Program-made: the position numbers and the translations under genes | Notes under the pieces: model-generated | Seen by the model: only the letters and a program-made list of their open reading frames with translations | Told to the model about the DNA's origin: nothing | Database searches by the model: none | Part shown: in pieces, positions 1 to 64,000 of the stretch | Position numbering within the stretch: position 1 is the stretch's first letter | Layout of the letters: each line of letters opens with the position of its first letter | Assembly: GCA_035559815.1 (NCBI GenBank) | Contig: DATMAT010000047.1 | Coordinates: 1-64,000 of the forward strand | DNA length: 64,000 nucleotides | From: Thermodesulfobacteriota bacterium | GTDB taxonomy: Bacteria; Desulfobacterota_D; UBA1144; Nemesobacterales; CSP1-2 | Direction: 5' to 3'

Positions 1-219
<219 letters not shown>

Positions 220-234
220 TTATGGGAATTTTAT

Positions 235-522
235 TTACTCTATTACCGCTAAAACCTCATTTTCATCGAGGATTATATAATCTTCGCCTTCCAGTTTAAT
301 CTCCGTGCCTCCGTATTTGCCGAATAGTATTCTATCTCCCTTTTTTACCTCCAAAGGCACAACCTTCCCTCCGTCTAATATCCTGCCATTTCCTACGGCC
401 ACAACCTCCCCTTCCTGGGGTTTTTCCTTGGCGGTATCGGGAATTACTATTCCGCCCTTGGTTGTCTCGGGAGCGTCAATTCTTTTTACTACAATCTTGT
501 CGTGTAGCGGTCTTACTTTCAT
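235..522 (-). CDS. groES: Co-chaperonin GroES
   Basis: This 95-residue protein begins [15 protein letters not shown] and has the GroES mobile-loop region ([20 protein letters not shown]), the typical GxGR turn and the ending [15 protein letters not shown]. Its length matches the family. It is the heptameric lid of the GroEL folding chamber. It is the first gene of a groES-groEL operon, and the start has a good aggagg ribosome-binding site (about 530-535, minus strand). A CIRCE operator and a sigma-70-like promoter lie directly upstream, so heat-responsive HrcA control is expected; hrcA itself is not in this window. Confidence 0.98.
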
Positions 523-553
523 CGGTTTATACCTCCTGGATTAGAATGATGGG

Positions 554-580
554 TTAGCACTCATGGATGTAGAGTGCCAC
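554..580. promoter_or_regulatory. CIRCE operator (HrcA binding site)
   Basis: The sequence TTAGCACTC at 554-562, a 9-nt spacer, and GAGTGCCAC at 572-580 match the CIRCE consensus TTAGCACTC-N9-GAGTGCTAA. The left arm is perfect and the right arm has two changes near its end. It lies between the predicted groES promoter and the groES start, which is where HrcA represses groESL in many bacteria. Confidence 0.93.
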
Positions 581-584
581 GTAT

Positions 585-612
585 AAAATACGCATTGATT
601 TTGATGTGTCAA
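585..612 (-). promoter_or_regulatory. Sigma-70-type promoter of groES-groEL
   Basis: On the minus strand a perfect TTGACA (612 to 607) is followed after 16 nt by TATTTT (590 to 585). Transcription would start at or just before the CIRCE arms, so the operator lies in the initially transcribed region, as usual for HrcA-controlled genes. The -10 box is the weaker part of the call. Confidence 0.6.
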
Positions 613-691
613 GAGTGACGAAAATGATAAGAACCTATGGCTTAGGACATTTGAATCTAAATCTTTACCGTTCTCTGGGGCTTGCCAATAA

Positions 692-1051
692 CTAAAGATC
701 AGCCTCAAAGGCGTTTCTTATTATCCTGGCCGCTTTTGTTTTAAGGTCGACCGAGACTATATCAAACCGCATGTTCTCCGGGGTTATTTTTCTCTTTTCC
801 AGATAAATAAAAGCCAGGGTTAAAAGCTTCTTCTGCTTCCACTTTGTCACCGCCTCTTCGGGCAGCCCAAAATTTTCAGTATAGCGGGCCTTAACCTCCA
901 CAAAACAAACCGTGCCTCGTTCCTCGGCCACTATATCTATCTCTCCTTGTCTACATCTAAAGTTTTTCTCGATAATACGGTATCCTTCGTTTTCAAGCGC
1001 ATCACAGGCAATCCTTTCTCCCTTTTCTCCGAGACCCCTTTTACCGGCCAT
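692..1051 (-). CDS. YraN/UPF0102 family endonuclease-fold protein
   Basis: From the ATG at 1051 this is a 119-residue protein beginning MAGKRGLGEKGERIA, the family's usual length and start. The endonuclease-like core is visible: GEKGE, then QGEIDIVAE, then FVEVKAR, the E...D...ExK arrangement of the restriction-endonuclease fold. YraN proteins are widely conserved, often annotated as putative Holliday-junction resolvase-like, and lack a settled function. The frame stays open upstream to 1198, inside the end of mutS, but those extra 49 residues do not resemble the family, so the internal start was chosen. It is 91 bp downstream of mutS on the same strand and probably co-transcribed. Confidence 0.88.
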   Translation of the reverse strand: MAGKRGLGEKGERIACDALENEGYRIIEKNFRCRQGEIDIVAEERGTVCFVEVKARYTENFGLPEEAVTKWKQKKLLTLAFIYLEKRKITPENMRFDIVSVDLKTKAARIIRNAFEADL

Positions 1052-1142
1052 TGCCGGTTCTTTCTTGATATTGAGAATTGTACCTAAGAAAGACCTCAGG
1101 TATTTCAAGCTCTTGTCTACCTCCTCGATAGAAACCAAGCGG

Positions 1143-3746
1143 TCATGAGCCTTTTTCCAGCTTCTCCTTAATCTCCAGAAGTTTTGAGATTGCTTCAATC
1201 GGAGTCATGGATAAAGGATTAAGTTCTTTAATTTCTTCCAGAATTTCATGCTCTATGCCTTCGTCTTTTGTTTTCTCCTTGTCCTCGAAGAGGGCCAGTT
1301 GTCCGCCCAGGATCGAACCTCCCAGATTAGACTGGGATTTCTCCAGGTTTGAGAGAACCCTCCTGGCTAACTTGAGAACTCTATCCGGTATGCCGGCTAG
1401 TTTTGCCACCTGGATCCCATAGCTATGGCTGGCTGCACCCGGAATCAGCTTCCTCAGAAACACGATTTTATCCCGGTCCTCTTTCACAAAAACGTTATAG
1501 TTTTTCACCTTACTTTTAGATATGGCCAGTTGGGCCAACTCATGGTAGTGGGTGGCAAAAAGGGTTCGGCATCCCAAATCGCACAAAAACTCGGCCACGG
1601 CCCAGGCTATACTCATGCCGTCAAACGTGCTCGTCCCCCTTCCTATCTCATCAAGGACGACCAGGCTTCTGGATGTAGCGTGTCTGATTATGTAAGCCGT
1701 CTCTACCATCTCCACCATGAACGTAGACTGCCCCCTGGCCAGATTATCGGAAGCCCCCACCCGAGTAAATATTTTATCGACGATTCCGACGCTAGCCTCC
1801 AGAGCAGGGACGAAGCTCCCCATTTGAGCCATGAGCACTGTCAGGGCAACCTGCCTTATCAGGGTTGATTTTCCGGCCATGTTCGGGCCGGTAATTATGA
1901 GGAACTGGTCTTCCTCTAGGTCGAGCCTTACGTCGTTAGGTACGAATCTTTCTCCCAAATCCATCCTCTCCACGACCGGATGCCTACTTTCTTTAAGCTC
2001 TATCATACCAGAATCGCTGACCCGGGGTTTGGTGTAGTTGTACCTATCCGCAACCTCAGATAAAGAGGAGAGCACATCCAGCTCGGCGATCAACGAAGCA
2101 GTTAATCTGACCCTTTCCGATTCTTTTGCTACCCTTTTTCTTATATCCTCAAATAGCGCGGCTTCAATCTCTAAAATCCTGTCCTCCGCCCCTAAAATCT
2201 TCTCCTCGTATTCCTTAAGCTCCGGGGTGATGAACCTTTCTGCGTTGACCAGGGTTTGCTTTCGGATATAGGTTTCGGGAACCAGATGAAGGTTGGGCTT
2301 AGTGACCTCGATGTAGTAGCCGAATACCCGGTTGTACCCGACCTTAAGCGAGTTAATCCGAGTGGACTCTCTTTCCTTTGCTTCGAGTCCGGCTATCCAT
2401 TTCCTCCCATCACGTTTTATGAGCCTCAGTTGGTCGAGCTCCTCACTAAAGCCGTCTCTGAATATCCCACCGTCGCGAGAAGAAAAGGGGGGTTCATCCA
2501 CCAATGCCTTCTCCAGTAAGGCCTTTATGTCAGCAAGGTCATCGAGCTTCTGGCCGACCTCCTCGAGGCGTTTTGACCGAGAATTCTTTAAAATTAGCTT
2601 GAGGTCAGAGATGAAATAGGACGAATCCCTGAGCGCCCCCAGGTCCCTCGGTTTTGCTGAGGTAGTGGATATTCTCCCGATTATCCTCTCTATATCATTT
2701 ATTTCCCGGAGGGCTTCCCTTAGCTTCTTTCTCAGGCCCGACTCCTCTTTGAGTTCTTCTACCGCATCCAGCCTCTCATTAATCCTATTTGTATCAACGA
2801 GTGGATAGTTAATCCATTGTTTAAGAAGCCTCCCTCCCATTCCGGTTAGTGTTTCATCGAGGATAGAAAGGAGAGAACCCCTTCTCGACTCACCACGGAT
2901 TGTTTTTATTAGCTCCAGGTTCCTCCTGGTAGATTCGTCTATTAAAAGATAGTCGGTGGTCTCGTAGTATAAAGGGGCATCCAATGGGGGCAGGTCGCCC
3001 TTCTGGGTTTCCTTCAAGTAATGAACTATTGCCCCACTAGCAATAATAGACTCCGGATGCCCTTCCAGCCCGAAAGGTTCCAATGTATGTGTAGCTAATA
3101 TATCCTTCAGGCCTTCTCTTGCCCCCTCCAGGTCCCACACCCAGTGGTCGAGTGAGGTAAGAAGAGGATTCCATGCTTGCTCGAGAAAAGAAACGAGTTC
3201 TTCGCGCTGATGAAGAGCTTCGGGGAGTAAAACCTCTTTTGGCTCTAGATTAGCCAGCTCCAGCTTTAGCTCATCTAGTGTAGAGAAGGAAGTCGATTTG
3301 AACTCGCCGGTGGATATATCGGCATAAGAGAGTCCGTAGGATTTACCGTCATTATAGACTGCAGCTAGGAAGTTACTTGATTTGGAGTCAAGTTTTTCTG
3401 AGTCGAGTATGACGCCCGGTGTGAGTATCCTGGTGACCCTCCTGTCTACGATTCCCTTGGCCAGCCTGGGGTCCTCTACCTGCTCGCATATTGCCACCTT
3501 ATGTCCGTGTTCAAGAAGCTTGGCGATATAAGGCTCCACGCTGTGGTAAGGGACACCGCATAGCGGAACCGAGTTTTTCTCGGATTTATTCCTGGAGGTG
3601 AGGGCAATCCCCAGGATTTTCGACGCCACATTAGCATCCTCGAAGAACATCTCGTAGAAATCGCCCAGGCGGAAAAAGAGTAAGGCATCCGGATGCTCCC
3701 TTTTTATCCTCAAATACTGCTTGATCATCGGGGTATCGGTGGACAT
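1143..3746 (-). CDS. mutS: DNA mismatch repair ATPase MutS
   Basis: This 867-residue MutS1 protein recognises base mismatches and small loops and recruits MutL. The mismatch-recognition domain near the N terminus has the FFRLGDFYEMFFEDA element, with the Phe-x-Glu mismatch wedge in its FYE. The connector, lever and clamp regions follow. The C-terminal ATPase has Walker A GPNMAGKST, the DEIGRGTSTFDG signature and FATHYHEL. Length and domain order are those of a complete MutS. No mutL is seen nearby. The gene is convergent with nothing and is followed by yraN. Confidence 0.97.
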   Translation of the reverse strand: MSTDTPMIKQYLRIKREHPDALLFFRLGDFYEMFFEDANVASKILGIALTSRNKSEKNSVPLCGVPYHSVEPYIAKLLEHGHKVAICEQVEDPRLAKGIVDRRVTRILTPGVILDSEKLDSKSSNFLAAVYNDGKSYGLSYADISTGEFKSTSFSTLDELKLELANLEPKEVLLPEALHQREELVSFLEQAWNPLLTSLDHWVWDLEGAREGLKDILATHTLEPFGLEGHPESIIASGAIVHYLKETQKGDLPPLDAPLYYETTDYLLIDESTRRNLELIKTIRGESRRGSLLSILDETLTGMGGRLLKQWINYPLVDTNRINERLDAVEELKEESGLRKKLREALREINDIERIIGRISTTSAKPRDLGALRDSSYFISDLKLILKNSRSKRLEEVGQKLDDLADIKALLEKALVDEPPFSSRDGGIFRDGFSEELDQLRLIKRDGRKWIAGLEAKERESTRINSLKVGYNRVFGYYIEVTKPNLHLVPETYIRKQTLVNAERFITPELKEYEEKILGAEDRILEIEAALFEDIRKRVAKESERVRLTASLIAELDVLSSLSEVADRYNYTKPRVSDSGMIELKESRHPVVERMDLGERFVPNDVRLDLEEDQFLIITGPNMAGKSTLIRQVALTVLMAQMGSFVPALEASVGIVDKIFTRVGASDNLARGQSTFMVEMVETAYIIRHATSRSLVVLDEIGRGTSTFDGMSIAWAVAEFLCDLGCRTLFATHYHELAQLAISKSKVKNYNVFVKEDRDKIVFLRKLIPGAASHSYGIQVAKLAGIPDRVLKLARRVLSNLEKSQSNLGGSILGGQLALFEDKEKTKDEGIEHEILEEIKELNPLSMTPIEAISKLLEIKEKLEKGS

Positions 3747-3846
3747 GGCTAGAAGAGATTATATCAATTAAGGTGACTGGTCTCAATTGGCCAAAATAAA
3801 TCAGCAAACCATTTGAGCCATCTATTCCATTCGGTTAGAATTTCAT

Positions 3847-4404
3847 ATGGCCAAGAAGCGTATAACCAAGGTTTATACAAAGACCGGTGACAAAGGGTTA
3901 ACATCGCTTATCGGTGGAACGAGAATCAGTAAGGCATCGCCCCGGGTTGAAGCTTATGGGGATGTAGATGAGCTTAATGCCGTCCTGGGGATTGCTCAGA
4001 CAGAGACCCTGGACGGTGAGGTCAGGAAGGTGATAAACGAAATCCAAAACGACCTATTCATAATCGGGGCTGATTTGGCCAGCCCGCCGGAAATCCAAGT
4101 TCCCAGGATAAAAAAGGAAAGGATAGAAGAGCTCGAAAAAATCATAGACATGTTTTTAGAGGAGCTAGACCCGCTCAAAGAGTTCATACTTCCAAGCGGC
4201 AGAGGAGGAGGTCCTTATCTACACCTGGCCAGGACGGTCTCAAGAAGAGCGGAGAGAAGAGTGGTCAAACTCATGGAAGAGGAACAGGTAAACGAAGATG
4301 TGCTAGTGTATATGAACCGTCTCTCCGACCTCCTATTTGTCATGGCCAGAATAGAGAATAAGCGCGGGAATTTTGAGGAAACATACGTCCGGTTTGGCAA
4401 ATGA
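3847..4404 (+). CDS. Cob(I)yrinic acid a,c-diamide / cobalamin adenosyltransferase (PduO type)
   Basis: This 185-residue protein begins KRITKVYTKTGDKGLTSLIGG, the PduO/MMAB-type signature that binds ATP. It also has EAYGDVDELNAVLG and the C-terminal SRRAERRVV and NRLSDLLFVMAR segments typical of the family. The enzyme transfers the adenosyl group of ATP to cob(I)alamin, making coenzyme B12. The window shows no B12-dependent mutase, so its client is unknown. It is divergent from mutS across 100 bp. I looked for a cobalamin riboswitch in that gap and saw none; the space is too short for one. Confidence 0.93.
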   Translation: MAKKRITKVYTKTGDKGLTSLIGGTRISKASPRVEAYGDVDELNAVLGIAQTETLDGEVRKVINEIQNDLFIIGADLASPPEIQVPRIKKERIEELEKIIDMFLEELDPLKEFILPSGRGGGPYLHLARTVSRRAERRVVKLMEEEQVNEDVLVYMNRLSDLLFVMARIENKRGNFEETYVRFGK

Positions 4405-4454
4405 AGATTAAATCAGCCACGAATTTTCACGGATTACCGCGAATGGAAATGAAA

Positions 4455-4482
4455 GTAGGGGCACGCTCTAGCGTGCCCCTAC
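4455..4482. repeat. REP-like GTAG palindrome, copy 1
   Basis: GTAGGGGCACGC, loop TCTA, GCGTGCCCCTAC: a perfect 12-bp stem in the space between the adenosyltransferase and the methyltransferase. It belongs to the dispersed family also found at 24069, 36899, 43069, 47164, 47508, 50309, 54702, 58581 and 58887. No T-run follows, so it is not a standard intrinsic terminator. Confidence 0.85.
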
Positions 4483-4521
4483 AAGGGGATTATATTATTT
4501 GTGTAAAACTCATGTCATCTG

Positions 4522-5184
4522 GTGCCAGAACTCATTATGAAAGAAACAATTAGTGAGATTTGTATAGTAAACCCGAATATAGAAGAATACTTGCGGGGTC
4601 TCATGCCGGTTGAGGATGAAGTCCTCGCGGAAATGGAGGAGCTGGGTAGGGAAAGGGATTTTCCGATAGTGGGACCGCTCGTGGGGAGATTACTATACCA
4701 GTTAGCGGTGATGACCGGGGCGAAAAAGGTCTTCGAAATGGGTTCGGGATTCGGTTACTCCTCCTACTGGTTTGCCAAAGCGCTCGAAAATGAAGGGTTT
4801 GTCGTTTTCACCGACCTCTCTCAAAAGAACGCCGAGATGGCATATGAGTTCTTCAGACGCGGGGGAGTCGAGGGGAAAATTAGGCTCCATGTCGGAGACT
4901 CTTTACGGATTCTTCGACGGTTTGAAGAGAAGTTTGACATCGTTTTCAACGATATCGACAAAGAGCACTATCCATTGGTAGTCGACCAGGCTTACAAAAA
5001 ATTAAAGCCGGGAGGGCTTTTCATAACGGATAACGTACTATGGCATGGTAAGGTTTTAACCGATGATTCATCTCCTGGCACAAAGGGGGTAAAGGAATTT
5101 ACTCAGAAACTTTTGGCCCATGATGGATTTTTCACCACGATAATACCACTTAGGGATGGTATCTCATTGAGTGTAAAGTTATAA
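4522..5184 (+). CDS. SAM-dependent O-methyltransferase (family 3, COG4122-like)
   Basis: The protein has about 220 residues. Its SAM-binding motif I is KVFEMGSGFGYSSYWFA near residues 73-89, followed by FTDLSQKN (post I) and the acidic DIVFNDIDKEHYP segment, which in this family holds metal-binding Asp residues, then LKPGGLFITDNVLWHG. These match the caffeoyl-CoA/catechol O-methyltransferase-like group, small Mg-dependent enzymes acting on diverse hydroxylated substrates; the substrate here cannot be told. The GTG at 4522 or the ATG at 4537 could be the start, and neither has a strong ribosome-binding site. It is followed by glnD on the same strand after 51 bp. Confidence 0.85.
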   Translation: MPELIMKETISEICIVNPNIEEYLRGLMPVEDEVLAEMEELGRERDFPIVGPLVGRLLYQLAVMTGAKKVFEMGSGFGYSSYWFAKALENEGFVVFTDLSQKNAEMAYEFFRRGGVEGKIRLHVGDSLRILRRFEEKFDIVFNDIDKEHYPLVVDQAYKKLKPGGLFITDNVLWHGKVLTDDSSPGTKGVKEFTQKLLAHDGFFTTIIPLRDGISLSVKL

Positions 5185-5235
5185 GGGGAGAAGACGGTTG
5201 AGTCAGGTCGTGCCGTATGAGCATGTGGAGAAGAT

Positions 5236-7863
5236 ATGCAAAAATTAGCCACAATCGAGAGAGGTCAACTTAAAGAGAGACTAAAGTTCTACCTCGAAGA
5301 AAACCAGAAGGAGCTCCGGGCGCTTCACGATAATAAGGCCGTTTCCGGCCGTTTGCTCGCTAAAAGAAGGTCGCAGGTAATAGATGGTTTGATTAAACAA
5401 TCATTAACCCGCCCGGGTTCTCCTAACTTAAAAAATGTATCCATAGCAGCCCTGGGTGGTTACGGGAGAGAAGAGTTATGTCCTTATTCGGATATAGACC
5501 TGCTATTTCTCTACGAAGAGCATAGCCGGTCTTGGGCGAAGGAAATCGCCGAAAACTTGCTTTACCTACTCTGGGATTTAAACCTGGACATCGGACACTC
5601 GGTCAGGACAATCGATGAGTGCCTGGAGCTGTCTCAGGGGGAAGATACAACCATTCTCACCTCTCTCCTCGATGGAAGGTATGTTTTTGGGGACAAAGCG
5701 CTTTATGATCGATTCAACAAAAAGTTATTCGGAGAGCTGCTTCCGAACATATCGACAAAGTATATCCAAAGAAAGATAGAGGAGAATGAAAAAAGAAACG
5801 AAAAATTTGGGAGGTCAGTTTACTTACTCGAGCCCCATGTAAAGGAGGGGCAAGGCGGGTTAAGAGAAATACACTGCGCATTATGGGTAGCCCAGGCCAA
5901 GTTCAAGGTAAAGAGTTTTCAAGAGCTATTGTTAAAGGGTGTCCTGCTGGAGAGAGAGCTCAGGGCATTCGAGAAGGAACTGGATTTTCTTCTTAAGATA
6001 AGGTCAGAGCTCCACTACCTGTCCGGAAGGAGAGAGGACCGACTGAGTTTCGATTATCAGGAAAAAATTGCCATCTTCATGGGCTATAAGGATGTCGGCG
6101 AGTTGCCCGCCGTGGAGCGGTTCATGAGAATATATTACCTACGGGGGAATCTTGTAAGCGAGCACTCCCGGAAACTCATCGAGAGATGCACCATCAAACC
6201 GAAGACCAGCTTCCGCCCCCCGAAAACGATTTATTTGAACAACGGCTTCATTATCCAGGGTGGTATGCTCTCCGTAGCCAGCCGGAGCATCTTTAGGGAG
6301 CATCCGGAAAACCTGATCAGGGCATTTGAGTACGCCGATAAGTACGAAGTCAAAATGAGTAAGTATTTGCTCGACCTTATTCGAGACGACGGGAAGATAA
6401 TTGACGAAAGCGTTAGAAGAAACCGAGAGATTAATGCCTCCTTTCTGAGACTTTTGAAGGAGGGGAAAGAGGTCGCCAGCGCGCTCTTCGAGATGAATAG
6501 GCTTCGTCTATTAGGACACTTTATTCCGGAATTTGGAAAGATCGTCTGTATGGTGCAGCACGATGCCTATCACGTCTATACCGTGGATGCCCATTCCATC
6601 TTCATGGTGAAAGAAATCGAAAATCTGATACGGGGCAAATATGAGAAGGAACTTCCTCTTCTCACCAAAACCGCTCAGGAAATCACCAACCGTCACATTC
6701 TCTATCTGGCCTGTCTTTTTCACGATATGGGAAAAGGAGAGGGCAGAAACCACTCCCAGAGAGGCGCAGAGATGATCCCCAGGATCGCCGAGAGAATGGG
6801 GCTCACCGAGGAGGAAATCGAGCAACTCGAATTCATGGTAAAACACCACCTGGTCATGCCCCATTTTTCACAGAGGCGGGATATGCACGACGACAGCTTG
6901 ATCATAAGATTTGCCAAGTCGGTGAAGACAATCGAAACCCTTTCTTTGCTGTATCTTCTTTCCTTCGCCGACATCAAGTCCGTGGGGCCGGATGTATGGA
7001 CTAACTGGAAGGGGATGCTTCTCAACGAGCTTTATCTGAGGACCAAAAGCATTCTGGATAAGGGAGAATTCAAGAGAGAAAAGCCGGAAGATAGGGCTAA
7101 GAGGCTCACCCAGGAAGTTGTGCAAATGCTCAAGAGCAAGTTTCCGGAAGATAGAATTAGAGAGCATCTCGACAACATGCCCTATTCCTATTTCTTGGTA
7201 TTCTCTCCCCAGAAGATTGCCTACCATATGAAATTAATGGAGAGATTCGGTAAAGGTATAGGAATGGATGTAGTTTTCCATCCTAACGAAGAGTACGACG
7301 AGTTCACTTTCTGGGGGTTTGATGAGGTAGGCATTTTCTCCAAGCTCTGCGGGGTAATTGCGGCATGCGGTATTAATATCCTCGGCGCTAGAATTATTAC
7401 CCGAGGCGATGGGAGGATATTAGACACCTTCTATGTAAACAGGTTAAGCAAATCCACCGCCAAAGATAAAGAAATTTGGAAACGGCTATGGCATTCCCTA
7501 AATCGGGTCTTAGCGGGAGAAGTGGATGTCGAAGAACTGGTGTCCAGGAGAAAGCGACACAAGCCCATTTACCAAAAATCGATTCCCAAAAACCCGACCA
7601 GAATCGATATCGACAACGAGTCGTCGGACAGGTCAACGGTCATAGATATCTACACGCACGATAGAATCGGACTTCTTTACGACATCACCAAGACTCTGAC
7701 CAAACTCGGCCTTTCCATCGATTACGCAAAGATTTCCACCAAAGTAGACCAGGTGGCTGACGTTTTTTATGTAAAAGAAGTAGATGGTGGGAAGTTGCTC
7801 GACCCGGATAAACTGGCTGCGGTCAGGAGCACTTTATTAAAGGCAATAGATGTCGACGAATAA
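5236..7863 (+). CDS. glnD: Bifunctional [protein-PII] uridylyltransferase/uridylyl-removing enzyme
   Basis: This 875-residue protein has all GlnD parts in order. The nucleotidyltransferase domain carries GGYGREELCPYSDIDLLFL around residues 75-93. The HD domain has FHDMGKGEGRNHSQRGAEM around residues 495-515. Two C-terminal ACT domains sit near residues 690-740 and 795-870. GlnD senses glutamine and adds or removes UMP on PII proteins, controlling nitrogen assimilation. No glnB, glnK or amtB lies in the window, so it acts on a PII encoded elsewhere. GGAG at 5227-5230 supports the ATG at 5236. Confidence 0.96.
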   Translation: MQKLATIERGQLKERLKFYLEENQKELRALHDNKAVSGRLLAKRRSQVIDGLIKQSLTRPGSPNLKNVSIAALGGYGREELCPYSDIDLLFLYEEHSRSWAKEIAENLLYLLWDLNLDIGHSVRTIDECLELSQGEDTTILTSLLDGRYVFGDKALYDRFNKKLFGELLPNISTKYIQRKIEENEKRNEKFGRSVYLLEPHVKEGQGGLREIHCALWVAQAKFKVKSFQELLLKGVLLERELRAFEKELDFLLKIRSELHYLSGRREDRLSFDYQEKIAIFMGYKDVGELPAVERFMRIYYLRGNLVSEHSRKLIERCTIKPKTSFRPPKTIYLNNGFIIQGGMLSVASRSIFREHPENLIRAFEYADKYEVKMSKYLLDLIRDDGKIIDESVRRNREINASFLRLLKEGKEVASALFEMNRLRLLGHFIPEFGKIVCMVQHDAYHVYTVDAHSIFMVKEIENLIRGKYEKELPLLTKTAQEITNRHILYLACLFHDMGKGEGRNHSQRGAEMIPRIAERMGLTEEEIEQLEFMVKHHLVMPHFSQRRDMHDDSLIIRFAKSVKTIETLSLLYLLSFADIKSVGPDVWTNWKGMLLNELYLRTKSILDKGEFKREKPEDRAKRLTQEVVQMLKSKFPEDRIREHLDNMPYSYFLVFSPQKIAYHMKLMERFGKGIGMDVVFHPNEEYDEFTFWGFDEVGIFSKLCGVIAACGINILGARIITRGDGRILDTFYVNRLSKSTAKDKEIWKRLWHSLNRVLAGEVDVEELVSRRKRHKPIYQKSIPKNPTRIDIDNESSDRSTVIDIYTHDRIGLLYDITKTLTKLGLSIDYAKISTKVDQVADVFYVKEVDGGKLLDPDKLAAVRSTLLKAIDVDE

Positions 7864-7881
7864 TAACAGGGAGCTTGGTTT

Positions 7882-8493
7882 TTAGTAGTTTTTATCCCTA
7901 ATTTTTCTGGCGTAAACAATAAGCTGGTACCTGTTCTGAAGATTAAGCTTCATGAATATCTTTCTCAAGTGAGCTTTTACCGTCCCCTCTCCGATGGAAA
8001 GCCTCTTGGCTATTTCCTTGTTGGTGAGGCCGCTTTTTACCAGGTTTACCACCCTTAACTCTGTCCTGGTAAACTTGTTTTTTTGGCTTTCTTCACCCGG
8101 CATCACTTTGTTCGGGTTATTATCCTTTACCGCCTCGAGAATCTCCAGGAGCCCTAGAGCGTCGGTTTCCTTGGTTAGATATATGATATTGGGGAACCTA
8201 TCGTTTCTATCCCGGTGACCAAATAAGATGACCTTGGTGTTGGGGCTCTCTCCGTCAATTAAGCTCGACAAGTTGGCAAAGTTTAATTTGAGTGTCCGAT
8301 TGTCCAGAAAAAGAAAATCCGGCTTGAATAAAGTGACATATTTTGCGATTTCTGTACTATCCGAGGCCTGAGCCACTATTTTCACGTTTTTCTGCATCTT
8401 CAGGATTAAGGTCATCCCTTCCAAAAAAAAACGAGAGCCGGAAGCTAACACCAATTGAATTTTTGTTATTGGTTCCTCGGACTCCAGACCCAT
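7882..8493 (-). CDS. LuxR/NarL-family response regulator with degenerate receiver
   Basis: In this 203-residue protein, residues from about 138 form a LuxR-type helix-turn-helix (FTRTELRVVNLVKSGLTNKEIAKRLSIGEGTVKAHLRKIF). The N-terminal half has the receiver fold but is degenerate. The usual acidic pair after beta-1 is replaced (LVLASGSRFFLEGM). The putative phospho-acceptor Asp (FLFLDNRTL) and a Lys (YLTKETD) remain. It may therefore be phosphorylation-independent or bind another signal. It lies about 310 bp downstream of the larger REC-PAS-REC-LuxR gene on the same strand. It converges on glnD with only 18 bp between the genes. Confidence 0.85.
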   Translation of the reverse strand: MGLESEEPITKIQLVLASGSRFFLEGMTLILKMQKNVKIVAQASDSTEIAKYVTLFKPDFLFLDNRTLKLNFANLSSLIDGESPNTKVILFGHRDRNDRFPNIIYLTKETDALGLLEILEAVKDNNPNKVMPGEESQKNKFTRTELRVVNLVKSGLTNKEIAKRLSIGEGTVKAHLRKIFMKLNLQNRYQLIVYARKIRDKNY

Positions 8494-8803
8494 TCTGATA
8501 ACTCACATCCGATGAAGTCTCTTACGAGTGTTTCAGTTAAATATCAAAAGTTCTATCGATTCCCGGACGTTTATTCATAATGGCTACGAAATTACCGCTT
8601 ATCTCCCCTATATTTTTTTTCACACATGCAAAAAGAATGGATAAAAGAGATATGCCGGCCATTAACTTATACGGTTGTGTAATAAATTCATATAGGTCTA
8701 AAGGAGTATTTTCGGCTTAATATTCCCTACCCCAATTGGGTTAAGCCCTTTATTACATCTTTAGCCTTAAAATACAGCTCGGTCTTAATAGGAACGGAAT
8801 GTA
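8494..8803. other. Intergenic space upstream of the short LuxR regulator
   Basis: This stretch of 310 bp holds no supported gene. It is AT-rich, contains a short palindrome (CCCAATTGGG, about 8732-8741), and presumably carries the promoter of the minus-strand regulator. I see no confident -35/-10 pair or terminator. Confidence 0.4.
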
Positions 8804-10282
8804 TCAGGTGCGTTTTGGCGTTGATTCAGGGTATTTCAGCGCTAGCTGGAATCGGCTATCGACACCGAGTTTCTTGAATATATTTCTCAAATGCGATTTG
8901 ACTGTTTTCTCGCTTATCATGAGCAGGTTAGAGATTCTTTTATTGCTATATCCCATCGCCACCAGCCTAGCCAGGTCCTCTTCCCTTTTTGTCAGGTAGG
9001 GGCTTATTAATTTTGACTTTCCTTTCTTTGTCTGTATGAGCCTAGATAATATTTTTGTCATAACCTCTACTTCCACCCAGATCCTATTTCTATTCACCTC
9101 GGTGATAGCTTGAAGGAATTGGGTACGGTCTGACGAATTCGATAAACAGCCTTTAACGCCCATAGAGATGGAGTCCAAGATGAACCTTTCATCTAAAGTG
9201 CGGAGCAAAAGTAACACTCTTGTACCGATACTATTTTCAGTAATTGACCCCAGTATTCCATGAATGTCTAACCCAGGAATGGCGGTATCGACTATCAAAA
9301 CATCTGGCTTCTTCTGGATTAACATGGGAATAATCTCTCCTTGATTAGAAGCTTCGGCCAAGATCCTCATATTTTGTTCAGGCTCTAGCATTTCACGGAT
9401 CCCCTCTCTGATCAGGTCAGATGTGGTGGCCACCAATAAACTGATTAAAGTTAGAGTATCCCCCTCCTTTTTATACCCGAAAGTGGCAAGACGGGGTCTT
9501 TCACTTTTTTCTCTACTGTATTCCATTTCCTTAATGCCGTGGAATAAAAAAGCTACCCCAGTATTCTTTCCCGTTTCACCCCTCAGGGGCACTATATGCA
9601 GATCGATGGAAATTTTTGACTCTTCCCTGGTCTCGAGCACGATGGAATTCTGAGTACCGAAGCGTTCATCTCCAGCCAATATATTTTCTATCAGATTCTT
9701 AAGCCGTTTGTTTGTTTTTTCATATGCACACTTAAATATGGGTGCAAAGGATTTACCAACAGCATCCTCTCTTCTTCGACCTAGGAGAGATTCCGCTCTC
9801 GGATTAAGGTATCTTATCAAACCTTTATCATCCATAACCAACACCCCATCGCTTACCTTTTCTAATGTCGTAGAAAGCAAAGACTCCTTTTGCCTTAAGT
9901 TGTTTTCTACCCTGTGCTTGTGTAGCGCTATCTCGATGGCCGAGCGTATCTCTCTTATCCCGAAAGGCTTAAGCACATATCCAAAAGGCTCTGTTAACTT
10001 GGCCCTATCTATGGTGTTGTCATCAGAATAAGCCGTAAGATATACGATGGGAATGTTTAAACGATTATAGATCTCCCTTGCCGCTTTTATTCCGTCCATT
10101 CTTCCCTTTAACACAATATCCATCAGTACTAAATCGGGCCTAGTCTCTTCCGCTTTGTGAACGGCTTCCTCACCGCTAGATACTACGGCCGGGACCGTAT
10201 AACCCAGGCTTTTTAACCTGCTTTGTATGCTCTTAGCCACGATGCTTTCGTCTTCTACTACTAAGACTCTTGTATTACTCAT
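8804..10282 (-). CDS. Fused response regulator: REC-PAS-REC(degenerate)-LuxR HTH
   Basis: This 492-residue protein starts with a complete receiver (acidic pair VVEDES, phospho-acceptor Asp55 in LVLMDIVLKG, Thr in YLTAYSD, Lys105 in YVLKPFG). A PAS domain follows, about 135-250 (TLEKVSDGVLVMDDKGLIRYLNPRAE). A second NarL-like receiver spans about 285-400. It keeps an Asp (VLIVDTAIPG) but lacks the acidic pair and the final Lys. A LuxR-type HTH closes the protein at about 425-485 (LTKREEDLARLVAMGYSNKRISNLL). It looks like a stand-alone REC-PAS protein fused to a NarL-type regulator. It overlaps the upstream kinase gene by 4 bp, so it is its likely partner and DNA-binding output. Confidence 0.9.
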   Translation of the reverse strand: MSNTRVLVVEDESIVAKSIQSRLKSLGYTVPAVVSSGEEAVHKAEETRPDLVLMDIVLKGRMDGIKAAREIYNRLNIPIVYLTAYSDDNTIDRAKLTEPFGYVLKPFGIREIRSAIEIALHKHRVENNLRQKESLLSTTLEKVSDGVLVMDDKGLIRYLNPRAESLLGRRREDAVGKSFAPIFKCAYEKTNKRLKNLIENILAGDERFGTQNSIVLETREESKISIDLHIVPLRGETGKNTGVAFLFHGIKEMEYSREKSERPRLATFGYKKEGDTLTLISLLVATTSDLIREGIREMLEPEQNMRILAEASNQGEIIPMLIQKKPDVLIVDTAIPGLDIHGILGSITENSIGTRVLLLLRTLDERFILDSISMGVKGCLSNSSDRTQFLQAITEVNRNRIWVEVEVMTKILSRLIQTKKGKSKLISPYLTKREEDLARLVAMGYSNKRISNLLMISEKTVKSHLRNIFKKLGVDSRFQLALKYPESTPKRT

Positions 10283-12486
10283 CTTAAATCTCCTCTTTGT
10301 TCATGCTTCTGTCTGTGAAAAGTGATTCTAAATTCTGTTCTCGGTCTTCGATTGAAACTTATAGTGCCGTCTAACTGGCTGGTTAAAGCGTTTACTAGCT
10401 GCAAACCCAGAGATTCTGTTTTCTTGAAATTAAAACCACTGGGAAAACCAACACCGTTGTCACTCACGCGAAGGGTTAATTTATTATTCCTAGAGTAGAG
10501 ACTTATGTTGATTTCCTTTTTACCCTCAGTCTTATCGGTAAAGGCATGCTTGAGGGAATTTGAAACCAGTTCGTTAACTATCATACCACAGCTTATGGCC
10601 GTATCTACGTCTAAATAAACCTCCTCGACGTCTGCCCTCAAAGATACCGGGTCTGCGTTGACCCCATATGATTGAATGAGATAATCGGCCAGGCTTAGTA
10701 TATATTCACCGAAATCAATTTTTCCCAGGTCCTTGGACTGATATAACTTTTCGTGGATTAGCGCCATTGACCTAACCCGACTACAAGTATCATTGAACAT
10801 TTGTAGGGTCTTTTTATCCTTAACGTGCTGAGACTGAAGGTCTAGAAGGCAGTATATGATCTGTAAATTGTTTTTTACTCGATGATGAATTTCTTTCAAA
10901 AGCACGTCCTTCTCCCTGAGCGATGCCTTAATTTGCTCTACAGCTCGCTTGCGCTCTGTGATGTCCTCGCAGACCAGTAGTATTACCGTATTCCCGTCGA
11001 CATTCTGCATGGACCGGGCTGCTTCCCTTACCCACATTACATCGCCTTGCTTGCGAACCTTGCGAAACTCCCAGTAGCTGACTGCTCCCCTATTCTTCAG
11101 ACAATAATCCATTTGCTCTAACACCGCTTTATGGTCATCCTCGTGGAATATATTAAGCACCGATTGTCCGACCAGATCCTTTCTAGCATATCCAAGCTGC
11201 TCCAAACCATAGCGATTTACCGAAAGAACTCTGCCCTGGACATCCAGGGTGAAGCACATAGACGGATTGTTTTCATACAATGCCCGATATCTCTCTTCGC
11301 TTTCTCTAAGTGCTCCCGCTTGCTTTGCATTGTTGATGGCCACCCCGATTTGCTGTGCTACTATTTGAAGGAGATTTATATCCTCTTCGTCAAATGCGTT
11401 GCCCTTCATAGAATGAATATTCAATGCACCAACTGTCATGCCCTCAAACTGAATGGGTATGGATAAATAGCTTTTTGTCCCCAGGTCCCTTCCTGCTGGT
11501 CCAATTAAATCATCTCGGTCTATGTCCGCACAATATACCGGCTTTCCCTCTATTATTGTTTTCCAGGTGAACCCTTTCGGATAGGGGATTCTTCCAGCAC
11601 GCTGGATAAACCAGTCGGGCAGACCTCTATGAGCTTTCATGACTGCTTCTTTACCCTCAACCAGGTAAATACAGACGTTTTTTGATTTATCTATGTTCTC
11701 GTTCATAGTGGTGACAGCGTTTTCCAGGACCTTTTCAAGACTTATTGATTGGTGGACGCTTCGTGTAACCGCGCTGATGATTGTCTCGTATTTGCTTTTT
11801 GTAGACAACCTGGATAGTTTTTCTTTGAGTGCTACCTCCGCCCGCTTCCGCTCGGCGATCTCCCTTTCTAGCTTTTTATTAATTGTATTCAGCTCTTGAG
11901 TACGCTCCCTTAGCCGAATTTCCAGTTCAGTCTTAGCTTTTCGAAGTAAATCCTCCGCTCGCATTCGTTTAGTGATGTCGTGTGCAGTGCCAATGATGGC
12001 AATTACTTCTCCCCCCTGGATTTGAGGGGTGCACAGGAACTCGGCAATCAGATACCCTCCGGACTTGGACTGAACCCGCAGGTGAAAAGCAGGCGGTGTT
12101 TTTTTACGTAAAGTTTGTTGAAACTTCTTCATGGCCAATTTGACGTCCCGAGGATGAATCAGGGGGGAGAATGCTTTACCGACCCACTCATTCCTAGACC
12201 AACCGGTAATCCTTTCGAAAGCTTTGTTGAGTGACAAAATCCTACCATCAAGTGATAGTACAAAAATTACTTCCGGAAGGGCCTCGATAAGGTTAGAATA
12301 AAGCTCTTTGCGCTGTCTTATCGCCGGATTTACACGCTTGGGTTTAGCCGTCTCCTTTTTCTGGAATTGGTCAGCTTTTAGAGTTTCTTTGTTTCCTTTC
12401 TCAAGTCCTATCCCTAATTCATCACTGGGTATAGGCAATGTATCCTGCTTAACTTGACCCCGTTTATTTTTTTCCTTAGCATTCAT
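10279..12486 (-). CDS. Sensor histidine kinase, PAS-GAF-PAS-HisKA_2-HATPase
   Basis: In this 735-residue protein PAS 1 spans about 60-175 and is followed by a charged helix (about 178-228) that is probably a coiled coil. GAF spans about 235-385 and PAS 2 about 398-512. The HisKA_2 dimerisation domain has KEIHHRVKNNLQIIYCLL (phospho-acceptor His534/535). The HATPase at about 620-730 has the N box (MIVNELVSNSLKHAF) and G1 (VSDNGVGFP). No transmembrane segment is visible, so it is a cytosolic sensor. The family often pairs with REC-PAS proteins, and the next gene overlaps by ATGA, fitting a coupled two-component pair. The ligand is unknown. Confidence 0.93.
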   Translation of the reverse strand: MNAKEKNKRGQVKQDTLPIPSDELGIGLEKGNKETLKADQFQKKETAKPKRVNPAIRQRKELYSNLIEALPEVIFVLSLDGRILSLNKAFERITGWSRNEWVGKAFSPLIHPRDVKLAMKKFQQTLRKKTPPAFHLRVQSKSGGYLIAEFLCTPQIQGGEVIAIIGTAHDITKRMRAEDLLRKAKTELEIRLRERTQELNTINKKLEREIAERKRAEVALKEKLSRLSTKSKYETIISAVTRSVHQSISLEKVLENAVTTMNENIDKSKNVCIYLVEGKEAVMKAHRGLPDWFIQRAGRIPYPKGFTWKTIIEGKPVYCADIDRDDLIGPAGRDLGTKSYLSIPIQFEGMTVGALNIHSMKGNAFDEEDINLLQIVAQQIGVAINNAKQAGALRESEERYRALYENNPSMCFTLDVQGRVLSVNRYGLEQLGYARKDLVGQSVLNIFHEDDHKAVLEQMDYCLKNRGAVSYWEFRKVRKQGDVMWVREAARSMQNVDGNTVILLVCEDITERKRAVEQIKASLREKDVLLKEIHHRVKNNLQIIYCLLDLQSQHVKDKKTLQMFNDTCSRVRSMALIHEKLYQSKDLGKIDFGEYILSLADYLIQSYGVNADPVSLRADVEEVYLDVDTAISCGMIVNELVSNSLKHAFTDKTEGKKEINISLYSRNNKLTLRVSDNGVGFPSGFNFKKTESLGLQLVNALTSQLDGTISFNRRPRTEFRITFHRQKHEQRGDLR

Positions 12487-12650
12487 CTGAACTCAAATAA
12501 CTTTAGGCTTGAATACATATTCAGTTCGCCCGGTTTTTAACGTATGTCCATGGCAAAAAAGCCTAAAGAGTCACGCTCTCAATTTTATAACGGCACTTTA
12601 AGTTTTTTCGGTTAAGCAAGTCTAGTCTCGGCTGTTCTTCAATATTTCCT

Positions 12651-12679
12651 AATATCTGATATCAGCGTTATTTTGTCAA
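12651..12679 (-). promoter_or_regulatory. Possible promoter of the kinase/regulator pair
   Basis: On the minus strand TTGACA (12679 to 12674) is followed after 17 nt by GATATT (12656 to 12651). The first box is perfect and the second weak. The leader to the kinase start would be about 160 nt. The intergenic region also has an inverted pair, CTTTAGGCTT near 12502 and AAGCCTAAAG near 12561, inside that leader. Confidence 0.4.
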
Positions 12680-12856
12680 TACCAATCCTGTTTTTTTCGA
12701 TTCTGTGATAAGAGTGCATGGCGGGCGAAGTCATTATCGCTTATTCCTAGGATAGTTGATAAATAATTAATAGCCCGAATAGATTATGGCGTTGGCAAAA
12801 GTCGGGTTGATTACCTTTACACTTCTTTTGACAATAATTAAAATACATTGAGGCTC

Positions 12857-14461
12857 ATGGACCAGGAGCAACTAAAAAAACTCGATCAATATTATTGCGA
12901 TTTTTTAGTCATAGGAAGCGGGCTGGCTGGACTCTACGCCGCTCTCTATGCTTCTAAGTTTGGCAAAGTAGCTCTGATAACAAAATCTACGGTCGAAGAA
13001 AGCAATTCTTACTGGGCTCAGGGAGGCATCGCCGCCGCCATCGATCCTGAAGACTCACCGCTTTTTCATCTGGAAGATACAATCACCGCTGGCCGAGGGC
13101 TGTGCAACAGAGATGCCGTGGAGATACTGGTACGCGAGGGAAAGGAACGCGTTATGGACTTAATCAGCCTCGGTATGAAATTTGACACCAGTGATAAAGG
13201 CCTGGAGCTGGGATTAGAGGGCGGACATACCAAAAGAAGGGTCCTTCATGCCGGAGGAAGCTCTACTGGAAAAGAAATGGTGCGGTTCCTTACCCATTCG
13301 GTCAAAGCTAGTCCCAATATTTTTCTGTTCGAGAGAATGACCATAGCGGAGCTTATCTCCGACAATGAAAGGTGCTATGGAGCCTTGGCGTTCAAAGATA
13401 ACTCCGACCAACACATTATTTTCGTTTCTAAATCTACCATACTGGCTACCGGTGGAGCCTCTGCGCTTTATGAGAGAACCACGAACCCACCGAGCGCGAT
13501 TGGAGACGGGATTGCCCTTTCCTACAGGGCGGGGGCAGAGATCATGGACATGGAATTTATTCAATTTCACCCAACTGCCTTACACGTCGAGGGCAAAGAA
13601 GGGTTTCTCATAAGTGAGGCAGTAAGGGGTGAAGGGGCTTGCCTTCTCGATCACTCCGGCCATAGATTTATGCCCGATTACCACGAGCTAGCCGAACTCG
13701 CCCCAAGAGACGTGGTGTCCAGGTCTATTTTTGAAGAGATGAGGAAATCGGGGAAAAATTGTGTTTTTCTAGACCTAAGACACCTGGACCCCGGTTTCGT
13801 AAAAAAACGCTTTTCAAACATATATGACGTATGCCTAAAATCAGGCATTGATATAACAAAGGATTTAGTGCCGGTGTCTCCGGCGGCCCACTATACAGTA
13901 GGCGGGGTCAAAACCGGTCTCATGGCTGAGACCAACGTGAAAGGGCTTTTTGCCTGTGGCGAAGTGGCCTGTTCCGGAGTGCACGGCGCCAACAGGCTGG
14001 CTAGCAACTCCCTGCTCGAGTGCATCGTATTTGCCAAAAGAGCGATAGACGGTGCAATTGAAGATAACGAGGGAAATCTAAAATCCTACAAGCTTGGCCT
14101 CATAAACTCCGATTTGATACTACCATCACCCCCTTCCCAAAGAGAAGCCTTTTTGGTGAAAAAGAACAATATCTCCCGATTAATGACCGAGCACGTAGAA
14201 ATAGTTCGTAGCGCCGACGGGCTTGAAAAAGCAGGCGACGAACTGGAAAGAATTTCAGAATCGATAAATGAGCTTTCCGGGCACTATAAATTGAAGATAC
14301 AAAATATGATTGATGTCTCTCTGCTAATAACCAAATCCGCACTAATCCGGAAGGAATCGAGAGGAGCACACATAAGGCAAGATTTTCCCGCGGAAGACCC
14401 CCGATGGAAGGCGCACATTATTTGGAAAAAGGGCCATGAACCGGTAATAATCGCCGTTTAA
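12857..14461 (+). CDS. nadB: L-aspartate oxidase
   Basis: This protein of about 534 residues oxidises L-aspartate to iminoaspartate for de novo NAD synthesis with quinolinate synthase. The FAD-binding motif FLVIGSGLAGLYAALYA is at the N terminus. The fumarate-reductase/succinate-dehydrogenase-like features are SYWAQGGIAAA, HTKRRVLHAGGSSTG, MEFIQFHPTAL and GEVACSGVHGANRLASNSLLE. A TTG at 12848 is in frame, but the ATG at 12857 starts the conserved part; GAGG at 12850-12853 is close to it. nadA and nadC are not nearby. It is divergent from the kinase gene across about 370 bp. Confidence 0.95.
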   Translation: MDQEQLKKLDQYYCDFLVIGSGLAGLYAALYASKFGKVALITKSTVEESNSYWAQGGIAAAIDPEDSPLFHLEDTITAGRGLCNRDAVEILVREGKERVMDLISLGMKFDTSDKGLELGLEGGHTKRRVLHAGGSSTGKEMVRFLTHSVKASPNIFLFERMTIAELISDNERCYGALAFKDNSDQHIIFVSKSTILATGGASALYERTTNPPSAIGDGIALSYRAGAEIMDMEFIQFHPTALHVEGKEGFLISEAVRGEGACLLDHSGHRFMPDYHELAELAPRDVVSRSIFEEMRKSGKNCVFLDLRHLDPGFVKKRFSNIYDVCLKSGIDITKDLVPVSPAAHYTVGGVKTGLMAETNVKGLFACGEVACSGVHGANRLASNSLLECIVFAKRAIDGAIEDNEGNLKSYKLGLINSDLILPSPPSQREAFLVKKNNISRLMTEHVEIVRSADGLEKAGDELERISESINELSGHYKLKIQNMIDVSLLITKSALIRKESRGAHIRQDFPAEDPRWKAHIIWKKGHEPVIIAV

Positions 14462-14715
14462 TGAGAACTGTGAAGTCCATTATCAATATCGATTGAGGAT
14501 TTTACACTACGTCCTACCTGAAACCGGAAAAGCGACTAAACAGAAACGGTGTACCCTAAGTCTTTTTCGCAAAATTAAGGCAAGAAATTTCGAGTCAGCC
14601 ATGTCGGCATAACAACAGTCAAAAACCCATTGCAGCAAATCCATTTTGTCTTACAGTATTTTGTGTATAACAAATTACCACACACAACATATGCATAAAA
14701 ATATTAAAAAAACAC
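14462..14715. other. Intergenic space after nadB
   Basis: This space after nadB is AT-rich toward its right end and carries no supported gene or obvious terminator for nadB. The regulatory signals of the following mini-gene begin at 14716. Confidence 0.4.
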
Positions 14716-14744
14716 TTGACAAAATTTTTAAAACAAATTAAAGT
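14716..14744 (+). promoter_or_regulatory. Promoter of the histone-like mini-gene leader
   Basis: TTGACA at 14716-14721, a 17-nt spacer, then TAAAGT at 14739-14744 (4 of 6 matches to TATAAT). Transcription would begin near 14751, just before the Fur-like palindrome, giving a leader of about 115 nt before the start codon at 14868. Confidence 0.6.
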
Positions 14745-14757
14745 TGTAGAAAAACAT

Positions 14758-14772
14758 TGATAATGATTATTA
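14758..14772. promoter_or_regulatory. Fur-box-like 7-1-7 palindrome
   Basis: TGATAAT-G-ATTATTA is a 7-1-7 inverted repeat with one mismatch, the arrangement described for Fur operators (TGATAAT/ATTATCA). It sits just downstream of the predicted transcription start, where a bound repressor would block the promoter. AT-rich sequence makes chance matches possible. Confidence 0.4.
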
Positions 14773-14795
14773 ACTATCATTTAATAAAAGATTTT

Positions 14796-14835
14796 CCCTC
14801 GTTTTCGGCGACGAAGGCGAGGGTTTTTTGTTTTT
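14796..14835 (+). terminator. Leader terminator/attenuator ahead of the mini-gene
   Basis: CCCTCG at 14796-14801 pairs with CGAGGG at 14818-14823. The inner bases extend the stem to about 12 pairs (including two G-U) around a GCGA tetraloop, and the stem is followed directly by TTTTTT and a second T-run. This is a textbook intrinsic terminator, yet it lies between the promoter and the ribosome-binding site of the next gene. It should release a short RNA of about 80 nt unless read through. Confidence 0.8.
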
Positions 14836-14867
14836 ACATCTTATGGGAAAAGGAGGTGATATAGTAA

Positions 14868-14966
14868 ATGGCTACAAAGAAGAAGGCAGCAGCCAAGAAG
14901 CCGGCCAAAAAGAGCACGGCTAAGAAAGGAGGAGCCAAGAAATCTACTTCCAAGAAGAAAAAGTAG
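14868..14966 (+). CDS. 32-residue Lys/Ala-rich histone-H1-like basic protein
   Basis: An ATG preceded by a perfect AGGAGGTGAT (14851-14860) opens a 32-residue frame beginning MATKKKAAAKKPAKKSTAKK and ending in SKKKK. About half of the residues are lysine and most others are Ala, Ser, Thr, Gly or Pro. This matches the Lys/Ala-rich tails of bacterial histone-H1-like DNA-binding proteins (Hc1/AlgP/BpH1 type), here as a stand-alone peptide. Binding to DNA or RNA is inference. The leader has its own promoter, a Fur-like palindrome and a terminator, and a strong terminator follows, so it is an independent transcription unit. Confidence 0.8.
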   Translation: MATKKKAAAKKPAKKSTAKKGGAKKSTSKKKK

Positions 14967-14996
14967 TTTCCTTTTGCTCCCCCCTATATTGACGAG

Positions 14997-15037
14997 AAAA
15001 AGCCTGCTGTTAACCTTAGTCGGCCAGCAGGCTTTTT
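14997..15037. terminator. Bidirectional intrinsic terminator
   Basis: AAAAAGCCTGCTG (14997-15009) pairs perfectly with CAGCAGGCTTTTT (15025-15037) around a 15-nt loop. The A-run and T-run flank the stem, so it can stop transcripts from the mini-gene and possibly any entering from the right. Confidence 0.9.
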
Positions 15038-15226
15038 AATCTAGCATAAGTTCTACGGAAAGGCAACCCATCAAAAAGCGCTTGTTTGGCCTGACCGATC
15101 ACATCTTACGACGGATTCAAATCAGCATATTTTCGGTAATGAACGAATCTAACACCCGTTGGGTTAAGTATTTATCTTGATGAAATTCATGTGGAAAACA
15201 TTCATGGGGGTAATCGTTTACTCAGA

Positions 15227-16543
15227 TTATTGATTCATCAGGTTTAAAAAATCCTTGTTTGATTTTGTCCCTCTCATCTTATCTAGGAGAAACTCCATCG
15301 ATTCCACGGTGCTCATCGGGCTTAGAATCTTGCGAAGCAGCCATACCCTATTTAGAACATCCTCAGAAAGCAGGAGTTCTTCCTTTCTTGTCCCCGAACG
15401 CTGGAGGTCTATCGCCGGGAATATTCTCTTGTCTGCCAGCCTTCTATCAAGATAAGCCTCCATATTTCCCGTCCCCTTAAACTCCTCAAAGATGACCTCG
15501 TCCATCCTGCTGCCTGTATCGATCAAGGCAGTGGCCACTATAGTGAGACTTCCTCCCTCTTCTGTGTTTCTTGCTGCACCGAAGAATCTCTTGGGTCTTT
15601 GTAGAGCATTTGCTTCCATACCTCCTGAAAGAACCCTTCCGCTGGCCGGGGTTACCGTATTGCTTGCTCGCGCTAGCCGGGTAAGACTATCCAGGAGGAT
15701 GACCACGTCCTTTCCGTGTTCCACAAGCCTTTTTGCTTTCTCCAGAACCATGTCTGCTACCTGAATGTGACGCTGGGGTGGTTCATCGAAGGTGGAGCTT
15801 ACCACCTCCCCTTTGACCGACCTCTCCATGTCCGTTACTTCCTCCGGGCGTTCATCGATTAGCAGCACTATCAGCACTATCTCCGGGTGGTTTTTGGTTA
15901 TGGCGTTGGCAATACGCTGGAGAAGAATAGTCTTTCCGGTTCTCGGAGGTGCTACGATAAGCGCCCTTTGTCCCTTTCCTACCGGAATGAAAAGGTCTAA
16001 CACCCTAGTGCAGAACTCGTTGGGGTCGTATTCCAGGTTGATTTTCTCCTCGGGATGGAGTGGGACCAGACTTTCGAAAGGCACCCTTTCCCGGCAGGAT
16101 TCCGGCGTATCGTAGTTAACATGTTCTATCTTGAGTAGAGCCAGATTTTTCTCTCCCTCTCTCGGCAAGCGAACCTGACCGCCTACAATGTCCCCCGTCT
16201 TTAGGTTGAAGGAACGTATCTGCGATTTGGAAACATAGATATCGTCGGGCCCGGGAAGATAGCTATATTTCGGAGACCTTAAAAACCCGTATCCCTCCGA
16301 AAGAATTTCGAGGACACCCTCGGCATAAATCACACCCTCTTTCTCACTTTGAGCCTTTAGAACTGCGTAGATGAGGTCCTGTTTCGACATTCTAGAGGTG
16401 TCTTCGATCTGGAGGTCCCTAGCCATCTTCATGAGCTCGGTAGCCTTTCTTTCTCTCAACTCATTCAAGTTGAGAAATTGAGACTCCGGCTCTGCCGTCA
16501 CTTTGTCATCGGTATTTTGATGTACTTTAGATGCTCTTGCCAT
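15227..16543 (-). CDS. rho: Transcription termination factor Rho
   Basis: This 438-residue protein has the N-terminal helix bundle with [19 protein letters not shown], and the RNA-binding cold-shock-like domain with [23 protein letters not shown]. The RecA-like ATPase has Walker [13 protein letters not shown], Walker [15 protein letters not shown] and the Q-loop/R-loop region [11 protein letters not shown]. Rho is the hexameric RNA helicase that ends transcription at unstructured C-rich RNA. The length is that of a full protein, with a slightly extended N terminus. A promoter at 16659-16688 leaves a leader of about 110 nt, compatible with the leader-based autoregulation known for rho elsewhere. 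Confidence 0.97.
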
Positions 16544-16658
16544 GAATTTCAGACCCCTGATTTTTGAAGGATTTAAAGATTATTTTCACAATTCAAATTA
16601 GAGGAAATGTTCGGTTCGTTTGAGAGTAGCTTTGAAGCTTTAACGTACGATTGCTAAT

Positions 16659-16688
16659 ATTATGCACACTAAATTCTAAATTTGTCAA
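16659..16688 (-). promoter_or_regulatory. Promoter of rho
   Basis: On the minus strand TTGACA (16688 to 16683) is followed after 18 nt by CATAAT (16664 to 16659), five of six matches to the -10 consensus. It points at rho. Confidence 0.65.
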
Positions 16689-16835
16689 GTGGAGTTTTGG
16701 TATATGTCATATAGAACGAACGATAGTACATGGGAACTAAGCCCAGGTGAGTCATCATTCCGCTCATTTTGCAGTATGTTATAATGGGAACTGTAGGGCC
16801 AACACAAATTCATAATCCTTATAGGGCTAAATCGA

Positions 16836-17840
16836 ATGAAAAAAGACGTTAAGTCCAGGTCTTTCTTGATATATATCCTCCTTATTCACTTTTTACTCTT
16901 GCTGGCTTCTAGCCCATCCCCTACCCACGGTCTCTCGACAAGAATTCATTCCACATTTTCTAAGGGCCAGAAACAACCAAGTTATCTAAATGAAGAAACT
17001 AGAAATATTGCTCTTGAAGAAGGAAAAACTCCTTACGGCCCTCCTCTGTATTCGGAGGTCGAGTTCAGCTCGATAGTTGGCGAAATCTTTGTTAATCCAG
17101 AATACTGCGGCAGGATAAGGAGCGTCAGGACCTTACTCAGGGACGGTTTGCCAGGAGGTAGGCAGGGTGTAGAAGTTGCTAAAAGCAGCGACGGGTGGGA
17201 AAGAATAATTGTCCATGAATCCGAGTTTAATGCCCGGAGCCTTATAGCAACGGGGGAGAAAGGAACCATCAAGGTCGCCGTCACCGAGAAGGAAGTTCCC
17301 TCCTGGTCCGACAAAATCAAGTCACTTAATGAACTCACCATCGGTTTCGGACAGCTTAAAGCCACCTTTCTCACCCCGATGACCATATCCCAGCCAAGCG
17401 CCTTTGGAATAGAGGTCTTAGACTACAAGGGTGGTCGGTTTATAAGCGGTGAGGTTATAGCCGTGAAAGATAATGAGATTGCCGTAAGATTTGATAATCT
17501 GCCATCCGGCGTATTTAGCCGGGACGGGACAATTCGAGTTAGTCTCAAAGAATCCAAGGAAAGATTTCTTAATGCCGACCTACAGGCTTGGGGTTACAAC
17601 ATTTTAGTCCCGGAGACCGATATCGGGAGGGAATCCCGGATAAAGGCGGAGGTATTCGGTTTGCCGGGAGAGGCTCGGGTCAGATTTACCTTCGCACCGC
17701 TTTCCGGACAGGAGATTACTCCACTTACCCGGACCTTAACCGTCCAAGAAGTTAACTCCGGTGAACCCTTGGCAACACTGGTAACCTCCATCCCCGGGGC
17801 CCAACCACTGAGCGTATCTGTCGAAAAAATAAGTCGATAA
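16836..17840 (+). CDS. Exported protein of unknown function
   Basis: This 334-residue protein starts with a basic N terminus and one hydrophobic run (about residues 9-24, FLIYILLIHFLLLLASS), then a likely signal-peptidase site near residue 33. There is no lipobox Cys. The rest has alternating polar and hydrophobic stretches with many Gly, Val and Thr, as in beta-sandwich or Ig-like domains. I recognise no family or catalytic motif. It lies directly upstream of yebC-ruvC-ruvA on the same strand but is separated by 87 bp, so a link to that operon is not implied. A periplasmic or surface location is inferred. Confidence 0.8.
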   Translation: MKKDVKSRSFLIYILLIHFLLLLASSPSPTHGLSTRIHSTFSKGQKQPSYLNEETRNIALEEGKTPYGPPLYSEVEFSSIVGEIFVNPEYCGRIRSVRTLLRDGLPGGRQGVEVAKSSDGWERIIVHESEFNARSLIATGEKGTIKVAVTEKEVPSWSDKIKSLNELTIGFGQLKATFLTPMTISQPSAFGIEVLDYKGGRFISGEVIAVKDNEIAVRFDNLPSGVFSRDGTIRVSLKESKERFLNADLQAWGYNILVPETDIGRESRIKAEVFGLPGEARVRFTFAPLSGQEITPLTRTLTVQEVNSGEPLATLVTSIPGAQPLSVSVEKISR

Positions 17841-17927
17841 AAGCCAAGCTCTGGTCTTGCTACTCATAGACTAATCCTTTAAAATTAAGTTGAATTCTGA
17901 GATTTGATAAAACGAGGTGAAGTAAAT

Positions 17928-18671
17928 ATGTCAGGTCATTCCAAATGGGCCAATATTAAACACAGAAAAGCCGCTGTCGATGCTAAACGCGGTAAGATAT
18001 TCACAAAGCTGATAAGAGAGCTTACCGTCGCTGCAAGACTAGGAGGCGACCCCAGCACAAATCCACGACTGCGCATGGCCATTGCCGCTGCCAAGAATCA
18101 AAACATGCCCAAGGATACAATTGATAGAGCAATAAAGCGGGGCACCGGTGAGATTGGGGGAGAGGAGCTCCACGAGATAGTTTACGAGGGGTACGGCCCG
18201 GGCGGAAGCGCTGTTTTAGTAGAAGTGCTTACCGACAACAAGAACCGCACGGTATCCGAGATACGGAGGATATTCACAAAGTATGGCGGCAACCTGGGCG
18301 AAAGCGGATGTGTTGCCTGGACATTCGAGAAAAAGGGGAGGATCGCCTTTGATAAGGGTACCACAGATGAGGATAAACTCTTTGAAGTTGCTCTGGAAGC
18401 CGGGGCGGATGATGTAAAAACGGAGGAGGGTGAGCTCGTTGTTATAACCTCTACCGATGTCTTCGAGGCGGTGAAATCTGCAATCGATGAAGCCGGGCTC
18501 AAATATACTTCGGCGGAAATCACCATGATCCCCCAAAACAGTGTCAGGATCGAGGGAAAAGAAGCAGAGCAGATGCTTCGTCTTATGGAAGCGCTCGAGG
18601 ACAGCGACGACGTTCAAAATGTATATTCAAACTTTGATATATCGGAAGAACTTATGCAGGCTTTTGGATGA
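17928..18671 (+). CDS. yebC: YebC/PmpR-family translation or transcription regulator
   Basis: This 247-residue protein starts at the ATG with [23 protein letters not shown], the signature start of the family. GAGGTGA at 17914-17920 is its ribosome-binding site, and the upstream in-frame start at 17904 is rejected. YebC proteins were first described as DNA-binding regulators, and more recent work assigns some of them a role in easing ribosome stalling. It is the first gene of yebC-ruvC-ruvA, a common arrangement; its stop overlaps the ruvC start by 4 bp. Confidence 0.95.
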
Positions 18672-19222
18672 GGGTTCTAGGAGTTGACCCCGGTTCTAGG
18701 GTTTGTGGCTTTGGGGTCTTAGAAATTCTGAATGGGAAGCTTATCCACATCGAAAGTGGCGGAATAACCCCAAGTCCTTCCTCTTCTCCACTTCCAACCA
18801 GATTAAAAAGCATCTACGAGGGCCTTATAGAAGTAATAACCCGTTGCTCTCCAGACGTTATGTCTATCGAGAATGTATTTTTTGCCAAGAATGCTAAGAG
18901 TGCCCTAAAACTCGGACAAGCGAGGGGTGTGGCACTTCTCGCCGCAGCGGTTTCTGGAATTCCGGTGCACGAATATGCACCCACAGAGGTAAAGCTTGCG
19001 CTGACCGGAAAGGGTAGGGCTAGCAAGCTAAGAGTTCAAGAGATAATTTCCCGAATACTAGGCATTCCGGAATGGAAGAAAGCCGATGTTTCCGACGCTG
19101 TTGCCATCGCCTTATGCCATATTCATCTCTCTCAAACGGTCGAGCGGCTAGGAAGAGGAGCAATTAAATCCAGAAGAAGGAGGTATCGCTGGACGGAGGA
19201 TGATTTCCCTTCTGAGAGGTAA
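18668..19222 (+). CDS. ruvC: Crossover junction endodeoxyribonuclease RuvC
   Basis: In this 184-residue protein the N terminus [16 protein letters not shown] holds the first catalytic Asp. [23 protein letters not shown] holds the catalytic Glu and the family signature. The C-terminal [15 protein letters not shown] has the last two acidic residues. RuvC is a dimeric nuclease that cuts Holliday junctions symmetrically once RuvAB has branch-migrated them. The ATGA overlap with yebC and a 23-bp overlap with ruvA indicate translational coupling. Confidence 0.96.
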
Positions 19223-19787
19223 GATTGCCGAAAAAACACTGGGTAAGATAGTCGTCGATGTTCATGGAGTAGGATACGGCGTTTCTGTCCCGCTCTCTAC
19301 CTATTACCGCCTTCCCGAGCTCGGCGGCGAGACCGAGCTTAAAATTCATACACACGTTAAGGACGATGGCATAGAGCTCTACGGTTTCCTCACCGAGGAT
19401 GAGAGGAAATTATTTACATCGCTTCTCGGCATCTCCGGTGTCGGACCGAGAATGGCCACAAATATTCTCTCAAGCGTATCTCCAACGGAACTGATTGAAT
19501 CCATATCCTCGGGAGACCTCGCTAAGAAAAAAATCCCCGGAATCGGGCCTAAGCTAGCATCCAGACTGGTCACCGAGCTTAAGGATAAAGTCACAAAAAT
19601 TCGACCGGTGATAGAGGTGGAAAAACAGGTGGAAGTTTTGGAGGACGTGATCTCCGCCCTGCTAAATTTGGGCTACAAAAAAAATGAGATCGATGAACAT
19701 ATCTCGAAGTTAGAAGAAGTGGCCTCTCAGGAAAAAGATATAGAAATAGCATTAAGGGAATCGCTCAAGATTATGAGGAAGGTGTGA
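19200..19787 (+). CDS. ruvA: Holliday junction DNA helicase subunit RuvA
   Basis: In this 195-residue protein domain I starts [27 protein letters not shown]. The two helix-hairpin-helix motifs follow (LLGISGVGPRMATNIL and KIPGIGPKLASRLV), and domain III is at the end. RuvA binds the four-way junction as a tetramer and docks the RuvB motors. It overlaps ruvC; ruvB is not next but 1.5 kb away beyond an inverted gene. The 139 bp after the stop contain nothing I can name. Confidence 0.96.
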   Translation: MISLLRGKIAEKTLGKIVVDVHGVGYGVSVPLSTYYRLPELGGETELKIHTHVKDDGIELYGFLTEDERKLFTSLLGISGVGPRMATNILSSVSPTELIESISSGDLAKKKIPGIGPKLASRLVTELKDKVTKIRPVIEVEKQVEVLEDVISALLNLGYKKNEIDEHISKLEEVASQEKDIEIALRESLKIMRKV

Positions 19788-19926
19788 GTAAATTGAATTC
19801 GTGTCAAGGATGCAACAACTTGAGCCCTTGCCGGAGAATAGGCTTTCTACAGAAAGAAGGCGAGTAAGAATACCAATCTATTCTTTGGTGCAGAATAGTA
19901 TTTTGGAGATTTATTTTTAATCGGCT

Positions 19927-21144
19927 TTAGTCTCTGCCGAATATTGCCCTAGATATAATCAGCTTTTGTATTTCGTTCGTGCCCTCGATTATCTCTCCCA
20001 CCTTGCTGTCTCTATAAATTTCTTCGACCTTGTAGGTGGATTGGTCATGCTTTAACTCCCTCATGTAACCGTAACCGCCAAATATCTGCACGGCATCCCG
20101 GGCCATATCTACAGCACATTTGGTGCCGTAATACTTTGCCCCCGCCGCCTCGGGCTCCGGGAATTCCACTCCCATATCCAGCCTTAAGGCCGCCTTGGAA
20201 TATAGATTCCTGGCATTCTCTATCTGTATCGCTCGCTCCGCCAGGAGAAACTGCCAGTATTGATACTGGGAAAGCTTTTTCCCAAAGACCTTTCTTTTTT
20301 TCATGTATTCGACGGATTCATCAAAGGCCGCCTGGGCCATCCCTACGCCGCTTGCGCCGATCCCCACCCTTCCATAAGTCAGCGTCCCAAGAGCGATGCG
20401 AAGCCCTTCACCCTCTTTGCCGATTAAGTTTCCTTCCGGAACCTCCACCTCTTCAAAGTAAATGTCGGATGTAAGCCAGGCTTTATTGCCCATTTTCCGG
20501 TCGGGTTCACCCACCCTGCACCCTTTTGAATCGAGGTCAATCACCAGCATGCTTAAGCGGCCTCCTATATTTACCAGGGCCGACACAAAACCAGCCACGC
20601 AGGCGTTGGTTATGAAACGCTTGTGCCCGTTCACGATGTACTTATTCCCCCTTTTCACCGCAGTTGTTTTTAGGGCGCTGGGGGAAAGATCAGAGCTAGT
20701 CTCGGGCTCGGAAGTGGCAAAGGAGCCGATAACCCTTCCGGAAATAAGCGGCTCCAAATATTTCTCTTTTATCGAATCTGACCCATATCTCGATAGTACA
20801 TTGCCTGCCAGTATGGAGTGGGCATCGTAAATGGCTGCCAGGCTATTGCTCATGTAGGCAAGCTCTTCGATGATCGTCACTGTAGCACATGCCGGATATT
20901 TCAACCCCATTCCACCGTATTCCCCGGAGAATGGAATCTTAAAAAGGTCTGCCTCGGCCATTTTCCTGAATAAATCGAAAGGAAAAGCTTCTCTACTCTC
21001 TTCTCGTTGGCTGATCCCTTGAGCCGCAGGGGCAATTTCCTCGATGGAAAACTCTCTTATCCTTCTTCTTAGCTCAAGGGTTTCCTCCGGAAGGATAAGG
21101 TCATGATAGAGCACATCCTGCATTCTCGGTGGCAACCTTCTCAT
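19927..21144 (-). CDS. Acyl-CoA dehydrogenase family protein
   Basis: This 405-residue flavoenzyme has the acyl-CoA dehydrogenase fold in order. The N-terminal helical domain has SGEYGGMGLKYP. The middle beta domain has FATSEPETSSDLS and YIVNGHKRFITNA. The C-terminal helical domain has GTLTYGRVGIGASGVGMAQAAFD and ends with QIFGGYGYMRE and EIIEGTNEIQKLIISRAIFG, where the catalytic Glu (EGTNE) and FAD contacts lie. It resembles the short-chain and glutaryl-CoA dehydrogenase-like groups; the acyl chain is unknown. No electron-transfer flavoprotein or other beta-oxidation gene is nearby. It is inserted, in the opposite direction, between ruvA and ruvB. Confidence 0.93.
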   Translation of the reverse strand: MRRLPPRMQDVLYHDLILPEETLELRRRIREFSIEEIAPAAQGISQREESREAFPFDLFRKMAEADLFKIPFSGEYGGMGLKYPACATVTIIEELAYMSNSLAAIYDAHSILAGNVLSRYGSDSIKEKYLEPLISGRVIGSFATSEPETSSDLSPSALKTTAVKRGNKYIVNGHKRFITNACVAGFVSALVNIGGRLSMLVIDLDSKGCRVGEPDRKMGNKAWLTSDIYFEEVEVPEGNLIGKEGEGLRIALGTLTYGRVGIGASGVGMAQAAFDESVEYMKKRKVFGKKLSQYQYWQFLLAERAIQIENARNLYSKAALRLDMGVEFPEPEAAGAKYYGTKCAVDMARDAVQIFGGYGYMRELKHDQSTYKVEEIYRDSKVGEIIEGTNEIQKLIISRAIFGRD

Positions 21145-21302
21145 TTTACCTCTTCCTTAAATAGGACTCGTACCCTTCACAATATACCCGTTCCTGGATG
21201 ATTGAAAACCTGACGGCTTCACCATGACTAAACTATAATCAATTTAGAATCGATTGTTTATTTTTGCCCGTTTTAAGAGTAATATGTTATTCACATAGAG
21301 AA

Positions 21303-22319
21303 ATGGACGAAAGAGTAGTTACTCCAAAGCTCCAGGAAGAAGATACCCTTTTCGAGTCCAACCTGAGACCAAAGTACCTCAAGGAGTATCTGGGTCAAGC
21401 AAAGGCAAAAGAGAAGATTGAGATATTCATTGAAGCGGCCAGAAGGAGAAAGGAAGCTTTAGACCACGTCCTTCTTTACGGCCCCCCGGGTCTCGGAAAA
21501 ACTACCCTTGCCCATATCGTCGCCACCGAACTCGGAGTTAAAATTCACGCCACCTCCGGCCCGGTAGTGGAAAGGATAGCCGACCTGGCATCGATTCTAA
21601 CCCACTTGAACGAAGGCGATGTTCTCTTCATAGATGAAATCCACCGACTTAACCGGATCGTCGAGGAGTATCTCTACTCGGCTATGGAGGACTATAAAAT
21701 CGACCTCATGATCGGGGAGGGGCCAACGGCTAAGTCGATGAAGATAAGCGTGCATAAGTTCACTTTGATCGGGGCGACAACCAGAACCGGCCTCATCACA
21801 TCTCCGCTTCGTTCCCGATTCGGGGTCGACCTGAGGCTAGACTACTATACGGCTGAAGAACTTGAAGGAATAATAAAAAGGTCTGCCCGAATTCTCGGCG
21901 TTAAAATCACCGATGAAGGGACAAATGAAATTGCCCATCGGGCACGAGGGACACCCCGGATTGCAAACAGACTGCTAAGAAGAGTGAGGGATTTTGCCGA
22001 GGTCAAGGCCGACGGCGTTATCAACCTTGATGTTGCCCGGGATGCGCTGGAGATGCTCGAGGTGGATTCTCTCGGGCTTGACAATCTGGATAGGTCTATT
22101 CTAACAACAATCATAGAGAAATTCAGGGGGGGGCCGGTCGGCATAGAAACTATAGCTGCTGCGGTTAGCGAGGATAAAGATACAATCGAGTATGTCTATG
22201 AACCCTTCTTAATACGCCAGGGGCTACTGGCCAAAACCCCAAGAGGAAGAGCGGCTACCCCGCTCGCTTATTCCCACCTAAACCTACAACCTCCGCACAT
22301 GCAGCGGGGGCTTTTTTGA
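21303..22319 (+). CDS. ruvB: Holliday junction branch-migration motor RuvB
   Basis: From the ATG at 21303 this is a 338-residue AAA+ ATPase. Family marks are [18 protein letters not shown], Walker [17 protein letters not shown], Walker [14 protein letters not shown], sensor 1 [19 protein letters not shown] and the C-terminal winged-helix region with [13 protein letters not shown]. It drives branch migration with RuvA. A TTG at 21264 would add 13 unlike residues, so the ATG was preferred. It stands alone here, with ruvCA upstream beyond the acyl-CoA dehydrogenase. Confidence 0.96.
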
Positions 22320-22410
22320 GGATTAGGAAAAACTAGTAAAAAAGATCACTATAGCCAATCGGCAAATTTTACATTAGGAATTTAGCGAAGAGGCTACATT
22401 TAAAGCGAAA

Positions 22411-23958
22411 TTATTCCGTACTATGTAATTTGCTTTTGAGTGCCTGTAATGCTTTCTCTATTTGCTCCGATTGTGCCTCGATTATATAGATTAGCTCATC
22501 CGTAGTTCGTTTATCTTCTAAACCTTTTCGATTGGGATTAATTGCCTTGAGGTTGTAGTTTTTGTCTTTGATTTCCTCGATAGATATTGACCAGGAGTGC
22601 TCACTGACAGCCCTTTGAGGTAGGAGTCTAAAAAAATCATCAAAATGCGCTGCGGATAGCGGCCTTCTTTTGGTTACGTTTAGGTCGGATAAATCGTAGT
22701 ACCAAACGTTTTTAGTGGGTTCTCCCTTCGTGAAGAAGAGGAGATTGGTTTTGCTTCCGGCTCCGGCATTCACGAAAACCCTTGCCGGGAGGCTGACAAC
22801 ACACCAGAGATTGCACTCATCAAGTAGCCTCCGCTTTGTCTCCACAAATGCCGATTCATTCGTGCGAAATAAGACTCCCTCATCCAAGACAATCCCACAT
22901 CTTCCCCCCGGTTTTAAGCTGTCCATGACGTGCTGGAGAAAGAGTAATTGTGTGGAAGAGGTTTTGAATGGGAAGCAGCTTTGCGCCTCCTTCCCCTCTT
23001 TTCCGCCGAAGGGAGGATTAGTGAGAACGATATCAAATTGTTCAGGTGATTCTCGAAAAAGACCTCCATGGAATTCGAGACCGGTAAGAGTATTTCCATG
23101 CCAGATATGTGGTTCATCAATCCCATGTAGAAGAAGGTTTGCCAGAGCAATCGGATAGACCAGGCTTTCCTTCTCCCTTCCGTAGAAGGTTCCATTCTTG
23201 AGAACTCCAAGTTCGTCTAATCTTTTTGCTTTTTCTCTCATATACTCATAAGCCTCTACCAGAAAGCCCCCCGTTCCGCAGCAAGGGTCATAAACGGTGT
23301 CTCCAATCCTCGGACTTATAGCTTTTACCATCACCCGGACAATTTCTCTAGGGGTGAAGAACTGACCTCCATCGCTATTCTTTTCTCCCATCCTCTGGAG
23401 GAGACCTTCATACACTTGAGAAACCGTAAACATGTGCGTCTCATCAACCCAGTCTAATGATAACTCGTTGATTTTGTTTACGACCTCAAGTAGGTCGCTC
23501 TCCGTGTCGATTCCCGTTTTCTGGATAGATGAAAAGATTTCGCTGATAATCTTCTGGCGATGGCTCGCGCCAGGTTTATCCCTCAGATTTTTCAGATAAG
23601 TTATCAGCTCGTCATTGACGAAGGATTTTAATGACCCTCTTGCCCCCTCACGTAATTCCTTATTTTTCAATCCGAAATCCGAAATCCGCGTTAGGCAATC
23701 AGTTAGTGCCGCCCAATCCTGCCAGCGGTAGGGATATTCTAAGGCATGGCGGAACTCAACCCCTAGTTTACTAGCCTTCTCCTTTTCCCTCTCCTCTTTC
23801 TCATCAAGAATGCGAAGGAAAATAATCCAGGTAAGCTCGGGCACGTATTGTATGGCGCTAGCTCTACCCGAACGACGCATAATATCGCAGATGCTTTTAA
23901 TATATGAGTTTAAGCTCTGAGGAGAGGTGATTTTACGAGAGTTATTGTGCTTTACCAT
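22411..23958 (-). CDS. hsdM: Type I restriction-modification DNA methyltransferase subunit HsdM
   Basis: In this 515-residue protein an N-terminal helical HsdM domain is followed by an N6-adenine methyltransferase domain. SAM motif I is YDPCCGTGGFLVEAYEYM and catalytic motif IV is LTNPPFGGKEG. The FTPREIVRVMVKAI element before motif I is typical. It methylates adenine in the target chosen by HsdS. The S-then-M order in transcription is unusual, and no hsdR is found on either side. Residual methylation without restriction is therefore likely. The 219-bp gap to hsdS contains a REP-like hairpin. Confidence 0.93.
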   Translation of the reverse strand: MVKHNNSRKITSPQSLNSYIKSICDIMRRSGRASAIQYVPELTWIIFLRILDEKEEREKEKASKLGVEFRHALEYPYRWQDWAALTDCLTRISDFGLKNKELREGARGSLKSFVNDELITYLKNLRDKPGASHRQKIISEIFSSIQKTGIDTESDLLEVVNKINELSLDWVDETHMFTVSQVYEGLLQRMGEKNSDGGQFFTPREIVRVMVKAISPRIGDTVYDPCCGTGGFLVEAYEYMREKAKRLDELGVLKNGTFYGREKESLVYPIALANLLLHGIDEPHIWHGNTLTGLEFHGGLFRESPEQFDIVLTNPPFGGKEGKEAQSCFPFKTSSTQLLFLQHVMDSLKPGGRCGIVLDEGVLFRTNESAFVETKRRLLDECNLWCVVSLPARVFVNAGAGSKTNLLFFTKGEPTKNVWYYDLSDLNVTKRRPLSAAHFDDFFRLLPQRAVSEHSWSISIEEIKDKNYNLKAINPNRKGLEDKRTTDELIYIIEAQSEQIEKALQALKSKLHSTE

Positions 23959-24068
23959 TTAATGCTCTTTCCAAAATCACGGCATCACATCGTGTTTTTT
24001 CTTTTATATATTCTGCCTCTTTACCATCTAGTTCCAAATGTACGGGTAAAAGGAGATTTGTTCACCTT

Positions 24069-24097
24069 GTAGGGGCGACCCGGCGGGTCGCCCCTAC
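24069..24097. repeat. REP-like GTAG palindrome, copy 2
   Basis: GTAGGGGCGACCC, loop GGC, GGGTCGCCCCTAC: a perfect 13-bp stem in the hsdS-hsdM gap. It has the same GTAGGGGC head and GCCCCTAC tail as copies 1 and 54702. Confidence 0.85.
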
Positions 24098-24177
24098 ATC
24101 ATAACCATTCATGATTATCAAAAAAAACCTATGCCCATCGATTTTCATAATGAAATTTTTGTCAATCCCCAACATTT

Positions 24178-25446
24178 TTATGAACATTTCCGGCATATTT
24201 CTTCCTCAAACGCCCTTCTCAAAATTGCCTGCGGCAGGGCATTGATGGCTTCGAGTTGCCTTTGCGTTGCCTTATAAAGCTTTTCAACCTGTACCAATCT
24301 TTCGCCAAGCTCAGCAGCAATCTTCTGCTGCTCTTTCAAAGACGGCAAAGGAATTAATTGCCTCAGGAACTCTTTACGATTTAGGTTTCTTAATCCTGTT
24401 GTCGTATCCTGCATTATTCCTAATAACCTTTTTGCTTGAGGAGATTGTAGATAGAAGTATAGATAAAAATAGTCCACTAAATCAGGAATAGCCCTTAACC
24501 TCATAGTAAAGTTGGAAAATAGGTAAGTCTTTTCATCCGCCGGTATGAAGATTGCACTTTTGCCGACTAAATCCCTGCTGCCGCTAGATGTGGCTACTAA
24601 AATGTCACCAGAAATCAAAGCATTACTAGCTAAATATTTCCGCTCCACTTCTCTAACGGCTACGTCATCAAAAACAATTTTCCCATCCCTTATATTATTT
24701 GAACGCAAAATAAATTGAGACTGAGACGAGCCATCCGGTTCTTCACCCCAGATTCCCGACTGGTAAGCGCATACTTCACTCAACCTTTTTTTTCCCCACT
24801 TCTTCACCTTTTCGCTGTCAAAAACTTGCCTTAAATGGGCTGCTTTTAGAGCCCCCGCCGCTTCCAATTGTCTTTCGCAAGCGGCTCTAGCCCTTTCCAC
24901 GTCTTGCATTAGTTCCTTAATCTTAGAAGAGATTTGCTTCTGTACTAAAAGAGGAGGAAGAAAAACAGGGATTTCCCCGATGTCCCTTTGATTCAGGCTC
25001 GCCTGTCCAATTGCCCGCCTGGCATTTTCTAGGTAATAACCCTTACAGTAATCTGACCTTAACCAATAAAGGAGATATCCTGGGTCTAAGACGCGCTGAT
25101 TTACCCTTATAAGAAGAGTATTCACTCCGTGATAAAGATTCTCCGGGACACCTTCGTATATTACGCAATTGCCCAGTTTCTCTAGACTGTTTATGTGGCT
25201 AAACAGAATGTCTCCATCATATAACTTATAATTCTTGAAATCCTCAGTCGGCAAATCTACCCAACCGACTCTCTCTGGGTCGACAATACCTTTAGATATC
25301 GTTTCTATTCTGGTGACTTGAAACCCTCTTCGCTCAAAATTCTGTCTTGCCGAGGTTCCGTTCTTTATCGGCTCGGCCAGATTGCCCAATTTCTCCCAGG
25401 GGCCATCTGCTTTTATTGTGTAAATCCCTTTTGATTTAGTCTCCAT
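24178..25446 (-). CDS. hsdS: Type I restriction-modification specificity subunit HsdS
   Basis: From the ATG at 25446 this is a 422-residue protein with two target-recognition domains (about 15-175 and 215-385). Each is followed by a conserved helix (LPPLLVQKQISSKIKELMQ and LPSLKEQQKIAAELGERL), the usual pseudo-symmetric layout. HsdS recognises the bipartite DNA site and docks HsdM. The frame continues upstream to 25482 only because it runs into the IS630 end, so the start after the IS was chosen. The IS element ends 8 bp upstream of this start, so the native promoter and part of the ribosome-binding region have been displaced. Confidence 0.88.
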   Translation of the reverse strand: METKSKGIYTIKADGPWEKLGNLAEPIKNGTSARQNFERRGFQVTRIETISKGIVDPERVGWVDLPTEDFKNYKLYDGDILFSHINSLEKLGNCVIYEGVPENLYHGVNTLLIRVNQRVLDPGYLLYWLRSDYCKGYYLENARRAIGQASLNQRDIGEIPVFLPPLLVQKQISSKIKELMQDVERARAACERQLEAAGALKAAHLRQVFDSEKVKKWGKKRLSEVCAYQSGIWGEEPDGSSQSQFILRSNNIRDGKIVFDDVAVREVERKYLASNALISGDILVATSSGSRDLVGKSAIFIPADEKTYLFSNFTMRLRAIPDLVDYFYLYFYLQSPQAKRLLGIMQDTTTGLRNLNRKEFLRQLIPLPSLKEQQKIAAELGERLVQVEKLYKATQRQLEAINALPQAILRRAFEEEICRKCS

Positions 25447-25454
25447 TATGTCTA

Positions 25455-26622
25455 GTGTCATGTCTCGGAAATATATTGACAAAGTCTCTCAATCTTAGAG
25501 AGGATAGAATCAGCGGTTGCGGTCCAGGAAAACGGATGAGGACGTTTGTTGTATTGCTTGACATAATCGTCGATTTTTGTAATAAGATCTTTGACACTCT
25601 TGAATGTCCCCCGGCGAATGGCCTTTTGGGTGATGAGATTGAACCAGATTTCGACTTGATTTAGCCATGAAGCATAGGTTGGGGTGTAGTGCACGTGGTA
25701 ACGTGGATGGAGGGCCAGCCACCGCTTGACCTTCGCGTGTTTATGCGTAGCATAGTTGTCCACGACCAGATGGATATCCAGGTTTTGGGGGACGTTCTGG
25801 TCCACGTGTTTGAGGAAAGCTAGGTATTCCTGATGACGATGACGGCGCTTGGAGGTGGTAATGACCTTACCGCTGGCAATATCCAACGCTGCAAAAAGGG
25901 TAGCAGTGCCATGACGCTTGTAAGTATGGGTCACCCCTTCGACATAACCTAATCCCATGGGGAGCATGGGCTGGGTTCGATCTAAGGCCTGAATTTGGCT
26001 TTTTTCGTCCACACACAGAACCATTGCGTGATCTGGAGGGTTCAGGTAAAGCCCGACGATATCCCGTACTTTCTCGACGAAGAAAGGATCTGTGGAAAGC
26101 TGAAAATGACGCCGCCGGTGGGGTTGAAGCCCGAACGCACGCCAGACCCGATTGACCGTAGGGGCGGAGACACCCATTTGTCGGGCCATGGAGCGAACCG
26201 ACCAATGGGTACTGTTCTTGGGTTTTGTATGCAATGTCTTATACACCACGGAAGCCACCTTCTCGTCGGAAATGGTGCGCGGTCGCCCCGGTCGGAGCTC
26301 ATCATTCAAGCCTTGGATTCCGTGGGCGATGTAGCGTTGGCGCCATAAGCCGACGGAGAGTCTGCTCAGGCCTAGCTTCTGGGCGATGACCGTGTTGGAA
26401 ACTCCATCTGCGGCCATTAACACCAGTCGCGCTCGAACGACAAGAGAATGGGGCATGCTGCGTGAAGATGCAATGGCTTTCAACTGCGAACGATCCTCAT
26501 CCCGGAGGACCAATGGTTTCTTCGGACGTCCGGTTTTCATGGGTTCTCCTCCATAAAGTTAGGGATATGCCCATGATACCAAAGTCCTAAGATATAGTAA
26601 AGTTATTTAAGATACATGACAC
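25455..26622 (-). mobile_element. IS630-family insertion sequence, complete, with TA target duplications
   Basis: The element is 1168 bp. Its ends are an inverted repeat: GTGTCATGT-C-TC on the left and the same with one change (GTGTCATGT-A-TC) read inward from 26622. Both ends are flanked by TA (25453-25454 and 26623-26624), the target duplicated by IS630/Tc1-mariner elements. One intact transposase fills it. The flanking CTAG context is present on both sides. The intact gene and clear ends suggest a fairly recent insertion. Confidence 0.88.
25458..26540 (-). CDS. IS630-family transposase
   Basis: This 360-residue protein has an N-terminal helix-turn-helix (about 20-75, VRARLVLMAADGVSNTVIAQKLGLSRLSV) and a second DNA-binding domain (about 90-145). 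A DDE catalytic domain follows, with Asp178 (VLCVDEKS), Asp261 (LVVDNYATHKH) and Glu297 (WLNQVEIWFN). The spacing of 35 residues between the second Asp and the Glu fits the IS630 group. GGAGGAG at about 26546-26552 supports the start. The stop codon lies inside the left inverted repeat. Nothing in the frame suggests decay, so it may be active. Confidence 0.95.
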   Translation of the reverse strand: MKTGRPKKPLVLRDEDRSQLKAIASSRSMPHSLVVRARLVLMAADGVSNTVIAQKLGLSRLSVGLWRQRYIAHGIQGLNDELRPGRPRTISDEKVASVVYKTLHTKPKNSTHWSVRSMARQMGVSAPTVNRVWRAFGLQPHRRRHFQLSTDPFFVEKVRDIVGLYLNPPDHAMVLCVDEKSQIQALDRTQPMLPMGLGYVEGVTHTYKRHGTATLFAALDIASGKVITTSKRRHRHQEYLAFLKHVDQNVPQNLDIHLVVDNYATHKHAKVKRWLALHPRYHVHYTPTYASWLNQVEIWFNLITQKAIRRGTFKSVKDLITKIDDYVKQYNKRPHPFSWTATADSILSKIERLCQYISET

Positions 26623-26753
26623 TAGGACCTATATTGCAAAGTCAGCTAATCGAGCCAAAATACATTAAATCACTTCCTATGTTATCATACATCCGGGCTT
26701 CCCTTAACTGTCTAATAATAAAAATTTGAAGATAGCAAATAACATCGAGAGGA

Positions 26754-28172
26754 ATGAACTTTTATGGTGGGCAATCGGTATCTCGCTGGCCGGTATTTAT
26801 TGCTCTCACTCTTATTTCCAAGTTCTTTGACAAAAAAATCCCTCTCGTTGAGCAACCCGTTTTAATCCTGGTCGCTATTTTGATTATCTCCGGGATTTTG
26901 TACCTATTAATTTGCTCTCTTATCTCCAAGACTAATCCGACCGGAAAACTGCTCGTCTGGATTATTGTAGTGGGAGTCGGAATGAGAGTCTCCATGTTAC
27001 TTTCCACTCCGATTTTAGAGGACGACTATTTCCGTTACCTATGGGATGGCGCTGTCCTGGCAAATGGTATTAACCCGTATGCCTATTCATCCGAACAGGT
27101 GATTCAGAATGAAAATCGTTCCACAGTTCCGTCGAAATTGCACAAACTCGCTGACGAATCCGGGAATGTAATACTAAACATTAACCATCCCAGTCTACGC
27201 TCTATATATCCACCGATCTCGCAGTTGTTCTTTGGGTTGGCACATTGGCTAAACCCCTGGAGCATTTTCTCTTGGAGGGTTATACTTCTCTTTTTTGATT
27301 TTGTGACCCTGGCCTTGCTGATATACCTATTGCGAATCTTTAATCTGCCCCTTCTCAGCGTTGCAGTTTATTGGTGGCCCCCTTTCTAGTTAAGGAGATA
27401 TTCAACTCCGGCCATTTCGATTTGCTGGCTTTCCCCTTAGCCCTGGGCGCGGTCGTGCTATCGGTTCAGGCAAGATATCTACCATCAATTTTCTCATTAG
27501 CCTTGGCTGCAGCGGTAAAAATTTGGCCAGTGGCGCTCTTGCCCTTGATTCTTCACCCTCTGATTTCAAACCTCAGGCGTTTAATCTTGCCCTTGGGATT
27601 ATTCTGCAGCCTCACCGCTATACTATTTTTACCCGCCTACCTTGCCGGGCTCGATGAAAGCTCCGGGTTTAACGCTTATGCAGAGAGATGGGAGAATAAC
27701 AGCTCGCTTTTTAAGTTAATCCTCTGAATTCATATTGCACCTGCTTGATATTCACCCGGGACATGGTCAGAAGACGGCACGCATAGTGGTTTTTGTATTG
27801 GCGGTACTATGGACCGTTTACATAAGCTTTACTAAGACAAAAAGACCATCTGATGTATTTGAAAAATGCCTTTTGATTATTGCCGGTGTTTTTCTCCTGA
27901 GTCCAACCCAGTTTCCCTGGTACTACACCTGGATGATACCCTTTCTGGCTATTCGCCCCAGGCTATCGCTTCTCCTGCTCACCGTGCTGCTTCCCCTTTA
28001 TTACCTTCGGTATTACTTCGAACCCCGGGGTCTATTGGAGGTTTCCATATACGGCATTGTATGGATTGAGTTTATCCCGACCTGGATTCTTCTCTTTAGG
28101 GAATGGTATTTGGGAAGCAAAAGAGAAACTACACCTACTCAGACACGAATTGATACAAGAGATGACGCATGA
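26754..28172 (+). pseudogene. GT-C-type membrane glycosyltransferase (GT87/DUF2029-like), frameshifted twice
   Basis: Three consecutive open stretches (26754-27389, about 27371-27727, about 27729-28172) read as one multi-spanning membrane protein of about 470 residues if two one-base shifts are corrected. The first part has the conserved LEDDYFRYLWDGAVLANGINPYAYS, where the acidic pair is the presumed catalytic and metal site. The second begins PFLVKEIFNSGHFDLL, continuing YWW at the end of the first. The third has several further hydrophobic helices (FPWYYTWMIPFLAI). The first shift is a lost base at a C-run near 27380; the second restores the frame near 27720. Either the gene is dead or the assembly has errors; the ordered homology in all three frames argues against separate genes. 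Confidence 0.75.
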
Positions 28173-28237
28173 TGCACGATACGGGATGGAGGATAGAATT
28201 AAAAGAATCGGGAATCGCGCATCTTGCATCGTGTATC
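28162..28237. repeat. Inverted repeat of the GATGCACGATAC family
   Basis: CATGATGCACGATAC near 28169-28182 faces CTTGCATCGTGTATC near 28223-28237. The left arm overlaps the last codons of the broken glycosyltransferase. A related pair is at about 48759-48826. Confidence 0.5.
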
Positions 28238-28239
28238 TC

Positions 28240-29181
28240 TCATAAACACTTGCTTTTGTGTTTAGTTATCTCTTCTTTTAACTTAGGAAGAACTGCTTTG
28301 GCCGATTCTTCTCCAATTTTTATTATCCAATCTCCGCGATGAAAATCGAACATCCCCACATCCGCCACCTCCGGCCTGATGATAAAATCTGGAGGATGTT
28401 CTTTGAGACGATACTTAGTCATTCCTCTCTGTGCTACTAGAGAAGTTATCTGGATAATATCGAGAATGCCCGGTTCATGCGATTTATCTTTGCCCTTAAG
28501 ATTAAATTGCTTTCCCAAATATGTTTTCTCCCAAATTTTACTGATGTAGTCAGGTACTGAAATCGGTCCCTGGATTTCGATTTCGTCCTTTTTACCGCTC
28601 CTGACTTTGTTATTCTTTTTGTGCCGATGGGAATGAGCCAGAAGGTCTACCGCAATTACAAATTCAGCACCAAGTGAGCGTGCCGCCCGCACCGGCACCG
28701 GCTCAAGCACTCCTCCATCTACCAGCAACTTGTCTTCGATAACGACCGGAGTAAAAACACCAGGTATAGCCATGCTCGCCTTTAGTGCCTGGGTCAGATT
28801 ACCGCTGGTAAATGTGACTATTTCGCCGTCATTCAAATCCACACAAACTGCGGCAAAGGGCTTTTCCAGGTCTTCGATATTTTCCGCCTTTATAAGCTCG
28901 CTCAAAAGGTCAAGCACCTTTTTGCCGCTAAAAAGTCCCTGCTTCGGCCAGGTGGGTGTAAGAAGCATGGGGATATCGGTAAGTTTAATTTTCTTGCAAG
29001 ATTTCTCGAAATCCTCAAGGCTAGCTGCAGCGTACGTAGCACCCACCAGCGCTCCGATGCTGGTCCCGGAGACAACTTCACATTCGATTCCGGCCTGGGC
29101 TAAGACCTTCAGCACGCCAAGGTGTGCGAACCCTTTTGCCCCGCCGCCGCCAAGCGCAACGCCTATCTTCATCTTAAGCAT
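28240..29181 (-). CDS. Patatin-like phospholipase (RssA/YlbK group)
   Basis: In this 313-residue protein the N terminus has the oxyanion loop GVALGGGGAKGFAHLGVLKVL, then the nucleophile elbow GTSIGALVGA. The dyad Asp is in LLVDGGVLEPVPV (DGG). These are the Ser-Asp hallmarks of bacterial patatins, which cleave acyl chains from lipids. There is no signal peptide, so it is probably cytosolic or peripheral. The start could be the ATG at 29172 (MKIGVALGGGG), three codons inside. The substrate and role are unknown. Confidence 0.92.
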   Translation of the reverse strand: MLKMKIGVALGGGGAKGFAHLGVLKVLAQAGIECEVVSGTSIGALVGATYAAASLEDFEKSCKKIKLTDIPMLLTPTWPKQGLFSGKKVLDLLSELIKAENIEDLEKPFAAVCVDLNDGEIVTFTSGNLTQALKASMAIPGVFTPVVIEDKLLVDGGVLEPVPVRAARSLGAEFVIAVDLLAHSHRHKKNNKVRSGKKDEIEIQGPISVPDYISKIWEKTYLGKQFNLKGKDKSHEPGILDIIQITSLVAQRGMTKYRLKEHPPDFIIRPEVADVGMFDFHRGDWIIKIGEESAKAVLPKLKEEITKHKSKCL

Positions 29182-29304
29182 TTAGCCACGGATAGACTCG
29201 AATTTACACGAATAAATAAATGATAAAATTGATGTATGCTGTATCCAGGATTTTCATTTGACTCTTGCATCGCCCATTTACGGCCGAAGAGTTTTGATAA
29301 TCTT

Positions 29305-30474
29305 CTACTCGAGAGAATCTAAAAAATCAATAATAAGGCTGGTGAGTTTTTCATACTCTAGGAGGAAGGAATCATGGCCGTAGGGAGAATTGATTTCATG
29401 ATAGCTAACTCCTATTCCGTTTGTCTTGAGCGCCTCTACGATTTCTCTCGACTGATAAGAGGGATAAAGCCAGTCGGAAGAAAAGGAAGCCACGAAAACC
29501 TTTTGACATTTTATCCTCTTGAAAGAATCATGGAGGCTATCATAACCCTCTCCGGCATCATAGAGGTCGATAGAACGGAGGAGATAGATATAGCTGTTTG
29601 CATCGAATCTCTGGACGAACTTTGAGCCCTGATGCTCGAGGTAACTTTCAATCTCAAACCTACTGTCTAGGCTACGTTTCATTTTAAGTGGGTCTGTGTG
29701 TTTTCGTCCGAATTTTTGCCAGAGCCACTCGTCGCTTAGGTAAGTTATGTGGCCTATCATCCGGGCTATTGCCAGCCCCTTATTTGGCGGCTCTTTGCCG
29801 TAATAATTGCCACCATTCCAGTTCGGGTCGTCCATTATAGCCTGGATCCCTACTTTATGGATAGCTATAGACTGTGGAGTGGATTTCGGGGCGGAGGCAA
29901 TTAGAATAATCGAATCCACCATATCCGGATAAAGGAGGGCCCACTCGATCGCCTGCATCCCGCCCATAGAACCTCCGGCGATACCCCGAATACGGTTCAC
30001 ACCCAAATGGTTCATCAATTCCCTCTGCACACGCACCATATCCCTTATTCCAATAAGAGGAAATGTAAATGCGTATGGTCTCTCCGTTTCCGGATTGATC
30101 GATGCAGGCCCGGTTGTTCCATAACAACTGCCCAGTATGTTGGAACATACTACAAAATATTTTTCCGTATCAAACGCCTTTCCCGGGCCAATCATGACGT
30201 CCCACCAGCCCGGATATCTGTCGTCTGTATTATGCTTCCCGGCAGCGTGCGCACTGGCAGTCAGCGCATGTTCTATGAGTATTACGTTGTCTCTGGCTTC
30301 GTTCAGGTCCCCATATGTTTCATAGGCAACAGTTATTGGCCCTAACTTTTCTCCGTTATCCAGGGTTAATTTATTCGGCGGAAACGCGAAGCTGTGATAT
30401 TTGGTCTCGACAACCCCTACCGACCCTTTGTCTACGATAACTACGGGTGATTCTCCGAATTCATGGGCAGACAT
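29305..30474 (-). CDS. metX: Homoserine O-acetyltransferase (MetX)
   Basis: This 389-residue alpha/beta-hydrolase-fold protein starts its conserved part with NVILIEHALTASAHAAG and has the nucleophile elbow GIAGGSMGGMQAIEWALLYP. Late Asp (SDWLYP) and His (YGHDSFLLEYEKL) complete the triad. MetX activates homoserine with acetyl-CoA for direct sulfhydrylation; some members use succinyl-CoA, which the sequence alone cannot decide. metY lies 173 bp upstream on the same strand, so the two form a methionine-synthesis pair. The gap between them holds an inverted repeat. Confidence 0.94.
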   Translation of the reverse strand: MSAHEFGESPVVIVDKGSVGVVETKYHSFAFPPNKLTLDNGEKLGPITVAYETYGDLNEARDNVILIEHALTASAHAAGKHNTDDRYPGWWDVMIGPGKAFDTEKYFVVCSNILGSCYGTTGPASINPETERPYAFTFPLIGIRDMVRVQRELMNHLGVNRIRGIAGGSMGGMQAIEWALLYPDMVDSIILIASAPKSTPQSIAIHKVGIQAIMDDPNWNGGNYYGKEPPNKGLAIARMIGHITYLSDEWLWQKFGRKHTDPLKMKRSLDSRFEIESYLEHQGSKFVQRFDANSYIYLLRSIDLYDAGEGYDSLHDSFKRIKCQKVFVASFSSDWLYPSYQSREIVEALKTNGIGVSYHEINSPYGHDSFLLEYEKLTSLIIDFLDSLE

Positions 30475-30554
30475 GTTGTTACCTTTATATAAATAATTAA
30501 ACCACGAAGAGCCTAAGGCACGAAGTGAAAATAGTGTATAGAAGCCGGTAGCCA

Positions 30555-30610
30555 GAATTCAGAATAAAATATTTTTGTCTACTGTATTCTGACTCCTGAC
30601 TTCTGAATTC
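30555..30610. repeat. Inverted repeat between metX and metY
   Basis: GAATTCAGAATA (30555-30566) faces a longer arm at 30585-30610 that ends TTCTGAATTC and contains two CTGACT-like units. It is likely an inserted repeat element that separates metY from metX. No SAM riboswitch is recognisable here. Confidence 0.5.
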
Positions 30611-30647
30611 CGTTTTAAACTCATATTCCTTCTTGGTGTCTTAGTGG

Positions 30648-31949
<1,302 letters not shown>

Positions 31950-31968
31950 TTATCGACCTCCCCACTCG

Positions 31969-32036
31969 ATTTCGGATTGCTGAATGCGGATTGCGGAGCA
32001 GTCAAATCCGAAATCTGAGATCCGAAATCCGCAATC
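31969..32036. repeat. Inverted repeat upstream of metY
   Basis: GATTTCGGATTGC units at 31969-31995 face TCCGAAATC and CCGCAATC units at 32006-32036. It fills nearly the whole space between metY and the CoA-binding gene. A CCGAAATCCGAAATCCGC stretch also occurs inside hsdM near 23671-23688. Confidence 0.55.
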
Positions 32037-32038
32037 GG

Positions 32039-32512
32039 TTAATACGGTAGCCATTTTGGTCTCTTGGAAGAGATAACCCCGGTATGCACTCCAATAAAAT
32101 TAAGCCCCCCAAAGAGACGAGCGTGCTCGATCTTCATGCAGCGATTCATTACCACTTCAAGTCCAGCCTCGCGCGCCCGTCTGGCCGCCTCATCGTTGAT
32201 TATTCCAAGCTGCATCCACACAACCTTGGCTCCGATCTTAATCGCATCTTCCACTATCGGCGGGACATCCTCGGGTTTCCTAAAAATATCCACCACATCG
32301 ACTTTTTCCGGGATATCCAGTAGAGTAGGGTAGCATTTTTCCCCCAGAATTTCCTTATGGGCCGGAGTCACCGGAATCACCCTATAGCCGTGGTCCTGGA
32401 GGTATTTTGCCGCGAAGTAGCTCGGACGATACCAGTTTGCCGAGAGCCCAACCATGGCGATAGTGTGATTCTCTTTCAAGATCCGCCTCAGGGTTTCGAT
32501 GTCATCACTCAT
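32039..32512 (-). CDS. CoA-binding domain protein (YccU-like)
   Basis: In this 157-residue protein the Rossmann-type CoA-binding fold is shown by IAMVGLSANWYRPSYFAAKYLQDHGYRVIPVTP, by the Asp-Val-Val repeat of strands, and by KVVWMQLGIINDEAARRAREAGLEVVMNRCMKIEHARL, typical of the family. Members bind coenzyme A; no reaction is known. It is upstream of metY on the same strand. Confidence 0.9.
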   Translation of the reverse strand: MSDDIETLRRILKENHTIAMVGLSANWYRPSYFAAKYLQDHGYRVIPVTPAHKEILGEKCYPTLLDIPEKVDVVDIFRKPEDVPPIVEDAIKIGAKVVWMQLGIINDEAARRAREAGLEVVMNRCMKIEHARLFGGLNFIGVHTGVISSKRPKWLPY

Positions 32513-32747
32513 GATATCTCCTATAGATAGCCTCTGAAAACTTTAATAACTTGAAGGAATTATCATATAATCTACCTTAGATTGGTTAAACACTACAAAT
32601 TATTCGGATGGGCGATTAGCTATGCCACATGGTGTATTGTTATAAATCCACACTGTTTCAAAACCGACAAATAACTTCACCGTAGCACCTAAAAACCACC
32701 TTGAAATCACATCTCTAATATTCTACAATTCTATCGGTTTCGGCTAA

Positions 32748-33650
32748 ATGCAAACTAAGATTCATACCGCTAAGAGTTTATTATTCGGACTCGCTTTTTT
32801 CCCCTGTATATTATCTGGTGCGTCTTTACTCTTGCCGGCAAAAGGGGAAGCACAGGAAGTGGAAATAGCAGTCGGCGAGGTCACCGATACCCGTACAACC
32901 GGTGAATTTTTCTCCGGGTGCGAAGTAAACCTCAAGATCGAGGGTGGTGCGGTTTCGGATTCCCTGGGCATCCGCGCCACACGGCTATATCTGGCGGTGG
33001 ACGATACCGGCCAAAACCTCCTCAAGGATACCAATAAAGCCTCTTCGTTTTTTGATTCCAGCTCCGAAAAGAAAGACACGCTTGAAGAAAGAATAAAATT
33101 GAAGAATCCATCCCGTAACGCCAAGGTCATCAAATCCCTGGAAGGAGAATTGGAGATTTTTCAACCGACACTCGAAAACGAGGGCATGGTCATCATCGAG
33201 GATTTCATATCCCATCCGAGTGAACCCATAGCATCAAGCACGCTGGACAAATGGAATGTTCAAGTAACCTATCTGACCAAGGAGAGCTATATACTCAAGA
33301 AAAAAGAATTCGAAGAAGGGAACAAGGAGGAGCTTAAAAAAGCAGCGGAAAGATACGGCGGAGCCTTTTCCGAGATGTTCGATGACCTTTTTGAAGAAAG
33401 CCTATCCGACGAAAAAAATACCCTCCAATTTTATGTCAAAGACCCGGAAAATCGGGTTATCGACCTGGCATTCATAGATAACATGGGTAATCCAGTGGAA
33501 GTATGGCATCGTTCAAGCATGGGAGAGCTACGCACTTACACGTTCAAAAAAACGATACCCCCACCGGATACAAAACTGGTCATATACCTGGCTACACCGG
33601 ACTCCATAAAGATAGTCCCATTTAAGTTGCAAGACATACCCCTGCCTTGA
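32748..33650 (+). CDS. Exported protein of unknown function
   Basis: This 300-residue protein has a hydrophobic N-terminal run (about residues 9-28, SLLFGLAFFPCILSGASLLL) and the signal-peptidase-like KGEAQE after it, so it is likely released to the periplasm. The remainder mixes acidic and Lys-rich helices (KKKEFEEGNKEELKKAAERYGG) with beta-rich stretches and has no motif I recognise. No cofactor or catalytic pattern is visible. It is divergent from the CoA-binding gene and convergent with the GNAT gene 25 bp downstream. A weak similarity in style to the other exported unknown at 16836 is not evidence of homology. Confidence 0.78.
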   Translation: MQTKIHTAKSLLFGLAFFPCILSGASLLLPAKGEAQEVEIAVGEVTDTRTTGEFFSGCEVNLKIEGGAVSDSLGIRATRLYLAVDDTGQNLLKDTNKASSFFDSSSEKKDTLEERIKLKNPSRNAKVIKSLEGELEIFQPTLENEGMVIIEDFISHPSEPIASSTLDKWNVQVTYLTKESYILKKKEFEEGNKEELKKAAERYGGAFSEMFDDLFEESLSDEKNTLQFYVKDPENRVIDLAFIDNMGNPVEVWHRSSMGELRTYTFKKTIPPPDTKLVIYLATPDSIKIVPFKLQDIPLP

Positions 33651-33675
33651 AATAATATTCATCAAACCGAAAAAT

Positions 33676-34371
33676 TTACTGCGAGGATGCCGGCTTATTA
33701 AAAGTTAAGGACAGAGAGCCGGAGTAATCCTCTGGCTTTGCCACCTGTGGATTTATCCATTCTATAATGGCCGCATAACCTAGGCTCTCTTTATCATGAG
33801 GTAAATAATCAGGCACCACCGCCAAAACGCTAAATCCTTCTTTAAGCTGAAAAGAAAGGGTAGGGTCTTTCAATTTTCCATCAATCACCCTTTTAACATA
33901 TTCCTCCGCGCTCATCTCCTCAGCGTATTTAAAGTAGCCGTTCACACGTCCGCCGGCACGGATCCGCAGGAGCCCCAGCCTCTGGGTCAGGTCTCTACGC
34001 GCCTGGTAAATCTTTTTTCCAATGCCTCTCCTCTGCATGGACGGATGCACCATGACTTCAGCCCCGTAGAGCGTCCGCCCCTTGGGGTCGTGGTTGGTAA
34101 ACATCCCGTTATCGGTGAATTCACGCCAGCTACCCTTTATGTCATAATCATCCCAGAGTATGATCAGGCTGGCGGCCATTCCCACTATTTTCCCGGATTT
34201 CGATTCAACCGCCACTAGTTGTCCCTGGGGAAATACCCTCAGGTGAGATTTCAAATGCCATTCCGCCCAGGGAGGAAAATCAGGATAGACCTTTAGCGAC
34301 AGTTCCAAGATTTCCTGGAAGTCTTCAGGCCTGGTATTCCTGACTATGATTCCTGTACTATCCCCGGTCAT
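33676..34371 (-). CDS. GNAT-family N-acetyltransferase
   Basis: In this 231-residue protein the acetyl-CoA-binding core VMVHPSMQRRGIGKKIYQARRDL (Q/R-x-x-G-x-G/A) is in the middle, preceded by GMAASLII and followed by VNGYFKY. It overlaps the upstream nitrilase-like gene by 4 bp. In many bacteria a GNAT domain and a carbon-nitrogen hydrolase are fused in one chain; here they are two adjacent genes. They probably act on the same substrate, which is unknown. Confidence 0.88.
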   Translation of the reverse strand: MTGDSTGIIVRNTRPEDFQEILELSLKVYPDFPPWAEWHLKSHLRVFPQGQLVAVESKSGKIVGMAASLIILWDDYDIKGSWREFTDNGMFTNHDPKGRTLYGAEVMVHPSMQRRGIGKKIYQARRDLTQRLGLLRIRAGGRVNGYFKYAEEMSAEEYVKRVIDGKLKDPTLSFQLKEGFSVLAVVPDYLPHDKESLGYAAIIEWINPQVAKPEDYSGSLSLTFNKPASSQ

Positions 34372-35255
34372 AGGAAAATAACCTCCGGTTTCGAGATGAT
34401 CTCGGTAGTACGACGACTGTCGAGGAGAGGAAGAACGGTGCCGGAAGACCGGCTTTCCTGTATAGTCTTCAGGTTAAGCTCTCCGATTACCATCATCTCC
34501 AAGTTGGGGTTTCCCTCGGCTAGAATGCCGTCTCGGGAGAAGGGAAAATCACTCGGGGTCAAAATGGATGCCTGGCCGTAATTCATATGGACAGCGGGAA
34601 CCATAGGCAGCGAGCCTACCGTGCAGGACTGTATCACGTACATCTGATTCTCGATGGCACGGGCATGCGAGCAATAACGCACCCTTAAAAACCCCTGGCG
34701 GTCATCGGTGCAACACGGCACGACCAGTATGTTTGCCCCCTCATGGGCCATAGCCCGGACGATCTCCGGAAACTCGACGTCGTAGCAGATAGCAATGGCC
34801 AGCCTGCCGAACTCGGTATCAAAAACCTTAAGGTTTGACCGGGGAGACACCTTCCATTCCTCGGACTCGAACCGGGTCAGGTGCAATTTGCCCTGGACAC
34901 CGAATCCTCCCGAAGGGCTGAAGAAAAAGGAATCGTTGTAAACAAATTCTATTCCATCATCCATCACCGGGATCGTTCCGGCCACGATGTAGATGTTGTT
35001 CTTACGCGCTAACGCACTCATAAGGTCGATAAAACGTGGAACCTGGCTGGCCAAGTCGCGAATCTGTTCATTCATCGGCCTCTTCACATTCCCCAGTGTC
35101 AGCAACTGTACGGTGAAGTACTCCGGGAAGACCATCAGATGGCAGTCATAATCCCCGGCGGTTTCGACCAGTGCCTCTACCTGGTCACGGAACTGGTCGA
35201 AGGTTTGTACCGGGCGGATGTAATACTGAAGCGAGGCGACTCGAATCCGTTCCAT
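34368..35255 (-). CDS. Carbon-nitrogen hydrolase (nitrilase superfamily)
   Basis: This 295-residue protein has the E-K-C triad of the superfamily: Glu in LMVFPEYFTV, Lys in FGVQGKLHLTRFE and Cys in RLAIAICYDVEFPE. Members hydrolyse amides or nitriles. The close partner GNAT gene (ATGA overlap) points to the group sometimes found as a GNAT-nitrilase fusion, whose substrate is unknown. The start is supported by GGAGGG just upstream (about 35260-35265, minus strand). Confidence 0.9.
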   Translation of the reverse strand: MERIRVASLQYYIRPVQTFDQFRDQVEALVETAGDYDCHLMVFPEYFTVQLLTLGNVKRPMNEQIRDLASQVPRFIDLMSALARKNNIYIVAGTIPVMDDGIEFVYNDSFFFSPSGGFGVQGKLHLTRFESEEWKVSPRSNLKVFDTEFGRLAIAICYDVEFPEIVRAMAHEGANILVVPCCTDDRQGFLRVRYCSHARAIENQMYVIQSCTVGSLPMVPAVHMNYGQASILTPSDFPFSRDGILAEGNPNLEMMVIGELNLKTIQESRSSGTVLPLLDSRRTTEIISKPEVIFL

Positions 35256-35393
35256 ATTCCCTCCTTTTTACCAGTTTGTGTATTTTCATTTGTGCCTTAC
35301 GGCCTGAACGAAGTTAAAGAATATTAATCCAATCGAGACATAGGCGACTAATATCAAATTCTATCACCGTAAACCCCTGAAACCAAAATATAG

Positions 35394-35424
35394 TTGACAT
35401 GAATGATAAGATTTCACATCATTC
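35394..35424 (+). promoter_or_regulatory. Promoter with inverted-repeat operator upstream of the P450 gene
   Basis: TTGACA at 35394-35399 is followed after 17 nt by CATCAT at 35417-35422 (4 of 6). A perfect 7-bp inverted repeat, GAATGAT (35401-35407) and ATCATTC (35418-35424), spans the spacer and -10 region. This is a plausible operator for a repressor; none is encoded next to the gene. Confidence 0.5.
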
Positions 35425-35458
35425 TCTTCTGTATGCATAAGTGCACAAGAGGAATATC

Positions 35459-36796
35459 ATGACTAACCCCTTGCCCCCCGGCCCTAAAGGCAAGCCGCTG
35501 GTCGGCTCACTCCTTAGTTTTTACGGTGATATGCTCGGTTTCCTGAACAGGATGGCCGAGGAATATGGAGATATTTCTCATTTCCGGATCGGCCCCCGGA
35601 ACGCATTTTTATTTAATCATCCGGACCTAATCAAGGATGTCCTGGTGACCCATCACCGCAATTTTCTGAAAAGCCGGGCGCTGGAGAGAGCTAAGCTAGT
35701 ACTCGGAAATGGGCTTCTAACCAGTGAAGGAGAGTTTCATCTTCGCCAGCGCCGTATTATTCAACCCGCATTCCATCACCATAGGGTTTCTTCTTATGGC
35801 AAAGTCATGGTTGAATATGCCTCGCGCATGGAAAGACGTTGGCAAGAAGGAATGACTGTTGACGTTGATAACGAGATGATGCGGCTCACGCTGGCGATAG
35901 TGGCGAAGACGCTTTTTGACGCCGATGTAGAATCGGAAGCCGAGGATATCGGTAAGACCATAACTGTTATTATCGAAATGTTCCCCCGTACCTTGCTTCC
36001 GTTTTCTGAAATTCTGGACAGGCTACCCCTTCCCAGCACGCGCCGTTTTGAAAGAGCGCGGGAAAGGCTTGATTCCATTATCTACAGGATGATCGAAGAA
36101 AGGAGGGTAAAAGGAGAAGACCGGGGCGATCTTCTTTCCATGTTGCTCATGACCCAGGGCGAGGAAAGCAATGGAAAGGGGATGACAGATTTGCAGGTTA
36201 GAGACGAAGCTATGACCCTTTTTCTGGCGGGACACGAAACTACCGCAAATGCCCTTACCTGGACATGGTATTTGCTCTCCCAACATCCGGAGGTAGAAAA
36301 CCGCCTTCACCATGAGTTAGATAAAGTTTTGGGAGGTCGTTTACCGGTAGTGGAAGATATGAATCGACTTTCTTACACCCGAATGGTGTTTGCCGAAGCC
36401 ATGCGCCTTTTTCCGCCGGTATGGGCGGTAGCCCGTCGAGCGATTGATGATTATGAAGTAGATGGATATAAGGTGCCCAAAGACAGTTTTATCTTCATGA
36501 GCCAATACGTCATGCACCGGGACTGGCGCTTCTACCCGGACCCGCTTCGATTCGACCCGAGACGTTTTACTCCGGAACTCCAGGCTTCACGCCCGCAATT
36601 CGCCTACTTTCCCTTTGGAGGAGGGCCTAGACGGTGTATTGGCGAGCCTTTTGCTTGGATGGAAGGGATGCTCGTACTGGCCACGGTAGCTCGCAAATGG
36701 AGAATGCGTCTTGTGCCCGGGCACCCCGTAGAGCTAAAACCCCTCATCACCCTAAGGCCTAGATACGGTATGCGGATGATATTGGAGAGAAGATGA
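35459..36796 (+). CDS. Cytochrome P450
   Basis: From the ATG at 35459 this is a 445-residue protein with the P450 landmarks. The oxygen-binding I-helix is AGHETT (257-262), the E-x-x-R pair is Glu313/Arg316 (EAMR), and the heme loop FGGGPRRCIGEPFA has the thiolate Cys393. There is no membrane anchor, so it is a soluble bacterial P450 that takes electrons from a ferredoxin partner encoded elsewhere. Similarity is toward the CYP4/CYP102-like clade with hydrophobic substrates; the substrate is unknown. The upstream GTG at 35441 is rejected because AAGAGGAA then serves as the ribosome-binding site. Confidence 0.94.
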   Translation: MTNPLPPGPKGKPLVGSLLSFYGDMLGFLNRMAEEYGDISHFRIGPRNAFLFNHPDLIKDVLVTHHRNFLKSRALERAKLVLGNGLLTSEGEFHLRQRRIIQPAFHHHRVSSYGKVMVEYASRMERRWQEGMTVDVDNEMMRLTLAIVAKTLFDADVESEAEDIGKTITVIIEMFPRTLLPFSEILDRLPLPSTRRFERARERLDSIIYRMIEERRVKGEDRGDLLSMLLMTQGEESNGKGMTDLQVRDEAMTLFLAGHETTANALTWTWYLLSQHPEVENRLHHELDKVLGGRLPVVEDMNRLSYTRMVFAEAMRLFPPVWAVARRAIDDYEVDGYKVPKDSFIFMSQYVMHRDWRFYPDPLRFDPRRFTPELQASRPQFAYFPFGGGPRRCIGEPFAWMEGMLVLATVARKWRMRLVPGHPVELKPLITLRPRYGMRMILERR

Positions 36797-36898
36797 GAAG
36801 ACAACCCAGTCGCATCTAGAGTTATTGTCCTTAGATAGTGTTGTGGAAGGGGCAAAAAGAACTTTAATTAGGTTTGGCCATGGGCTTAGTATACTAGA

Positions 36899-36930
36899 GG
36901 TGTAGGAACGCTTGCTCGCGTTCCTACACC
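36899..36930. repeat. REP-like GTAG palindrome, copy 3
   Basis: GGTGTAGGAACGC, loop TTGCTC, GCGTTCCTACACC: a perfect 13-bp stem in the gap between the convergent P450 and cysH genes. It is the GTAGGAACGC variant also seen at 58581 and 58887. Confidence 0.8.
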
Positions 36931-36961
36931 GACAACTTAGGAGGAGAATCATAATAACGGT

Positions 36962-37711
36962 CTATCCGGATTGTTGTAATCTGTTGTTGACTTCACCATG
37001 GTCTGCGTGCAAGCCGCATTCCTTATCCGAGTCTCTTTCCCACCACCAGCGGCCTGCTCTCAGGTCTTCGCCCGGTTTGACCGCGCGGGTGCACGGCTCG
37101 CAGCCGATGCTGGGATAACCCTTGTCGTGGAGTTTATTGTAGGGAATATCATTTGACCGGATATAATCCCAAACCCGCTCCCAGCTCCATTCGATTATCG
37201 GATTCACCTTCAAAATGCCTCCAAACTGCTCGTCAATCTCAAACTTCCTAGCCCCTGCCCGGTTCTGGGTTTGATCGGCCCTGATGCCGGTTAGCCAGCC
37301 CTCCAGGGTTGACAGCATCCTTTTTAACGGATGCACTTTTCTTATGCCGCAGCAAAGCATTCTGTTCTCTTTCCCCCGGTAGAAGAGGTTCATTCCGTGG
37401 ATTCTTACCATCTGTTCCACTTCGTCTCGGTTGGGAAACATAATCTCCACTTTGATCTTGTATTTTCTTCTAACCTCATCTATTACATCGTATGTTTCCT
37501 GGTTAAGCCGTCCGGTATCCAGGGTGAATATTCTGGCTTCCGGATTTATTTTTGCCAGCATATCGATTAACACCACGTCTTCCGCCCCGAAACTGGAAGC
37601 GAATGCGACCTTCGGGTGTAGATTAGAGAGCGTCCACGCGATCACCTCTTGCGGACTTTTGCTTTCAAATTCCTTATTTAACTTATCTACCTGTATCTGG
37701 TTGAATCTCAT
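36962..37711 (-). CDS. cysH: Adenylyl-sulfate (APS) reductase, assimilatory
   Basis: In this 249-residue protein the PAPS/APS-reductase core has FASSFGAEDVVLIDML (PP-loop-like). Two Cys pairs, CCGIRK near residue 123 and GCEPC near 208, ligate the [4Fe-4S] cluster of APS reductases. The catalytic C-terminal KECGLH follows. The cluster motif marks APS as the substrate and not PAPS, matching the presence of sat without cysC. The gene is followed by no partner and preceded by sat 43 bp upstream. The product is sulfite; sulfite reductase is not in the window. Confidence 0.95.
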   Translation of the reverse strand: MRFNQIQVDKLNKEFESKSPQEVIAWTLSNLHPKVAFASSFGAEDVVLIDMLAKINPEARIFTLDTGRLNQETYDVIDEVRRKYKIKVEIMFPNRDEVEQMVRIHGMNLFYRGKENRMLCCGIRKVHPLKRMLSTLEGWLTGIRADQTQNRAGARKFEIDEQFGGILKVNPIIEWSWERVWDYIRSNDIPYNKLHDKGYPSIGCEPCTRAVKPGEDLRAGRWWWERDSDKECGLHADHGEVNNRLQQSG

Positions 37712-37754
37712 TTTACCTCCTCCAATGGTTCTAGTTCACTCTCAAGAAATTTAA

Positions 37755-38912
37755 TCATTCACTATATGCTTCCATCAAAATCCTTCCAACCTCCGGTCTG
37801 GTAAATTCGATGGGAAGGTCCTGTTTGTTTCTAAGCAGTTCTCTAACCTTGGTTCCACTTAAATGGGCGTGAAACTCCGAAGGATGGGGGCACGTTTTAG
37901 TCGTAGCCATACCATTACATTTTCGGCAATAAAAAGAATGGTCAAAAAATAATGGGGTTATTCCTATCTCCTCGGGCTTGAATTCGTCGAATATCTTGTG
38001 TGCGTCGTATGTGCCGTAATAATTGCCGACGCCAGCATGGTCTCTTCCTACGATAAAGTGTGTACACCCATAGTTCTTCCTCACCACAGCGTGAAAAATG
38101 GCCTCTCTCGGTCCCGCATATCTCATTGCTGCCGGAAGGACCGAAAGGATTACCCTGTCTTTGGGATAATAGTTCTCTATGAGCACTTGATAACACTTCA
38201 TTCTAACATCAGCGGGAATATCATCGCTTTTGGTCTCGCCCACTATGGGATGAATTAAGAGGCCGTCAACCATCTCCAGGGCACACTTTTGTAGATATTC
38301 ATGCGCCCTGTGAATAGGGTTTCTTGTCTGAAAAGCAACCACCCTTCTCCATCCCCTCTCTCTGAAAAGCATCCTGGTTTGAGCCGGGTCAAATCTGTAC
38401 TTCGGGAATTCAACGTCCGGCGGCCTATTTATGAGGCTAATCTTTCCGCCAAGGAGCACATCTCCCTGTCTATAAATCACGTTGACACCGGGATGCGCCT
38501 CGTCCGTAGTCCTATAGACCTTCTCCGCCTCATTTTTCTTGTCATAAGAATACATTTCCTGAAGATGCAAGACGGCTAAAAGGTTTTCGGACTCATCATA
38601 AAGCGATACGTCTTCTCCTTCCCGGAGTTCTTTCGACTGCTCAGAGGTTACCGGGAGCGTAATGGGTATGCTCCAGGCAAGCCCGTTTTTCAGCCTCATA
38701 TTATCCACTACGCTTTCGTAATCATCCTTTCCCATGAACCCTTCATTCGGGCTCATCGCTCCGTTTGAGATGAGTTCCAGGTCTGAGACCACCCGTGGAG
38801 AGACAATGATCTTTTTAAAGCTCTTAGATTTTTTTATCCATTCTTCCCTTTCTTCCCCTTTTAGTATCCTATCCACCAGTTTCCCCCCATGTGGGGATAT
38901 AGTTCCTACCAT
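37755..38912 (-). CDS. sat: Sulfate adenylyltransferase (ATP sulfurylase)
   Basis: This 385-residue protein of the homomeric Sat/MET3 type activates sulfate with ATP to APS. Nucleotide-binding motifs are [19 protein letters not shown] and [23 protein letters not shown], and [15 protein letters not shown] forms a zinc-ribbon-like Cys cluster. It precedes cysH on the same strand and follows the permease gene with 22 bp between, so the three form one operon. Confidence 0.96.
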
Positions 38913-38934
38913 GTCGACCGATTCTCCTTATTGA

Positions 38935-39942
38935 CTAAAAGTTTTTGCCAATCATTGCTGATACGTTGTAGTTAAAATAAAGCGAGGATAGCCCATAACT
39001 TATGGCCACGGCGAAAAATGGTACTACAAACCAAAAAAACGCAATCCTGAGCACATGCTTATTTTGGGCCGTTATCGAGAAGCCTTGATTTGCGCATGAA
39101 AAACCTATTATACCTGAGGTTACGATTTCTGCTAATGAGACCGGTATTCCGAAGATGGAAGCGATCAGTATAAGGGTAGCAGCGGTAAACTCGACTGATA
39201 TTGCCCTCAACACACATATCTCGGTAATCTCTTTGCCTACGGTTTCAAGAACCCTCCCCCCCAGAAGTATAGCCCCCACTCCCATGCCCAGGCCAGCCAG
39301 CACCGCGCCGACAGATGGGCTTAAAAGCCCCATGCCCACAAGCGGGCCGACGGAATTGGCTGCATTATTGGCACCGGCAGAAAAAGCAACATAACACCCG
39401 GATAAGGTAAGTAGCAGGGTTAATATCCTCCTTATACTCTCCTCGGAGAAACGATTGGTAAGAAGCCTTAGCGTCTTAAAATATAAGTACCTGCCTATAA
39501 GATAATTCAAAAACCAGGCTGCAAACGGGGTAACCACCCACCAGGTGACGATCTCGAAAAACTTCCTGCCATTTAATGAACTTGCATATAAACCTACGCC
39601 GGCTACGGCGCATACTATTGCGTGGGTCGTGGCCACTGGCACCCTCACAATATTCGCCCAGGAAATAAAGAATATCGCGATTAGCAGGATTATTAGCACA
39701 AGCCCAAGGTGGGAGGAAAGTACCGATTGGGGAACGAGGCCATTTCCAAGTGTCTTTACCACCGGTGCTCCGGCTAGAAAAGCACCGAGAAGGGCAAAGA
39801 TAGCTATTAATACCACAGCCTCTCTTTTTGAACGCGCCCCGGCTCCATAAGCCGTCGCCATGGATGCTGCAGAATTATTTGCCCCTATGTTCAGGGCTAA
39901 GAAGGTAGAAAGAACAATGGCAATGGGGACAATAATCTCCAC
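38935..39942 (-). CDS. PiT-family permease, probably the sulfate permease CysP
   Basis: This 335-residue membrane protein has about ten hydrophobic helices and the duplicated PiT signature, GANNSAASMATAYG near the N terminus and GANNAANSVGPL in the second half. PiT proteins are anion symporters, most carrying phosphate. In Bacillus subtilis, a PiT-family member (CysP) carries sulfate and sits with sat and cysH. The same neighbourhood here (permease-sat-cysH, one strand, 22-bp gap) makes sulfate the likely cargo. No pho genes are near. Phosphate transport cannot be excluded. Confidence 0.88.
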   Translation of the reverse strand: MEIIVPIAIVLSTFLALNIGANNSAASMATAYGAGARSKREAVVLIAIFALLGAFLAGAPVVKTLGNGLVPQSVLSSHLGLVLIILLIAIFFISWANIVRVPVATTHAIVCAVAGVGLYASSLNGRKFFEIVTWWVVTPFAAWFLNYLIGRYLYFKTLRLLTNRFSEESIRRILTLLLTLSGCYVAFSAGANNAANSVGPLVGMGLLSPSVGAVLAGLGMGVGAILLGGRVLETVGKEITEICVLRAISVEFTAATLILIASIFGIPVSLAEIVTSGIIGFSCANQGFSITAQNKHVLRIAFFWFVVPFFAVAISYGLSSLYFNYNVSAMIGKNF

Positions 39943-40126
39943 GTACTAGGTCTCCTTGAACGCATGACAACTCACCGGCCTCCAAATTAGCCTAAATACT
40001 TTGGCAAGGGAAATGCCAGGTGTAAAAATCGTTTTCTTTTGGACAGTTACAACTATGGACTAGGCATTTTCTTGATTATATACTAAACAAACTGTATATT
40101 TCTGTGACAATTTGGAGATTATAGAG

Positions 40127-41521
40127 ATGAAGGGAAAGGTTATACTTTTAACCAAAGATTCGAGACTGGTGAGGGAACTCGAACGCATACTTTCGGGCAA
40201 AGCCGAACTTATCCCGCATGGGGATTTGGATAATGTCCCCGTCGGGGATGTCGTATTCTTAGACGTGGATAGCTTAAGCATCAGCGGGCTCAACAAGCTA
40301 AAGAACGAATCATTTGTGATAATACTCACCTCTCAAAAGAGCTCCAGATACCTAATCGAGTCCATGACCTTCGGGGCTTTTGACTGTATTATCAGACCCC
40401 TTGAGCAATCAAAGGTTCTGGACTCACTCGACCGTGCCTTGGGCCTGAAATCCGAAATAAAGGGTAAGCTGATTCAATTTCCCGGGGAAATAGAGGGAAG
40501 CGGTGTAACTTGCGCAATAGTTGGAAACTCGCCGATGCTCCAGGAGGTATGCAAGGTGATAGGCCAGATCGGGAGAGTCGATGTGCCGGTGCTCATAACC
40601 GGAGAGAGCGGAACGGGTAAGGACCTGGTGGCGGAATCAATCTGGAAGGTCAGCACCAGATGGGAGAAGCCTTTTGTGGTAATTAACTGTGCGGCAATAC
40701 CGGAGACCCTACTGGAAGCAGAGCTGTTTGGACATGAGAGGGGGGCATTCACCGGGGCAAACGTTTCCCGGATGGGAAAGTTTGAAGAAGCGGACGGGGG
40801 CATAATATTCCTCGATGAAATCGGAGATATGTCCCTTCCCCTCCAGGCAAAGGTACTCCGTGTTCTTCAAAATGGGACTTTCACCCGGCTTGGGGACAAC
40901 AAAGAGGTTAAAGTAAACATACGGGTAATAGCCGCAACCAACAAGGACCTGGAGGAGCTAGTTCGCGAGGGAAAATTCAGGGATGATCTTTACTTCCGCA
41001 TCAACGTGGTGAGGATACACCTACCCGCACTCAGCGAGAGAAAGGAGGATATCCCACTTTTGATGGAGTGTTTTACCCGACGATACAGCACTCAAGTCGG
41101 AAAAGACATAAAGGGAGCGACAAAGGAATTCCTTAATAAGCTCATCGAATACGACTGGCCCGGTAACGTGAGGGAGCTCGAAAACACGGTGCGAAAGGCG
41201 ATTGCTTTCGCCAAGACCCCTTACCTTACCTCGTACGACCTGGACCTGCATAATGCCCCGCCTTCCTTTTCCGGGCCAAAAGACATTTCATTCACGGACC
41301 CGCTTCGAAACTCGGTGAGAAACCTTCTTAACTCAAGAAGGACGAATGGAAACGTGTATAGCCATATACTCAAGGAAGCCGAACGGATTCTCCTGGAAGA
41401 GGCGCTTAACGCGAGTGGATGGAACCGGTCTAAAGCGGCCAGGCTCCTCGGCATAAACCGACTCACACTTCGAAGAAAGCTAGAAGAGTATGGTTTGACC
41501 TTTCCCAAAAGCCTAACTTAG
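40127..41521 (+). CDS. Sigma-54-dependent transcriptional activator (NtrC type)
   Basis: From the ATG at 40127 this is a 464-residue protein. The N-terminal receiver (about 1-115) keeps Asp46 (VVFLDVDSL), but the C-terminal Lys is Arg (IIRPLE) and only one acidic residue remains after beta-1. The AAA+ domain (about 140-370) has Walker A ITGESGTGKDLVAE, the GAFTGA loop (HERGAFTGANV) and Walker B GGIIFLDEIGDM. A Fis-type HTH is at the end (ASGWNRSKAARLLGINRLTLRRKLEEYG). It activates RpoN promoters; its kinase is not nearby. GGAG at 40114-40117 supports the start over an upstream TTG. Confidence 0.94.
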   Translation: MKGKVILLTKDSRLVRELERILSGKAELIPHGDLDNVPVGDVVFLDVDSLSISGLNKLKNESFVIILTSQKSSRYLIESMTFGAFDCIIRPLEQSKVLDSLDRALGLKSEIKGKLIQFPGEIEGSGVTCAIVGNSPMLQEVCKVIGQIGRVDVPVLITGESGTGKDLVAESIWKVSTRWEKPFVVINCAAIPETLLEAELFGHERGAFTGANVSRMGKFEEADGGIIFLDEIGDMSLPLQAKVLRVLQNGTFTRLGDNKEVKVNIRVIAATNKDLEELVREGKFRDDLYFRINVVRIHLPALSERKEDIPLLMECFTRRYSTQVGKDIKGATKEFLNKLIEYDWPGNVRELENTVRKAIAFAKTPYLTSYDLDLHNAPPSFSGPKDISFTDPLRNSVRNLLNSRRTNGNVYSHILKEAERILLEEALNASGWNRSKAARLLGINRLTLRRKLEEYGLTFPKSLT

Positions 41522-41551
41522 CTCTTCAAAGGACCTGTTTTTATAGAAGGC

Positions 41552-42184
41552 TCAGGCGATGACGGAGTTGCGTTTGGGTAAGTACTCGACCACGATGCCC
41601 TTTATTTCTTCCTGAATCTCGTTAATGTCCCTTGCGGCGTTCACTACCTTTACCCTATCCGGCTCCTTTTGGGCTATGTACATGTAGCCCTGCCTTATTC
41701 GCTCGTGGAATTCGAGCGGTTCCAGGTCCATTTTGGTTTTTCCTTCTCTCTTCTCCAGTCGGGATAGACCAAGTCTCACCGGAAGATTAAAAAGTAAAGT
41801 AAGACGCGGCTGTAGATCGAGTGCGGAAGCCTTTGCCAGCCTCTTGACCAGGTCTAGGTCCAGCCTTCTTCCGTAACCTTGATACACCACCGTCGAGTCT
41901 GCAAATCGGTCGCAAATTACGATCTCGCCCTCTTTGAGTTTTGGTTTTATCAAATCCCTTACGTGCTGTGCCCGGTCAGCACAGAAAAGACATAACTCGG
42001 CCATCGGGTCTAAATCCAGGTCTTTTTCCTCAAGCAGCATCCGGCGAATAAGTCTTCCCAATGCGCCCCAGCCCGGCTCTCGGGTGAGCGTTACCCTATA
42101 CCCTTTTTCTAGGAGAAAATCTCGAAGAAGTTCGGCTTGGGTGGTTTTCCCGCTTCCCTCTACACCCTCAAATGTGATGAACAC
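41552..42184 (-). CDS. tmk: Thymidylate kinase
   Basis: This 210-residue protein phosphorylates dTMP to dTDP. The P-loop is FEGVEGSGKTTQAELL, then the DRX-type element TREPGWGALG, and DRFADSTVVYQGYGRRLDL. The P-loop is followed by the lid region with Arg residues (LSRLEKREGKTK). It converges on the sigma-54 activator with a 30-bp gap. No holB or DNA polymerase gene accompanies it. Confidence 0.95.
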   Translation of the reverse strand: MFITFEGVEGSGKTTQAELLRDFLLEKGYRVTLTREPGWGALGRLIRRMLLEEKDLDLDPMAELCLFCADRAQHVRDLIKPKLKEGEIVICDRFADSTVVYQGYGRRLDLDLVKRLAKASALDLQPRLTLLFNLPVRLGLSRLEKREGKTKMDLEPLEFHERIRQGYMYIAQKEPDRVKVVNAARDINEIQEEIKGIVVEYLPKRNSVIA

Positions 42185-42293
42185 TGCTCCCTACTCCTTA
42201 AAATGATTCGAAGGTTAAAACTTTATTGCCCCGCTGCTGAAATCCTACCATAAGAGTTAACGAGTAGTAAAGGTAAGTTGATACTAATTAAAA

Positions 42294-43022
42294 TCATAGA
42301 TTCATACCCATTGATTTTCGGAGAGCGATTAATTCTCTCTCTTTAATATATCTCCACCGGCCCATAGGGAGTTTGCCCAGCTTTATCGGCCCCTCTGCAA
42401 TCCTCTTTAACCTCAGGATCGGGTGGCCAAAATTTGAAAGAAATCTCTTGACTAGATGCTTCCTTCCCTCGTGGAATGTTATCTCCAGGACGCTGTTCTC
42501 ATTCTCCTGTTTTATTATTCTCACGGAGTCCGGAATTGCACTGCCGTCTTGGAGACGGGTTCCGCTAATCATTTTTTCGAGTGTATCCCTACTGACCGTC
42601 CCTCTGACTAGGGCGATATAAATTTTAGGCAGTTTGTATCGGGGATGAAGTATTCTGTTGGCCAGCTCTCCGTCGTTTGTGAGAATCAAAAGCCCTTCGG
42701 TATCGTAGTCCAGCCTTCCCACGGGATAAACCCTTTCCGGGATATCCTTGATTAGTTCTTCGATGGTTTTCTTCCCGCCCTCGTCCTTTCCCAGTGCGGT
42801 TAGATAAAGACGGGGCTTATTAAGAATCACATACCTTTTTTTCTCTGGTATTACCACCTTACCAAGGACTTCAATTTCGTCTCTTTCCGTATCGACCTCT
42901 TGCCCAAGTTGATTTACTACGAGACCATTTATTTTTACCATTCCTTTCCTTATGAGTTCATCCGCCTTCCTTCTCGAGGAAATGCCACACATAGAAAGAT
43001 ATCGATTTAGCCTGACCATCAT
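42294..43022 (-). CDS. RsuA/RluB-family rRNA pseudouridine synthase
   Basis: In this 242-residue protein the N-terminal S4 RNA-binding domain has RLNRYLSMCGISSRRKADELIRKGMVKINGLVV. The catalytic domain carries VGRLDYDTEGLLILTNDG with the catalytic Asp, then LPKIYIALVRG. It isomerises a specific uridine of 23S or 16S rRNA; the sequence alone cannot place it in RluB versus RsuA. It is upstream of tmk on the same strand. Confidence 0.93.
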   Translation of the reverse strand: MMVRLNRYLSMCGISSRRKADELIRKGMVKINGLVVNQLGQEVDTERDEIEVLGKVVIPEKKRYVILNKPRLYLTALGKDEGGKKTIEELIKDIPERVYPVGRLDYDTEGLLILTNDGELANRILHPRYKLPKIYIALVRGTVSRDTLEKMISGTRLQDGSAIPDSVRIIKQENENSVLEITFHEGRKHLVKRFLSNFGHPILRLKRIAEGPIKLGKLPMGRWRYIKERELIALRKSMGMNL

Positions 43023-43068
43023 ATTTTGACCTATGCTAAGACTAAGACGGTAATCATGTTAATAAGAG

Positions 43069-43094
43069 TAGAGAGGCGTTGCAATGCGTCTCTA
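43069..43094. repeat. REP-like palindrome, copy 4 (imperfect)
   Basis: TAGAGAGGCGTT-GC-AATGCGTCTCTA: 12-bp arms with two mismatches, the GTAGAGACGC variant also seen at 47164. Confidence 0.6.
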
Positions 43095-43151
43095 AAAAGC
43101 GGCAATTTGCCGGAGTAAAGCTTATGAGATAACGGCTAAAAGTATGGTTTT

Positions 43152-43240
43152 TAGGAACGATCCAAAGGTTAATGTAGGGAACGCAGGTACTTCGACGGAG
43201 TTTACACTGAGGAGTCGAAGTGCTCAGGACGGATCGTTCC
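43152..43240. repeat. Nested inverted-repeat element
   Basis: The outer arms are AGGAACGATCC near 43152-43162 and GGATCGTTCC at 43231-43240. The inner arms are GGTACTTCGAC (about 43186-43196) and GTCGAAGTGCT (about 43213-43223). A GTAGGGAACGC REP head is embedded at 43172-43182. Together with the copy at 43069 this fills the 276-bp space between the pseudouridine synthase and the CMD gene. Confidence 0.6.
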
Positions 43241-43298
43241 CTCAAAAATAAATTCGGTGATAAAACTGCCAGACAAGTTAGAGGAAATTTTTGATTTC

Positions 43299-44021
43299 CT
43301 ACTTACCGGCCGCGGTCTTAACCCTTTCCGCTTCTCTAGCATTAATAGTGGCTAATGTATCCATGGCAATTCCGGTATGGGCGTAACATGCCCCGGCCCC
43401 CATGACCATGGCCACGTTTATAGCCTCGGCCATCTTCGCTTTCGATACACCGAAGCTGAGGGCATCTTTCACGCAACCCCTTATGCAGTATGGGCATCTG
43501 GTCAGATGGGCACAGGCAAGCCCGATGAGGCCTCTTTTCATCTCCTTGCTGAGCGCCCCGTCGGCGAAAACCTTCTTGTGGAATTCCAAGAACGGCTTTG
43601 ACAAATTTTCTCCACTGGAGTCCTTGAAGTGATTGATCTCATGGGTGATGTCCTTTTTGAAGAAATGTCCCTCGGTAAGAGGAATGCCGTCTTCAATCGC
43701 GTCCACCGCTTCGAAGGCTATGCTGGAGAAGGCGTAGGGGGCGCCCATGGCAAAACGCATCGCCACGTAAATTGCTTCTACAATCTCTTCGTCGGTTGCC
43801 CCGTTCTTCTTGGATGTCATTACCCGGCCCCTTATGCAATATGGGCATCTAGTGATATGGGCGCAGGCAACGGCTATGGTCTCCTTCTCTTTTTTGCTTA
43901 ACGCACCGTCCGCAAAAACGCTGTTATGAAAATCCATCCATGCCTGATTGAGCTCCGGATTGATCTTTTTGAGAAGGCCTATGTCCTGGGATATGTCTTT
44001 CTTGAATAGATATTCCGTCAT
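43299..44021 (-). CDS. Tandem carboxymuconolactone decarboxylase / AhpD-like protein
   Basis: This 240-residue protein is made of two copies of one domain. Each begins FKKDI, has FADGALSK, and carries the ACAHxTRCPYCIRGxV motif with the AhpD-type CPYC pair. The second copy starts at about residue 120. Single-domain relatives act as alkylhydroperoxidases or disulfide reductases. The CxxC in both halves suggests redox activity with an intramolecular dimer. The tetR gene is 62 bp upstream on the same strand. Confidence 0.92.
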   Translation of the reverse strand: MTEYLFKKDISQDIGLLKKINPELNQAWMDFHNSVFADGALSKKEKETIAVACAHITRCPYCIRGRVMTSKKNGATDEEIVEAIYVAMRFAMGAPYAFSSIAFEAVDAIEDGIPLTEGHFFKKDITHEINHFKDSSGENLSKPFLEFHKKVFADGALSKEMKRGLIGLACAHLTRCPYCIRGCVKDALSFGVSKAKMAEAINVAMVMGAGACYAHTGIAMDTLATINAREAERVKTAAGK

Positions 44022-44083
44022 CTTTTAAAACCTCCTATGTGGTATTTTTTTATACACGTCATGGACATATATTGCTTATTATT

Positions 44084-44665
44084 CTATGCCGCTTCTAATA
44101 ACTTCAGTACAGACTGGGCTCCTTTGGCCAGGGGGTCGAGTGTCTTATAGGTTTTAACCATCATAATTGCCCCTTCCAGTTGGGAGAGAATCAATCCTGC
44201 GGCAAGGGCAGGGTTTAGGTCACTCCTAAAATCACCATTCTCAACCCCCTCTCTTATACAATTTTCTATCGTTCTCTCCCACCTCTCGAAGAAGAGGCCC
44301 AGCCTTTTTCTGAATTTTTCGTTTACATCGCTCATCTCTATAGCCAGGTTCCCAAACGGACACCCGGCCCTACACTTAAGACTTTGATGAAAAGCCTTCA
44401 CCCGCTCGTAGAATTTATGAAGCCTTTTCTTGGGAGAAAGAGAAGCATCTCGGAGAGTCGTGTAGATTACGTTCGATTCAAACTCTTCTATTCTAAGATC
44501 CAGGACCTTGAGAGCCAGTTCCTCTTTACTTTTAAAGTGATAATAGAAGTTACTTTTTTTTACTCCACTCCGTTCCAGTATCTCATCCACGGAGGTCCGC
44601 TGGTATCCCTTCTTATGGAACAAATCCGAGGCGACTTTTATTATTTTCTCCTTGCTTTTTTTCAC
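44084..44665 (-). CDS. TetR-family transcriptional regulator
   Basis: From a GTG at 44665 this is a 193-residue protein. An alternative TTG at 44674 has its Shine-Dalgarno too close. The helix-turn-helix is in KIIKVASDLFHKKGYQRTSVDEILERSGVKKSNFYYHFKSKEELALKVL. The C-terminal half is a ligand-binding helical domain with a CRAGCPFGNLAIEM segment. A near-perfect 28-bp palindrome overlaps the -10 box of its promoter, so self-repression is likely. The CMD gene downstream is the probable co-regulated target. Confidence 0.93.
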   Translation of the reverse strand: MKKSKEKIIKVASDLFHKKGYQRTSVDEILERSGVKKSNFYYHFKSKEELALKVLDLRIEEFESNVIYTTLRDASLSPKKRLHKFYERVKAFHQSLKCRAGCPFGNLAIEMSDVNEKFRKRLGLFFERWERTIENCIREGVENGDFRSDLNPALAAGLILSQLEGAIMMVKTYKTLDPLAKGAQSVLKLLEAA

Positions 44666-44680
44666 TTGTACCAATCTCCC

Positions 44681-44708
44681 AATTAGTACTGACTAGTTAG
44701 TCCTAATT
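44681..44708. promoter_or_regulatory. Operator palindrome of the TetR-type regulator
   Basis: AATTAGTACTGACT pairs with AGTTAGTCCTAATT, 12 of 14 positions symmetric, centred on CT|AG. It begins a few bases upstream of the regulator's start and overlaps the -10 box at 44706-44711. The inner ACTGACT/AGTTAGT half-sites look like TetR-family operators. Confidence 0.8.
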
Positions 44709-44735
44709 ATAGCTAAATTCGCTAAAAGTTGTCAA
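44706..44735 (-). promoter_or_regulatory. Promoter of the tetR-CMD unit
   Basis: On the minus strand a perfect TTGACA (44735 to 44730), an 18-nt spacer, and a perfect TATAAT (44711 to 44706). It is one of the best promoters in the window. The operator overlaps the -10 box and the transcription start. Confidence 0.85.
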
Positions 44736-45026
44736 GGGGGAGCATTCTATGTTTTTGACCCATATAAGTTGGAGGATTTAAGAGAATGATCAATACTCTA
44801 TGCTGATTAATAATGGTAGCCGAATGATTTAATCGAGCACGTACGGATGTTGTGGAGACAGGCCATCGTCAGTCTCTACTGGACTACATTACTGGTTTTC
44901 GCAAATGGCGGATAAAATCGAATCCCTGGAGCTTACATACAGATCAATTAGTCTAAATATATCTTTGGGTCAAACCGTATTCAGCGTTGACAGTCAAAAT
45001 GCTAAGATGTATTGTGTTTTGAGGAC

Positions 45027-46367
45027 ATGAGTGAATATAAATCTTGGTTTCAGTGTATAAATGAGGAGTGCGGGGAAACTTATCAGTTAAACGAGATAAT
45101 CTATCGCTGTAGGAAATGTGGAAACCTGCTCGAGGTAATGCACGACCTAGGGCCTCTCCGGGAGAAAACGGCCGAGGAATGGAAAGAGCTTTTTGACAAC
45201 CGCTACCGGCGCCAAATCTGGCCTTACGGAAGCTCGGTCTGGGGGAAGAAGGAATGGGTGTGCCCGTATGTAGAGGATGAGAACGTCGTGTCGATGTACG
45301 AGGGGGCAACCAATCTCTTCTGGGCAGAGAGATTCGGAAAGCAGGTCGGTATTGAAGACCTTTGGATTAAGATGTGCGGGAACAGCCACACCGGGTCCTT
45401 CAAGGATTTGGGCATGACCGTGCTGGTGTCGGTCGTAAAGCAGATGATTGCGGATGGTGTAGACATTCCGGCAGTTGCCTGCGCCTCTACCGGAGACACG
45501 TCGGCTGCACTTGCTGCCTACTGCGCCGCTGCCGGTATAAGGGCTATCGTTTTTCTTCCCAGAAACAAGGTATCGGTCGCTCAACTGGTTCAGCCTATCT
45601 CCAACGGCGCCCTGGTGCTATCGCTCGATACCGATTTCGACGGCTGCATGGAAATGGTGCAAAGAATTTGTACAGAGCACGATATATATCTGGCAAATTC
45701 GATGAATTCTCTACGTATCGAGGGCCAGAAAACGGTAAGCATAGAGCTATGCCAGCAGTTTGACTGGGAAGTGCCTGACTGGGTGATCATCCCCGGGGGC
45801 AATCTGGGGAACGTGTCGGCACTGGGGAAGGGCTTTCTAATAATGTACGAGCTTGGGTTGATTGACAGACTTCCCCGAATAGTGTGCGCTCAAGCCCAGA
45901 GGGCAAATCCGCTTTATCTCAGCTATCTGAGGGGCTTTCAGGAGTTTCACCCGGTAAAAGCGGAGAAAACACTGGCCAGTGCCATACAAATAGGAAACCC
46001 GGTGAGCGTAAACAAGGCCATAAAGATACTGAAGATGTTTGACGGTATAGTGGAGCAGGCGAGCGAGGAGGAGCTCTCCAACGCCGCCGCGCTCGTGGAC
46101 AGGACCGGAACCTTCAACTGTCCCCATACCGGGGTGGCGATTGCGGTTTTCTTGAAGCTTCTGGAGAGAAGAGTTTTTAATCCTACGGACCGAGTTGTTA
46201 TAATTTCTACCGCGCATGGACTCAAATTTGTCGAATTTAAAATCGGATACCATCAAGGTACTCTCGACGACGTCTCATCGAAATATGCCAATATTCCGGT
46301 TGAACTCCCTCCTGACCTGAGTGCGGTGAAAGAGGCTATATTCGAGAATATTAGAGAAGTCGCTTAG
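45027..46367 (+). CDS. thrC: Threonine synthase
   Basis: From the ATG at 45027 this is a 446-residue protein. The N terminus has a zinc-ribbon-like set of Cys (Cys10, Cys15, Cys28, Cys31). The PLP-binding lysine is Lys126 in [12 protein letters not shown], and [13 protein letters not shown] is the PLP-phosphate loop. It converts O-phosphohomoserine to threonine. A possible promoter, TTGACA at 44987 and TATTGT at 45010, would leave a very short leader. It ends exactly where the convergent hydrolase gene ends. No hom or thrB is seen. Confidence 0.93.
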
Positions 46368-47141
46368 TTAAAGCGAATTAAGGAATTCGAGTAAGACCCG
46401 ATTAAAATCGTCCGGTTTTTCCTGCATCATAAAGTGCCCCACGCCGTTTATCACGTGAAGCTTTGAATTAGAAATATTCTGGCTCAGATATTCTCCATAT
46501 TTTACAGGAGTTAGTATGTCCTCTTCTCCAGAAATTATGAGCGTAGGGACTTTAATTTCTCCAAGCTCGTTAATGATGTCGAATTCGTCACAGGCCATCA
46601 GGTCCCAGTAGGAGACTTCTTGGTTGGTACGGTGAAGACCCTCTCTAAACCTTGTCTTTAGTTCTTCGGAAGAGGAAACGGCAAAGGCACGCGTGGGTGC
46701 GACCTCGCAAAATAAGTCGTAATTGTTCTTTACGGCCGATAGGGTCTCTTTGGCCACTCGAAGCCTTGCCCCTGTAGCCACGAGAACACATGCTAAGACG
46801 CTCTCCGGATAGTCAACCGCAAAAACCTGTGCTATGCCTCCACCCATGGAATGGCCTACCAGGATGAGTTTCTCCAAGCTCAAGGTATCGGTGAAGTCTT
46901 TCACAAAGTCCGTGTATTCGGTGATGCTTCTGTAGCCGTTACCCTCGGATTTGCCGTGTCCGGGAAGGTCTATTATGAGAATATTAAACCGGGGATGGCT
47001 TCTAAGGATATCAACCTGATATTCCCACGTGGCAGTGCTCTGCCCGGCCCCGTGAATCATTAAAACGGTAGGGCGGGATTTCGTGAAATCGTCTCCTGAA
47101 ATGTAATGAGTGTTTAATCCTCGAACTGTGATTGATGGCAT
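46368..47141 (-). CDS. Alpha/beta-hydrolase
   Basis: In this 257-residue protein HGAGQSTATWEYQV holds the oxyanion His-Gly. The nucleophile is in VGHSMGGGIAQVFA (G-x-S-x-G), the acid in SGEEDILTP and the His in VINGVGHFMMQEKP. It is a general esterase/hydrolase without an assigned substrate. It is the last gene of the maf-yggS-proC-yggT-DUF167 direction, separated from DUF167 by a REP-like hairpin. Confidence 0.9.
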   Translation of the reverse strand: MPSITVRGLNTHYISGDDFTKSRPTVLMIHGAGQSTATWEYQVDILRSHPRFNILIIDLPGHGKSEGNGYRSITEYTDFVKDFTDTLSLEKLILVGHSMGGGIAQVFAVDYPESVLACVLVATGARLRVAKETLSAVKNNYDLFCEVAPTRAFAVSSSEELKTRFREGLHRTNQEVSYWDLMACDEFDIINELGEIKVPTLIISGEEDILTPVKYGEYLSQNISNSKLHVINGVGHFMMQEKPDDFNRVLLEFLNSL

Positions 47142-47163
47142 TGTTGTTCCATGAATTATTAAT

Positions 47164-47191
47164 GTAGAGACGCATGGCCATGCGTCTCTGC
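47164..47191. repeat. REP-like GTAG palindrome, copy 5
   Basis: GTAGAGACGCATG-GC-CATGCGTCTCTGC: 13-bp arms with one G-T pair, between the hydrolase and DUF167 genes. Confidence 0.75.
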
Positions 47192-47198
47192 GGACAAA

Positions 47199-47492
47199 TT
47201 AATCTGTCAATCTTTTCACAAACGAATCATATTCTCCCTGGCTGATTCCCGATATTTTAATAATCTTTAATCTCGACTTCTGTCCCTTCACTATCTCCAC
47301 CCCTGATTTTGAAACACCGAATTCCTCAGCAATGATTTCTTTAAGTCTCTCGTTTGCTTTTCCTCCTTCAGGAGGGGCAGTAACCCTTATTTTTATTCTT
47401 CCGCTCTGATAAGCGGTTATCTCGTCACGAGATGACTTCGGTTGAACCTGGACTTCGATGATGATAGTGGGTCCTTCTTTTGAACCTGCCAT
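47199..47492 (-). CDS. DUF167 (YggU-type) protein
   Basis: This 97-residue protein is a small alpha/beta protein with VQVQPKSSRDEITAY, IKIRVTAPPEGGKANERLKEIIAEEFGVSKSGVEIVKGQKSRLKII, the family signature. Function is unknown, but it commonly sits beside yggT. Here yggT is just upstream, with REP-like hairpins on both sides of this gene. Confidence 0.9.
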   Translation of the reverse strand: MAGSKEGPTIIIEVQVQPKSSRDEITAYQSGRIKIRVTAPPEGGKANERLKEIIAEEFGVSKSGVEIVKGQKSRLKIIKISGISQGEYDSFVKRLTD

Positions 47493-47507
47493 TAATATCC
47501 CTTGCTT

Positions 47508-47549
47508 TAGTAATGTAAAGACGTATGGCCATGCGGCTTTACATTACTA
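47508..47549. repeat. REP-like palindrome, copy 6, overlapping the yggT stop
   Basis: TAGTAATGTAAAG at 47508 onward pairs with CTTTACATTACTA ending at 47549, with an inner ACGTATG-GC-CATGCGG core: arms of about 20 bp with a few mismatches. Its right end supplies the yggT stop codon (TAG, minus strand, 47549 to 47547). Confidence 0.8.
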
Positions 47550-47855
47550 AAAGTTTCCCGATTTTATCCTGGCTCCCAACTCCGATAGGCTTCCCACCAG
47601 AAACGTATCCAGAAAATATATTGCTACGAAAACCAAAATAGGAGAGAGGTCTATTCCACCTAGTGGCGGTATGACCCTCCTTGCATGTCTAAGCACTGGT
47701 TCCGTGGCTTTATAAAGAAAACTCACTATGGGGTTATAAGGGTCCGGGTTTACCCAGGAAATAACTACCCTTATGATTATAATCCACATGTAGATGTACA
47801 GTATGTAATGCAGTGCTAGTGCTATGGCCATAACGAAATTCCCAAGAATGAACAT
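47547..47855 (-). CDS. YggT-family membrane protein
   Basis: This 102-residue protein has two hydrophobic segments flanking the conserved IIIRVVISWVNPDPYNPIVSFLYKATEPVLRHARRVIPPLGGIDLSPILV, the hallmark of the family. YggT proteins are small inner-membrane proteins linked in several bacteria to envelope function or division. The start overlaps the end of proC by one base, so the two are translationally coupled. Confidence 0.92.
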   Translation of the reverse strand: MFILGNFVMAIALALHYILYIYMWIIIIRVVISWVNPDPYNPIVSFLYKATEPVLRHARRVIPPLGGIDLSPILVFVAIYFLDTFLVGSLSELGARIKSGNF

Positions 47856-48673
47856 TATTTTCCTCCCTTGGATAGTTCTTTTGAGCGTCGGGTAGCGGAC
47901 TCGACAGCGGAGATTACGCTACCTCTTAATCCATGTACTTCTAGTTCTTTTATCCCTTCTATGGTCGTCCCTCCGGGGGATGAAACCTTGTCCTTAAGCT
48001 CGGCGGGATGAATGCCGCTTTCGAGCACCATTTTGGCGGTTCCGTAGACAGTCTGGGCAGCCAGGTTAAGGGCCATATCTCTGGAAAGCCCCATTTTGAC
48101 GCCGCCGTCGGAAAGCGCCTCTATGAACATAGCCACATAGGCCGGGCCGCTGCCGCTAAGACCGGTAACTGCGTCTAATAGTTCCTCATTCTCTATAATG
48201 TGGACGACCCCTATGGATTGGAAGATGTGCTTAATCTTCTCCCTTTCCTCTCTGGTTATTAGAGAATTACAATAGACTACCGAAGCCCCGGCGAGCACCA
48301 AGGCTGGCGTGTTGGGCATCACTCGAGCTATCTTTGTTTTCTTTTTTATAAACCGAGAGATAAAAGAAGTGGTAATGCCGGCAGCAATGGAGATGAGAAT
48401 CTTTCTGGAAGTTAGAAGTGTTTTTATCTCGTCGAGGACTACACCGATCAGATTCGGCTTCACGGCGAGTACTACGAGGTCCGATGATTTAGCAACTTCA
48501 TTATTATTCGATGTGGTTCTAACGTGGTATTGAGACGATATGAAGTTTAGTCTTTCAGTTACTACATCACTCATGATGATTTGGTCATTCTTGAACACAT
48601 CCGACGACAAAAGTCCTTTCACCAGAGCCTCAGCCATATTACCCGCGCCTATGAAACCGATCTTCATCTGCAT
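47855..48673 (-). CDS. proC: Pyrroline-5-carboxylate reductase
   Basis: In this 272-residue protein the N-terminal NAD(P)-binding motif is KIGFIGAGNMAEALVKGLL. The conserved RVMPNTPALVLAGA and the C-terminal dimerisation helices with LSGSGPAYVAMFIEALSDGGVKMG and DKVSSPGGTTIEGI match ProC. It makes proline from pyrroline-5-carboxylate. The start is probably the ATG at 48667 (MKIGFIGAG). It lies in the yggS-proC-yggT arrangement common in bacteria. Confidence 0.95.
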   Translation of the reverse strand: MQMKIGFIGAGNMAEALVKGLLSSDVFKNDQIIMSDVVTERLNFISSQYHVRTTSNNNEVAKSSDLVVLAVKPNLIGVVLDEIKTLLTSRKILISIAAGITTSFISRFIKKKTKIARVMPNTPALVLAGASVVYCNSLITREEREKIKHIFQSIGVVHIIENEELLDAVTGLSGSGPAYVAMFIEALSDGGVKMGLSRDMALNLAAQTVYGTAKMVLESGIHPAELKDKVSSPGGTTIEGIKELEVHGLRGSVISAVESATRRSKELSKGGK

Positions 48674-48740
48674 ATATTTTCTCCGAATAATTCAGACACT
48701 AATAAACACGGATTGCCACGAATAAAGTGATACAAGACTT

Positions 48741-48826
48741 CGTCGTGAGCTCAGTCGAACGATGCATGATGCACGATAGACCTGTCCTTTATCTTGAATC
48801 CTGCATCTTTCATCGTGTATCCTGCT
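48741..48826. repeat. Repeat patch between yggS and proC
   Basis: CGTCGTGAGCTCAGTCGAAC at 48741-48760 is a partial copy of the TCGAAC/GTTCG family also seen at 62941-63033. It is followed by CATGATGCACGATAG and its opposed CATCGTGTATCC (to about 48822), related to 28162-28237. No gene lies in this gap. Confidence 0.5.
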
Positions 48827-48888
48827 TTTTTTCATTCGTGTCTATTTATTTCCATTTCATCCACACTGCGGATTAAATACTGCTCGTG

Positions 48889-49605
48889 TTAATTCGCGGC
48901 CAATGTTTCTTTCCTCGGCCCAAAAATTGCCGTTCCAATCCTGACGATTGTGGCCCCTTCTTCGACGGCCACCTCAAAATCCCCGCTCATCCCCATGGAA
49001 AGTTCTTTGAGGCTTGGGAATCCGGAGATAAGCCTCTCTCTAAGTTTTCTAAGCTGTATAAAATAGGGCCTTGCCATCTCCGGTTTGTCAAAATAGGGAG
49101 GCATGGTCATGAGTCCTTCCACGGTGATATGAGAAAACCTCCTCAGCTCTAACAGAAAGCTCTCCACCTGCTCCGGCCTGATTCCACCCTTTGCCTCTTC
49201 TCCTCCGATGTTTACTTCGAGGAGAACCGGTACTTTTATTCCCAATTTTTCGGCCCTCTTGTTTATCTCTTCAGCAACCGAAAGGCTATCCAGAGAATGA
49301 ATAAGCTCCACTCTACCCAAAATGTATTTAACTTTATTCTTCTGGAGACGGCCTATGAAGTGCCATTTGATTTTTTTTTCGAGGGCTTTTTCGACTATAT
49401 CGTGCTTATCCCTAAGCTCCTGTGCGTAGTTTTCTCCAAATATATCAACTCCGCATCTAGTGGCCTCTATTATCCTCTCCGGGTCAACCTCCTTGGTGAC
49501 GGCGAGAAGCCTTATCTCCTCCGGGTTCCTTCCAGCCCTTTTAGCGGCCCTTTCAATTCTCTCTCGTATGATTTTCAGATTTTCGGCTATTTCCATCTTC
49601 TTCAA
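48889..49605 (-). CDS. PLP homeostasis protein (YggS/PROSC family)
   Basis: This 238-residue protein is a YggS-type TIM-barrel PLP carrier. The PLP lysine lies in EIRLLAVTKEVDPE. Other marks are IFGENYAQELRDK, WHFIGRLQKNKVKYILGRVELIHSLDS, VLLEVNIGGEEAKGGI and LSMGMSGDFEVAVEEGATIVRIGTAIFG. It buffers free PLP in the cytosol. It is upstream of proC on the same strand, with a 216-bp repeat-filled gap, and the maf pseudogene overlaps its start by 53 bp. Confidence 0.94.
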   Translation of the reverse strand: MKKMEIAENLKIIRERIERAAKRAGRNPEEIRLLAVTKEVDPERIIEATRCGVDIFGENYAQELRDKHDIVEKALEKKIKWHFIGRLQKNKVKYILGRVELIHSLDSLSVAEEINKRAEKLGIKVPVLLEVNIGGEEAKGGIRPEQVESFLLELRRFSHITVEGLMTMPPYFDKPEMARPYFIQLRKLRERLISGFPSLKELSMGMSGDFEVAVEEGATIVRIGTAIFGPRKETLAAN

Positions 49606-50186
49606 ACAACTTTAGAATTCCCAGTTTTGTGAGTGCGTCGACTAGCTGGGAAAGAGGAAGCCCTACGACATTGGTGTAAGAGCCTTTTATTTCCTCTATC
49701 ATGAACGCTCCCACACCCTGAGCGCCATAGGCTCCCGCTTTATCCATCGGTTCGCCGGTTTTAATGTAACCTTCTATTTCCCATGGTGCAAGGGTTTTAA
49801 TCCTGACCCTGCTCTCTGCAGTCTCCCTGTGCAGAATCTCCCTTTTTGGCTTTACGATGGAGAAGGCGGTAATGACCTGGTGCTCCCTCCCCGAAATCCT
49901 CTCAAGCATATATTTAGCCTCTTCTTTATTCCTGGGCTTGCCCAGTATTTCTTCATCAACAACTACAATTGTATCTGCGCCAATCACTACGCAATTGCTC
50001 TCTAGACCCTGGGCCACGGACAGAGGTTTTTTCCGTTGAAACTCTGAGCGCAAAATCGGCCGGTGATTCGTCCTTGAGCGGAACTTCGTCCACGAAGGGG
50101 GGAATAACCTCAAATTCTATTCCCAGTTTCGCGAGGAGTTCCTTTCTTCTGGGAGATGATGATGCGAGGATTATCTTCTTATACAT
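49553..50186 (-). pseudogene. maf: Maf-type nucleotide pyrophosphatase, frameshifted
   Basis: The start at 50186 gives MYKKIILASSSPRRKELLAK, the Maf signature, and runs in frame through FALRVSTEK. It then hits a run of six A (minus strand, near 50029-50034). The rest of Maf (SVAQGLESNCVVIGADTIVVVDEEILGKP, then KAGAYGAQGVGAFMIEEIKGSYTNVVGLP) is in the +1 frame and continues to 49553. Dropping one A restores a normal length of about 200 residues. Maf proteins hydrolyse non-canonical nucleotides. No programmed-shift motif fits the direction needed, so a true single-base indel or an assembly error is likeliest. Confidence 0.85.
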
Positions 50187-50250
50187 TGTTGGCCTATAAA
50201 TATAGCATAGTCATGAATTATGCTGTATTGCGGGCCCTATCTAGTTCTGG

Positions 50251-50270
50251 ATTCCCGCTTCCGCGGGAAT
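50251..50270. repeat. Palindrome of the ATTCCCG...CGGGAAT family
   Basis: ATTCCCGC-TTCC-GCGGGAAT: 8-bp arms. The same core occurs at 58810-58829 and, with changes, at 60937-60956. This is a repeat type seen in many proteobacterial genomes. Confidence 0.7.
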
Positions 50271-50308
50271 GACAAGCTCCTGTTTGGCTTCTTCACAACG
50301 ATTATGTA

Positions 50309-50337
50309 GTAGGGGCGCCCCGCCGGGCCGCCCCTAG
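50309..50337. repeat. REP-like GTAG palindrome, copy 7
   Basis: GTAGGGGCGCCCCG at 50309-50322 faces GGGCCGCCCCTAG: about 14-bp arms with two mismatches, before prmC. Confidence 0.7.
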
Positions 50338-50411
50338 CTATTCATGCTCATACGGAAACTTGAAAACCGCCGGGAGACTGAATAAAATCATTCCTACTTC
50401 AAATTAAGTTT

Positions 50412-51278
50412 ATGAAATATAGAAAGGGTGTGTCTTTGAGGGAGTTATATAATCAGGGAAAAGAGGTAATTAGACAATCGGGTATAGAGAATCCGGAACT
50501 GGAGGCGTTTTTACTTCTGGCTAAGGCTTTGAGCATTGAAGTAAAAGACATCTATTCCCATCCGGAAAGAGAATTCGGGCCGGAAGAGGTCGAGGAATTC
50601 AACCGATTGCTGGAAAGAAGGATAAAAAGGGAACCGATGGCCTATATACTGGGTGAAAAGGAATTTTATTCAAGGTCTTTTTTGGTGACACCCGATGTGT
50701 TAATTCCTAGGCCGGAAACGGAGGTTCTGGTGGAAGAGGCGTTAAAAATTCTAGAGAATTTTACTTCCCCTTCGATAATCGATGTAGGTACCGGAAGCGG
50801 CTGTATTGCGGTAACCCTAGGGTCCGAGCGCCAGGACGCCAGTATATTTGCTACCGATATTTCTTATGAAGCAATTTTGATCGCCAGGAAAAACGCAAAA
50901 AGGCATGGCGTTTCTGAATGGATTTCGTTTATTTGTGCTCACCTTTTAGGCTGCTTTAAGGACGAGTCCTTTGATTTGGTTGTCTCCAATCCGCCCTATG
51001 TTAAGAGAACTGATTACGATAGCCTTGACCGGGACGTGAGGGATTATGAGCCTAAGCTCTCTCTTCTCGGCGGTGAGGAGGGGATAGAGTACATAAAGGA
51101 AATCATCCTTCAGTCAAAAAGAGCATTGAAGAAGGATGGCTGGTGTATCATCGAGGTTGGGGTAAACCAATCTGATAGAGTAATAGAGATGTTCGCTGAG
51201 GCTGGATTCAAGGACATTTCTTTGACAAAAGACCTGTCAGGCATAGAGAGGGTTATAAAAGGAAAATGGATAAGATAA
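50412..51278 (+). CDS. prmC: Release factor glutamine methyltransferase PrmC
   Basis: This 288-residue protein methylates the GGQ glutamine of release factors. An N-terminal helical domain is followed by the SAM-binding [16 protein letters not shown] and the catalytic NPPY motif in [23 protein letters not shown]. It overlaps murA by 13 bp. prfA is not adjacent, although the two genes are often neighbours. Confidence 0.95.
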
Positions 51279-52522
51279 TAGTCGAGGGCGGAAGGAGGCT
51301 TGTAGGGGAAGTAACCGTGAGCGGCGCAAAGAACGCCGTACTTCCGCTAATGGCCGCATGCATTCTTACGGAAGGTAGGAATACCTTTACGAACGTACCG
51401 GACCTGGCCGACGTCAGGACGATGTCCAAGCTTCTCAAAATCTTAGGGGCAGAGGTGGAATATGAAAACGGTGTACTTTCCATCGATACAACCCGTCTCG
51501 ATAATCTGGTCGCCCCTTATGAACTGGTAAAAACGATGCGCGCTTCCGTGCTTGTTCTGGGCCCTCTTACGGCCCGGTTTGGCCGCTCCAGGGTATCCCT
51601 TCCCGGGGGATGCGCAATCGGAGAGAGGCCTATCGACCAGCACTTGAAGGGCCTGGGCATACTTGGAGCAAATATTCAAATTGACGAGGGATATGTAGAA
51701 ACCAGCGTCGGTAAACTCCGTGGGAACATCGTTCCCTTCGACATCTCCACAGTTACCGGCACAGAGAACATAATGCTTGCTGCGGTGCTGGCTGAGGGTG
51801 AAACGGTGTTGCTCAACGCCGCCTGTGAGCCTGAGGTTACCGAACTTGCCAACGTGCTCAACAAGATGGGTGCACAAATCCAGGGGGCCGGTACGGATAT
51901 CATCACCATTCGAGGGGTGGAGAGGCTTCGTCCGGTGGAGGGACACGAGGTCATGCCCGACAGAATCGAAACTGGGACGTTCATGGTAGCCTCGGCCATC
52001 ACTCAGGGCGACCTGTTGATAAAAAATTGCCGGTTTGAAAATGTCGGCGCTGTAATCGGGAAATTGCTCGAAGTAGGGGCGGAGGTTTCGAGAGTGAACG
52101 GAGGCATAAGGGTCAGGGGCAGTGATAGAATAAGGAGCGTCGATATAACCACACTTCCCTACCCCGGATTTCCTACGGATATGCAGGCACAGATGATGAC
52201 CCTTATGAGTATAGCGGAGGGTCTGAGTGTTATATCTGAAAACATATTCCAGCAGAGGTTCATGCACGCCGGAGAGCTAAGGAGAATGGGAGCGGATATA
52301 AAACTGGTGGGCAACAGCGCGGTGGTAAGAGGGGTTCCCTATCTCAGCGGAGCCCCGATAATGGCCAGCGACCTCCGGGCGAGCGCTTCATTGGTCTTGG
52401 CCGGACTGGCGGCCCAGGGGAAAACACAGATATCCAGGGTTTATCACCTGGATAGGGGATATGATAAACTCGATAAAAAACTGGAGATGGCCGGTGCAAG
52501 TATTTGGAGGGAAGAAGAGTGA
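51266..52522 (+). CDS. murA: UDP-N-acetylglucosamine 1-carboxyvinyltransferase
   Basis: This 418-residue protein catalyses the first committed step of peptidoglycan synthesis. The catalytic Cys is Cys116 in [18 protein letters not shown]; a fosfomycin-resistant Asp is not present. The rest follows the two-domain EPSP-synthase-like repeat, with [18 protein letters not shown] and [17 protein letters not shown]. It is coupled to prmC upstream and to hisG downstream. Confidence 0.96.
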
Positions 52523-53142
52523 TAACTGTGGCAATAGCGCGGGGGAGGCTTCTAAACGAAGCTTCCTTGCTTCTGAAAAAAGCGGGCTTTTCCGTCGGCG
52601 AAATATTGAACGATTCGAGGAGACTCATCTTCGAGTATCCGGAGGACGGAATCAAGGCTCTCATCATACGTCCCACCGACGTGCCCGCATACGTTGAATA
52701 CGGGGCTGCCGATTGCGGGATCGTGGGTAAGGATACACTTATCGAGGAGAAACATGATTTATACGAGCCTTTGAACCTCCATATTGGTAAATGTAAATTA
52801 GTCGTCGCCGCAAGAAAGGGGTTTGATTTTTACTCGACCAGGATACTCCGGGTAGCGACCAAATACCCAAGAATCGCGCACGAGCACTTTGCCAGAAAGG
52901 GGATTAGCGCCGAGGTAGTGAAGCTGTATGGGTCAGTGGAGCTCGCTCCCCTGGTTGGGCTTTCGGATGTTATAGTGGACTTAACTGCGACCGGTGAGAC
53001 GCTCAAGAAAAACAAGCTGGTGGTGATAGAGACAATCGCCGATATTACAGCCCGACTGGTTGTGAATCGGGTGAGCATGAAGGTGAAAGCAAGCGAGATA
53101 AAAGAGTTTATAAGAAAGCTGAAAGAGGTTAGAGAGGTTTAA
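52519..53142 (+). CDS. hisG: ATP phosphoribosyltransferase, short form
   Basis: From a GTG at 52519 that overlaps the murA stop (GTGA) this is a 207-residue protein with [28 protein letters not shown] and [19 protein letters not shown]. It starts histidine synthesis from PRPP and ATP. The missing C-terminal regulatory domain makes it the short HisG_S type, which in other bacteria needs the partner HisZ; hisZ is not next to it. GGAGGGAAGAA just before serves as the ribosome-binding site. It follows murA in one operon. Confidence 0.95.
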
Positions 53143-53507
53143 GGTTTAAACCGGTCGAGACTACCCTTAGAGGTTTTCAATTTTGATATATATATCCTGC
53201 TGTCCAAAATAATTAGAAACTAATAGATAACCCTCACCAAACAAGGCCTTTAAACGTTAAAAATGCCTTTTTAAAATCGGGTCGCCTTATTTATGTTTGT
53301 TAGGGAAATTCTGTCCTGATCTTTTACGTATGAAAGTCTTGATAACACAGCTTCTACAAACGAGATTGCTTCGGTCTTTTCACTCCCTGGCAATGACCGA
53401 AGTGGGTGCAGTTTCTCGCTAAATACTGCCTTCTTTGCATGTCATTGCGAGCGTAGCGAAGCAATCTCTATTATAGACAAGTTTGATAACTACAAAATAC
53501 AAATAAA
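53143..53507. other. Intergenic region between convergent hisG and peptidase genes
   Basis: No gene is supported in these 365 bp. The right half is a facing repeat pair (see 53362-53468). The left half is AT-rich with a TATATATATA run near 53186-53191 and no clear terminator. Confidence 0.5.
53362..53468. repeat. Facing pair of GTCATTGCGAG...GAAGCAATCTC repeats
   Basis: GTCATTGCGAGCGTAGCGAA at 53441-53460, continuing GCAATCTC to 53468, faces a degenerate inverted copy at 53362-53398 (GAGATTGCTTCGGTC ... GGCAATGACC) across 42 bp. The repeat type is common in environmental bacterial genomes and here forms a BIME-like pair. Confidence 0.7.
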
Positions 53508-54593
53508 TCATCTATTCGATACCAGCCTGATAATTTCAAATAAAACTTTTGTCATGGCCACCACCTCGTTTAAATCTACATGCTCATAAGGGGTATGTGC
53601 AACGGCGAGTTTTCCTGGCCCGAAAACGACGCTGGGAATGCCGCCGGAAACAAGATTCCCGGCATCGGTCCAACTCTTGATAGCGCCAAATTCCGGGCTT
53701 TTACCCAGCGCCTTTTTATAAGACTGCTCCACGACCCGAACTATCGGCTCGTCTTTTTCCAATTCAAATGGTGGGTCTATGTCCACCAGTTGCCAGCTCG
53801 CTCTGTTTTCATCCAATAGTTGTATAAGTTCCCTCTTGGCATCTTCCACATCCCGTCCGGGGAGAACCCTGAAATCAACAAAAAGCTCGCATTTGTGAGG
53901 GACAATGAGAGCATTTCCCCCTCCCCTGATTTCCATGATGTTAAAGCCGCCTTCGCCTATTAACGGATGGTAATCTTTGACGAAGCTGAGCCCTTTGAAG
54001 GAATCGACCAGGGAAATGGCATTCATGATCGGGTTATCCCCCGACTCAAAGTCGCCCCCGTGCGCCGGGGTTCCGGTTAGCTCTATCCTCACCTCGATCG
54101 AGCCAGCTTCTATCGGGCAGATGATAAGCTCGGTGGGCTCGAAAACTATGGCCCCTTCGGCCTTAATTACTTCCGGGAGCAGCTTTGACCCCAGACCCTC
54201 CTGTTCCTCGTCTACGGTGAGGGCAAAGGCACAGTCGTTCACCTTAATACCGCTTTCATGGGCAGTTTCCAAAGCCAAGATAAGTGCGGCTATACCGGCC
54301 TTGGTGTCCACGCTTCCCCGTCCGTAAAGCCGCCCGTCCTGTATTTTTGGGGAGTAGAGCTCGAGGTGCCCGAATGCCGGAACGGTGTCAACGTGGGCTG
54401 AAAAGAGTACCTTGGGGTACGGACCGGCGGTCCAGATTAGGTTATATCTGTTGTCTAGGACCTTCTGCCGAAAAGGGGTGAATCCAATCGCTTTAAGGCG
54501 GTGCTCCAAGTAAGTGAGGATTTCTTGCTCCTGGCCGCTTTCACTCCTGATTGCCACAAGCCGGTAAAGCTCCTCGCCTACCTTCTTCTCCAC
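53508..54593 (-). CDS. M20-family metallopeptidase (ArgE/DapE type)
   Basis: This 361-residue protein has the M20 metal and catalytic residues in order: LFSAHVDTVP (His and Asp), GRGSVDTKAG (bridging Asp), TVDEEQEGLGS (Glu-Glu), FEPTEL and a late His in AVAHTPYEHVDL. A dimerisation insert holds LTGTPAHGGDFESGDN. It is a zinc-dependent aminoacylase or deacylase such as ArgE, DapE or a related carboxypeptidase; the subtype cannot be chosen from motifs alone. It is convergent with hisG, with no linked biosynthetic gene. Confidence 0.92.
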   Translation of the reverse strand: MEKKVGEELYRLVAIRSESGQEQEILTYLEHRLKAIGFTPFRQKVLDNRYNLIWTAGPYPKVLFSAHVDTVPAFGHLELYSPKIQDGRLYGRGSVDTKAGIAALILALETAHESGIKVNDCAFALTVDEEQEGLGSKLLPEVIKAEGAIVFEPTELIICPIEAGSIEVRIELTGTPAHGGDFESGDNPIMNAISLVDSFKGLSFVKDYHPLIGEGGFNIMEIRGGGNALIVPHKCELFVDFRVLPGRDVEDAKRELIQLLDENRASWQLVDIDPPFELEKDEPIVRVVEQSYKKALGKSPEFGAIKSWTDAGNLVSGGIPSVVFGPGKLAVAHTPYEHVDLNEVVAMTKVLFEIIRLVSNR

Positions 54594-54701
54594 TTCAACA
54601 CCCCGCCCTTGTTTAGAGTTTTAGAAAGGTACTAAAAATGGAACCTACTGTCAATGCTTTGAAACTCGGGACGGTGTTGAAAAAAGCCTGCATATTATGT
54701 G

Positions 54702-54735
54702 AGTGTAGGGGCACGCTGCAGCGTGCCCCTACACT
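54702..54735. repeat. REP-like GTAG palindrome, copy 8 (perfect)
   Basis: AGTGTAGGGGCACGCTG facing CAGCGTGCCCCTACACT: a perfect 34-bp palindrome in the divergent gap between the peptidase and GNAT genes. The GTAGGGGCACGC core is identical to copy 1, 50 kb away. Confidence 0.88.
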
Positions 54736-54824
54736 ACAGCCTAATCCACCCCCCGGAAAAAAGGTTGATAATCCAACTCAGGATGTTAAATTAGCTTTGT
54801 TTGTTGATTATAGAGGCACGGTTA

Positions 54825-55286
54825 ATGATAGTAAGAGAGGCCAATAAAAGGGATGTCAAAACATGCGCTAGGATAGAGAAACAGGAATCGGCTGAAAGCA
54901 TAGAAATAATCGAAGACGAGATAGAGAAGCAGATCGACGAGGAGGATCACTTCATTTACGTCGCCGAGGAAGGCGGAGAGGTTGTCGGTTTCATCTCGGC
55001 GGAATGGCAGAGGTGGAATAACTCCCTCTACATCGACAGTTTATACATAGACGAGAACCATAGGCACCGGGGATACGGTTCTCAGCTTTTGAAACGAATG
55101 ATCAGGAGGTCGAGAGAGATAAAATCCAAAAAGGTTTTTATCGATGTCGAGGCCGGAAACACGAATGCCATCATTCTTTACCTGAAACACGGCTTTGAAG
55201 TAAACGGGTACGTCCAGGATTTTTACAGGAGCAAGGAACAGGGGGATGCGGTATTTCTGGTGCTGTATAATAGGTATTCTCGCTAG
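54825..55286 (+). CDS. GNAT-family N-acetyltransferase (RimI-like)
   Basis: From the ATG at 54825 this is a 153-residue protein. The acetyl-CoA site IDENHRHRGYGSQLLKRMI is preceded by VVGFISAEWQRWNNSLYIDSLYI and followed by KVFIDVEAGNTNAIILYLKHGFEVNGYV, the pattern of protein-N-terminal and small-molecule acetyltransferases. No tsaB or other RimI-linked gene is near. An upstream TTG at 54801 would add eight unlike residues and was rejected. Confidence 0.9.
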   Translation: MIVREANKRDVKTCARIEKQESAESIEIIEDEIEKQIDEEDHFIYVAEEGGEVVGFISAEWQRWNNSLYIDSLYIDENHRHRGYGSQLLKRMIRRSREIKSKKVFIDVEAGNTNAIILYLKHGFEVNGYVQDFYRSKEQGDAVFLVLYNRYSR

Positions 55287-55401
55287 TACCTAAAAAAACT
55301 AAAATTCTGACGCTTTTCAATCCTAATCGTCGTATATACGGGTAGTTGTATTCCCTGTCTCACTACAAATGTGATTATGCAAAAAATATCCCTTGACATT
55401 T

Positions 55402-55419
55402 AAGTAATATACTTTACTT
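55402..55419 (+). promoter_or_regulatory. Possible regulatory palindrome upstream of the 55482 gene
   Basis: AAGTAA-TATACT-TTACTT (6-6-6 inverted repeat) lies just after TTGACA at 55393-55398. It could be an operator in a promoter for the next gene, but no -10 box at the right spacing is convincing. Confidence 0.3.
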
Positions 55420-55481
55420 TTATCAATAAATTTAACTTTAACACTTAGCAATTCAGGCTTGCCGTTTATTGATTAGATGGG

Positions 55482-55883
55482 ATGGATGTTAAAGCAAAGA
55501 GCGTAAAGCAAAGGATTTTCGGGTTAGGGAGATTTAAAGCGGTCAGAAAGGGTATTTGCATCCTGACCGCGGTAATGGGTCTTGGAGCCTTAGACTTGAC
55601 CCTTTCGTCCTGGAATTTCCAGGAAGCCCCTCTAAACCTTGCGATAGATGCTTACCAAATTTTAGATGATTCTACAGAAGAACAATACCCGGTATACGAG
55701 AATTACAGCCGTGCCTCGGTTAGCACCAAGGTTTTTCACGAACGCTCCACGACGACCACTGCCGGTATAGGAAAAACCTATTTCAATAATCCAAATAAAT
55801 TTACGTTTTTTGACTCGGTAAATCCCTCTCTTCTTTCATTCTATGCTTCATTCCCTTTGAGGTCTCCCCCTTTCACTTTATAG
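55482..55883 (+). CDS. Small protein of unknown function
   Basis: This 133-residue protein begins MDVKAKSVKQRIFGLGRFKA. Codon use looks like that of neighbouring genes, supporting a real gene. A hydrophobic stretch (about 28-42, ILTAVMGLGALDLTL) after a basic start could be a signal or a single membrane helix. The rest is polar with several Thr and Ser. No family or motif is recognised. The ribosome-binding site is weak. Confidence 0.45.
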   Translation: MDVKAKSVKQRIFGLGRFKAVRKGICILTAVMGLGALDLTLSSWNFQEAPLNLAIDAYQILDDSTEEQYPVYENYSRASVSTKVFHERSTTTTAGIGKTYFNNPNKFTFFDSVNPSLLSFYASFPLRSPPFTL

Positions 55884-56015
55884 GCCCACGCGGGCATATA
55901 GGTTCCAACCTAGTCTGTTTTCATGATATGCACGCAAATCTGAAGTCTATTTACTATGTTTGAGGCTTAATACTAAGGCTCAGGTTTGGTCAATTAGTAA
56001 AAGGAGGAAAATCAG

Positions 56016-56645
56016 ATGGAAATACTAAAAATACTTAAAATTGAGCAAAGAGAATGGGAAAACATCAGGACTTCTCTCCAAGAATGCGGCGATATCGGCG
56101 AATTCGATTCAAAAAAATACATGGAGGGCGCTTCCACTCCGCTGCACCAGGATTTGCCACTTTTCCGGAATTTGATGGAGATGGAGAAGAAATTACCCAG
56201 GCATGGCTACTTCACCCAGGAAGCGGCTTTTGTTTTCACCGTGCTAGCGTCGAAGGCCGGAGAGAGATTGGGGCTTGAGGATGGCCTTGCCCAGACCTTC
56301 GGTAGCGGATATAGCTGGGTGAGGACGGGCTCCCTTGCTCTTAACGGCCGGGAAGGACATAAGGAGATTATAAAGCAGTTGTTCTTCTTCAAGCTGTTTT
56401 TCCCGGTGGGCGGGTTTTACAACTGGGATTTTAGTTCACCGATAGTGAAGAGAAAGCTGGGGCTCGTATACTGTAAGTTTAGGTCATGGCAGGACAATCC
56501 GGATAGTTACATTCAGGACGTCAGGGATTGCCGGGAGCAATTAGAGCCCCTTTGGCATGGATTGCTATTAGCCTTGGGGTTTCCTACTATCGACTGGATT
56601 GGGGCTTATGAAACCTATAGGGACTCGATAATAAATGAGATTTAG
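56016..56645 (+). CDS. Cytosolic protein of unknown function
   Basis: This 209-residue protein is preceded by AGGAGGAAAATCAG, a strong ribosome-binding site. It has no signal peptide and is predicted mostly helical. A few aromatic-rich stretches are visible (FFPVGGFYNWDF), with conserved-looking Trp and Tyr near the end (LGFPTIDWIGAYETY). I recognise no domain. A 12-bp perfect stem follows the stop at 56662-56708. It is flanked by the small unknown and htrA but no functional link is evident. Confidence 0.78.
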   Translation: MEILKILKIEQREWENIRTSLQECGDIGEFDSKKYMEGASTPLHQDLPLFRNLMEMEKKLPRHGYFTQEAAFVFTVLASKAGERLGLEDGLAQTFGSGYSWVRTGSLALNGREGHKEIIKQLFFFKLFFPVGGFYNWDFSSPIVKRKLGLVYCKFRSWQDNPDSYIQDVRDCREQLEPLWHGLLLALGFPTIDWIGAYETYRDSIINEI

Positions 56646-56661
56646 AGCTCTACGTACCTCC

Positions 56662-56708
56662 AGGGAGTCCCCTAACTTTTACCTCCAGGACCATACAGGG
56701 GACTCCCT
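56662..56708. repeat. Perfect 12-bp inverted repeat after the 56016 gene
   Basis: AGGGAGTCCCCT (56662-56673) and AGGGGACTCCCT (56697-56708) with a 23-nt loop. No T-run follows, so it is either a weak terminator or a dispersed palindrome. Confidence 0.6.
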
Positions 56709-57022
56709 CTATTAATGTGTTAGTGTTAGGATCACTCATGGAATACGGTAAACATGGCGTGGGGGGAGAGGTTCTGAGCAGTAGTGTAAAATAAACCATA
56801 TATAGGAAATGGGCCTAAAACTGAAGTGGCTATCTTCTTGTGTTGGGTGTTCGCTTAAAATAGGAAGTACAAAAGGTCTTTCTATTGCTAGGCTAAGGGC
56901 TTAAGCCTAAAATAATTAAGGACTTGAAAGAAAAGGAAAAGGGTTTAACTTAAAACTTGACGTGGTTTGGTCGAGGTTTCGACCTTGTTCTACTAAGTAT
57001 GGAAGAGTTCAAGGAGGTAGTC
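56709..57022. other. Upstream region of htrA
   Basis: This region of 314 bp has no supported gene. It contains a short hairpin GGTCGA-GGTT-TCGACC at 56969-56984 in the predicted leader and a CTTGAAA/CTTGACG pair near 56922 and 56956. I could not define a heat-shock or sigma-E type promoter with confidence. Confidence 0.35.
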
Positions 57023-58495
57023 ATGAAACGCCTTTTATCTTCGGTTATTATCGTTGTCTTACTTCTCTCTTTAGCATTGACAGCGTGCGAGAGAATTCAG
57101 GAAAAACCCATAACCAAGCAAAGGAAAGAAAGTGCGGAAGCAACAAAGGAGATACCGAAGGAGAGCAAAGTAGAAGGGCTTCCCTCGTTTGCGGCGCTGG
57201 TTGATAGGCTCAAGCCTTCGGTCGTTAATATCAGCACGACGAATGTGGTTCAACGAAGGGGTTTTTCGTTCAGGTCTCCTTTTGGGGAAAATGATCCTTT
57301 TGGAGAATTCTTTGAGAAATTCTTTGGAGGAGAGCTTCCCCAGCAGGAGTTCAGACAACGAGGACTGGGGTCGGGTTTTATAATAAGCGAGGACGGATAC
57401 GTAGTGACCAATAATCACGTTGTCGATAAGGCGGAAGATATACAGGTAGTCCTCGAGGGCGGCGATAAATATCAAGCCAAAGTAATAGGAAAGGACCCAA
57501 AGACCGACATGGCCCTTCTTAAGATTGAGCCCAAGGGGAAGCTTCCGGCGGTCACATTCGGGAATTCGGATAAGCTGGCGATCGGCGATTGGGTCATAGC
57601 CATAGGGAACCCGTTTGGACTGGGCCACACAGTTACGGCGGGTATAGTCAGCGCGAAGGGAAGGGTGCTCGGCTTCGGCAACTATGATGATTTCATTCAA
57701 ACAGACGCCCCAATCAATCCCGGGAATAGCGGCGGGCCCCTTTTCAACCTGGAGGGGCAGGTGGTCGGCGTAAACACGGCGGTAGCGGCGGGAGGCCAGG
57801 GGATAGGGTTTGCCATACCCATCAACATGGCCCGTCAAATCGTCGAGCAGATAAAGGACAAGGGTAAAGTGGTGCGCGGATGGCTGGGTGTATTGGTCCA
57901 GCAAGTGACGCCCGAGATTGCCGAAAGCATGAAACTAAAAGGGGTTAAGGGGGCGCTGGTCTCCGATGTAACTCCGAACAGTCCTGCAGAAAAGGCCGGG
58001 ATACAAAGAGGGGACGTTATAACCGAGATAAACGGGAATAAGGTGGAGAGCATTTCCGAGCTTACCGGCAGGATAGCGCTCACTGCGCCGGGTACGGAAG
58101 AGAAAATAAAGTTGATAAGAGACGGAGAGGAAAAGGAGATTACAGTGACGATCGGAGAGCTTCCCGAGAACATCGGTGCTCAGCGTGAACAAACTGAAGA
58201 AGGGGGAGCGGAGGAAAAACTGGGGTTGTCGGTCGAGGAAATTAATCCCCTTATTGCCAGGCGTTTTAATCTAGGCGAGCAGAAGGGTGTTATCGTCACC
58301 AGCGTTTCGCCGGGGAGCATAGCATTTGAATCGGGCTTCAGGGCTGGCGATATAGTTTTGGAGATAAATAGACAGACAATTCAGGGCTTGAATGATTATA
58401 AAAATGTAATGGATGAGTTACAGAAGGGACAACCCGCTCTTTTTCTGGTAAAAAGGGGGGACAATACGTTGTATTTGGCAATGAAGGTAGAATGA
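57023..58495 (+). CDS. Periplasmic serine protease HtrA/DegP-type, lipoprotein-anchored
   Basis: From the ATG at 57023 (AAGGAGG just before) this is a 490-residue protein. The signal peptide ends in a canonical lipobox, LTAC with Cys22, followed by Glu, which favours an outer-membrane anchor. The trypsin-like domain has His132 (NNHV), Asp162 (KTDMALLKI) and Ser236 (NPGNSGGPL), so the triad is intact. Two PDZ domains follow, about 310-380 and 400-485. DegP-type proteases degrade or chaperone misfolded envelope proteins; a lipidated form keeps it at the membrane. An upstream in-frame start at 56957 was rejected. No envelope-stress sensor is adjacent. Confidence 0.94.
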   Translation: MKRLLSSVIIVVLLLSLALTACERIQEKPITKQRKESAEATKEIPKESKVEGLPSFAALVDRLKPSVVNISTTNVVQRRGFSFRSPFGENDPFGEFFEKFFGGELPQQEFRQRGLGSGFIISEDGYVVTNNHVVDKAEDIQVVLEGGDKYQAKVIGKDPKTDMALLKIEPKGKLPAVTFGNSDKLAIGDWVIAIGNPFGLGHTVTAGIVSAKGRVLGFGNYDDFIQTDAPINPGNSGGPLFNLEGQVVGVNTAVAAGGQGIGFAIPINMARQIVEQIKDKGKVVRGWLGVLVQQVTPEIAESMKLKGVKGALVSDVTPNSPAEKAGIQRGDVITEINGNKVESISELTGRIALTAPGTEEKIKLIRDGEEKEITVTIGELPENIGAQREQTEEGGAEEKLGLSVEEINPLIARRFNLGEQKGVIVTSVSPGSIAFESGFRAGDIVLEINRQTIQGLNDYKNVMDELQKGQPALFLVKRGDNTLYLAMKVE

Positions 58496-58580
58496 GGAGT
58501 TGATTTTTTTAGTTCCTTGTAACCTGATTCATTACGTGAACGAAGCCGATATCTTTTAACTCCCCGGTTTAAGTAAGAAA

Positions 58581-58610
58581 TGTAAGGAACGCAGATCTGC
58601 GTTCCTTACA
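58581..58610. repeat. REP-like palindrome, copy 9 (perfect)
   Basis: TGTAAGGAACGCAGA facing TCTGCGTTCCTTACA: a perfect 30-bp palindrome after htrA. Confidence 0.82.
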
Positions 58611-58697
58611 ATATAACTTATCATTAAGGCTGATGGTTTGCCCAAGTAAATGCGTCTTTACTTGTTGCTAGTTGCCAACTCTCTATCTTATATTGCT

Positions 58698-58829
58698 ATA
58701 CCCGTCCCCGGTTAAACCGGGGGATCAGTCGGGTATCCACTTCGCATGTCATCCCCGTCTTCCGGTTAAACAGGAGGATCGATCGGGGATCCATTTTTTT
58801 TAAAACTGGATTCCCGTTTCCACGGGAAT
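58698..58829. repeat. Composite repeat block: two tandem hairpin units plus ATTCCCGT palindrome
   Basis: Unit 1 (about 58698-58739) and unit 2 (about 58750-58792) are diverged direct copies. Each has CCCGTC..CCGGTTAAAC and then GATC.GTCGGG-like and ATCCA ends. ATTCCCGT-TTCC-ACGGGAAT follows at 58810-58829. A related, degraded block lies at 60889-60956. Both blocks are followed by GGCTTGGCAGT. Confidence 0.65.
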
Positions 58830-58886
58830 GACTCAGGCTTGGCAGTTATGCTTAGTATGCCACATGTAATTTGCCGATTATTGTAG

Positions 58887-58917
58887 TTGTAGGGAACGCA
58901 TATATGCGTTCTTACAA
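58887..58917. repeat. REP-like GTAG palindrome, copy 10 (one bulge)
   Basis: TTGTAGGGAACGCAT faces ATGCGTTCTTACAA, with one bulged base. It lies upstream of the aminotransferase gene, in the same gap as copy 9. Confidence 0.75.
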
Positions 58918-59034
58918 AACATGGATAAGTCAGAAATGCAATCAAGCCTGACCACTAACCTTTCGAACAATTTCAAATATTTTTTAAACTATTACTATTA
59001 GAAACAAGGCAAATCTTCTTTGGGGGAGAATTAC

Positions 59035-60303
59035 ATGATTATAAGCCGTAGAAAGTTTATTAATTCAATCGGAATAGCCGGTGGAGCAGTTTTGCTGGCC
59101 CATTTTTCCTGCGCAAAGAGACCCCTTGGCCCGGCCGTTTACGAAGATGACTGGGAGCAAGTCAGGAGGCAGTTTGACCTTGATTGGGACTATGTGCACA
59201 TGTCTTGTTTTCTCTTAGCTTCCCATCCAAAACCGGTAAGGGAAGCGATTGAAAGGTACCGGCGGGATTTGGACGAAAACCCGGTTCGATATTATCGCCA
59301 GAATGCCGGGGTAGCCGAAGAAAGGGTAAGGCTCTCTGCGGCTTCTTATCTTGACACCGATTATTCTCAGATTGCGCTGACAGACAGCACCACCATGGGG
59401 CTTGGCCTTTTATACACGGGGATAAAGGTCAGAGCGGACCAGGAGATCCTGACGACCGAGCACGAGTACTATTCTACACTTGAGTCTCTTCGTTTGAGGG
59501 CGCTCAGGACCGGCGCGTCATTTCGGAAAATACGATTGCATAACGGGAGCTTTAACACATCTAAAGACGAGATAGTGGACAATATCTACCGTTCCATCAA
59601 CCCCCGGACCAGGGTTGTTGCCCTCACCTGGGTTCATTCCAGCACCGGGCTCAAGATACCGGTGAGAGAGATTGGAGAGATGATATCAGACATCAATAGG
59701 TCTAGATTGGATGATGATAGAATCCTTCTTTGTATCGACGGGGTTCACGGATTAGGAGTCGAAGACATAAATATAGAGGAGCTTGGTTGCGACTTTTTCG
59801 CCGCCGGCACGCATAAATGGCTCTTTGGGCCGAGAGGGACCGGGATATTATGGGGAAGAAAAGACGCGTGGAATAATGTGGTTGCTACGATCCCCACGTT
59901 TTCCGGAAATGACACGCCCGGTCAAACAATGACCCCGGGAGGCTTTCATTCATTCGAGCATCGTTGGGCTCTCAACGAGGCCTTTGATTTTCATAGTAGA
60001 ATCGGGAAAGAGCGGGTTGAGAAACGCATCCATCAACTCAACACTCAGCTAAAAGAGGGGTTGAGAAGCATCAGAAATGTTAATTTACACACTCCCATGT
60101 CCGAAGAATTATCCGCAGGCATCGTTTGTTTTGAAGTAAATGGGTTCACTCCGTATGAGGTGGTGAGACGGCTGGAAGATAGACATATTATCGCCACCAC
60201 CACACCCCGCACATACAAGGAAAGATATGTTAGATTAGCCCCGGGCTTATTGAATAATCCTTCGGAAGTCGAAAGAACCCTGGCGGCGATAAGAGAGTTG
60301 TGA
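59035..60303 (+). CDS. Class-V aminotransferase-fold PLP enzyme with Tat signal
   Basis: From the ATG at 59035 this is a 422-residue protein. The N terminus MIISRRKFINSIGIAGGAVLL is a twin-arginine signal (SRRKF). The PLP Lys is Lys261 in AAGTHKWLFGPRGTG, preceded by Asp235 in CIDGVHGLG. The rest matches the isopenicillin-N-epimerase/cysteine-desulfurase-like class V fold. A Cys at 26 gives HFSC, not a canonical lipobox, so lipidation is uncertain. Tat export suits a protein folded with its PLP in the cytosol. The reaction is unknown. The start at 59035 has GGGGGAG before it. Confidence 0.88.
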   Translation: MIISRRKFINSIGIAGGAVLLAHFSCAKRPLGPAVYEDDWEQVRRQFDLDWDYVHMSCFLLASHPKPVREAIERYRRDLDENPVRYYRQNAGVAEERVRLSAASYLDTDYSQIALTDSTTMGLGLLYTGIKVRADQEILTTEHEYYSTLESLRLRALRTGASFRKIRLHNGSFNTSKDEIVDNIYRSINPRTRVVALTWVHSSTGLKIPVREIGEMISDINRSRLDDDRILLCIDGVHGLGVEDINIEELGCDFFAAGTHKWLFGPRGTGILWGRKDAWNNVVATIPTFSGNDTPGQTMTPGGFHSFEHRWALNEAFDFHSRIGKERVEKRIHQLNTQLKEGLRSIRNVNLHTPMSEELSAGIVCFEVNGFTPYEVVRRLEDRHIIATTTPRTYKERYVRLAPGLLNNPSEVERTLAAIREL

Positions 60304-60344
60304 GAACGAAACTGATCAACACTCTCATCCGCTAAGAAATTCAT
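60304..60344 (-). pseudogene. DUF5615-type toxin, N-terminal remnant
   Basis: An ATG at 60344, overlapping the DUF433 stop by ATGA, opens with MNFLADESVDQ, the recognisable start of DUF5615 (PIN-like) toxins (xxFLADENVD), with the first catalytic Asp pair. Similarity ends within about 12 codons at the end of the aminotransferase gene, and the frame beyond is only antisense to that gene. The body of the toxin has been lost, apparently by a recombination that brought in the aminotransferase. Confidence 0.65.
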
Positions 60345-60577
60345 GTGCCGGTCTGCTTTATGGGATAGACGACATCGGCACGTAAAGCATGTGCGGCAAA
60401 GGCCAACGCGGCCTGGATAGCTTCACGGGTCAAACGGGGATGTGCCTCTAGAAGTTGTTCAATTGTCTCCCCGGCTGCCAACTTCTCGAGAATGAGTTCT
60501 ACGGTAATGCGGGTGCCAGCAATGACCGGTTTACCCATCATGATTGATGGATCTGACTGAATGAGTTCTTCCCTCAT
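60341..60577 (-). CDS. DUF433-family antitoxin-like protein
   Basis: This 78-residue protein begins REELIQSDPSIMMGKPVIAGTRITVELILEKLAAGET, the DUF433 signature (GKPxIxGTRIxV), followed by IEQLLEAHPRLTREAIQAALAFAAHAL, a winged-helix-like fold. DUF433 genes commonly sit directly before a DUF5615 toxin. Here the toxin is truncated, so the antitoxin is an orphan. Confidence 0.88.
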   Translation of the reverse strand: MREELIQSDPSIMMGKPVIAGTRITVELILEKLAAGETIEQLLEAHPRLTREAIQAALAFAAHALRADVVYPIKQTGT

Positions 60578-61207
60578 TTCTTCTTCCTTGTATGTGATTG
60601 TGACAACGCTTAATAATTATACGAAGTTTTTCTCTTATAATCACCCTAATACGGAGAAATATGCAAAGATATTTTTATATTCGCTCTTGCTGATCAATAT
60701 AACACAAACGCTTTCCTTGAATCAAATTCAAGGTTCGAGCAGTTCATTTCATTTGATTTGAAATAAAGTCCGATATACGGGTTGCTGGTCTTGAATGTGA
60801 TTGATAATAATGAAAAACAGCGTTCTATTGTAAAAACGAATCACAATGTGTCTCTACAGGTTGACAGTTGCTCACTTTCTATCCTGTCATACCCGAATGT
60901 ATTAATCGGGTATCCATATTACTATATAAGAGTTAGATTCCAGTTTCCACGGGAATAACCTGGGCTTGGCAGTAACACTAATCTTCGGGTTACCGTATAT
61001 AACAAGGTGTAAGTGGAGAGCGGAAGTCCCCCCAGCACATTTTAGAAGTAATATCAAACTTATTTTTAATGTCTGCAAAGTTGCATATGAGCTTCACTTT
61101 TTCAGTTCCTTAAACCTGGTCTCTAAATGGGAGCAAAGTCGATATTTTTCAATTCCCTGTTGGGCCAATAATGTAAGTCTGACCCTCTCACTTTCTTTAT
61201 TCCCGGG
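60578..61207. other. Gene-poor stretch with repeat remains
   Basis: This 630-bp stretch has no supported gene. Open frames here (for example 60966-61220 plus) lack a ribosome-binding site and resemble no family. A degraded composite repeat is at 60889-60956. The rest is AT-rich. Confidence 0.5.
60889..60956. repeat. Degraded copy of the composite repeat at 58698
   Basis: CATACCCGAATG...ATCGGGTATCCA near 60889-60917, then ATTCCAGT-TTCC-ACGGGAAT at 60937-60956, then CTGGGCTTGGCAGT. The order is the same as in the block at 58698-58845. Confidence 0.6.
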
Positions 61208-61834
61208 TTATTGTCGCTGATACCAATACCAATCGTTCAAGGATTTAGTTTCTCTGAGATGTCGAGAAACTTCAGCAGCTAGTATGCGGTAGTATTCCTT
61301 TTGTCTTAACTGGGGCTCAGTAAGTATGTTTCCATCATCATAATAATAAGTACAACGTTTTCGGTAGTTTCTGCCGTCGGTATCGCGATAATACGATACG
61401 TCGAAATATAGGATGCCAACCTGATTTGGATCATTTGCAACTGGTGCTATAAATTCTCCCACCACATCAGACATCGTGTCATTGGGTAAGAGTTCAAGTT
61501 CATACATCCATCTCTTACCTATGGGATTAAAATCGCTAAGGTCACCTCCGGAAAATCTAACACGCTTCTCTAGCTTTTCGTATCGGAGTTCAATATGATC
61601 GACAGATACATTATGCGCGGAAATATCGCCATCGTTCTTTAGAATGAAATTGAAAAAGCCCCGCATAGGTCCCCCCTGTAGTATGCAGGAAATCTGGGGA
61701 TCGATATGAGTCTTGAGAGCACGAGCGCTCAAACGAGTCTGTTGCCAAGCGAAAAACGCGCTCAAGATAGAAACAAGAATTGCTATGCTGGAAAGTAGGA
61801 GACTCCATCTTGCATAGGGATCTTTTGTACTCAC
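61208..61834 (-). CDS. Membrane-anchored protein of unknown function
   Basis: In this 208-residue protein a single N-terminal hydrophobic helix (about 12-28, LLSSIAILVSILSAFFA) is followed by a predicted beta-rich domain containing FNFILKNDGDISAHNV, which resembles the beta-sandwich regions seen in other single-helix unknowns. C-terminal YYDDGN and a Tyr/Trp-rich end are visible. No family is recognised. Such proteins are common in accessory regions. The start has GGAGGTGAGAA about 8 bp upstream, supporting it. Confidence 0.72.
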   Translation of the reverse strand: MSTKDPYARWSLLLSSIAILVSILSAFFAWQQTRLSARALKTHIDPQISCILQGGPMRGFFNFILKNDGDISAHNVSVDHIELRYEKLEKRVRFSGGDLSDFNPIGKRWMYELELLPNDTMSDVVGEFIAPVANDPNQVGILYFDVSYYRDTDGRNYRKRCTYYYDDGNILTEPQLRQKEYYRILAAEVSRHLRETKSLNDWYWYQRQ

Positions 61835-62002
61835 TAGCTTCTCACCTCCATTTTGAACCTGGCACCTATCTAATAATTAGATTACAAAAAAATGCAACAT
61901 AATTCCCAAATATAGGGTGTTAAACCGCAAATTATCATTCTAACTGATACATAGATATGAATGTAATTACAAGTCAATAGGAAGGTATGGAAAACCTGAA
62001 CT

Positions 62003-62200
62003 GCTTTCTTACCTCCTCCACAATCAATGCTCCCGTCTCCCGGCAGCCTACTTTCTTCGTACCTTCCACGTATATATCAGATGTCCGGTGGCCTTTTTCC
62101 AGTACCCTTTTGACGACATTCTTGACTTCGTCTACTGTCTGGTGGAGATTGAGCGGTACTTGAGCATCATTACTGAGGTAAGAACGGAGGTTATAGGGTT
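62003..62200 (-). pseudogene. 3-isopropylmalate dehydrogenase, C-terminal fragment (duplicate of leuB tail)
   Basis: Reading leftward from 62200 gives NPITSVLTSVMMLKY, then after a one-base loss LNL..., [23 protein letters not shown] and LIVEEV. This matches the last 65 residues of the real leuB at 63104-63306 almost position for position. The frameshift after KY makes it non-functional. The two copies have diverged at many third positions and some coding ones, so this is not a recent copy. Confidence 0.85.
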
Positions 62201-62260
62201 AGTGGGCTCGGGGTCAGGCTTTTGCTTTTTTGTTTTTGGGTTATCCACACCTCCTCTAAC

Positions 62261-62779
62261 TCAACGGTGTGGGGGCAACTTCAGGCCACGTTGCCTTCGC
62301 ACTTCATCGCATCGCATGAACAGTTCTTGGCAAAGGGAGCGCTCGACATGGGGTATTAGTTTACACCTCGGTTCGATGCGCATGCGAGATAGAAGTTCTT
62401 GCGGCGACATGTCGGACGCTTGCGGCCAGTACCGATTTGCATCCTCCATTGTTGATGCTCCATATACTACCGTGTCAACTTCAGCCCAAATACACGCCGA
62501 CATACACATCGGGCATGGCTCGCATGTACTATATAGTGTGCAGCCGCGAAGAGATAGCAGTTTTAGTTTTCGAGTGGACTCACGGATGGCGTTTATTTCC
62601 GCATGGTTCGTCGGGTCGCACATTTCCATCACCGTGTCATAGGCTTGTGCTAGAAGAACGCCATTTCGTTCATCGTAAATTGCGCACCCGAACGGTGAGG
62701 GAAAATCGGTCTCCAATGATGAAGCAGTAAATTGCACGAGCTCTTTCATCCGCACACTGTGTTGATCGTTCGTAGTCAT
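62261..62779 (-). CDS. Nucleoside/guanine deaminase (CDA superfamily)
   Basis: From the ATG at 62779 this is a protein of about 172 residues. Zinc ligands are in NHAEINAIRE (His-Ala-Glu) and CEPCPMCMSAC (Pro-Cys-x-x-Cys), with FPSPFGCAIYDE before. The wide HAE-PCxxC spacing and length suit guanine deaminase or related nucleoside deaminases and not the tRNA adenosine deaminase TadA, but I cannot exclude other substrates. It lies between the leuB tail fragment and the real leuB, as if brought in at the leuB 3' end. A GTG at 62800 is an alternative start. Confidence 0.85.
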   Translation of the reverse strand: MTTNDQHSVRMKELVQFTASSLETDFPSPFGCAIYDERNGVLLAQAYDTVMEMCDPTNHAEINAIRESTRKLKLLSLRGCTLYSTCEPCPMCMSACIWAEVDTVVYGASTMEDANRYWPQASDMSPQELLSRMRIEPRCKLIPHVERSLCQELFMRCDEVRRQRGLKLPPHR

Positions 62780-62800
62780 TGTCGTCGATATACCGGTCAC

Positions 62801-63103
62801 CAGATATACTAATCACACATAACTCTTAATTATACGAACTAAAATTCCCAAATATATACAAGTTTATCTATGCAAAAGGCTGCATAACTACTCCTAGGCC
62901 AATTTAGTTTTGATTCATTATTGCTCAGTATAATCTCGCCGTTCATGGTTCGACAGGCTCACCACGAACGGCTTAATTTATATACCGTTCGCCCTGAGCC
63001 CTTCGACTTCAGGACAGGCCTGTCGAAGGACAGTTATACCAAGATAAACAAGGCAAAATAAAAATTCAAATACTAAGAATCCAATCCGATAAATACTAAA
63101 TCT
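62801..63103. other. Intergenic space downstream of leuB
   Basis: This 303-bp space has no supported gene. The middle is the inverted repeat at 62941-63033; the flanks are AT-rich. Confidence 0.5.
62941..63033. repeat. Inverted repeat of the TCGAAC/GTTCG family
   Basis: GTTCATGGTTCGACAGGCTC...GAACGGC at 62941-62972 faces CCGTTCGCCCTGAGCCC...GACAGGCCTGTCGAAGGACAG at 62985-63033. This repeat type (GAGC.TGTCGAA) occurs widely in environmental deltaproteobacterial-type genomes. Partial copies are at 48741 and in the element at 43152. Confidence 0.7.
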
Positions 63104-64000
63104 CTAAAGTTTCCCAATCTCCTCCACTATCAAAGTCCCCATCTCCTTACAGCCTACTTTTTTTGTTCCTTCCTCGTATATATCCGATGTCCGGTAGCCC
63201 TTTTCCAGTACCCTTTTGACGGCATTTTCTACCTCCTCTGCCGCTCGGTCAAGATTAAGCGTGTACTTGAGCATCATTGCCGAGGTAAGAACGGAAGCTA
63301 TGGGATTGGCGATGTCTTTCCCGGCAATATCCGGGGCGCTGCCGTGAACCGGTTCGTAAATTGCACCTCTATGTCCGATGCTGGCAGAAGGTAACATTCC
63401 CAGTGAACCGGTTAGTTGTGCGGCTTCATCGCTCAATATGTCTCCAAACATATTGTCAGCCAATATCACGTCAAAGCTCTTGGGCCTACGAATGAGCTGC
63501 ATGGCGGCGTTATCCACGTATAGATGCTCAAGCTCGACATCCGGAAATTCTTCTTTCCCCACCCTGGCTACGGTTCTTCTCCAGAGTTCCATACAGTCAA
63601 GCACGTTTGCTTTATCTATCGAAGTCAGCCTCTTTCTCCTCTTCCTGGCTATATCAAAAGCTACCCGGGCTACCCTCTCGATCTCGGATGTGGTATAGAC
63701 AAGGGTGTTTACACCCTGTTCCTGGCCGTCTTCTAATTTCGTGACACCGCGGGGAGTACCGAAGTATATTCCTCCGGTAAGCTCCCTCACCACCATGATG
63801 TCCACACCGTCGACGATCTCCCTTTTGAGTGATGATGCATCGGCAAGCGCCGAATAAACTACGGCCGGCCTCAGGTTGGCAAAGGCGTCTAGCTCTTTCC
63901 TTATGGCCAGAAGCCCTCTTTCCGGTCTAATTCCGTATTCAAGGTTATCCCACTGGGGTCCGCCGACAGCGCCCATAAGTACGGCATCTGCTGCTTTTGC
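63104..64000 (-). CDS. leuB: 3-isopropylmalate dehydrogenase (partial, 5' end off the window)
   Basis: About 299 residues are present in frame to the window edge. The stretch before the first Met ([19 protein letters not shown]) is the usual LeuB sequence, so the gene continues to the right. Family marks are [63 protein letters not shown] and [29 protein letters not shown]. It makes 2-oxoisocaproate in leucine synthesis. The leuCD genes are not visible. A damaged copy of its tail lies 0.9 kb downstream. Confidence 0.95.

Follow-up and report, generated by a model that had tools for sequence, protein, structure and literature searches.

The window, a 64-kb stretch of DNA from genome G000, carries between nadB and rho a small transcription unit in which an intrinsic terminator stands before the gene of a Lys-rich peptide. 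We established the anatomy of this unit, its conservation in five genomes, and the selection acting on its peptide; judged from the DNA sequence, the unit is real, conserved, and restricted to one family. We propose that it is probably a terminator-gated, i.e., attenuated, transcription unit for a polycationic peptide. Attenuation is very plausible here, whereas the transcription start, the efficiency of termination, any regulation of readthrough, and the function of the peptide are inferred.

Organization of the unit between nadB and rho

The features of the unit are listed in Table 1, in which the names of neighboring genes were assigned by reading their translations. As originally predicted, a TTGACA/TAAAGT promoter is present at 14716. 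Its two hexamers (14716-14721 and 14739-14744, 17-bp spacer) carry 10 of 12 consensus bases, the site ranked first among five promoter-like sites in the 2 kb examined, and transcription is predicted to start near 14751. The perfect ribosome-binding site, in the form of an extended Shine-Dalgarno (SD) sequence, and the 32-codon Lys/Ala-rich gene were also recovered, as was the bidirectional terminator that follows them (15002-15032; -14.0 kcal/mol on the plus strand and -17.5 kcal/mol on the minus strand), which is kept in G005, G002, and G006. The proposal that the unit is self-contained is supported by its conservation in five genomes.

Table 1. Features of the terminator-before-peptide unit and its neighbors in the window
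Feature	Position	Strand	Remarks
nadB	12848-14461	+	Upstream neighbor; name read from translation
Conserved upstream element (TTGGTGTAAATCC ... TTTTGTGTATAANAAATNACCACACACAACAT)	14630-14710	+	~80 bp; 72-80% identity across the family
Promoter, sigma70-type TTGACA-17-TAAAGT	14716-14744	+	86-97% identity in four relatives
A/U-rich 5' leader (predicted)	14751-14795	+	Length constant at 45-46 nt; sequence 47-78% identical
Fur-box-like palindrome TGATAATGATTATTA	14758-14772	+	In the initially transcribed region
Possible upstream ORF, 33 codons, no SD	14763-14864	+	Speculative
Leader intrinsic terminator: 12-bp stem, GNRA loop GCGA, then TTTTTTGTTTTT	14796-14835	+	
Extended SD AAAAGGAGGTGATA	about 14848-14861	+	AAAGGAGGTGATA invariant in five genomes
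32-codon Lys/Ala/Ser/Thr/Gly peptide gene, product MATKKKAAAKKPAKKSTAKKGGAKKSTSKKKK	14868-14966	+	
Bidirectional terminator, common to peptide gene and convergent rho	15002-15037	both	
rho	15227-16543	-	Convergent downstream neighbor in 5/5 genomes with the unit; name read from translation

Conservation and phyletic distribution

When 41 genomes were searched by DNA, the unit was recovered from four relatives of G000 (Candidatus Dadabacteria or relatives under other names), namely, G001, G002, G005, and G006, all in the same family as G000; by DNA match, G005 is the closest of them to G000. The search returned a fifth match, in G024, which was 25 bases of A/T-rich sequence. The leader-plus-peptide arrangement put forward in the original prediction thus recurs in four other genomes, and in no relative was the hairpin lost and the peptide kept, both being present in 5/5 genomes. 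Identity to G000 varies along the unit. It reaches 72 to 80% in the upstream element, 86 to 97% in the promoter, and 88 to 92% from the SD to the start codon, and it is 56 to 69% in the coding region, with large length changes. The hairpin with its U-run (74 to 88%) is better kept than its flanks, since the 5' leader is only 47 to 78% and the spacer 33 to 56% identical.

An RNA model running from the hairpin to the start codon matched, at E values below 1e-13, only the five genomes with the unit among 58 genomes of the phylum (8e-21 to 1e-14), and the next-best match (E value of 2.8e-4) has a terminator without the SD and the peptide. Outside the family, no orthologues were detected by searching 41 genomes at the DNA level, by the SD pattern, by the RNA model, or with a profile of the peptide (58 phylum genomes). 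Weak matches of the peptide search outside the family were other proteins or other frames, a pattern match in G004 was a different gene, and three matches in viral contigs were all different genes.

The gene order is nadB-unit-rho in G000 and sufS-unit-rho in G001 and G002, and sufS also lies upstream in G006, as in G002. In G003 and G004, which belong to the same family, sufS directly adjoins rho and no unit is found beside rho. A rho tree groups G003 and G004 as a clade and leaves the remainder unresolved; the phyletic pattern may reflect one gain or loss. These neighborhoods bear on whether the hairpin could simply be the terminator of the co-directional upstream gene, nadB or sufS. No other strong terminator was found on the plus strand between nadB and the peptide gene, and the upstream gene runs in the same direction as the unit in G000, G001, and G002. 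However, the hairpin lies ~335 nt beyond nadB, its spacing from the promoter is fixed despite the change of upstream gene, and the peptide promoter precedes it, so that peptide transcription would also be blocked. We therefore consider this explanation highly improbable.

A conserved element upstream of the promoter

The block upstream of the promoter, absent from the original prediction, is conserved even in G001 and G002/G006, where sufS replaces nadB. At zero mismatches, each of the five unit-bearing genomes contains the core of this block a single time, at this locus. Because the block is conserved as far as G001 and is unique to the locus, it probably contains one or more transcription factor sites for a dedicated activator or repressor. 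A regulon was sought and rejected, other sites having two or three mismatches and the two examined not being consistent. One two-mismatch copy of the core, at 44035-44057 of the window (minus strand), is probably due to chance; it lies where a carboxymuconolactone-decarboxylase-like gene, preceded by a TetR-like gene, has its ribosome-binding site. The conserved core GTGTATAANNANTNACCACANAC at 14662-14685 contains on its reverse strand TTATACACA, a DnaA-box-like 9-mer, in G000, G002, and G006, but TTATACACC in G005 and G001. An origin of replication at the locus was rejected, as the intergenic region holds a single TTATACACA and shows no clear skew change.

The peptide is very probably translated and is highly basic

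The peptide comprises 32 residues in G000, 37 in G005, 43 in G001, and 20 in G002 and G006. Lys and Arg make up 40 to 50% of residues across the five peptides, and none of them contains V, I, L, F, W, Y, C, or an internal Met, i.e., there are no hydrophobic residues past Met1. The SD and the ATGGC start are invariant across the five genomes. When codons were aligned by protein, a caveat to be kept in mind for these counts, differences at the three codon positions amounted to 7/2/17 between G000 and G005, 3/4/12 between G000 and G002, 7/6/15 between G000 and G001, and 2/3/9, 9/11/21, and 2/2/11 in the remaining three pairs, so that third positions differ most often in each of the six pairs compared. 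Since the differences concentrate at third positions, the peptide is very probably translated and under selection; purifying selection (again with codons aligned by protein) and conserved start signals are what is expected of a translated gene.

The peptide had been described as histone H1-like. This holds for its composition, which is Lys/Ala-rich without a hydrophobic core in all five peptides, but not for family membership: no match was found in Pfam or PDB, and the only NCBIfam match, Rv3852_fam for the G005 peptide, scored 12.6 bits where the cut-off is 100. The peptide, a polycation, may bind nucleic acid or polyphosphate. A larger H1-like protein was seen in G050, from another family of the same class, where L168:1080-1623 encodes 181 codons with a long Lys/Thr/Ala-rich tail (ATKKAATKKAATKK...).

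The leader terminator and how it may be crossed

The strong intrinsic terminator claimed for the leader is present in the window, with the 12-bp stem and GCGA loop. Its hairpin (14796-14823, perfect stem) has an energy of -20.9 kcal/mol with the tail and a z score of -4.4 relative to shuffled sequences, of which 1/200 matched it in stability. A single rule applied to the 64 kb found 11 terminator-like sites. None is more stable than this one, and no other strong site immediately precedes an SD and a start codon; the second site flagged is weak (-8.2). The loop is GCGA, GTAA, or GCAA, all of the GNRA type, in four of the five genomes; in G001, the stem is intact in a shifted register with a different loop. 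The predicted start lies a constant 45 to 46 nt from the hairpin. The spacer from the U-run to the SD is only ~12 to 19 nt, a distance too short for a second promoter, and so every peptide message would have to cross the terminator.

All five genomes thus have, as an attenuator would, an intrinsic terminator that separates the promoter from the coding region. A competing antiterminator fold was not found when leader-to-arm pairing (-1.1 to -4.8 kcal/mol) was compared with the hairpin (-10.4 to -19.7 kcal/mol), and the leader matched no Rfam family or sensor domain. A match to FsrA (25.9 bits against a gathering score of 80) was below threshold and taken as chance. Every genome allows the 5' arm of the hairpin to be paired with the SD, but 9 to 53% of shuffled arms perform equally well, and an SD switch of this kind was rejected. 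Formal covariation in the stem was not significant with five genomes and four distinct sequences only.

Terminator-gated expression is favored by the position of the hairpin, downstream of the conserved promoter and ahead of the SD; the missing antiterminator, Rfam family, and formal stem covariation count against it. In such a mechanism, RNA polymerase would start near 14751 at the sigma70-type promoter, under the influence of the conserved upstream element, make the 45-nt A/U-rich leader, and then meet the strong intrinsic terminator, where the majority of transcripts would stop as an RNA of ~80 nt. Readthrough, through a condition-dependent trans factor or a leaky terminator, would yield a message exposing the extended SD, from which a very basic, unstructured peptide of 20 to 43 residues could be made at high yield per message. 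Such gating would likely serve to keep a potentially harmful polycation off until nucleic acid or polyphosphate has to be coated. Since the 45-nt leader offers the stem no pairing partner, relief of termination would require a protein, a ribosome, or simple leakage. Cold-shock proteins are known antiterminators, which makes a melter of this type a candidate. The cold-shock gene cspD is among those reported to attenuate a small RNA terminator in the account of PMC9765468.

The original prediction offered either attenuation or a stable short RNA of ~80 nt, and the conservation of the leader terminator in five genomes is consistent with both. That the short RNA acts in trans as the main product, the peptide gene being a leak-through by-product, seems quite improbable to us: promoter and terminator do form a complete short RNA gene with a constant distance from start to hairpin (45 to 46 nt), but SD and coding frame are both kept, and little conservation is seen in the unpaired segment that precedes the hairpin (G000 and G002 share 47% identity there), which argues against a kept seed. 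Alternatively, the hairpin could be a 5' stability or standby element, in effect a leaky terminator whose stem and U-rich tail shield the message from decay and aid 30S loading at the extended SD, with the peptide made constitutively. The conserved SD with a U-rich tract adjoining the stem would fit such an element, as would the failure to find an antiterminator or sensor domain, and a constant leak or 5' stabilizing role would leave the same sequence as regulated readthrough. However, a 12-bp stem with TTTTTT immediately after it (-19.7 kcal/mol) is a classical efficient terminator, and the T-run, unneeded for a mere stabilizer, is kept. We regard this alternative as unlikely, though one to keep in view, and prefer terminator-gated expression.

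A possible upstream ORF

Control by ribosome passage has also to be weighed. The leader contains an ATG at +12 to +14 (17 to 19 nt past the -10 hexamer), absent from the original prediction, which opens a frame that runs through the terminator and stops 3 nt short of the peptide ATG. Translation of this frame through the terminator would block the stem, so that the peptide would be made only when leader translation is efficient. Comparable ATGs open frames extending beyond the U-run in 5/5 genomes, G002/G006 using another reading frame with respect to the hairpin, and the chance of such an open frame is 7 to 12% per genome as estimated with shuffles; these chances do not multiply, because the genomes share ancestry. 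A gene attenuated through an upstream ORF has a precedent in a DUF1127 gene of Sinorhizobium meliloti (PMC12218461). Against this explanation, the ATG has no SD and the codon positions show no bias toward the third (5/8/5). A conserved upstream peptide was rejected on this lack of codon bias. We give this reading little credence. Were it correct, an SD-less AUG ~13 nt from the 5' end, from which a ribosome rides through the terminator and licenses a polylysine-like peptide that coats nucleic acid, could constitute a minimal sensor of translation capacity, an idea we hold to be a long shot.

The Fur-like box is not conserved with the unit

The unit had further been proposed to be under Fur control through a 7-1-7 palindrome at 14758. 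The palindrome is present but not perfect, 6/7 arm positions being symmetric, and TGATAATGATTATTA has one mismatch to the 15-bp consensus used, TGATAATNATTATCA. The box lies within the initially transcribed region, and the genome encodes FUR-family proteins (five PF01475 matches). However, among the four relatives it is kept in G005 only, having been lost from G001, G002, and G006 with everything else retained. Genome-wide, the pattern occurs at 31 sites with up to two mismatches, against 13 for a reversed control. No obvious iron gene was recognized by reading ORFs at 14 other Fur-like sites, comprising twelve with two mismatches and the two remaining ones with one mismatch. The nearest to one was a porin-like gene behind one of the one-mismatch sites, the second of which precedes a gene that could not be tied to iron. 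Fur control of the unit therefore finds no support in this comparison, and repression by Fur is very doubtful. Given the five FUR-family proteins, Fur may nevertheless bind in G000 and G005 alone.

Similar geometry elsewhere

We scanned the contigs of 84,980 genomes for the same geometry (GGTTTTT, a short gap, AAGGAGGTGAT, and ATGGC), with gene names read from frames. The scan returned 45 loci, among them the four unit-bearing relatives, together with T-box trpS-type leaders, rpsU-like genes, and cold-shock genes. Rfam confirmed six of the seven trpS-type loci tested as T-box leaders, and the geometry thus recovers known attenuators.

Several other loci from the scan are recorded here as observations. 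In Planctomycetota/Phycisphaerae, a 26-residue Lys/Ser peptide, MAAKKSKSSKSTKKSAKKSTKKSGRR, lies behind AAAGGAGGTGATACATG (L033:2945-3025, minus strand; L035:4571-4651, plus strand); the two leaders, of ~240 nt, are much alike, are not unusually structured (z = -0.9), and have no Rfam match. Two Chloroflexi MAGs carry rpsU-like genes with a terminator-like hairpin and U-run before the AAAGGAGGTGAT start (L018:424-472 and L024:6331-6379), and no Rfam family matched these two leaders. At three cold-shock-like genes, two from Planctomycetota and one from Ratteibacteria (L010:3109-3164, L049:1527-1563, and L032:74-119), a T-run occurs shortly before an extended SD, with a clear hairpin before it in L032.

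The occurrence of related geometry in other phyla, ahead of rpsU, of cold-shock genes, and of a further tiny Lys-rich peptide, hints that leaders with a terminator before an extended SD are perhaps a recurring way of dosing small nucleic-acid-binding proteins. Annotation and similarity searches tend to miss genes of this size and low sequence complexity, and a compact conserved leader in a little-studied lineage offers a clean test of how bacteria handle polycationic peptides.

Comparison with known systems

Attenuators and H1-like peptides are both known kinds, and their pairing is apparently undescribed: as the original prediction had suspected, we found no report in the open-access literature of an attenuated leader paired with a tiny Lys-rich peptide. 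The geometry itself is known, and the leader appears to belong to no described class among those testable. T-box and similar leader attenuators share with it a promoter, a leader, an intrinsic terminator, and an SD within ~40 nt, but the leader described here is 45 nt long and has no aptamer, competing antiterminator fold, or Rfam match. The S. meliloti DUF1127 gene is likewise small, with premature termination in its leader and an upstream ORF there (PMC12218461). That leader, however, has 279 nt and an upstream ORF with an SD, and its authors infer Rho-dependent termination, the sole intrinsic candidate having failed their test, whereas the present leader has a strong intrinsic terminator and a possible upstream ORF without an SD.

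Bacterial histone H1-like proteins (chlamydial Hc1/Hc2 and AlgP) resemble the peptides in Lys-rich composition and in length variation, which for Hc2 is reported as 165 to 237 residues in PMC2848022; in contrast, the peptides here have 20 to 43 residues, no second domain, and no HMM match near the cut-off. In Flavobacteriales, the extended SD of rpsU is read with bS21 and a sequestered anti-SD, according to the account in PMC9976891; although the peptide gene is not rpsU, it too carries an extended SD and encodes a small, basic product.
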